Shown piece after piece: positions 1 through 32,076 of a stretch of 32,076 nt of DNA. Position 1 is the stretch's first letter. Every line of letters begins with the position of its first letter. The notes beneath the pieces were generated by a model. It was not told where the DNA came from, made no database searches, and saw nothing but the letters and a program-made list of their open reading frames with translations. The stretch comes from an uncultured Clostridia bacterium (GTDB lineage: Bacteria > Bacillota > Clostridia > Christensenellales > CAG-917), in contig CANQZE010000005.1 in assembly GCA_947628255.1 (NCBI GenBank), positions 1 through 32,076 of the forward strand, written 5' to 3'. The translations under genes and the position numbers were made by a program.

Positions 1-2
1 AT

Positions 3-1151
3 TCGGAAATTATCGTTTACATAAAGAGCGCGTTTGCACAAAGCGAGGCGACTTCCGCTTCAAAACGTATGAGGACATCTGTGCGTTTGAGAATGGAAAG
101 CGGGATGTATACTGTACCTACCGTAGCATACGGTTATAAAAAGGTCGGGGACGTATGGGAAATAAATGAAAGCGAGGCGAAAATCGTTCGTCAGAGCTTT
201 GAATGGTATTTGTCGGGATACGGCTCGTTAGCTATTGCAAACAAACTAAAAACTTTGTTTCCAAATGACTGTTGGAATAACACAAGGGTACGGTATATTC
301 TTTCAAACGAAAAATATATAGGCGATTGTAAATATCCAAAGGCAGTTACCGAATCGAATATTCCGCTAAAGACGGTGAGAAATGTGGGGCAATATCCTAT
401 GTTTTATGTGGAAAACACACACGCACCTATTATTGACGCAGAGGTTTTTGAAAAAGTACAACTTATATTGGCGGAGCGTAAAGAGCGAATATATCGTCCG
501 GCGGTGCATAATGAAAGCGTATTTGAGAAGAAAGTCTATTGCTCAAAATGCGGCTCAATATTCAGAAAGAAAAAGAGAAATGGCGAACTCTTTTGGACGT
601 GTATAAATAAAAATCGTATGGGCGGTGACTGTAAGTCGCTTATTTATTCAACGAAGGAACTGCAAAGAGCGTTTATCAAAATGTATAACATTCTCAAACA
701 AAATGCCCATGCCATTGTGGATGAATCCATTTCTCAATTAGTGGCGTTAAAAGCGAAATTGACATCGGTAAACCGAACTATTGCAAGTATTGATGCTGAA
801 ATAGCCTCTTCGCTTGAACAATTAAATCTCTATACCGATTTATACAATAGCGGCATAATAACAGAACTTATCTACATAGAAAAGCAAGCCAAATTCAAAA
901 AGCAACTGTTGGATTTGAGGGAGCGAAGAAACAAGGTATTAAACAAAGACGAACAGGAGCAATGTATTGAAAAATTGCGTGAACTTAAACGCTATTTGGA
1001 AAATTCGCCGCAATACTTATCGACAATGGATGATGAGATGTTTACGGAACTTGTAAGCAAGATTTATGCCGAACAGGATGGAGCATTGACTTTTGAATTG
1101 AAATGTGAACTGCGACTGTCCGTTTATATAAGAGGTGGGTATGAAAAATAG
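3..1151 (+). CDS. Large serine recombinase, 5'-truncated by window edge (end of resolvase domain + recombinase domain + zinc ribbon + coiled coil)
   Basis: Frame is open upstream of the listed ATG (SEIIVYIKSAFAQSEATSASKRMRTSVRLRMESGMY...), matching the end of a resolvase domain; recombinase-domain motif ...RYILSNEKYIGDCKYPK...; zinc-ribbon CSKCGS...CINK...C. Confidence 0.9.
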   Translation, partial: SEIIVYIKSAFAQSEATSASKRMRTSVRLRMESGMYTVPTVAYGYKKVGDVWEINESEAKIVRQSFEWYLSGYGSLAIANKLKTLFPNDCWNNTRVRYILSNEKYIGDCKYPKAVTESNIPLKTVRNVGQYPMFYVENTHAPIIDAEVFEKVQLILAERKERIYRPAVHNESVFEKKVYCSKCGSIFRKKKRNGELFWTCINKNRMGGDCKSLIYSTKELQRAFIKMYNILKQNAHAIVDESISQLVALKAKLTSVNRTIASIDAEIASSLEQLNLYTDLYNSGIITELIYIEKQAKFKKQLLDLRERRNKVLNKDEQEQCIEKLRELKRYLENSPQYLSTMDDEMFTELVSKIYAEQDGALTFELKCELRLSVYIRGGYEK

Positions 1152-2013
1152 GATGCTACCATACGGATACATAATGACGAACGGTGATATAGTCGTTGAT
1201 GAAATTGAGGCGGAAATCGTTAATAATATCTTCCAAGCATATATCGACGGCGAATTTTTGAGTCAAATCGCGGAAGAACTCAAAGTACAAAGAGTGCCTT
1301 TTTTTGAGGGCAATTATGAATGGAACAAAAACAAAATCTATCGAATGATACAAGACACGCGATATACGGGGGCAAAGAACTATCCCATAATAGTAGACAA
1401 AGAACTTTTTGAACGGGCAAACAGGACAAAAGAGGAGAGAGGTTTTCAAGTAGATAAGTCATCGCCAACTATTGAGTGGATAAAACGAAATTTTTACTGC
1501 TACAAGTGCGGTAAAAAGTTGATAAGATACAAATATAGTGAGAGCGTAAGGTGGGCGTGCAAAAACGGCTGTGCATTTTACATCAAGGATGCAGACCTAT
1601 TAAACGGAATTAGAGGTGTCTTTGAAGATATAAGACGGGAGCCGTCATTGTTGCAAAACGATCATAGGGCGGATAATTATAGAATCACGCCCGACATTGC
1701 AAGACAGACTGCGGAGATAAACAGAGCCATCAATGGCGGTAATATGAGTTTTGAGATTGGCAAGAAACTTGTATTATCATGCGCTACGGTTAAGTTTGCG
1801 ACTTGCGAAGAAAACAGATTCGAGGCATACACGGATTATATTTTGGATATTGTTAAAAACACGGACGAAAAAGAATATTTGTCGCCTCGGTTTTTATCCG
1901 AAATTGTAACGCAAATTGCTGTTAAAAACGGAACTCACATCGTAGTAAGTTTAATCAATGGCTCAGTGGTGACAAAACTCATAGGAGGAGGTAATAATGC
2001 AAATACCAAATAA
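1141..2013 (+). CDS. Recombinase-domain protein lacking the N-terminal serine catalytic domain
   Basis: Begins directly at the recombinase-domain equivalent (MLPYGYIMTNGDIVVDEIEAEIVNNIFQAYIDG...IYRMIQDTRYTGAKNYP), zinc ribbon CYKCGKK..WACKNGC; overlaps upstream stop and downstream start; ATG at 1141 (1135 also possible). Confidence 0.85.
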   Translation: MKNRMLPYGYIMTNGDIVVDEIEAEIVNNIFQAYIDGEFLSQIAEELKVQRVPFFEGNYEWNKNKIYRMIQDTRYTGAKNYPIIVDKELFERANRTKEERGFQVDKSSPTIEWIKRNFYCYKCGKKLIRYKYSESVRWACKNGCAFYIKDADLLNGIRGVFEDIRREPSLLQNDHRADNYRITPDIARQTAEINRAINGGNMSFEIGKKLVLSCATVKFATCEENRFEAYTDYILDIVKNTDEKEYLSPRFLSEIVTQIAVKNGTHIVVSLINGSVVTKLIGGGNNANTK

Positions 2014-3643
2014 AACGGGAACAGAGAAAATCATAACCAAAATTGATGCGAATCCAAATCTATCGTTAAAAAGCAGGGAAAACAGGATATTGAAAGTAGC
2101 GGCATATTGCAGAGTGTCTACGGACAGTGACGATCAATTAGAGAGTTATAAAGCGCAAATGTCATATTATACCGAAGCCATAGCCAAAAATCCGAAATGG
2201 CGTTTGGCGGGAATATATGCGGACGAGGGAATAACAGGTACAAGCACAAAGAAGAGAGAAGATTTTATGCGTATGATAAGGGACTGTGAAAAAGGGAAAA
2301 TAGACCTTATACTTACGAAATCGGTGGCGAGATTTGCGAGAAATACGGTAGATAGCTTGAACTATGTCCGCAAGCTGAAAGCTATGGGGATCGGAGTGTT
2401 CTTTGAGGAACAGAATTTGGATTCGCTCAAAGCAGACAGCGAAATGTTCATAGGACTTCACAGCGTAATGGCACAGGCTGAGAGCGAGAATATAAGCGCG
2501 AATGTTCGTTGGGGTATTCAACAGCGGATGAAAACGGGAACTTATGCGTTTAGATATAACATTTTGGGATATGTTAAGGGCGCGGACAGCAAACCTCAAA
2601 TCGTACCGGAACAAGCTGAAATTGTGCGTACTATTTATGACATGTATCTCGGCGGGGCGAGTATAGACCAAATCAAGACATTTCTTGAAAGCGAACATTA
2701 TCTTACTCTCCACGGCAAAAGCGAATGGAGCAGAGCGCTCATCAAAAACATCCTTGTGAATGAAAGATATTGCGGCGATTTACTCCTTCAAAAAACATAT
2801 GTGGAAAATTGCATAACCAAGAAAACGAAGAAAAATATGGGCGAACTACCGAAGTATCTCATAACGAACAATCATGAGCCTATTGTAACAAGAGAAGTGT
2901 TCAAAGCCGTTCAAGCTGAAATGGCGAGGAGAGCTAATAAGAGGAAGTCATCGGATTTTGCTATAACCGAAAACGGTAAATACAGCGGGAAATATGCTTT
3001 GACGGGTAAACTCATATGCGGTGAATGCGGCGGACAATATCGTCGCAAGATATGGACTTACAAAGGTGAGAAACGAGCCGTATGGAGATGTTTAAGCCGC
3101 ATTGAACACGGAAAGAAAGTGTGCCATAAATCACCTACGTTGGATGAGATTAAACTTAAAGAAGCTATAAACAGGGCATTCGGTAAGTGTTTGAAAGACG
3201 GGAATGACATAAAAAATCTGATACTATCAAATCTTTCATACGGCATAACGGGAACGCAAGACCCACTCGATATAGCGACAATGCAAAGACAACTGAACGC
3301 CCTTGACACCAAACTCGAAGAAACGGTGGTGCTGTCACAAAAGAGCGGCGGGGATCCGCAAAAGCTGATGAATGTAGTGAGCGAGTTGTGCAGGCAAATG
3401 ACGGTTTTGAGAGAAAGGATAGACGCGGCAAAGGCAAACGTGGAAGCGGATAGCAATTTGAATTTTGAAATAAAGCGCATAACCGAATTGTTGGAGAACA
3501 GCACGACAACCGAATTTGACGACAGTGCAATAAGGATGCTTGTTGAAGCGATAAGGGTAATGACGGACGGCAAAATACAAATAGAACTCAAAACAGGCGA
3601 AACGATAATAGAGGCGTTAGACCCGACCGACGATGAAATGTAA
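1997..3643 (+). CDS. Full-length large serine recombinase
   Basis: AAYCRVSTDSDDQLESYKAQ (catalytic Ser region), YADEGITGTSTKKREDFMRMI, KSVARFARNTVD, recombinase domain and zinc ribbon CGECGGQYRRK..WRC. Confidence 0.95.
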   Translation: MQIPNKTGTEKIITKIDANPNLSLKSRENRILKVAAYCRVSTDSDDQLESYKAQMSYYTEAIAKNPKWRLAGIYADEGITGTSTKKREDFMRMIRDCEKGKIDLILTKSVARFARNTVDSLNYVRKLKAMGIGVFFEEQNLDSLKADSEMFIGLHSVMAQAESENISANVRWGIQQRMKTGTYAFRYNILGYVKGADSKPQIVPEQAEIVRTIYDMYLGGASIDQIKTFLESEHYLTLHGKSEWSRALIKNILVNERYCGDLLLQKTYVENCITKKTKKNMGELPKYLITNNHEPIVTREVFKAVQAEMARRANKRKSSDFAITENGKYSGKYALTGKLICGECGGQYRRKIWTYKGEKRAVWRCLSRIEHGKKVCHKSPTLDEIKLKEAINRAFGKCLKDGNDIKNLILSNLSYGITGTQDPLDIATMQRQLNALDTKLEETVVLSQKSGGDPQKLMNVVSELCRQMTVLRERIDAAKANVEADSNLNFEIKRITELLENSTTTEFDDSAIRMLVEAIRVMTDGKIQIELKTGETIIEALDPTDDEM

Positions 3644-3689
3644 GTTCAAGTCCTGTAGCACAAAAATACCGATTTAAGTTCAAGTCTTG
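3641..3689. repeat. Imperfect direct repeat TAAGTTCAAGTC(C/T)TG, two copies (3641-3655 and 3675-3689)
   Basis: 14/15 identity, 34-bp period; the first copy overlaps the recombinase stop codon; resembles the T-arm sequence of tRNAs. Confidence 0.7.
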
Positions 3690-3769
3690 ATTTTGCATGA
3701 GAACACAAAATTACAGCTGTCTGAAACGAAAGAAAATTTAAGCGAATTTGGAAGAAAGAATATAGCAAA

Positions 3770-3803
3770 AATGTCACTGAATAGTGCGATATTCAGTGAC
3801 ATT
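3770..3803. repeat. Perfect 14-bp inverted repeat with 6-nt spacer
   Basis: AATGTCACTGAATA-GTGCGA-TATTCAGTGACATT. Confidence 0.9.
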
Positions 3804-3835
3804 CTTGACAAGTCAGCCTTTTTGACCAACATAGA

Positions 3836-3911
3836 TGGTGGAGACTAGGGGATTCGAACCCCTGACCTATGCATTGCGAACGCATCGCTCTACCAACTGA
3901 GCCAAGCCCCC
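3836..3911 (-). tRNA. tRNA-Ala (anticodon CGC), CCA encoded
   Basis: Cloverleaf GGGGGCT..AGTCTCC acceptor with G3:U70; anticodon loop TTCGCAA; T-arm GGGGTTCGAATCCCC; followed by CCA. Confidence 0.9.
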
Positions 3912-3916
3912 ACGGC

Positions 3917-4004
3917 TGGTGCGGTTAAAGGGACTTGAACCCATATGAACGTATTGCTCACTAGAACCTGAATCTAGCGCGTCTGCCAATTCCGCCATAA
4001 CCGC
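3917..4004 (-). tRNA. tRNA-Leu (anticodon CAG), CCA encoded
   Basis: GCGGTTA/TAACCGC acceptor, anticodon stem CTAGA/TCTAG with loop TTCAGGT, long variable arm, GGGTTCAAGTCCC T-arm. Confidence 0.93.
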
Positions 4005-4023
4005 ATAACATTTTTGTATATGC

Positions 4024-4052
4024 ATTCTAACGCAAAAATGCGCTGTTGTCAA
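4024..4052 (-). promoter_or_regulatory. Sigma-A-type promoter of tRNA-Leu-Ala operon
   Basis: On minus strand TTGACA-17 nt-TAGAAT immediately upstream of tRNA-Leu. Confidence 0.75.
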
Positions 4053-4209
4053 ATGTTTTGGCGCTTTAGTCGAAATGTTTTTTTCGAGCGGCGAAATCGA
4101 GTGCGCAACGGAGCGCGCTTTTGCGATTGCAAGGCATAATCGGCGCCGAGAAGAGTATCGTATTTTGGAAAGAGTAGGCCGCATTTTGGTAGTAAATCAA
4201 AAAATTTTG

Positions 4210-4238
4210 TTGACAAAAGAAACATTTGCGGCTATAAT
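4210..4238 (+). promoter_or_regulatory. Consensus sigma-A promoter
   Basis: TTGACA-17 nt-TATAAT upstream of the AbrB-like gene. Confidence 0.85.
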
Positions 4239-4312
4239 TTGTATGAAAAGTTGGAAAAGTAAGAAAAATATGAAATATATTCGGCGCTTTTCGCATACAT
4301 TGAGGAGGGTAT

Positions 4313-4513
4313 ATGGGAGAAGATAAATTTCTTTGGACTGCCACGGTAGGGGCAAAAGGACAGATCGTGATCCCCAAACAAGCGAGGGATGTTTTTGGCA
4401 TAAAGGAGGGCGACACTCTCATTTTGCTCGGAGACAGGGAGAGGGGGATCGCCATCGCAAAGTACGACGATTATGTCAAATTTGCAGAGGCGATATTCGC
4501 CGCAAAGCAATAA
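4313..4513 (+). CDS. AbrB/MazE-like (SpoVT-AbrB fold) DNA-binding protein
   Basis: WTATVGAKGQIVIPKQARDVFGIKEGDTLILLGDRERGIAIAK; SD GAGGAGGG upstream. Confidence 0.9.
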   Translation: MGEDKFLWTATVGAKGQIVIPKQARDVFGIKEGDTLILLGDRERGIAIAKYDDYVKFAEAIFAAKQ

Positions 4514-4590
4514 GGCGACGGAAGCCAAAATGACAAAAACGGCATTTTGCGCAAGCAAAAATGCAAGATAAAATGGGTTTTGTGCAAATT

Positions 4591-5505
4591 ATGGGAAAGG
4601 CTATAACTGTGAAAGGTCTCAGAAAATCTTATGGCGACGTGGAAGCCGTCAAGGGCATAGATTTTGATGTGGACGAGGGAAGTCTGTTCGCTTTTTTGGG
4701 AGTCAACGGCGCGGGTAAGAGTACGACGATCAACATATTGTGTACGCTGTTGGAGGCGGATGGCGGCGAGGTGAGCGTGTGCGGGTTGGATCTCGCTAAG
4801 GACGCGGAGGCGATCCGCTCTAAGATCGGCGTGGTGTTTCAAGGTAGCGCGCTGGACGCGAGGCTTAGCGTGAGGGAAAATCTCTCAACGCGAGCGTCTT
4901 TTTACGGTTTGAGCGGCGAGGCGAAGAGGCGTCGGTTGGCGGAACTTGGCGAGTTGCTCGACCTAGGCGAGATTATGCAGAGACCGTACGGAAAGTTGAG
5001 CGGTGGGCAACGCAGGCGCGTGGATGTGGCGAGAGGGCTTATCAATTCTCCTCGCATACTCTTTCTTGACGAGCCGACGACAGGGCTGGATCCTCAGACT
5101 CGCCGCACGGTGTGGGACATTGTCGACAGGCTCAGGCGCGAATTGAATATGACGGTTTTTTTGACGACGCACTATATGGAAGAGGCGGACGGCGCGGACA
5201 AGGTCGTCATCATTGACGAGGGCAGGATCGTCGCGGTCGGCGCGCCTGTGGAACTCAAGAACCGCTACAGCTACGATCGCGTCAAACTTTATGCGCCGAG
5301 ATCGGAGAAGATCGAAGAGAGACTGAAGGGAATGGAATTTCAATATGACGGCGCGTGCTACGATATAAGCGTCGATGACAGCGGCGCGGCGCGCAAATTT
5401 ATTTGCGAAAACGGCGATATTTTGAGGGATTTCGAGTTTGTCAAGGGCAATATGGACGACGTATTTTTGAACGTCACGGGCAAAAAGCCGGGAGGAGAGG
5501 TATGA
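4591..5505 (+). CDS. ABC transporter ATP-binding protein (drug/polyketide exporter type)
   Basis: Walker A GVNGAGKST, signature LSGGQRRRVDVARGL, Walker B ILFLDEPTTGLDP, H-loop TTHYMEEAD; the ORF can extend to 4561, start uncertain. Confidence 0.93.
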   Translation: MGKAITVKGLRKSYGDVEAVKGIDFDVDEGSLFAFLGVNGAGKSTTINILCTLLEADGGEVSVCGLDLAKDAEAIRSKIGVVFQGSALDARLSVRENLSTRASFYGLSGEAKRRRLAELGELLDLGEIMQRPYGKLSGGQRRRVDVARGLINSPRILFLDEPTTGLDPQTRRTVWDIVDRLRRELNMTVFLTTHYMEEADGADKVVIIDEGRIVAVGAPVELKNRYSYDRVKLYAPRSEKIEERLKGMEFQYDGACYDISVDDSGAARKFICENGDILRDFEFVKGNMDDVFLNVTGKKPGGEV

Positions 5506-6479
5506 AAGAGGATATGGTGATTCTCGGCAATCTCGTGCGGCGCGGGCTAAAAATGTATCTTTCAGACAAAATGGCGGTCTTTTTGTCCGTGTTGTCGCCG
5601 TTTATAATTTTGTTTTTGTATCTTATGTTTCTCGGCGACATCCAATATGATTCCGTGATGGCAAAACTCAACGGGCTTGCCGTCGACGATGACGCCGTAC
5701 ACGCCTTCATCGACGGGTGGATGCTGGCGGGCGTGCTTGCGGTGTCCTGCATAACGGTGTCGTTTTGCGCGCAATATCTGATGATCAACGACCGCGAGGG
5801 CGGCGCGATGCAGGATATGCTGACCTCGCCCATAAAGCGCGGCGTACTGAGCGTGAGCTATCTTATCGTCAACATAGTCATCACGGCGGTCATAGTCGGC
5901 ACAATCACGGCGATAGCTTTCGTATATCTCGCCGCGACAGGGTGGTATCTCAGCGGCGCGGACGTGGGCAAGATAATTGGTATGTTGATTCTTTCCGTGC
6001 TGTCCGCGAGCCTGTTCACGACGATAATATGTATGCTTTTCCGCACGCAGTCCGCGCACGGCGGCGCAAGCGGGATCCTGAGTGCGGCGATAGGATTTTT
6101 CATAGGCGCGTATATGCCCATCGCGATTTTTCCCAAGGCGATACAATATTTTGTGCTGTTTATGCCCGGGACGTACTCGGCGGGCGTGTTGCGCAACGTT
6201 TTTATGCGCGGCGCGATGGACGGAATACTCTCCGAATTGCCCGCGCCCGCGGCAGAATCGGTCAGACAGGGCCTGTTGGAGAGCTTCTCAATGCAGATGG
6301 ACGCCTTTGGCAAAACCATATATGAAAAGGAGATGTGGATCATTTTCGCGTGTACGCTTGTCGTCTTTGTCGCGGCGTACGTCGTCAATCAAGTCGTCCG
6401 CACCAAAACGCACACGCTTTTTGCCGCTCCTTCGCCGCATAGAATGGCGAGAAAGGGAAAAGAGAAAGCGGAGAGATAA
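5502..6479 (+). CDS. ABC-2 type transporter permease
   Basis: Multi-TM protein; starts MKEDMVILGNLVRRGLKMYLSDKMAVFLSVLSPF; ATGA overlap with the ATPase; SD GGAGAGG. Confidence 0.88.
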   Translation: MKEDMVILGNLVRRGLKMYLSDKMAVFLSVLSPFIILFLYLMFLGDIQYDSVMAKLNGLAVDDDAVHAFIDGWMLAGVLAVSCITVSFCAQYLMINDREGGAMQDMLTSPIKRGVLSVSYLIVNIVITAVIVGTITAIAFVYLAATGWYLSGADVGKIIGMLILSVLSASLFTTIICMLFRTQSAHGGASGILSAAIGFFIGAYMPIAIFPKAIQYFVLFMPGTYSAGVLRNVFMRGAMDGILSELPAPAAESVRQGLLESFSMQMDAFGKTIYEKEMWIIFACTLVVFVAAYVVNQVVRTKTHTLFAAPSPHRMARKGKEKAER

Positions 6480-6536
6480 AACGATCCCTCAGTTTTTGAG
6501 GGGGTGTTTATGCCGATAGGGAATGAAGATAAAAAT

Positions 6537-6567
6537 AAAAACCGCGGGAGATGTCCTGCGGTTTTTT
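6537..6567. terminator. Rho-independent terminator between convergent genes
   Basis: AAAACCGCGGGA-gatg-TCCTGCGGTTTTTT. Confidence 0.75.
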
Positions 6568-6629
6568 GCGGCGCCGCTATGGCGCGGACTGCTTGTTTGC
6601 CAAATTGCGGCGATATGTTTGGTTGGATC

Positions 6630-9137
6630 TTACCAGAGGTCGTCGTTTCGGACAATAGAGGCGCCTTGCGCGGCTCTTGCGATGGCGGCGATGCCTTTCT
6701 TGGCGGCGTCCTTGCTTGTGTAGCCGTCGTTGGTCGTCGCGACGATGTTGTTGTTTGAAGCCCTGAGTCTCAAGCGGAATTCGCCTTGGCTGTCCTCGTA
6801 GATCTCCCACTTTGGGAGCTTTTGCGGCACGGGATTTTTGAGCGTCTGATCCTCGATGGGAGCGGTGGCGGCGTTCTTGATGACGCTTTGGATGCCGACC
6901 TTGCACGACGATTGATCCTTGTAGGGCGCGCCTCCCGGGACGGCAAGGACCCTCTTGTTGGAAGAGAAGAGCTTGTAGGTGAAGTTGCCTTTGTCCGTCT
7001 TTTTGATGACGAATTTGCCGTGTTGTGGCAATGTCTCGTCCGCTTCTTGCAACACTTTTTCTTCTTCGCTTGGTTTTTGATTTTCCTTCTTTATGGACCC
7101 TTTCTTAGCCGCGGGCTTCTTGGCGGAGGGCTTATCCTCTGCGGGTTTCTGCTCCGAAGAGGCTTTCTTGGAAGCGGGCTTCTCGGCAGTGGGTTTTTCC
7201 TCTTCGGGAGTAGGCTCTTCCTCGACGAGGGGTTGATCTTCCTCAACGTCGGCAGTCACGTCCTCGGCGGGGACTTCCGCGGGTTGTTCGCTTGCGGGAG
7301 TCTCGGGTTGTGCGGGTTCATCGCTCTCTTTTGGAGTTTCCGTCTCTTCGGCTGTTTCCGTGAGAGAGGAGTCGTACTCTTCTTGTAGTTCCTCCGAGTA
7401 TTCATCCTCTTCTTCGAGTGTCTCATCGCTTGTCTCGTCGGCGTTGGATTCGGCAACGGTCGCGATGACAGAATCATCGGCGTCGGAGGCGGCTTCCTCC
7501 AAAATCTCTTCGGAGTCTGCATTTTCGGTTTGCGCGGCCTTTCTTGCCTCGGTCTCTTCGATCATTTTGGCGAGGGTGGTTTCGTCAAGTTTGCATTTTG
7601 ACTTGTAGATGAGGAGCGCGATCGTCATCAGCACCATTGGGATTATGCACATACAGGCGAGCAAGCCCATCTTGGTCTGAGGCGAAATGCCTTGGATCAG
7701 TTCGCCGACTTTGCCAACCAAGTCGTATTTTTGACCGGCGGCAGTTGCGGCGTTGGCCTTTCTTTCAAGAGCCGCGATGCCTTGAGTGCAGGCGAAAGCT
7801 CCCGTTGCGAGCAACACAAGCGAAACGATGCCTTGCGAAAGCGCGGATCCCATCTTGGCGGTGAAGGGGCGGAGCGAGAATATGATCGCCTCGTCGCGCT
7901 TGCCCGTCCTCCACTCGTTGTATTCGACGGTGTTTGTCATATTGATGAGCATAATCATATAGAATCCGCTTGCCCAACCGGTTATGCCATAGCACACCGC
8001 CATCACAAGGAATTTCGGCGTGATGTGCATACCTATGAGGTCAAAACCGCCGCCGACGTTGTTGGGCCAAGCAAGCCCGACGATGAGCAACAGCGCATAG
8101 CTGACGATGAGGCTGATCCCGCAACCGTACAGCGTTTTGTTGCGTCCGAGCTTTTTGGAGAACCACGGGTAGAACAGCGTGAACGTCACCGAAAGCACGG
8201 CATAAAGTATGCTGAACACAGTGCCCAGATTGCCTTCATAGCCAAATTCGAAATAGATGTAGAAAGAGAGCAGATTGCCTATCGCTATGCCCGACAGCAC
8301 CGACCAAAGCAACATAACAAGCGTACACCAAAGCAGTTGGTCGTTTTTGAAGAGGACCTTAAAAAGATCCTTGAACTTCATTCGGGAAGTCTTTTGGATA
8401 TTGGCGGGCAACGGCTTTTCCTTGACGCCGAGTATGGTGAAGAGTTGGAAGGACATCATCAACACGCTCACGGCGATCGACATTATGCCGTAGCCTCTGA
8501 CCGCTCCGCCAAACAACGCTTGGCTTATCGTCCCCACCGTGAACATAGGCACCAAAAGCCCCGCGAGTCCGCCGCCCGCGCTGACGACAAGCTGAGTGAA
8601 TGACGTCAGCTTGTTGCGGTCGTCGGGATTGGATGTAAGCGACGGCATCATCCCCCAATAGGAGATGTCGTTCATCGTGAACGTGATGGAGAACATAAAG
8701 TAGGCAAACGCGAGGAAACCTATGAATGCCCATCCGTCAAGCGGCACGTTGAACAGGGCAATTATCACGCCGCCAGTCAAAATCGCGCCGATGAGCTGCC
8801 ACGGCTTGTATTTGCCCCACTTTGTGCGCGTGTTTTCAACGATGGATCCCATAATTGGGTCGTTGAACGCGTCAAAAATGCGCGCCAACACGATTATGAC
8901 CGTGATCATAACGTATTGCGCCGGCGTAAGCGTCTTTGTGAAGGATACGAAAGACAGCAGATACCCGTTGAAAAAGTTGTAGAGAAAGTCTCTTCCGAAT
9001 GTCCCGAGCGGATACATTATCAAGTTGCGCTTCGACAACCGCTCGCCAACGCTCATCGCGTCGATCTCGCTCCCCGTCGCGGCGGACGCGACTTCGGCGG
9101 CGCTTTGAGCCTGAATGTCAAGATTTTGATCGTCCAT
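6630..9137 (-). CDS. GPH-type (glycoside-pentoside-hexuronide:cation symporter-like) MFS transporter fused to acidic disordered linker and C-terminal DUF1508 (YegP-like) repeats
   Basis: N-terminal ~500 aa multi-TM (MYPLGTFGRDFLYNFFNGYLLSF..DAFNDPIMGSIVENTRTKWGKYKPW typical of GPH family); ~190 aa E/A/P/S/K-rich linker; C-terminal GNFTYKLFSSNKRVLAVPGGAPYKDQSSCKVGIQSV and GEFRLRLRASNNNIVATTNDGYTSKDAAKKGIAAI resemble tandem YegP units. Confidence 0.88.
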   Translation of the reverse strand: MDDQNLDIQAQSAAEVASAATGSEIDAMSVGERLSKRNLIMYPLGTFGRDFLYNFFNGYLLSFVSFTKTLTPAQYVMITVIIVLARIFDAFNDPIMGSIVENTRTKWGKYKPWQLIGAILTGGVIIALFNVPLDGWAFIGFLAFAYFMFSITFTMNDISYWGMMPSLTSNPDDRNKLTSFTQLVVSAGGGLAGLLVPMFTVGTISQALFGGAVRGYGIMSIAVSVLMMSFQLFTILGVKEKPLPANIQKTSRMKFKDLFKVLFKNDQLLWCTLVMLLWSVLSGIAIGNLLSFYIYFEFGYEGNLGTVFSILYAVLSVTFTLFYPWFSKKLGRNKTLYGCGISLIVSYALLLIVGLAWPNNVGGGFDLIGMHITPKFLVMAVCYGITGWASGFYMIMLINMTNTVEYNEWRTGKRDEAIIFSLRPFTAKMGSALSQGIVSLVLLATGAFACTQGIAALERKANAATAAGQKYDLVGKVGELIQGISPQTKMGLLACMCIIPMVLMTIALLIYKSKCKLDETTLAKMIEETEARKAAQTENADSEEILEEAASDADDSVIATVAESNADETSDETLEEEDEYSEELQEEYDSSLTETAEETETPKESDEPAQPETPASEQPAEVPAEDVTADVEEDQPLVEEEPTPEEEKPTAEKPASKKASSEQKPAEDKPSAKKPAAKKGSIKKENQKPSEEEKVLQEADETLPQHGKFVIKKTDKGNFTYKLFSSNKRVLAVPGGAPYKDQSSCKVGIQSVIKNAATAPIEDQTLKNPVPQKLPKWEIYEDSQGEFRLRLRASNNNIVATTNDGYTSKDAAKKGIAAIARAAQGASIVRNDDLW

Positions 9138-9297
9138 AATTTCTCCCTTTCAAATAATTGTAAATATATGATAACAAAAATTCTAAGTGATTACAATATA
9201 AAAAAGACGACGATTTCAAAAAAATCCGACCGAAAATAAAAAAATGCGAAAAAACGCTGTACAATTCGCGAGAATTTGATTATAATGTACAGGCAAT

Positions 9298-9374
9298 CTG
9301 GGTGTGGCGCAGTTTGGTAGCGCGCATGAATGGGGTTCATGAGGCCGGAAGTTCAAGTCTTCTCACCCAGACCA
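9298..9374 (+). tRNA. tRNA-Pro (anticodon GGG), CCA encoded
   Basis: CTGGGTG/CACCCAG acceptor, GCGC D-stem, CATGA-ATGGGGT-TCATG anticodon arm, GGAAG-TTCAAGT-CTTCT T-arm, ACCA end. Confidence 0.92.
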
Positions 9375-9378
9375 GACC

Positions 9379-9411
9379 AAAAAAGCACGTAAAGACCTTG
9401 CGTGCTTTTTG
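9379..9411 (+). terminator. Terminator after tRNA-Pro
   Basis: AAAAAAGCACG...CGTGCTTTTT stem-loop with T run. Confidence 0.75.
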
Positions 9412-9417
9412 TTTTGC

Positions 9418-9454
9418 AAAAAACGGCGGCGGGATATACCGTCGTCGTTTTTTT
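9418..9454. terminator. Probable bidirectional terminator
   Basis: AAAAAACGGCGGCGG-gatata-CCGTCGTCGTTTTTTT. Confidence 0.65.
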
Positions 9455-9488
9455 GTGCGCATTTTGCGGGCGATTTTTTGCGGGAAGC

Positions 9489-10430
9489 TCAATAAGCGCT
9501 GTTCAAAGCAAGTTCACGATATTCTGCGACTGCGATGTTGTCAATGTAAGATAAATAGCCGTATTGTAGCTCGTGCAGATATTCTCTTTGGCTTTTGCAA
9601 GTACCAGTATGTCCACCCATTGATAATGTAACAATCTTATCACCAACAAGCATGGTTATATCAGTTCCGATACCACTAGTTGTTGAATTAAATTCTGTTG
9701 TATTGATAACTTTGTAGTTGATGATCTCGCTTGAAGTTATGCCGCGGCTAGTCAAAAAGTCGTGGACTTTTGGCTGCGACAGCGCATAAGCGCAAATATC
9801 CTCAGGCACGCCATGCTCCGTGATACGGGTTTTTCCCACAGCAAAAGTAAAATCAACATTTTCATTATCAATTATTTGTGAATTGCATTCTTTATATGTA
9901 CTGCATGCTTGATAGGCTTGACAATTCCCAACAAAAAATATATTCATATTATTTCTAATACAGGCGAAAAAAATATTTCCATCATTATGATTTGTAGCGA
10001 GTATATCAACATTTAATATGCGAAATCTTTCATTTGTTATGCCTTTATTATATATTTCTTCAATCAAACTTGGCAATTCTGCCTCAAATTTTGCTTTATA
10101 TTCTGCTTCGGTGGTGGTATCTTCGCTTGGCTGTTCCTGCTCTTCGGGTTGCTTTTGCTCTTCGGGTTGTTTTTGATCGTCAGGTTGTTTCTCCTCGTCG
10201 GGGGTTTCTTCTTCGTCGGGAGTTTCGATTTCGGGAGTGTTGTCGGGCGCGTTGTCGGGAGTGTTGTCGGGAGTGCTGTCGGGCGTAGAGTTGGGCGTGG
10301 AGTTTGGGACGGTCTGCTGTTTGTTGTTTGAGCGATCGAACAAACTGCATGCGGCAAGCGACATGCACAGCGCGGCGATCAAAACAACGCACGCCACGGC
10401 GCGCAAAAATGACAAATTGTGACTTTGCAT
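9489..10430 (-). CDS. Putative lipoprotein with T/P/D/E/Q low-complexity spacer and uncharacterised C-terminal domain
   Basis: Signal peptide MQSHNLSFLRAVACVVLIAALCMSLAAC (lipobox LAAC), then (P[N/D][S/N]TP) and EEQKQPEEQ repeats, then a globular domain; start revised to the internal Met with AGGAGG upstream. Confidence 0.8.
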   Translation of the reverse strand: MQSHNLSFLRAVACVVLIAALCMSLAACSLFDRSNNKQQTVPNSTPNSTPDSTPDNTPDNAPDNTPEIETPDEEETPDEEKQPDDQKQPEEQKQPEEQEQPSEDTTTEAEYKAKFEAELPSLIEEIYNKGITNERFRILNVDILATNHNDGNIFFACIRNNMNIFFVGNCQAYQACSTYKECNSQIIDNENVDFTFAVGKTRITEHGVPEDICAYALSQPKVHDFLTSRGITSSEIINYKVINTTEFNSTTSGIGTDITMLVGDKIVTLSMGGHTGTCKSQREYLHELQYGYLSYIDNIAVAEYRELALNSAY

Positions 10431-10577
10431 ATTTCCTCCTTTTGCGGCTCTTGACATTGCGCGGGCGCAAATTTCATCGCCGCCAAAGCGTTTATTTGCG
10501 ATATCTTGCTTGCGCACCCTTTGCCTTGCCAAAACGCTACTTTTGCAAGATTTGCATTACGTTTGTTGGCAAAATGC

Positions 10578-10758
10578 GGGATAAAATATAAGGTGCGCCG
10601 CTATGAGCGACGCACCGCAACTTGCCTTCGCCCATAGGTTGCGACACCATCAAATACGTGCGAAACATAATGCACTCTGAAAGAGCTTGGCAAAATTGCC
10701 ACCGCGAAAGAGTCCATTGTTTCGCTGATTGCAAAAACAAAATATGATGATGTCGCAA
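10578..10758 (-). ncRNA. ssrS: Candidate structured ncRNA, 6S RNA-like
   Basis: Minus strand: own promoter, 14-bp closing stem TTGCGACATCATCA/TGATGGTGTCGCAA, large internal bubble, GCGAAACA/TGTTTCGC and ATGGACTCT/AGAGTGCAT stems, apical GGCAATTTTGCC, 3' terminator hairpin; ~180 nt. Confidence 0.6.
10592..10616 (-). terminator. 3' terminator hairpin of candidate ncRNA
   Basis: GGTGCGTCGCT-cat-AGCGGCGCACC followed on minus strand by TTATATTTTAT. Confidence 0.7.
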
Positions 10759-10762
10759 TGCT

Positions 10763-10791
10763 ATTCTAACATCTTTTGACGATTAAATCAA
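10763..10791 (-). promoter_or_regulatory. Promoter of candidate ncRNA
   Basis: Minus strand TTGATT-17 nt-TAGAAT directly upstream of the closing stem. Confidence 0.7.
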
Positions 10792-10877
10792 CAATTTGCA
10801 AAAATTTATCTCAAAGTGCAAAGTACATTCCAAATGGAACTATTTTATATATAATACAAAAATACAATAAAAAACGT

Positions 10878-10906
10878 TTGACATTTTGCGCGGGGTTTGC
10901 TAAAGT
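10878..10906 (+). promoter_or_regulatory. Sigma-A promoter of rplU operon
   Basis: TTGACA-17 nt-TAAAGT. Confidence 0.8.
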
Positions 10907-10911
10907 AGAGG

Positions 10912-10994
10912 TCGAGCCGCTCGGAAGTGGTTTTTTAAGCTGTCCCGATTGTCGGGCGCACCACGACGGCGAGACTGGTCAGAGGAGGTATAGT
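10912..10994 (+). promoter_or_regulatory. Structured 5' leader of rplU (possible L21 leader)
   Basis: ~80-nt UTR between promoter and ATG with hairpin CCCGA-ttg-TCGGG and other pairing potential; position matches known Firmicutes L21 leaders. Confidence 0.45.
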
Positions 10995-11300
10995 ATGTAC
11001 GCAATCGTTGAATGCGGCGGCAAACAGTACAAGGTCGAGAAGGATATGCTGGTCAAGGTCGAGAAGCTCGACGCGGAGATCGGCGCTGAGGTCGAACTCA
11101 AAGTTCTGCTTGTTGCAAACGAGAACGGAGTCAAAGCGGGCAAAGAGGCAGAAGGCTGCAAGGTCAAAGCAGTTGTCACAAAGCAGGACAAGTTCGCGAA
11201 GATCCTCGTTTTCCACTACAAAGCAAAGAAGCAAATCAGAAAGCGTCAAGGCCATCGTCAGCCCTACACAGAGCTGAAGATCGTGGCGATCGAGGGCTAA
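10995..11300 (+). CDS. rplU: 50S ribosomal protein L21
   Basis: MYAIVECGGKQYKVEKDMLVKVEKLDAEIGAEVEL...KKQIRKRQGHRQPYTELKI; true start at 10995 with SD GAGGAGG. Confidence 0.98.
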   Translation: MYAIVECGGKQYKVEKDMLVKVEKLDAEIGAEVELKVLLVANENGVKAGKEAEGCKVKAVVTKQDKFAKILVFHYKAKKQIRKRQGHRQPYTELKIVAIEG

Positions 11301-11630
11301 ATGCTCACGGTTCGGTTTTTGAAAGAGAATGACAAATTTGTCGGCATAGAGTGCAACGGCCATTGCGAGTATGCCGATGAGGGCGCGGACATCGTCTGCG
11401 CGGCGGCAAGCTCCGTCATTCAAACGGCTGTGCTGGGCGTCATCAGGCTTTTGGGCTTGAACATAGGCTATGAGACTGACGACGAGAAGGGATATCTCAA
11501 GGCGATCTTGCCAAAGGATATTTCCGAGGGCGACCTGCACGACGCGGATATCATCTTCAAAACCGCATATCTCGGGGTGTCCGACCTCTATGAAACTTAT
11601 TCGGACTTCATATCTTTGGAGGTAAAGTAA
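11301..11630 (+). CDS. prp: Ribosomal-processing cysteine protease Prp
   Basis: [27 protein letters not shown], located between rplU and rpmA. Confidence 0.95.
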
Positions 11631-11631
11631 T

Positions 11632-11910
11632 ATGTTTATCAATATACAACTGTTCGCTCACAAAAAAGGTTCCGGTTCTTCTCACAACGGACGTGAGAGT
11701 GCGGCAAAGCGCCTCGGTCCCAAGCGTGCAGACGGACAATTTGTGCTTGCAGGCAACATCCTCGTTCGCCAAAGAGGCACAAAGTATCATCCGGGCAACA
11801 ACGTCTCTATCGGCAAGGACGACACGCTCTTTGCTCTCATCGACGGCGTCGTGAAATTCGAGCGCGTCGGCAAGGATCGCAAGCAAGTGTCTGTGTACGC
11901 CGCAGAATGA
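11632..11910 (+). CDS. rpmA: 50S ribosomal protein L27 with Prp-cleavable N-terminal extension
   Basis: [55 protein letters not shown]. Confidence 0.98.
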
Positions 11911-11919
11911 GTCATCCGC

Positions 11920-11949
11920 CGCGCCGTCTTCGGACGGCGCGATTTTTTT
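11920..11949 (+). terminator. Rho-independent terminator of rplU-prp-rpmA
   Basis: CGCGCCGTC-TTCG-GACGGCGCG-ATTTTTTT. Confidence 0.92.
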
Positions 11950-12053
11950 ATGACAAGCGCCGATTTTGACGTCGTCGGGTCGGCAATCTTTTGAAAAAAG
12001 GCAATTTGAGCCTCGCGGGACATTCTCCGCTCAACTTGCGCAACAACAACTTT

Positions 12054-12884
12054 ATGACTACGTTTTCGCTTGAAAAAACCCCTTATTTTGACATTGCCGC
12101 CACCCTCGAATGCGGGCAGGTGTTTCGCTTTGTTCCCATCGACGGAGGCTACAGAGTGTGCGCGACGAGTCATCGCGCGGACGTCTTGGACAGGGGCGAC
12201 CATTATGACGTCATCTGCGACGACGCCGATTTTTTCAAGCGCTATTTCGATTTTGACACAGACTATGCCGCAATACAGGCGGGGCTTGAGGACGGCGGCG
12301 CGTTGAGCGAGGCGATCGCGTTCGGACGAGGCATACACATTTTGAGGCAGGACCCCATCGAGACCATCTTCTCTTTTATAGTGTCTCAAAACAACCACAT
12401 CCCGCGTATCAAGGGCATAATCGAGCGCATATGCGAGGCGCTCGGCGAGGACAAGGGCGGATATTTTGCGTTTCCGACTCTCGAAGCGCTTGCGAGCGCG
12501 GGCGAAGATTTTTATGCGAGCATAGGCGCGGGCTATCGCGCGGCATATCTTGACAGAGCGGCAAAGGCGATGCTCGTCGTCGATCTCGAGGGCTGGAGCC
12601 GCCTCGACACGCCGACCCTCAGAGCGCAACTTCTCGCGATGTACGGCGTCGGGCGCAAAGTCGCGGATTGCATCTTGCTGTTCGGCTTCAACAGGTTTGA
12701 CGTTTTTCCCGTTGACACGTGGATCAAAAAGGTGTATGCGGATGTCTATCCCGATATGCCTGCCGACAAAATGTCAACTTTATTGGTGCAAAAATACGGA
12801 AAATATGCGGGTTTTGTGCAACAATGGCTATTTTATTTCAAAAGAACAAAAAAAACTATGGACAAATCGAATATTTTAAGTTAG
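12054..12884 (+). CDS. ogg: 8-oxoguanine DNA glycosylase (HhH-GPD)
   Basis: ECGQVFRF, DPIETIFSFIVSQNNHIPRIKGIIERIC, HhH YGVGRKVADCILLFGFNRFDVFPVDTWIKK (catalytic Lys/Asp context). Confidence 0.92.
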   Translation: MTTFSLEKTPYFDIAATLECGQVFRFVPIDGGYRVCATSHRADVLDRGDHYDVICDDADFFKRYFDFDTDYAAIQAGLEDGGALSEAIAFGRGIHILRQDPIETIFSFIVSQNNHIPRIKGIIERICEALGEDKGGYFAFPTLEALASAGEDFYASIGAGYRAAYLDRAAKAMLVVDLEGWSRLDTPTLRAQLLAMYGVGRKVADCILLFGFNRFDVFPVDTWIKKVYADVYPDMPADKMSTLLVQKYGKYAGFVQQWLFYFKRTKKTMDKSNILS

Positions 12885-12943
12885 AATAAATTTATAATAT
12901 AAAAGAATGCGCAACTCATTGCAGAGTTGACAAGGAGAAGATT

Positions 12944-13645
12944 ATGGCAGCAACAAAAAAGTATGTGGTTCTTGCAGACATCGAGAGCGTTCGCGTTCCT
13001 TTCACGGTGTTTGAGTCCGCTCTTGAGGAGCTTTCCCGCTACGGCGAGATCGCCGCGTGCAAATTCTATGGCTATTCCGCAAAGCGCACAAAGGATTATG
13101 GTGAGTTCATTCAGGAGAACAGCTATGACGCGCTCTCGGCGCTCCCCAAGAAGAGAAAGGGTAAACTCGATTTGCGCCAAGTCATCGACGCGGCAAGACT
13201 TGCTCAGTTCCCCAACATCGACGGCTTCTTCATCATCTACGGCAACGGCGACATCACTCCGCTCATCGCGTATCTCAAGGCATATGGCAAGGACGTCGTC
13301 GCAGGCGTCATTGAGCAGGACAAGAATTCCGTGCTGTGCAACAAGGTCATTATGCTCAACAACAATGCCACAAGTCAGGTCGTGCTCAACGCGGGCTACA
13401 AGAAGACGGGCGCTCCTCAACCCAAGAAGGTCGCTCCTCAACGTCCCACTCCCGTGCAGACCGCACCTCAACCCGCTCCTCAACCCGCACCGCAACCTCA
13501 ATATCAACCGCCTCAGCAGCCCGTCTATCAGCAACCCGCGTACCAGCCCGCTCCTCAACCGGTAGCGCCCGCAGGTCCCAGCGACGCGGAACAGGCTCAG
13601 ATGGCTTTGTTGCTCGAGCAATTCAATAAGATCCTCGGAGAGTGA
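12944..13645 (+). CDS. NYN-domain (LabA/PIN-like) putative ribonuclease with Pro/Gln-rich C-terminal tail
   Basis: YVVLADIESVRVPFTVFESAL, LDLRQVIDAARLAQFPNIDGFFIIYGNGDITPLIAYLKAYGKDVV; PQPAPQPAPQPQYQPPQQPVYQQPAYQP tail; SD AAGGAGAAG. Confidence 0.75.
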   Translation: MAATKKYVVLADIESVRVPFTVFESALEELSRYGEIAACKFYGYSAKRTKDYGEFIQENSYDALSALPKKRKGKLDLRQVIDAARLAQFPNIDGFFIIYGNGDITPLIAYLKAYGKDVVAGVIEQDKNSVLCNKVIMLNNNATSQVVLNAGYKKTGAPQPKKVAPQRPTPVQTAPQPAPQPAPQPQYQPPQQPVYQQPAYQPAPQPVAPAGPSDAEQAQMALLLEQFNKILGE

Positions 13646-13761
13646 TCTCAAAGGACGCTCCGTGCAAAAACTTTGCGCTTGAAAAATGTCCCGCGGCTGC
13701 ATAAACCTCGGGACGTCGGCGTGTATAACTGTTTGGGATGACGGCAAGTCGTCCCATTTAT

Positions 13762-13796
13762 AAAAAAAAAATATGGCGGCGAGCCATATTTTTTTT
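13762..13796. terminator. Bidirectional terminator between NYN gene and folA
   Basis: AAAAAAAAA-ATATGGC-GGCGA-GCCATAT-TTTTTTT. Confidence 0.88.
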
Positions 13797-13830
13797 GTAA
13801 CCGTATTTTTTCAGTTTGCGGTTCAAAAGA

Positions 13831-14343
13831 TCAAAAGGGCAAAGTCGCGGAGTTTTTGTAGGTGCAGAACGAAATTTTGTATCCGTTGTCGTCGATGGGA
13901 GGTTCGCTTGCGACCTGCCGCCAATTTTCAAGCGCGTCGAGATTGTCGAGAAACACCGTCGCGCCGCCATCCGCGTCAACTTTGGTGATGATCGCCTCTT
14001 CGCAGTAGGGTAGCATTGTGCGATACATCATCGCGCCGCCGATGACAAAGACGTCCTCGGGAGAATGTTTTTTCACCTCTGCGGACATCTCCTCGAGGGA
14101 GCGGACAAGGATATATCCTTTCTCGCTCGCGTCGGCGTCGCTTCCTTCGGGATAGAGTACGATATTCACCCGCCCTTTGAGAGGCATCCCGCCGGGAAGA
14201 GAGCGCAGAGTGTTGTAGCCCATCAGCACCGTCTTGCCGCGCGTGTAGCTCACAAAATGGCGCATATCCTCCTTGAGGTCGAAAAGCAAGCCGTTATTTT
14301 TGCCTATCCCCCAATTTTTGTCCACCGCAACGATCAATTTCAT
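13831..14343 (-). CDS. folA: Dihydrofolate reductase
   Basis: MKLIVAVDKNWGIGKNNGLLFDLKEDMRHF...KTVLMGYNTLRSLP...VFVIGGAMMYRTMLPYCEEAIITKV. Confidence 0.97.
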   Translation of the reverse strand: MKLIVAVDKNWGIGKNNGLLFDLKEDMRHFVSYTRGKTVLMGYNTLRSLPGGMPLKGRVNIVLYPEGSDADASEKGYILVRSLEEMSAEVKKHSPEDVFVIGGAMMYRTMLPYCEEAIITKVDADGGATVFLDNLDALENWRQVASEPPIDDNGYKISFCTYKNSATLPF

Positions 14344-15170
14344 ATCGCGACCTCGATCTTCTTGTCCAACTTTGTGTATTGATAATTTTCAAGTTCGAAG
14401 TCGGCAAGCGTAAAGTCATAGAAGTTTTTGATGTCGGGATTCATTTTGAAAGTCGGGGCGGGGTACTGCGGGTTGCGAAGTATCTCTTCCACGATGGGAA
14501 TGTGGCGATCGTAGATGTGGGCGTCGCTGATCACGTGCACCAACTCTCCGACTTCCAGCCCGCTGACTTGCGCCATCATATGCACCAGAACAGCGTATTG
14601 CACGACGTTCCAGTTGTTGGCGGTGAGAGTGTCCTGACTGCGTTGATTGAGTATGGCGTTGAGCTTGTTGCCCGTGACGTTGAATGTCATCGAATAGGCG
14701 CAAGGATATAGGTGCATTTCGTGCAGGTCCGCAAAATTGTAGATGTTTGTCATTATGCGGCGGGAGCTTGGATTGTGCTTCAGATCATAGATGACTCTGT
14801 CGACTTGATCGAATTCGCCTTCGGGGTAGATGTGCTTGATGCCCAGCTGATAGCCGTATGCTTTGCCTATCGAGCCGCTCTCGTCCGCCCAACTGTCCCA
14901 GATGTGGGAGTTGAGATCGCGCACGTTGTTGGATTTCTTCTGCCATATCCAAAGCAATTCGTCAACGGCGGATTTGAACGCCGTCCTTCTGAGCGTGATG
15001 ATGGGAAACTCCTTGCTCAGGTCGTAGCGATTGACTATGCAGAATTTTTTAATTGTGTGCGCGGGAGTTCCGTCCTCCCATCTCGGACGGACGGGAAGAT
15101 CGCGATCGGACACGCCGTTGTCGATGATGTCGCGGCAAGTCGAAATGAAAATTTTGTCCGCAATACTCAT
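14340..15170 (-). CDS. thyA: Thymidylate synthase (ThyA; B. subtilis ThyA/phage phi3T-like subtype)
   Basis: RRTAFKSAVDELLWIWQKKSNNV, HLYPCAYSMTFNV (catalytic Cys), ILNQRSQDTLTANNWNVVQYAVLVHMMAQ; ATGA overlap with folA. Confidence 0.95.
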   Translation of the reverse strand: MSIADKIFISTCRDIIDNGVSDRDLPVRPRWEDGTPAHTIKKFCIVNRYDLSKEFPIITLRRTAFKSAVDELLWIWQKKSNNVRDLNSHIWDSWADESGSIGKAYGYQLGIKHIYPEGEFDQVDRVIYDLKHNPSSRRIMTNIYNFADLHEMHLYPCAYSMTFNVTGNKLNAILNQRSQDTLTANNWNVVQYAVLVHMMAQVSGLEVGELVHVISDAHIYDRHIPIVEEILRNPQYPAPTFKMNPDIKNFYDFTLADFELENYQYTKLDKKIEVAI

Positions 15171-15246
15171 TATAAAAATACCTCTTGATCATAATTTGGC
15201 ACTTTACAGCGCAAAAATCACGCTATAAAGTGCCGTATTTGCAATT

Positions 15247-17013
15247 TCAGTCCTTGATGACAAGTTGCTCGTTGAGCGCTTTGACCATATCGACGGGGAG
15301 CTTGATCTCCTTTCTGTCATAGGTCACAAGGCCGTTGATCTCCTCCTCGACGTCGCTCACCTGGGTGTACACTGTGGCGCTCAATCCCTTCGCAACGTTG
15401 GGAATTATGCGCTTTTCATACAGCTTTTTGAACGCCTTCGCAAGCGATTCAGGACTCTTGTAGATGCGATATCCGAAAGACTTTTTGGGGGAGAATACGT
15501 GGCCGTCCACCTTGTAGGAATATCCGCCGAACTCGGAAAGCACGCGGCAACGCTTCTCGAAGCGCGGCACCGTGATGGGACGGAAATAGATGTGCTGAGA
15601 CTTTGTGTCCGAGCTGTCCTTGCCTTGATCGTTCCAGCCCGAGACGCTGTCGATGAGGCGGGTGGGATCCTTTGCCTTCATATTGTTCGTTATGCGCACG
15701 CTGTCAAATTGTCCCCAACCTTCGTTGAACGGGACCCAGCAGCAGAGGCTGACGCAGTTTTTGAGATAGTTCATCGTGATGTCGACCTCTCTTTCAAACT
15801 CGTCTCTGCCTTCCTTGTCCGCGCGGGCGAGCTTTTTGTAGGCGCGCTCGTTGTCATCCTTGATGTGGATGCCGACAAAAGCCAACACGCCGATATAGAG
15901 CATATTGTATTTTGTGCCGCCCGTGACCATATCCTGCCACACGAGGATGCCCTCTTTGTCGCAGTGATAGTACCATCTGAGAGGCTCGATCTTGATGTGC
16001 TTTCTGATCATATTGAAGCCCATCGACTTGACAAGTTTGACGTCGTATTCCAGCGCCTTGTTTTCGGGAGGAGTGAGCATCCCGTCGGACCAATAGCCTT
16101 GATCGAGCACGCCGCTCATAAAGTAGGGCTTGTTGTTGAGCGCCATACGCTTGAAGCCCTTGCTGTCCGTCACAAAGCTGAATTTGCGCATTCCGAAATA
16201 GGATTTGACGATATCCTCTCCGAGTTTGAAGGCGAGGCCGTACAGCTTGGGATTTTCGGGGGACCAAAGCTCGTAATTCTTCATCGGGATGTCGATCTCG
16301 TCGCCTTCGCAGATGACGGCGGCGAGCTGTTTTGTGCTGTCTATACCGTCAAGCACGAGGACTTCGACGGGAACATCTGCGCTCTTGTCGAATTTGAGCT
16401 TGACAAGGTCGTTGTCGATGTCGGGGATGATCGTGACGTCCTTGAGATATGCCTCGGGCATACTCTCCATCCAAACGCTTTGCCATATGCCCGATTGAGG
16501 AGTGTACCAGATGCCGCCGCGCTTGATCGACTGTTTGGCGTGAGTGTGATAGCTTGTGTCGGACGGGTCTGTCACCTCGATGTCGATGACGTTTGCCCCG
16601 GGTTTGATCATATCGCTGATGTCAAAGCTGAAGGGCATATAACCGCCGCTGTGTTCGCCGACCGTCTGCCCGTTCAATGTGACTCTGCACCAAAAGTCCA
16701 CCGCGCCGAAGTTGATGAATGTGCGCGACTTGATAAACTCCGCGGGAACTTCGAAAGAGCGATGATAATAGAGCTTGTCGTCGGGGGTGACCACAGTGCC
16801 TTCGGGAAGCCCGCTGAGCAGACTTTCGGGGGAATACGGCACCAAGATCTTGCCTTGATATGCGCCCGAGAAAGTTTCGCTCTTGCGCAGGATCGCATAG
16901 TCCCACTTGCCGTTGAGCGTGAAATAGCTCTTCCTCTCAAACTGAGGGCGAGGGTATTCCGCAAGAGGCACTTCGCCCGGGTTGAACAATGTGTTTAATC
17001 TTACTGTTTCCAT
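15247..17013 (-). CDS. Glycoside hydrolase family 2 protein (beta-galactosidase/glucuronidase-like)
   Basis: GH2 sugar-binding N-terminus; MNYLKNCVSLCCWVPFNEGWGQFD (acid/base NEGW) and VLSEFGGYS (nucleophile); start at METVRL with GGAGG. Confidence 0.93.
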   Translation of the reverse strand: METVRLNTLFNPGEVPLAEYPRPQFERKSYFTLNGKWDYAILRKSETFSGAYQGKILVPYSPESLLSGLPEGTVVTPDDKLYYHRSFEVPAEFIKSRTFINFGAVDFWCRVTLNGQTVGEHSGGYMPFSFDISDMIKPGANVIDIEVTDPSDTSYHTHAKQSIKRGGIWYTPQSGIWQSVWMESMPEAYLKDVTIIPDIDNDLVKLKFDKSADVPVEVLVLDGIDSTKQLAAVICEGDEIDIPMKNYELWSPENPKLYGLAFKLGEDIVKSYFGMRKFSFVTDSKGFKRMALNNKPYFMSGVLDQGYWSDGMLTPPENKALEYDVKLVKSMGFNMIRKHIKIEPLRWYYHCDKEGILVWQDMVTGGTKYNMLYIGVLAFVGIHIKDDNERAYKKLARADKEGRDEFEREVDITMNYLKNCVSLCCWVPFNEGWGQFDSVRITNNMKAKDPTRLIDSVSGWNDQGKDSSDTKSQHIYFRPITVPRFEKRCRVLSEFGGYSYKVDGHVFSPKKSFGYRIYKSPESLAKAFKKLYEKRIIPNVAKGLSATVYTQVSDVEEEINGLVTYDRKEIKLPVDMVKALNEQLVIKD

Positions 17014-17109
17014 AAAATCCTCCATTATGTTTTATATTATAACATAATATATTGAGTCAAACAAGACAAAAATCAAAATTTATGTCGCAAGTGCGACAAA
17101 TAGTTTGTG

Positions 17110-17139
17110 TTGACTGTTTGACGTAAGTTGTGCTAATAT
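17110..17139 (+). promoter_or_regulatory. Promoter upstream of phosphodiesterase gene
   Basis: TTGACT-18 nt-TAATAT. Confidence 0.55.
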
Positions 17140-17156
17140 ATATGCGGAGGTCGATT

Positions 17157-17714
17157 ATGAAATTTTATATTTGTTCCGATATCCACGGAGCGGCGCCCAA
17201 ACTCGGCGCGTTGCTCGCAATGATTGGAAGCGAACTTGACGGAGGCAAAGCGAAACTTGTCGTGCTTGGAGACATCTACAATCACGGCCCGCGCAATCCC
17301 TTGCCGGAAGGATATGCTCCGATGGAAGTCGCAAACGCGCTCAACGCTCGCAAGGACGCGGTCATCGCCGTCAAGGGCAACTGCGACAGCGAGATCGACG
17401 AGACCATCAGCGAATTCAACATCTATCTCTTCTCCACCGTGGAGATCGGCGGGCGCAAGATCGTCTTTACGCACGGTCACAAGTGCAACCCCGCTATGCC
17501 GGACAAGTCGCTCAAGGCGGGGGATATCGTCTTTTACGGACACGAGCACAGGGTGGATCACAGGCTTATCGAGGGCGTGCATTACGTCTGCGTCGGCGGG
17601 CTTGGAATGGCGGCGGCAGGGTCAAAACCGAGCTATGCCGTGTTTGAAGGCAACAAAGTCGCCGTATATTCTATCGACGACGGCTCTTCGCTTTTGAGCT
17701 TCGAGTTGCAATGA
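17157..17714 (+). CDS. yfcE: YfcE/MJ0936-family phosphodiesterase (calcineurin-like)
   Basis: CSDIHG, VLGDIYNHGPRN, VKGNCDSEID, FTHGHKCNP, YGHEHR metallophosphoesterase motifs. Confidence 0.93.
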   Translation: MKFYICSDIHGAAPKLGALLAMIGSELDGGKAKLVVLGDIYNHGPRNPLPEGYAPMEVANALNARKDAVIAVKGNCDSEIDETISEFNIYLFSTVEIGGRKIVFTHGHKCNPAMPDKSLKAGDIVFYGHEHRVDHRLIEGVHYVCVGGLGMAAAGSKPSYAVFEGNKVAVYSIDDGSSLLSFELQ

Positions 17715-17733
17715 TTTTTCGCGACATAAAAAT

Positions 17734-17763
17734 GCGACCGCGTTTTTGACACGGTCGCTTTGT
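17734..17763. terminator. Terminator between yfcE and convergent membrane-protein gene
   Basis: GCGACCG...CGGTCGCTTTGTT. Confidence 0.6.
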
Positions 17764-17811
17764 TGTCGTAAGATATGATTTTTCGGCGCCGCGGCGTATT
17801 GTCGCGACGTT

Positions 17812-18783
17812 TTAGTTTTGCTCTTTATTGGTCGTTTGGTCTGCGCGGCAGTCCGACGCTTCGCTCTTCTTGGCCGGAACGCTTTCGTCGGGCTGAGAAG
17901 GGAAATCGTCTTCGCTCTGCTGTGACGTTTCCAAGGAGGGCGCGTCATTTTGCGCGTCGCTCTCGCATTTGTCGGCGGAGTCGGGCGCTTCAAAGGTCTC
18001 GTCCGTATCGGATACGGAGGACGCGTCCTCCGTGCGTGAGGAGCCAGCGCCCGCCAAAATCGCTTGAGCGCGTTCCGTTTCGCTTTCGGCGCGCTGTTTT
18101 TTCTTTTGCAAAGCGAAGCGTATCGCCGCAAACGCGCCGCACACCGCTATCCCCACAAACAGATATGCGGAGCCTATGCCCCCGCCCAAGCCCACAACGC
18201 CAAGCACGACGGACAACACGACGATGATGGCGGCGGGTATGAGCGCAAGTTTGGGATTTTTGGCGACGTATTTGCCGCCGAGCGAGCCGAACAACGCGTA
18301 CACGACGCAGGAGAAAGCCGGCAATATCCAATTGTTGCGAGTCACGGTTGCCTGCAGATTGGTGAAGGCGAGGCAAAGCACCAAGACGCCTATGATAACG
18401 ACGGTCACTAGCGTGCTTGTCGCGATCGCCAACGTTGACACGACCTCGTTTTCTTCCGAGCCGGGTTTTGTGCCGCAAATTTCCTGCGCCTTGACAACGC
18501 AGGGGATCTTGAGGTTGGACAGGTTGCCCGTGATGAAGGCGAGATATTCGCCGCTCACGCCGAGCATCGGCGCGTAAATGATGGGTTCGACAATGCCCGA
18601 CACAAAGTTGATGATCAGCGGGATCAGAACGGCGGATGTGCCGAAAACTCGCCAATCCGGAGTCACGTCGTAATAAAGCCCGATGGATACGGGGATCATA
18701 AGGAAGAGCAAGATCGCCAAAGCGGTCCATATCCTGCCGATGAGGTGGTATTTGAAGGAATAATCACGCGGAAGTTTTTTCAT
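17812..18783 (-). CDS. Multi-TM membrane protein with acidic disordered C-terminal tail
   Basis: ~6 hydrophobic segments then KKKQRAESETERAQ...SEDDFPSQPDESVPAKKSEASD; start revised to MKKLPRDYSFKYHL. Confidence 0.75.
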   Translation of the reverse strand: MKKLPRDYSFKYHLIGRIWTALAILLFLMIPVSIGLYYDVTPDWRVFGTSAVLIPLIINFVSGIVEPIIYAPMLGVSGEYLAFITGNLSNLKIPCVVKAQEICGTKPGSEENEVVSTLAIATSTLVTVVIIGVLVLCLAFTNLQATVTRNNWILPAFSCVVYALFGSLGGKYVAKNPKLALIPAAIIVVLSVVLGVVGLGGGIGSAYLFVGIAVCGAFAAIRFALQKKKQRAESETERAQAILAGAGSSRTEDASSVSDTDETFEAPDSADKCESDAQNDAPSLETSQQSEDDFPSQPDESVPAKKSEASDCRADQTTNKEQN

Positions 18784-18793
18784 ATTTGCCTCC

Positions 18794-19627
18794 TTAGACG
18801 AGCATTGCGGACGCCGCCGCTTCGACGGACGCAAGAGGCCAGCCGTTTTTTGTCGCGAAATAGCTTATCACGGCGACGGTCGCCATTGCGATCAGCATAG
18901 ATACGGGGGTCGCAAAACTGTCCAACCATTGCCACTTGAGCTTTGTGATCAGCAGGTCGCAGATGTACATCATCAACATGGCGACGATGACCGCGATGAA
19001 ATTGAAATAGGAATCCACATAGCCCGCGCCCGTCGCGACCGACGTGATGCTCATCGCGAGGTATCCCAGCACAAGGCCGATGAAGCACACCTGAAAGATG
19101 AGTTCGCCGAGGTTTACGCTGTTTTTGCCGACGCCCGCGTTCTTGCCCATAAGCGTGCCGAATTTCGGTTGCAGGCGGCGATAGAACACAAGCACCAATA
19201 TCGGTCCCGACATTATCGAGACAGTCATAACAGTGGATATTGTGACGAGATCTTTTGCCGTCATACCTCTCGACATAAGCCTTTGAAGGGAGCCTGCGAG
19301 CGCGGTCGCGGCGCCATCCGCCATCTGTGTCTCGTATTGCAAAGAACCTATGACGCTCAGTCGTATCGACGGAAAAGCGACTCCCAACGATCCGGCAAGA
19401 GTGATGATGCCGAGCGCAATACCTATCGCGGGCAAGATGGAGAAAGAGAGCGAGGAAGAGATCACTTTTTTGATTTTTTCGGCGCTCAGTCCCAACTTCT
19501 TTGCGCGGCGGATCGAGGCAACCATATAGAATGCGGCAAGCGCCACAACAAAGGCGAACACCGCGCCGTACAGCCCGAACATCAGAGGGGAATCGGGCGA
19601 AAATGAGTTCAGAAGGCTTTGAGTCAT
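18794..19627 (-). CDS. Integral membrane protein, DUF5058-like (family assignment tentative)
   Basis: Many TM segments; AFYMVASIRRAKKLGLSAEKIKKVISSSLSFSILPAIGIALGIITLAGSLGVAFPSIRLSVIGSLQYET; start at MTQSLLNSF with SD GGAG; 10 nt from next gene. Confidence 0.7.
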   Translation of the reverse strand: MTQSLLNSFSPDSPLMFGLYGAVFAFVVALAAFYMVASIRRAKKLGLSAEKIKKVISSSLSFSILPAIGIALGIITLAGSLGVAFPSIRLSVIGSLQYETQMADGAATALAGSLQRLMSRGMTAKDLVTISTVMTVSIMSGPILVLVFYRRLQPKFGTLMGKNAGVGKNSVNLGELIFQVCFIGLVLGYLAMSITSVATGAGYVDSYFNFIAVIVAMLMMYICDLLITKLKWQWLDSFATPVSMLIAMATVAVISYFATKNGWPLASVEAAASAMLV

Positions 19628-19708
19628 ACGTACTCCTTTTTTGTCGTTAAATTTTGCAAAACGGACTTTATGCGCTTCAAACAGCCGCATAAAACGCCGT
19701 TTGAGTTG

Positions 19709-20770
19709 TCAATATATCTTTTTCATCTCAGACAGATACGCTTTGAAGAGAGCTTGATATGCGCCGCATTTTTCGACGTCCCTTCTCTCTCGCTTGCAAC
19801 CGCCTCCGCAAAGTTTGAAATACGGACAGGCTTTGCATTTTGCCGAAACGCGAAGGCTTTCGCGGATGAAATTTTTTGCGGCGGGGCAAACGGCGAGCGC
19901 GGAAAAATCCGTGGCGGCGATGTTGCCAAGCTCAAATTCGTCAAGGCAGTAGAAGTCGCAGGGATACACTGTGCCGTCCGCTTCGATGACAAACTGGTGA
20001 GAGCAGAATCCGTTCATCCCGCATTGCTCCGCGCTTTTGCCGTGCGCGAGGCGGACGAAGTTGTCAAACTGCCTGATCGAGATATATTTTCCGTCTTTGA
20101 TGTCCGCGAGGTAGCGAGCGAACAGTTTTTTCAAAAAGACGGCGTATTCCTCTTCGGTCGGGTATGAATCGGGGTCGTAAGGTTGACCGTCGAGAGGCTT
20201 GAGGAAGGGGATAAATTGTAAAAATTTGAAGTCCTGCGCCTTGTAAAAATCGTAGATCTCGTCAATGTTGACGACGACAGAGCGGCTCAGCACGGTGAGG
20301 ACGTTGAAGGGAACGCCGCGCCTTTTCAGCAAGCCTATGCCGCGCATTATGTCGGGAAAGGCGGGCGCGCCGTCTGCCGTGACGCGACAGCGGTTGTTTT
20401 CCTCCGCGCCGTCGAGAGATATCCCGATCAAAAAGTTGTGCTTTTTGAAGATATCGATCCACTCGTCGTCTATCAGCGTGCCGTTTGTCTGTATGACGGC
20501 GGAGACGTTCGGATGAGGCGACACAAGTTTGCCGACGAACTCGAAAAACGCCTTGCCTCGCAAAAGCGGTTCGCCGCCTTGAAATGACAAGTAGAGCCTG
20601 TCCCCATTCGCATAGGAGAGCGCTTTTTTGAAGATATCCTCAAAAAGCGCCTCGCTCATCATTCCCTTGCTGAAGCTCTCGCGCATATTCGCCAAGGAGT
20701 GATAAAAACAATAGGTGCATCTCAGATTGCAATTGCCCGAGGCGGGCTTTAACATCACGGATATGTTCAT
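19709..20770 (-). CDS. Radical SAM/SPASM anaerobic sulfatase-maturating enzyme
   Basis: MLKPASGNCNLRCTYCFYHS, LSFQGGEPLLRG, QTNGTLIDD, C-terminal CGMNGFCSHQFVIEADGTVYPCDFYC and C..C..C SPASM cysteines; adjacent to sulfatase. Confidence 0.95.
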   Translation of the reverse strand: MNISVMLKPASGNCNLRCTYCFYHSLANMRESFSKGMMSEALFEDIFKKALSYANGDRLYLSFQGGEPLLRGKAFFEFVGKLVSPHPNVSAVIQTNGTLIDDEWIDIFKKHNFLIGISLDGAEENNRCRVTADGAPAFPDIMRGIGLLKRRGVPFNVLTVLSRSVVVNIDEIYDFYKAQDFKFLQFIPFLKPLDGQPYDPDSYPTEEEYAVFLKKLFARYLADIKDGKYISIRQFDNFVRLAHGKSAEQCGMNGFCSHQFVIEADGTVYPCDFYCLDEFELGNIAATDFSALAVCPAAKNFIRESLRVSAKCKACPYFKLCGGGCKRERRDVEKCGAYQALFKAYLSEMKKIY

Positions 20771-20773
20771 CGG

Positions 20774-22903
20774 CTATTTGATTATGCCGCGCCTGTTCGT
20801 GCGAAGTTCCTTGCGGAAGGCGAGCAACCTCTCTTTGAGCAGAAGCGCAACGTCGGGGTGCCTCTTCGACAGGTTGTAGCCCTCGATGGGGTCGTCGTCC
20901 AAATCAAAGAGGAAATTTTTGTAGTATTGATCGATGAAGGCGCTGTTCTCGTTGAGGACATTCTGATAATACTTGAAGTCGTGGAGTTCGCCGTCGATCT
21001 CCGCGGGCATTTGCAAACTTTGCACATTGCCTTTTTTGATGTAGTAGAGCGCGCGCATATTGCCTTCGCGGTCGAGGACTTTTGCGTCGGACGGAGTTGC
21101 GGCGGTGAGCGCGCCGAGCATACTGACGCCGTCTATCGTTCTGTCCGTCGGAAGCGGAATACCCATAAATTCGAGCAGAGTGGGGAAGATGTCTATGTTC
21201 ATATAGCTCGACGTGACGCGATATCCGCTTGCCGCCTCGCCATTGGAATTTGTCCAGCCGACTGGATCGTCCGTCGCGAAAGTCCTGCCGTCCGCCGTCC
21301 TGAGATTTTTGCCGATTTTGACGAGCATAGGCACTTTGTGGCCGCCTTCGAACGTCGTGTTTTTGCGCCCTTTCAGTGCGCCCGTCGCGCCTTCCTTGCC
21401 GGGACCGTTGTCCGACGTAAAGATGATTATCGTGTTGTCGGCGACTTCGGGATCGGAATAGATGAGTTCGAGCGTAGTGCCGAGATAGGCGTCAAACTCC
21501 TCGACGCAATCTATGTAGGTGTCGTCCGTGGTATCGCCCTGCACGGCGCCGTCCAAATTTGTTTGCGTCGTGTTGTAGCTTGAAAACAGAGGCGCGTGCG
21601 GCCAAGGAGTGCAATAGTATGAGAAGAAGGGAGTGCCGTTATTCTTGTAATCATCGATCTGGTCTTGTAGGTATTCGTTCATCTTTTCCGTGATGCGCTG
21701 TGTTGATTTGGATTGGTCCTTCATCTCGGCGTGCGAGAACACCTCGTGATATTGTCCGTTTTGCTCCTCGACAAAGTTGTAGGGCGTCATATCGTTGACA
21801 TAGTGGCTGCCGTAAAAATAGTCGAAACCTTGATTTGTTGGCAGATATTCGCCATAGTCGCCCAAATTCCACTTGCCGAACAGCGCGGTGGAGTAGCCTT
21901 GAGTTTTCAAAACTTCCGCGATCGTGATCTCGTCGCCCAAAATGCCGTCCACGTTGTAGAGGAATTGGAAGGGATTGAAATAGCGCGTGTTGCCGAACGG
22001 ATCGAGGGAAACGTTGGAGGGGAACACCACGTTGTCAAGATACCCGCGCGAGCAATATCTGCCCGTCAATATGCCGAAGCGAGACGGAGAACAGACAGGG
22101 GAAGAAGCATAAAAATTGTCGAAAAATACGCCGCCGTTTTCGGCGATCTTGTCTATGTTGGGCGTGAGTATGGACGGCGCCTTGCCCTCGTTGAGCAGGC
22201 TGGAGGAGTTGAGATAGCTGTACATCGAGATGTCCGCGTATCCCATATCGTCCATAAGTATGAACAAAATGTTGGGACGTTTTTGCCCGTTTTTGAGGGC
22301 GGCGAGAGATTCGAGATACTCATCGTGGCCGTCCTTGAGAGACTCGACCGTGGGCGTCGCCTTGAAGCTGCAACACAAAAAGTACAGCACGGTGACTCCA
22401 AGCATCAGCGCCGCGCACAGCGAAGCGACCAATCGTTTTGCCGTAAGTTTTTTGAGGCGTCTCAGGCATAACGCAAACGCCGCGAGCGCGATAGGAATGA
22501 GGGTGAACAACAGAGTATAGCCGAATCTTTCGGCGGCGTTGCCCGCTCCCCAAATGAAAAAGTAGAGCAACAGCGACGCGTCCGACAAGATGAAGCTCGC
22601 CGCCGTCCACACGCTCAAGCGTCCTCTGCACGCGCCGATGAATGTCGCGAGGGCAAACGCCATCGAAAACGCGATCGCGCAGACCGCAAGAAAGTTGAAG
22701 CCCGTCGCGAGCAACGTCAAGGCATATGCCGCCTCAACGCAGAACAGCGCGAAAGATACGCTTTTCAGCTTGTTTTCAATCGTAAATCCGCCCTTCGCGC
22801 GCGAAGCTCCGCTGCGGTTTGAAGCGGTTCCGTCCCCCGCTTCAGCAGAAGGCGCCGCGACGTCCTGTTCGACGGATTGCGATTTTATCTCCATATCATC
22901 CAT
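20774..22903 (-). CDS. Sulfatase with N-terminal multi-TM membrane domain (Cys-type FGly)
   Basis: ~5 hydrophobic segments in first ~190 aa; PNILFILMDDMGYADISMY; FGly motif ASSPVCSPSRFGILTGRY; FTSDNGPGKEG; start revised to MDDMEIKSQS with SD GAGGAG. Confidence 0.93.
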   Translation of the reverse strand: MDDMEIKSQSVEQDVAAPSAEAGDGTASNRSGASRAKGGFTIENKLKSVSFALFCVEAAYALTLLATGFNFLAVCAIAFSMAFALATFIGACRGRLSVWTAASFILSDASLLLYFFIWGAGNAAERFGYTLLFTLIPIALAAFALCLRRLKKLTAKRLVASLCAALMLGVTVLYFLCCSFKATPTVESLKDGHDEYLESLAALKNGQKRPNILFILMDDMGYADISMYSYLNSSSLLNEGKAPSILTPNIDKIAENGGVFFDNFYASSPVCSPSRFGILTGRYCSRGYLDNVVFPSNVSLDPFGNTRYFNPFQFLYNVDGILGDEITIAEVLKTQGYSTALFGKWNLGDYGEYLPTNQGFDYFYGSHYVNDMTPYNFVEEQNGQYHEVFSHAEMKDQSKSTQRITEKMNEYLQDQIDDYKNNGTPFFSYYCTPWPHAPLFSSYNTTQTNLDGAVQGDTTDDTYIDCVEEFDAYLGTTLELIYSDPEVADNTIIIFTSDNGPGKEGATGALKGRKNTTFEGGHKVPMLVKIGKNLRTADGRTFATDDPVGWTNSNGEAASGYRVTSSYMNIDIFPTLLEFMGIPLPTDRTIDGVSMLGALTAATPSDAKVLDREGNMRALYYIKKGNVQSLQMPAEIDGELHDFKYYQNVLNENSAFIDQYYKNFLFDLDDDPIEGYNLSKRHPDVALLLKERLLAFRKELRTNRRGIIK

Positions 22904-23060
22904 AATACTCCTCTCAAAATAGCTAATATAATAAATATACAATAATATGCCGGATTTGGCAAGCGCAACATTTTTGCGGGTTGCCTCGACTGCGCCGGCA
23001 GAGAAAGTCGCGGTTGACGAATCGTGTTTTTTAGAGTACAATTATATCAACGGAGGGCTT

Positions 23061-24368
23061 ATGAAAAAAATTTTATTTGTCGGAGCGGGTATGGCGGCGC
23101 TTGTGGCGGCGGAAAAACTCGGCAGATCGGGAAAGTATGAGGTCACGGTGCTTGAAAAGAACGCGCGCGAGAATATCTCATATGATTGGCACGACGACGT
23201 AAATCGCGCGGCTTTTGAAAAGAACGGGTTGCCAATGCCGCTCGAAGGGACCTATTTTGTAAAACGCAATTGGACGTTTATACCGCCTTCCGAGAGCGTC
23301 GAGGTCACGTTGGATATCCCCGAAGAGGAGTTGGATCTCTCCATCGAGAGGCGCAAGCTCGCGCAACAATACATAAGCCGAGCGGAGGACGTTGTGGATT
23401 TCAGATTCTCCACGCAGGCGGACAGCCTCATCTTTGAGGGAGACAGAGTTGTCGGAGTGCGCGCAGGAGAGGAAAAATTTTATGCCGATCTTGTAGTTGA
23501 CAACTCGGGCGCTATGTCGAAATTGCGCGCTCAATTGCCCGAGGACAGCGGCGTGACAAAGCAACCGAATGACGATGAGATTTTTGTCGCGTACCGCGCG
23601 TTTATGAAGAGCGCGGACGGCGCGCCGTCGCCAAAAAACACCAACCGAGCCTATCTCAAACACCTCGGAGAGACGGGCATCAGCTGGAGCATTCTCGATC
23701 CGTCGGGCAGTGTGAACGTCCTCATCGGGAGAGTCGGAAGTTTGCCGAAAGAGACTTTTATCGGCGCGTTTCGTGCGCTTAAAGCCTCAAATCCGAACAT
23801 ATCCGACGAGATTGTGCGAGGCGGGATCATATGCAAGATCCCCATCAGACATCCTCTCTCGCGTATGGTCGCGGACGGCTATGTCGCGATCGGCGACAGC
23901 GCATTTATGACGATCCCGATGATCGGCAGCGGGATACAGAACAGCATTGACGCCGCCTGTATTCTTGCGGACGTCATCCTCAAAAACGATTCGCCTCTCA
24001 AGCAAGCGCTTTGGGAATATCAGGTGCGCTACTATCTTGAAAAGGGCGCCGATCATATGGGCGTCGACGTTTTGAAGCGCTGGTTGCTCTCGGCGTATCC
24101 GAAGGACCTGGATTGGCTGTTTGAAAAGGGCGTCGTCGGCGAAAAGGAGATGGAAGCGGGCGCGACGGGGCAACTTGTCAAGCTCTCATTCTCCGATCTG
24201 CTCTCCAAGCTCAAAAAGGGAATATCTCGTTTGCCTCTGCTGCTCAAGCTCAACGGAGTCATACAAAAATCCGCGCGGGCGGCGAAGATCGGCAGGCGTA
24301 TACCCAAGACTTTTGACGAGAAGGCGGTTTGCCGTTGGCAGCGCCGAGTGGAATCTCTCTACAGATGA
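23061..24368 (+). CDS. FAD-dependent oxidoreductase, geranylgeranyl-reductase-like
   Basis: KKILFVGAGMAALVAAEKLGRSGKYEVTVLEK (Rossmann GxGxxA), GYVAIGDSAFMTIPMIGSGIQNSIDAA (second FAD motif); start revised to internal Met with GGAGG. Confidence 0.88.
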   Translation: MKKILFVGAGMAALVAAEKLGRSGKYEVTVLEKNARENISYDWHDDVNRAAFEKNGLPMPLEGTYFVKRNWTFIPPSESVEVTLDIPEEELDLSIERRKLAQQYISRAEDVVDFRFSTQADSLIFEGDRVVGVRAGEEKFYADLVVDNSGAMSKLRAQLPEDSGVTKQPNDDEIFVAYRAFMKSADGAPSPKNTNRAYLKHLGETGISWSILDPSGSVNVLIGRVGSLPKETFIGAFRALKASNPNISDEIVRGGIICKIPIRHPLSRMVADGYVAIGDSAFMTIPMIGSGIQNSIDAACILADVILKNDSPLKQALWEYQVRYYLEKGADHMGVDVLKRWLLSAYPKDLDWLFEKGVVGEKEMEAGATGQLVKLSFSDLLSKLKKGISRLPLLLKLNGVIQKSARAAKIGRRIPKTFDEKAVCRWQRRVESLYR

Positions 24369-24416
24369 GTTTTGAGTCCGACAGGCGTCGGCATCGGAAC
24401 GCAAACTCAAAAAAAA

Positions 24417-24441
24417 GAAAAACCTCGTCAAGAGGTTTTTT
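24417..24441. terminator. Bidirectional terminator
   Basis: AAAAACCTC-gtcaa-GAGGTTTTTT. Confidence 0.8.
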
Positions 24442-24479
24442 CCATATCCGACGGGACGCGGATCTGCGCAAATCGCGGG

Positions 24480-24941
24480 TCAATCGAGATAGGTGTATTT
24501 TGCTCTGTAGTGCGCGTACATCTTTTCGTACATCTCGTCCTCCGTCTTGCCGACGCCGAAGATTTTGCCAAATTTGGCGATGAAATAGGTCCCCTTCGGC
24601 ACAAAGACATAGTCGAAAACGCCGTCCGCCTGCGCGTCGCCCGCCGTCTTGTAGCGTCTGTCGATGTCGTCGCGCGCGATATAGCAGAGATCTCCGTCGT
24701 TTTGGCTGATGACGTAGTTGCGATAGATGTAAGAGATCTTGTCTCGAGCTTCCTTTTCCGTGTCCACGACGTCATAGGTCATATCGTTTTTGAGGATGAT
24801 GACAAAGTTTTTGTCATACACGGCAAATTGCAGGATCTCGTCGTCTTTGCCGTCGAGATATGGGATGAGGGCGTCGCTGTCGCCAAACGTCCAATGCTGG
24901 TGCTTTTTGGTCATATAAATGCGGTATTTTGTGTCCGACAT
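24480..24941 (-). CDS. Uncharacterised 153-aa protein, possible internal duplication
   Basis: Complete ORF between a terminator and a divergent gene; two similar segments ending TEKEARDKISYIYRNYV and TEDEMYEKMYAHYRAKY. Confidence 0.7.
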   Translation of the reverse strand: MSDTKYRIYMTKKHQHWTFGDSDALIPYLDGKDDEILQFAVYDKNFVIILKNDMTYDVVDTEKEARDKISYIYRNYVISQNDGDLCYIARDDIDRRYKTAGDAQADGVFDYVFVPKGTYFIAKFGKIFGVGKTEDEMYEKMYAHYRAKYTYLD

Positions 24942-25108
24942 AATTCACCTCGTCAAAATTATATCACACGCGGCGCAACTATTCAACAACAACTTTTTTA
25001 GCAGAGGAGCGGCAGAGTTTGCGAACTTTTTGTTTTTTGTTGAAAATCCATTCGCTTTGGTATATAATATTTCACATCAAATGCAGATTTTGCGTTTTGG
25101 GAGAGAAT

Positions 25109-26569
25109 ATGAGAAAGGTAAGAATTTTTGCGATAGCGATGTTGATCCTTGCGCTTTGCGCGTGTATGTTGGTCGCCTGCGGAGGAGACCGCTCAAAGAC
25201 GTTGACAATCGATCACACAAGCGTCCTGCTCAAAGCGGACGGGCAATACGATTATATCTCCGACGTGCGCCTCAACACGGAAAAATATCCCGAACTCGAG
25301 CGCCAAGGGTTGAGGCTGATCACGGGTTACGGCGACGATTATTCCACGGCGAACGAGATCGTTCCCGACAATTCGAACGCAATCGAGCAATATTTCAAAC
25401 AAGACAAAGGCATAATGATCATCATCAACGGATTGCAGCTCGGCGTGGGCAGATACAACAACGTCAATATGCAGAGCGACAGTCGCCTTGCGGAGCTTGA
25501 ACGTTACGGCAAAGATAAGGACATCGATTATTTCAAGAACGATTCGAAGAGCGAGCAGAATTACGATCTCGGCAAATATTGGTTTGACAACGGCTACAAC
25601 GTTTTCTACTTCCATTGGGAGATGTTCGCGGATTATTACAACAAGGGATCGATTGCGGACACAGGCAGGGGTCCCGGCGAAGTGCAGGAAAGGATCTGGT
25701 CGACGGATACGGGCGTTCAGGCCGCCTACACGCGCGGCGGCAAAACCTATATGACGGAATTCGGGGAGGCGGTCAACGGCAGTTTGGCGGAGTGGTTCGC
25801 CGCAGACTATATGCGTATGGCGGCGGCGGTCAGCGAAGTTTTCCCGGATTATGCGACCTCGACTCACGACATCAGGATCGCGGGACACTCGATGGGCGGC
25901 GTTCTCACCGTGGCGGGAGGCACGCTTTTGCATATGCTCAGCGACGCTAACAAATTGCCGAAGGCGTTTGTCCCCAACAGATTCTCGCTGATGGACAGCT
26001 ATCTTGCCATAAGTTCGAATCCCGATCTCACCGTGTCTTGGAGCGGCAAGAAGTATTACGCGCTTCCCGACGACCCCGACGACTCTTCCGACGGCGGATA
26101 TTGCAACTATATCCCCGCTTTGGATCTTGCGGTCAACACATACGGCGTGGCGGCGGAATTTGTTTGCAACGAGGGCTTTTTGGTCCCCTTCAAAAATATG
26201 GCAGGAGCATACGAGACCCATTTCGACGAGGATACCAAGCGGTTTGACGGAGATTACAGCGATGTCGCAAACTATATCCTCGATCTTTGTCCGATCATTC
26301 TCGTGCGCCCATACTTCTCGGGACTGACCACAAACTCGATGGCGGCGAACGGTCATAACGCCGTGCGCGAATGGTATCTCAGCACAATTTTGTACGACGC
26401 GCCAAAGGCGGGCGACGTCACCGTCCCCACCGCAAGGATGTCCGACAAGGACGTGAGATCTCTCAGAGGCAGATTCTTTGTGATGAACAACGAGAGAAAA
26501 AATTGGTGCGAAACTGTCCGTCCCGACGACGACGACTTCTCCGTTGACAAATCGGAGATCGTTGCGTAG
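25109..26569 (+). CDS. Lipoprotein, putative alpha/beta-hydrolase (lipase-like)
   Basis: Signal + lipobox MRKVRIFAIAMLILALCACMLVAC; nucleophile elbow IAGHSMGGVLTVAGG; start revised to internal Met preceded by GGGAGA. Confidence 0.8.
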   Translation: MRKVRIFAIAMLILALCACMLVACGGDRSKTLTIDHTSVLLKADGQYDYISDVRLNTEKYPELERQGLRLITGYGDDYSTANEIVPDNSNAIEQYFKQDKGIMIIINGLQLGVGRYNNVNMQSDSRLAELERYGKDKDIDYFKNDSKSEQNYDLGKYWFDNGYNVFYFHWEMFADYYNKGSIADTGRGPGEVQERIWSTDTGVQAAYTRGGKTYMTEFGEAVNGSLAEWFAADYMRMAAAVSEVFPDYATSTHDIRIAGHSMGGVLTVAGGTLLHMLSDANKLPKAFVPNRFSLMDSYLAISSNPDLTVSWSGKKYYALPDDPDDSSDGGYCNYIPALDLAVNTYGVAAEFVCNEGFLVPFKNMAGAYETHFDEDTKRFDGDYSDVANYILDLCPIILVRPYFSGLTTNSMAANGHNAVREWYLSTILYDAPKAGDVTVPTARMSDKDVRSLRGRFFVMNNERKNWCETVRPDDDDFSVDKSEIVA

Positions 26570-26607
26570 AAAATTTTCATCGGATATCAAAAAAGCAAGC
26601 GTAAACA

Positions 26608-26633
26608 GCGGGAGGCAAAAACCTCCCGCATTT
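26608..26633 (+). terminator. Terminator of lipase-like gene
   Basis: GCGGGAGG-caaaaa-CCTCCCGC-ATTT. Confidence 0.75.
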
Positions 26634-26696
26634 CGCGTTTGAAGGCGGCAAAAGGGTGAAATTGCGTTTAATACATATATTGGGAAGCGATTTTTG

Positions 26697-26725
26697 TTGA
26701 CACTTTGTCCGTTGCAACTTATACT
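26697..26725 (+). promoter_or_regulatory. Promoter upstream of InlB-repeat lipoprotein
   Basis: TTGACA-17 nt-TATACT. Confidence 0.75.
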
Positions 26726-26842
26726 TTTAGTACTCATAATCGTATTTACGCGCACGAATCTTCCTTGAGAATGATAAGCGAATGATCGCAATTTATGCGC
26801 ACTAAAACGTCTGTGTATCCCGAATTTCAGGAGGGCTTGAAA

Positions 26843-28525
26843 ATGATGAAAAAAAAGATATTGACAATATTGTGCGTCGCGCTTTTGCTCGCGGCGTCGG
26901 CGCTTGCTCTTGCGGCGTGCGATGAGACGGAATATAGCGTCATCAAATTCGACGCGCAAGGCGGGACCGCCATACAGCAGATTTTGGCAAAAGAGGGCGA
27001 GAAGATCATCGCTCCCGCAGATCCGACGCGAAGCGGATATGAATTTGTGGGCTGGGCTTTGTCCGCGGACGGCGAGCGCGTGGATTTCCCCGAAAATATG
27101 CCCAAGGGCGAGACGACCTATTTTGCGCTGTGGAAGGCGGAGACTCCCGCGCAACCTGACAACAAAGTCGCCTACAGGATCGAATATCATCTCGAAAACT
27201 TTGACGGAGACGATTTTCCCATCGACAACGAGCGCACGATCTTTGCGGAGGGCGAATCGGGTCAAAGCGTGTCGGTCACCGCGCCCATCATCGAGTATAT
27301 GCAATTTGACGAGAACAGATCCACTCCGTTGACTATGACGCTCGGAGAGGGCGACAACGTTTTCAGACTGTATTACGCAAGGACGATCTACAGGCTTTTG
27401 CTCAGCGAGGGCGATTCCAATCCGGGAGAGACGGAGCTGAACGCGAAGTTCGAGCATACCGTCGCGCTTCCGGACGCGGATTACGAGTCAAACGGCAAGC
27501 TGTTTATAGGTTGGGCTGACAATGAGAACGCGGCGCGCGAAGATATCCTGCTGCCGGGAGAGGAGATCGAACTCACCCAAAACAAGCTGTTGTACGCTCA
27601 GTACGGCACGGCGTATGATGGGATGTTCGACTCGCTCGGGCAGGTTGCGCTCAGCGCTCCCGACGCAGACGGAAATTGCATCGCGCTGTACATTGCTCCC
27701 GACGGAACTCGCGAATGGGGCGAGGCGAGCGGCGACGCGAAAGGATGCCGCATACAGACGCAAAATTTCAAAGGCATATTCGGCGCGTCCAAGCTGTTCA
27801 GAAAGGACGAGACGGGCAAATACATCGGCTACAGCTTGCTCAACGACGCTTGCGATGAAAAATACGGCACGCTGGAACTCGACGCGGCGGAAATGACCGC
27901 CGTCTACACAGTTGGCGACAGCGTGAAGAGCGGCAGCTACAGCTTTTTGACGGACAGCGACGGATACACGGGCGAGATGCTCCTCACAAGCGGGAGCGAT
28001 CGCGTCAATTTCAGATTTGCGGACGGGCAATTTGAAGGCGACTTTGTCGGCAGTTTCATCGTCAAGGGCGAAGAAGCGGGGAGATACAAAGTGATGTCCG
28101 ACATCACGTCGCTCAGCGTCGAGGACCTCTATGAGGTGGAACTTGACGGCTACGGCAGATTGTCCTTCCCCATCAGTATGCTCGGTTTGGCGCTCGCCTA
28201 TGGCGAATACAAGGGCTTGGACGCCGCAAAGGGCATTTGGCAGTTCAAATTTGTGGGATTTATCATCGAAGATATTTCCGACACTATCTATATGAGCGGC
28301 GGCTATCGCGATTGCAATTTCATATTGAAGACCGCCGTCAAGAGCATTTTCGGCTCGCAGGTGGACAGCTATCCCGTGTTCATCCCCGCGCGGGAGATCC
28401 GCGCAGGCTACGTCCGCGAACTCGATAAATACGTCGGCAAGAAGCTGCGCCTCAAAGTGCAGAAGCCCGAAGATATCCGCATAACGCGCAAGAAGGATTT
28501 TATATGGCGGAAGGCTCCGTCGTGA
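26843..28525 (+). CDS. Lipoprotein with InlB (Listeria-Bacteroides)-type repeat, N-terminal part of apparently split surface protein
   Basis: MMKKKILTILCVALLLAASALALAAC lipobox; YSVIKFDAQGGTAIQQILAKEGEKIIAPADPTRSGYEFVGWALSADGERVDFPENMPKGETTYFALWK; AGGAGG RBS. Confidence 0.85.
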   Translation: MMKKKILTILCVALLLAASALALAACDETEYSVIKFDAQGGTAIQQILAKEGEKIIAPADPTRSGYEFVGWALSADGERVDFPENMPKGETTYFALWKAETPAQPDNKVAYRIEYHLENFDGDDFPIDNERTIFAEGESGQSVSVTAPIIEYMQFDENRSTPLTMTLGEGDNVFRLYYARTIYRLLLSEGDSNPGETELNAKFEHTVALPDADYESNGKLFIGWADNENAAREDILLPGEEIELTQNKLLYAQYGTAYDGMFDSLGQVALSAPDADGNCIALYIAPDGTREWGEASGDAKGCRIQTQNFKGIFGASKLFRKDETGKYIGYSLLNDACDEKYGTLELDAAEMTAVYTVGDSVKSGSYSFLTDSDGYTGEMLLTSGSDRVNFRFADGQFEGDFVGSFIVKGEEAGRYKVMSDITSLSVEDLYEVELDGYGRLSFPISMLGLALAYGEYKGLDAAKGIWQFKFVGFIIEDISDTIYMSGGYRDCNFILKTAVKSIFGSQVDSYPVFIPAREIRAGYVRELDKYVGKKLRLKVQKPEDIRITRKKDFIWRKAPS

Positions 28526-30795
28526 AGTTTTCCTCGGCGGGTAATATGAGATATTTCGATATTGACGCGGACAAATCTTCATTCAAAGAGGTCGACGCGT
28601 CCGCGGGCAGCTATCAACTCGGCGATTTCGAGGTGTGGCTGAGCGGCATATATCCCGCGCAAAAAACGGGCAGTATGAGGGTGAGCCACGGCGGCAGGCT
28701 TATCGCGGAAGGCGCCTATTGGCAGACCGTCGAAGGTGATTTCGAGTTTGATCCCGTCTGGGTGGACTTCCTGTATCCTATGATAAACGGCATAGCGGTG
28801 GGCAAATTCAACTTCAAAATAGAGGAAGGCGACATTTTGATGCGCAACGACGCGCTCTACGGCGATTTCGAGTTTACGGACGGCTCCATACTTTCCTTTG
28901 ACGGCTACGGCAACGCGACGCTGGAAGGCAGGACTGTCAAAGTCGGTACGCGCATTTCAAACACCGTGTTGCTGGACGGTCAAGGCTATGTTCTTAATCC
29001 CGGCGCGCGCTCCGTCGAGAAGGCGAGCGGACTTTCGGGCGAGTATTTCACCGCTGTGGACGAATACATCGGTCCCGGCAAGCTCGCGTTTGACGGCAAC
29101 GGCGTCGCTTTGTTCTACAATATGACAAAGGGCGTGCTGTGCGGGCAGGGCAGCTACACCTATGACGAGGCGAGCGGCGTCGGCGAATTTATTCCCGAGC
29201 CGAACGAGGAGTTTCCCGTCGAGGGGTTCCGATTTATTCTGACTTCCGCCTATGACCAATATGGGCTGTACTATGAGAATGTATATTTCAAATATCACGA
29301 TGAGAGCCACATCAAAAAAGATATCGACGGAGGCTCGAGTTTTGAGCTGAGCGGATACGGTTATATGACCGACAACTATTCCGATCCCGCGTCGGGCGTG
29401 TATGAGCTGACTTTCTTCGGCGAAGGCGCTACATACGACAACGACAAAAAAAATCTGCATCTGACGGGCGGCAGCTACATCATACACTTCGTCAATGTGC
29501 AGGCGCAGGCCGTGGACGGAATGTTGCAATACAGGATCCCCTTAAATCCGGATATGACCATACAGCTGACCTTCGGCAACACCGTGATAGGTGTGACGGT
29601 CAAGGACGGCAAAGCGGAAGAGGCCAGCGCCGAGACAGGCACCTATTACGGCTATTCTTATGAGTCCAATTTGAGCAACCCCGAAATGCGCATTACGCTT
29701 GACGGGGCGGGCAAAGCGACATACGTAAGCACGCACGCCGGTTATCTCGGTACGATTGAGTTTTCCGCCGAGACCGTCAGCGGCACCTACACCGTCAACG
29801 GCGAGGTGATTACGTTTGTACCCAACGACGGCGCCTTCGTGATGGGGATGGCTCAGCTTGTTTTCAAACTTGTCACATTTGAGACGGATTCCGGCACGGT
29901 CACGCTCTTCCATGTCAGTGACGTCAACGGCAGAGAAATGTCTCTTGAGGGCAGCGACGGATCAAAACTCGAAGTGAACGGCTTTGGGGACGTCGTGTAC
30001 ACTCCCGCGGGAGGCGAACCTCTCAAAGCGGATTGCCTGCAGGCAAACACTTTCGTGGAAAAGGTTGAAATTGTCCCCGGCGTCGACGAAAAAGACAAAA
30101 CCACAACCACGGATATAAAACAACAAAGGCTCATCGCGAGATTCGACGACGGAGCAACGCGTATGTTCTCCTATGACAAAGAGAAGAAGAGCTTTGAGGA
30201 AATCGGCATCGAAGCGCGCGAGTACAAGCTCTATGACGGCAAAGGAGGCAGCGACAACGGCACTTTGATCCTCCTCGACGGAAAGGGAGGCGCAAAACTT
30301 TGTTGCACGATAGATGTGCAAAATCTCTTTGTGACACAGTTGCCGATCGTCGCGACGGTGGCGAGCGCCAAATACGAGATAGATCCCGACGACAAAAACA
30401 CAGTGTGGCTATCGGATATCGTTGTGGATGAAAAATATAAGGACAAATACACTCTCCCGAAGAGCGATTTCGGCATAGTCCTCGGCTCGGTGGTGGGCAG
30501 AGGGGACAACACGGATTATGTTTTTGCCCTTGAAGAGGGCTTCAACAAGGTCTACTCCACGGCGGACGGCAAGACTGTCACGGTGAACGGCTTCAACAAC
30601 ATCACGGTGAGCGGTTTCGAGAACATCACGTCAAGCTATGTGATCACCTTCGAGAAGCGCACGATTGCGTCAAAGAGCGTGTACGTGCTGACGTTGAGAA
30701 GCGGCAATGGCAGGTGGACGTATGTGCATTACTTCACGCTCGGCGAGGACGGTTCCACTCTGACCGAGATCCTCGTCGACCTCGCGATCAACTGA
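28504..30795 (+). CDS. Repetitive surface-protein-like ORF, C-terminal part of split lipoprotein (no signal peptide)
   Basis: Overlaps previous ORF by 22 nt in the -1 frame; repeated motifs such as SFDGYGNATLEG, ITLDGAGKATY, LEVNGFGDVVY, LLDGKGGAKL. Confidence 0.8.
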   Translation: MAEGSVVKFSSAGNMRYFDIDADKSSFKEVDASAGSYQLGDFEVWLSGIYPAQKTGSMRVSHGGRLIAEGAYWQTVEGDFEFDPVWVDFLYPMINGIAVGKFNFKIEEGDILMRNDALYGDFEFTDGSILSFDGYGNATLEGRTVKVGTRISNTVLLDGQGYVLNPGARSVEKASGLSGEYFTAVDEYIGPGKLAFDGNGVALFYNMTKGVLCGQGSYTYDEASGVGEFIPEPNEEFPVEGFRFILTSAYDQYGLYYENVYFKYHDESHIKKDIDGGSSFELSGYGYMTDNYSDPASGVYELTFFGEGATYDNDKKNLHLTGGSYIIHFVNVQAQAVDGMLQYRIPLNPDMTIQLTFGNTVIGVTVKDGKAEEASAETGTYYGYSYESNLSNPEMRITLDGAGKATYVSTHAGYLGTIEFSAETVSGTYTVNGEVITFVPNDGAFVMGMAQLVFKLVTFETDSGTVTLFHVSDVNGREMSLEGSDGSKLEVNGFGDVVYTPAGGEPLKADCLQANTFVEKVEIVPGVDEKDKTTTTDIKQQRLIARFDDGATRMFSYDKEKKSFEEIGIEAREYKLYDGKGGSDNGTLILLDGKGGAKLCCTIDVQNLFVTQLPIVATVASAKYEIDPDDKNTVWLSDIVVDEKYKDKYTLPKSDFGIVLGSVVGRGDNTDYVFALEEGFNKVYSTADGKTVTVNGFNNITVSGFENITSSYVITFEKRTIASKSVYVLTLRSGNGRWTYVHYFTLGEDGSTLTEILVDLAIN

Positions 30796-30815
30796 TAGGC
30801 AATCGTCCGCTACCT

Positions 30816-30895
30816 TGATATCGCTATCTCGATAACCGGTACTGCAATCACTCGATAACGCGATCATTCGATATCGTGATCGACGGATATCGCAA
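30816..30895. repeat. GATATC/CGATA/GATCG-rich patch with nested palindromes
   Basis: ttGATATCgc, tcGATAac, tCGATAac, CGATCAttCGATATCGTGATCG (30861-30882), gGATATCgc within ~80 bp. Confidence 0.6.
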
Positions 30896-30965
30896 GAGAC
30901 TGAGAAGGAAACATATTACGATCGCTACTCAAAGCGAATGTATTATGGAAATTTATCAACAATTT

Positions 30966-30993
30966 GCGACGGCGATTTTCGCCGTCGCTTTCT
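30966..30993 (+). terminator. Rho-independent terminator
   Basis: GCGACGGCG-atttt-CGCCGTCGC-TTTCT. Confidence 0.8.
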
Positions 30994-31173
30994 ATAACAA
31001 AAAATCGAACAGATGTTCGCTTTAATATTTTGATTGATAGGCAAACCCCAAACAAATTCGGACAAAAGAATCTATCATAAAAATTTGCAAATCTATAAGC
31101 ATAAGGTGTAAAATCAATTCAGAAATATTGCGTGTTAATATGGAATTTATTGAAACCTAAAAAGGAGATAAAA

Positions 31174-31197
31174 ATGAGCATAGGAGGCGACAAATGA
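31174..31197 (+). CDS. Seven-codon leader ORF (MSIGGDK)
   Basis: AAAAAGGAGATAAAA-ATG AGC ATA GGA GGC GAC AAA TGA; the stop overlaps the next start as ATGA. Confidence 0.4.
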   Translation: MSIGGDK

Positions 31198-31421
31198 AAT
31201 ACCTCGATTTAGTGGAACTGGTTGTAGAAAGGCCGACATATTTGAAAGCAGGAGTAAAACGCGGCGATTTTGGCGCTGTTATGTCAAAAGAGGCTATAGA
31301 CGGCAAATGGCAGGTCGTCTTTTCCGAGTTTTACACCGGCAAAGATATTGCGGATATTATGGTATATGAAAATGATTTGAAGGTATACGACTTTGTTCCT
31401 TTGGACAGATATCCAAAATAA
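31194..31421 (+). CDS. Small uncharacterised protein, DUF4926-like
   Basis: MKYLDLVELVVERPTYLKAGVKRGDFGAVMSKEAIDGKWQVVFSEFYTGKDIADIMVYENDLKVYD; internal GGAGG SD. Confidence 0.6.
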   Translation: MKYLDLVELVVERPTYLKAGVKRGDFGAVMSKEAIDGKWQVVFSEFYTGKDIADIMVYENDLKVYDFVPLDRYPK

Positions 31422-31510
31422 AGTTGCATATTAGGTTTTTTGCTCAACTGCTAAAATAAAAATTTATACAAAGTTTAATATGGATTTATTATAAGAACAC
31501 AAACAGAAAA

Positions 31511-31740
31511 AGTCCTGTCGACAAGCAGATTTTTCTTTAATTTTCGCCCCCTCAGGACTCGAAGGTGGCATTGCCACCCAACGGCTTGTCAAGCCGTTGC
31601 CTGTGACCTGCGGTCACACTGCACTGATTTACCCCATAAAATCGTTCTATATGTTTTCCGTTTCTACAAAGCGATACTTTGTCACTCGTTTCTATGGGGA
31701 ACCCCGTTTCCGCTCAGACGGACCTTGCGGTAGCTCCGCT
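31511..31740. other. Hairpin-dense intergenic region (candidate structured RNA or ssDNA-active element)
   Basis: AGTCCTG/CAGGACT (31511-31559), GGTGGCATTGCCACC (31564-31578), CAACGGCTTGTCAAGCCGTTG (31579-31599), TGTGACCtgcGGTCACA (31602-31618), CCCCAT/ATGGGG enclosing ACAAAG/CTTTGT (31632-31699), GCGG/CCGC (31727-31739). Confidence 0.65.
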
Positions 31741-31969
31741 GTAAGTCGATTTCTGTTGCCTCTGTTGCGCGCGATCCAATTGGAATATAGGTGTCGGATT
31801 TTTTATAACAAGACAGTCGCAATTTTTGAGGTCTTTGCATCGTTATATTGATCTGAATGGGACTTTTCTTCATTGTTTGCAGATTTTTGTATTCGGTTAC
31901 AAAAAGAAAGCAGGGAAGCCTGTTTGCAGCATTTTACTCAATTAAAATGCCTGTTTTGCGATTCCGTAT

Positions 31970-32076
31970 ATGCGAGATCGTATGCGAAAAAATCCGCCTA
32001 TGCGCAATAGGGGCTACAATGATACCGACGATGAAAATTCGGAGGTAAAAATGAAGTATAAAATTTGGTTGGACAA
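31970..32076 (+). CDS. Partial CDS running off the right edge
   Basis: Open frame MRDRMRKNPPMRNRGYNDTDDENSEVKMKYKIWLD...; GGAGG at 32041 suggests the start may be ATG 32051. Confidence 0.5.
   Translation, partial: MRDRMRKNPPMRNRGYNDTDDENSEVKMKYKIWLD

Follow-up and report, generated by a model that had tools for sequence, protein, structure and literature searches.

A hairpin array near a contig end of an uncultured Clostridia bacterium, probably a strayed and decayed tRNA-anchored palindromic repeat

What is the dense array of perfect hairpins that lies near one end of contig C5 of this uncultured Clostridia bacterium, and where does it come from? The window analysed here is the whole contig, 32,076 bases long, and belongs to a fragmented genome assembly of 177 contigs that is 86% complete. 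The first-pass annotation had described a hairpin array with no coding explanation, and both points hold: every stem that it named is present at its position, and no coding signal was seen over the block. The array is real and non-random. On the plus strand, the region 31500–31760 folds at −80.9 kcal/mol compared with −62.1 kcal/mol in shuffles (z −4.31), and on the minus strand at −87.9 compared with −70.8 kcal/mol (z −3.60); on neither strand did any of 200 dinucleotide shuffles reach this stability. An Rfam scan of the window assigned the block to no family at gathering score, and all permissive matches fell far below that score. The features of the region are as follows.

31194–31421, plus strand: 75-aa open reading frame (ORF), upstream of the block and outside it, conserved in the sister genome G017
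31505–31540, no strand assigned: terminator region of this ORF, outside the repeat unit; in an alignment to locus L010 it is kept in G017, and identity stops near 31540
31553–31563, plus strand: left end of the unit, CAGGACTCGAA, the exact reverse complement of TTCGAGTCCTG in the T-loop/T-stem of tRNA-Val(cac)
31564–31578, no strand assigned: hairpin 1, GGTGGCATTGCCACC, read as GGTGGC-ATT-GCCACC
31579–31599, no strand assigned: hairpin 2, CAACGGCTTGTCAAGCCGTTG, read as CAACGGCTTG-T-CAAGCCGTTG, with 10-bp arms and a 1-nt spacer
31602–31618, no strand assigned: hairpin 3, TGTGACCTGCGGTCACA, read as TGTGACC-TGC-GGTCACA and followed by a conserved CACTGCAC
31627–31704, no strand assigned: second dispersed palindromic repeat, TACCCCATAAAAT...CTATGGGG-ACCC, occupying the place of hairpin 4 and identically placed in L004 and L005
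31632–31637 and 31694–31699, no strand assigned: CCCCAT/ATGGGG stem
31666–31671 and 31677–31682, no strand assigned: ACAAAG/CTTTGT stem
31733–31745, plus strand: conserved right-end motif GCTCCGCTGTAAG, which in tRNA-linked units immediately precedes the tail copy
31747–31762, plus strand: eroded direct tail of tRNA-Val(cac), CGATTTCTGTTGCCTC compared with CGAGTCCTGTTGCCTC(CACCA), 14/16 matching, with the terminal CACCA gone

The two ends of the block both point to tRNA-Val(cac). The left end CAGGACTCGAA occurs only once in the window, and its exact 11-mer match was reached by none of 2000 shuffles; L004 and the tRNA-Val(cac) array L213 share this left end. The 14/16 tail match at 31747–31762 was reached by 2 of 2000 shuffles. 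The block is homologous to L084, L213, L004 and L005, and its nearest tRNA-linked homologues both follow tRNA-Val(cac), namely the units at L084 in genome G015 and at L213 in genome G004. Their counterparts of hairpin 1 are GGTGGC-TAT-GCCACC (L084) and GGTGGC-TTT-GCCACC (L213), the L084 counterpart of hairpin 2 is CACGGC-TAC-GCCGTG with both arm sides shortened, and homologues of hairpin 3 carry compensated pairs at positions 5–7 counted from the loop. Our reading, which we grade as probable as a whole, is that 31553–31762 belongs to the tRNA-anchored palindromic repeats, as a unit of the tRNA-Val(cac) type that has strayed from its tRNA and decayed. Against this assignment, no tRNA lies beside the block, and its Val-type tail is eroded and lacks CACCA.

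Within the window, tRNA genes are located only at 3839–4004 and 9298–9371, and the contig ends approximately 310–314 bp past the block, the far side of which lies beyond it; as far as can be seen on this contig, the block is an orphan. The left flank is collinear with G017 up to 31540, after which a tRNA-Ala array comes next in G017 instead. That genome conserves the ORF, which matches no Pfam family, and its terminator region (as TCCTGC-CGACAA-GCAGGA, with A- and T-runs on either side), while the block at 31553–31762 is absent. This bears on a minus-strand terminator, AGTCCTG...CAGGACTTTTT, that had been proposed to close the array. Both of its arms, AGTCCTG (31511–31517) and CAGGACT (31553–31559), do exist, but they differ in origin: the first lies in the ORF's terminator region, kept in G017 where the block is lacking, and the second represents the unit's anti-tRNA end, which makes the terminator doubtful. 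Elsewhere in the window (19709–23041, minus strand), a sulfatase gene sits beside a radical SAM/SPASM gene, and the pair resembles a sulfatase and the maturase that serves it.

When 60 related genomes were searched at the DNA level, pieces of the block turned up in nine, all of them from the genus to which the window belongs, with 16 matches in genome G016. Judged from these matches, the pieces behave as modules: the left-hand pair of hairpins, the inner CCCCAT palindrome and the right end are each also found without the others. Genomes G018 and G017 carry similar modules in tandem repeats directly behind tRNA genes, and it was this arrangement that prompted us to survey the surroundings of tRNA genes. 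The sequence downstream of each tRNA was searched for a second copy of the tRNA's own 3′ end, allowing up to two mismatches and counting only copies outside full tRNA genes. The genus sample comprised 254 tRNA genes with at least 250 nt downstream; it is an incomplete sample, as tRNA positions came from top-scoring lists and neighbourhoods were sampled by stretches.

Between one and three copies of their own tail were found downstream of 46 of the 254 tRNA genes, a count that is a lower bound, since most of the genomes are fragmented metagenome assemblies, and their contigs are prone to end at these repeats. When the tail of another tRNA was used as a control, the corresponding figure was 11/1238. 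The tail copies span 23 isoacceptors, a figure to which six positive loci in other families of the order contribute. The copied stretch extends from the CGA of the T-loop to CCA, which is the last 21 nt of the tRNA; of 68 copies, 37 are 21 nt long and a further 22 are 23 nt long, comprising the 21 nt, a mismatch and a match. The units, single or in tandem and mostly 115–310 bp long, have a regular order: a terminator right after CCA, an inverted copy of the T-arm/acceptor strand, several near-perfect hairpins, and the direct tail copy, which is often preceded by the motifs CTGCACGC and CGCTGTAAG. Exact inverted copies of 7 nt or more of the tail are present at 27/46 loci, compared with 23/254 for foreign tRNAs. 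The unit hairpins comprise 953 Watson–Crick pairs and 44 mismatches. Tandem copies are often identical, and the same hairpin modules recur behind different tRNAs.

Several variants of this organisation were observed. The units behind tRNA-Asn (L034, L065, L099, L189, L202) form a distinct type conserved across species, with a hairpin like GCAAACGAT-CCGGTGA-ATCGTTTGC and with AAGCCAAGCGGAG ahead of the tail. Some larger units (the third unit of L096, tRNA-Arg(acg), and the second of L213, tRNA-Val(cac)) have an extra insert in common, with GAAAAATAGCGAA...TTTTTTG-GCGCGG motifs, that is possibly another small mobile element. The palindrome of approximately 78 bp at 31627–31704 (TACCCCATAAAATTCGTTCCAC...CATTTCTATGGGGACCC) is a dispersed repeat distinct from the tRNA unit. 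About 20 further copies were found, one elsewhere in the same genome (L002) and many in G016; across the genus, it occupies many intergenic sites (L002, L012–L031, L074–L081) and is sometimes nested inside tRNA units.

When 84,980 species genomes were scanned for a pattern with the motifs CTGCACGC and CGCTGTAAG, 34 stretches were returned, mostly from Clostridia and Christensenellaceae assemblies. Many of these lie 73–125 nt behind a tRNA and end in 20–21 of the 21 letters of its tail; the link to tRNAs is partly built into the scan, as its pattern contains CGANTCC, while the tail match beyond CGANTCC is independent. In other families of the order, tail copies were detected at 6 of 142 tRNAs, and among 110 tRNAs from elsewhere in the phylum no genuine copy was found, the only matches being false ones to neighbouring full tRNAs. 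Within the genus, the number of units at the Ala(tgc)-Ile(gat) operon ranges from zero in G016 and G011, through a single 131-nt unit in G015, to two units of 134 nt in G018. A tRNA-Ile array is likewise present in G018 and absent in G015, where the terminator and anti-tail are found without hairpins, while the downstream flank is collinear and approximately 90% identical. Such differing unit numbers at conserved tRNA operons of sister species indicate that units come and go. Many tRNA genes in the genome under study (contigs C39, C45, C69, C117, C135, and others) lie within a few hundred bases of a contig end, as would be expected if repeats behind tRNAs break the assembly.

The closest known likeness is the tandem 178-bp repeats behind tRNA-Tyr at tyrT/tyrV of E. 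coli K-12 (rttR/RtT RNA, Rfam RF00391). When examined in the same way as the genus units, they contain exact 19-nt copies of the 3′ end of the tRNA and, approximately 57–60 nt after CCA, a piece of the tail in inverted orientation. Both systems thus have repeats in tandem immediately after a tRNA, with its 3′ end copied in each repeat, the window copy being an orphan with an eroded tail. The genus units differ in their tRNA-specific tails at 23 isoacceptors and in holding a larger share of perfect hairpins, and the E. coli repeats carry an annotated tpr ORF. The RtT covariance model gave four matches in E. coli and none in the unit-bearing loci. Our literature search, which left most subscription journals outside its reach, returned no description of tRNA-tail repeats as a general phenomenon.

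How the units arise and spread could potentially be explained by site-specific insertion. The T-loop is a documented crossover site of tyrosine integrases, whose elements supply a replacement 3′ end and displace the original; islands integrated in this way (the Islander signature) show an intact tRNA, a displaced 3′ fragment and a T-loop junction, with tandem arrays possible (PMC4383910; PMC1762012). The genus units have this trait in the form of a tRNA gene and a 21-nt fragment beginning at the T-loop CGA, but they are mostly 115–310 bp long, with no room for a gene and no integrase, and Islander rejects candidates that are shorter than 2 kb or lack an integrase. Insertion at the T-loop would give the constant T-loop/CCA junction, as with tRNA-targeting tyrosine integrases, and the enzyme would act in trans on a mini-element with its own terminator, leaving the tRNA intact. 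Recombination between the 21-nt direct repeats would then multiply copies, hairpin modules would be swapped between loci, and some copies would be carried off from their tRNA and decay, as may have happened to the window copy; no host function would be required of the units. The first-pass annotation had offered the end of an integrative element as an alternative. That suggestion went in the right direction, since the relatives of the block adjoin tRNA 3′ ends and their junction falls in the T-loop, but the units hold no integrase. Integrases are encoded in 18 of 20 genomes of the genus; no integrase or transposase gene was seen inside any unit, and none of the loci checked has an integrase beside a unit. 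We give insertion in trans slightly less than an even chance.

What this mechanism leaves unexplained is the exact match of each tail to its own tRNA, which a single mobile element would not produce without copying its target, and an origin by duplication or template switching is accordingly possible. Replication forks could switch templates at tRNA or terminator hairpins, which would make the inverted tail and perfect the palindromes, and unequal recombination would duplicate the tail together with the hairpins, all without a dedicated enzyme. The palindromic nature of the whole unit, in which tail, terminator and inverted tail form one large palindrome, is in keeping with such an origin, as are the near-perfect pairing of the hairpins, the frequent identity of tandem copies, and the tRNA-Ile locus of G015 with its terminator and anti-tail alone. 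Local slippage does not, however, predict a single junction at the CGA of the T-loop for 23 isoacceptors in many species, nor hairpin modules common to different tRNAs. This enzyme-free origin is possible but on the doubtful side, and it is the single junction together with the modules common to several loci that makes insertion in trans slightly likelier. A broader proposal, which we put forward only as a speculation that is rather unlikely to hold, is that gene-less mini-elements can target nearly every tRNA gene, entering at the T-loop, restoring the tRNA and bringing a terminator of their own; a T-arm-recognising recombinase would mobilise them in trans, and the E. coli tyrT repeats would be a domesticated member of the same group.

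A structured non-coding RNA, either processed from tRNA read-through in the manner of RtT or transcribed from a minus-strand promoter of its own, would agree with the low fold energy and the compensated pairs of hairpin 3, and E. coli RtT RNA comes from an equivalent position. The compensated pairs are equally expected of DNA palindromes, and RNA helices on the tRNA strand should give more G-T than A-C oppositions. The hairpins of 75 unit bodies gave a GT:AC ratio of 5:12 on that strand, compared with 74:23 for the terminators after the same tRNAs, which served as the positive control (Fisher p 2.9e-4); the lean of the unit hairpins towards the opposite strand (AC 12, GT 5) is not significant (p 0.14). 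Lacking the G-U excess of the tRNA terminators, the unit hairpins look like DNA-level palindromes rather than sense-strand RNA helices. Their spacers are mostly 2–4 nt long, as expected of hairpins that physically form, while those of shuffles are spread evenly. Fold z-scores are equal in sense (−2.5) and antisense (−2.6). An antisense RNA had been considered from a raw energy gap, antisense being lower by 5 kcal/mol, and was rejected when the gap vanished on shuffle normalisation. With the units also sitting behind terminators and matching no Rfam family, an RNA of either strand appears improbable, and the structured minus-strand transcript proposed earlier, ending at AGTCCTG...CAGGACTTTTT, is not supported, given these counts and the first arm belonging to the ORF's terminator region.

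Hairpin arrays generally resemble oriT sites, IS200/IS605 ends and REP elements mobilised by RAYTs, the first two of which had been raised by the first-pass annotation, but such an identity is very unlikely here and was rejected: it does not predict tRNA-tail ends, the eight ORFs scanned with Pfam between 19.7 and 31.4 kb include no relaxase, IS200/IS605 (Y1) transposase or recombinase, and Y1_Tnp is patchy, occurring in 4 of 20 genus genomes and absent from the incomplete assembly under study and from the unit-rich G015, G018, G017, and G003. The units do share dispersed, near-perfect palindromes with REP/BIME elements and their RAYT transposases, and differ in being anchored to tRNA tails, with the Y1 transposase missing from this assembly and most unit-bearing genomes.

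The tyrT repeats of E. coli look like a one-off, and yet approximately one-fifth of the surveyed tRNA genes in a single genus of gut Clostridia carry repeats of similar build with one constant T-loop junction. Island finders drop such units through their length and integrase filters, and, since many of these tRNA genes are located at contig ends, the repeats probably disrupt metagenome assembly and obscure what surrounds the tRNAs. Their presence raises the testable questions of how copies of tRNA 3′ ends are generated and whether a small element that encodes no integrase can land at tRNA genes.
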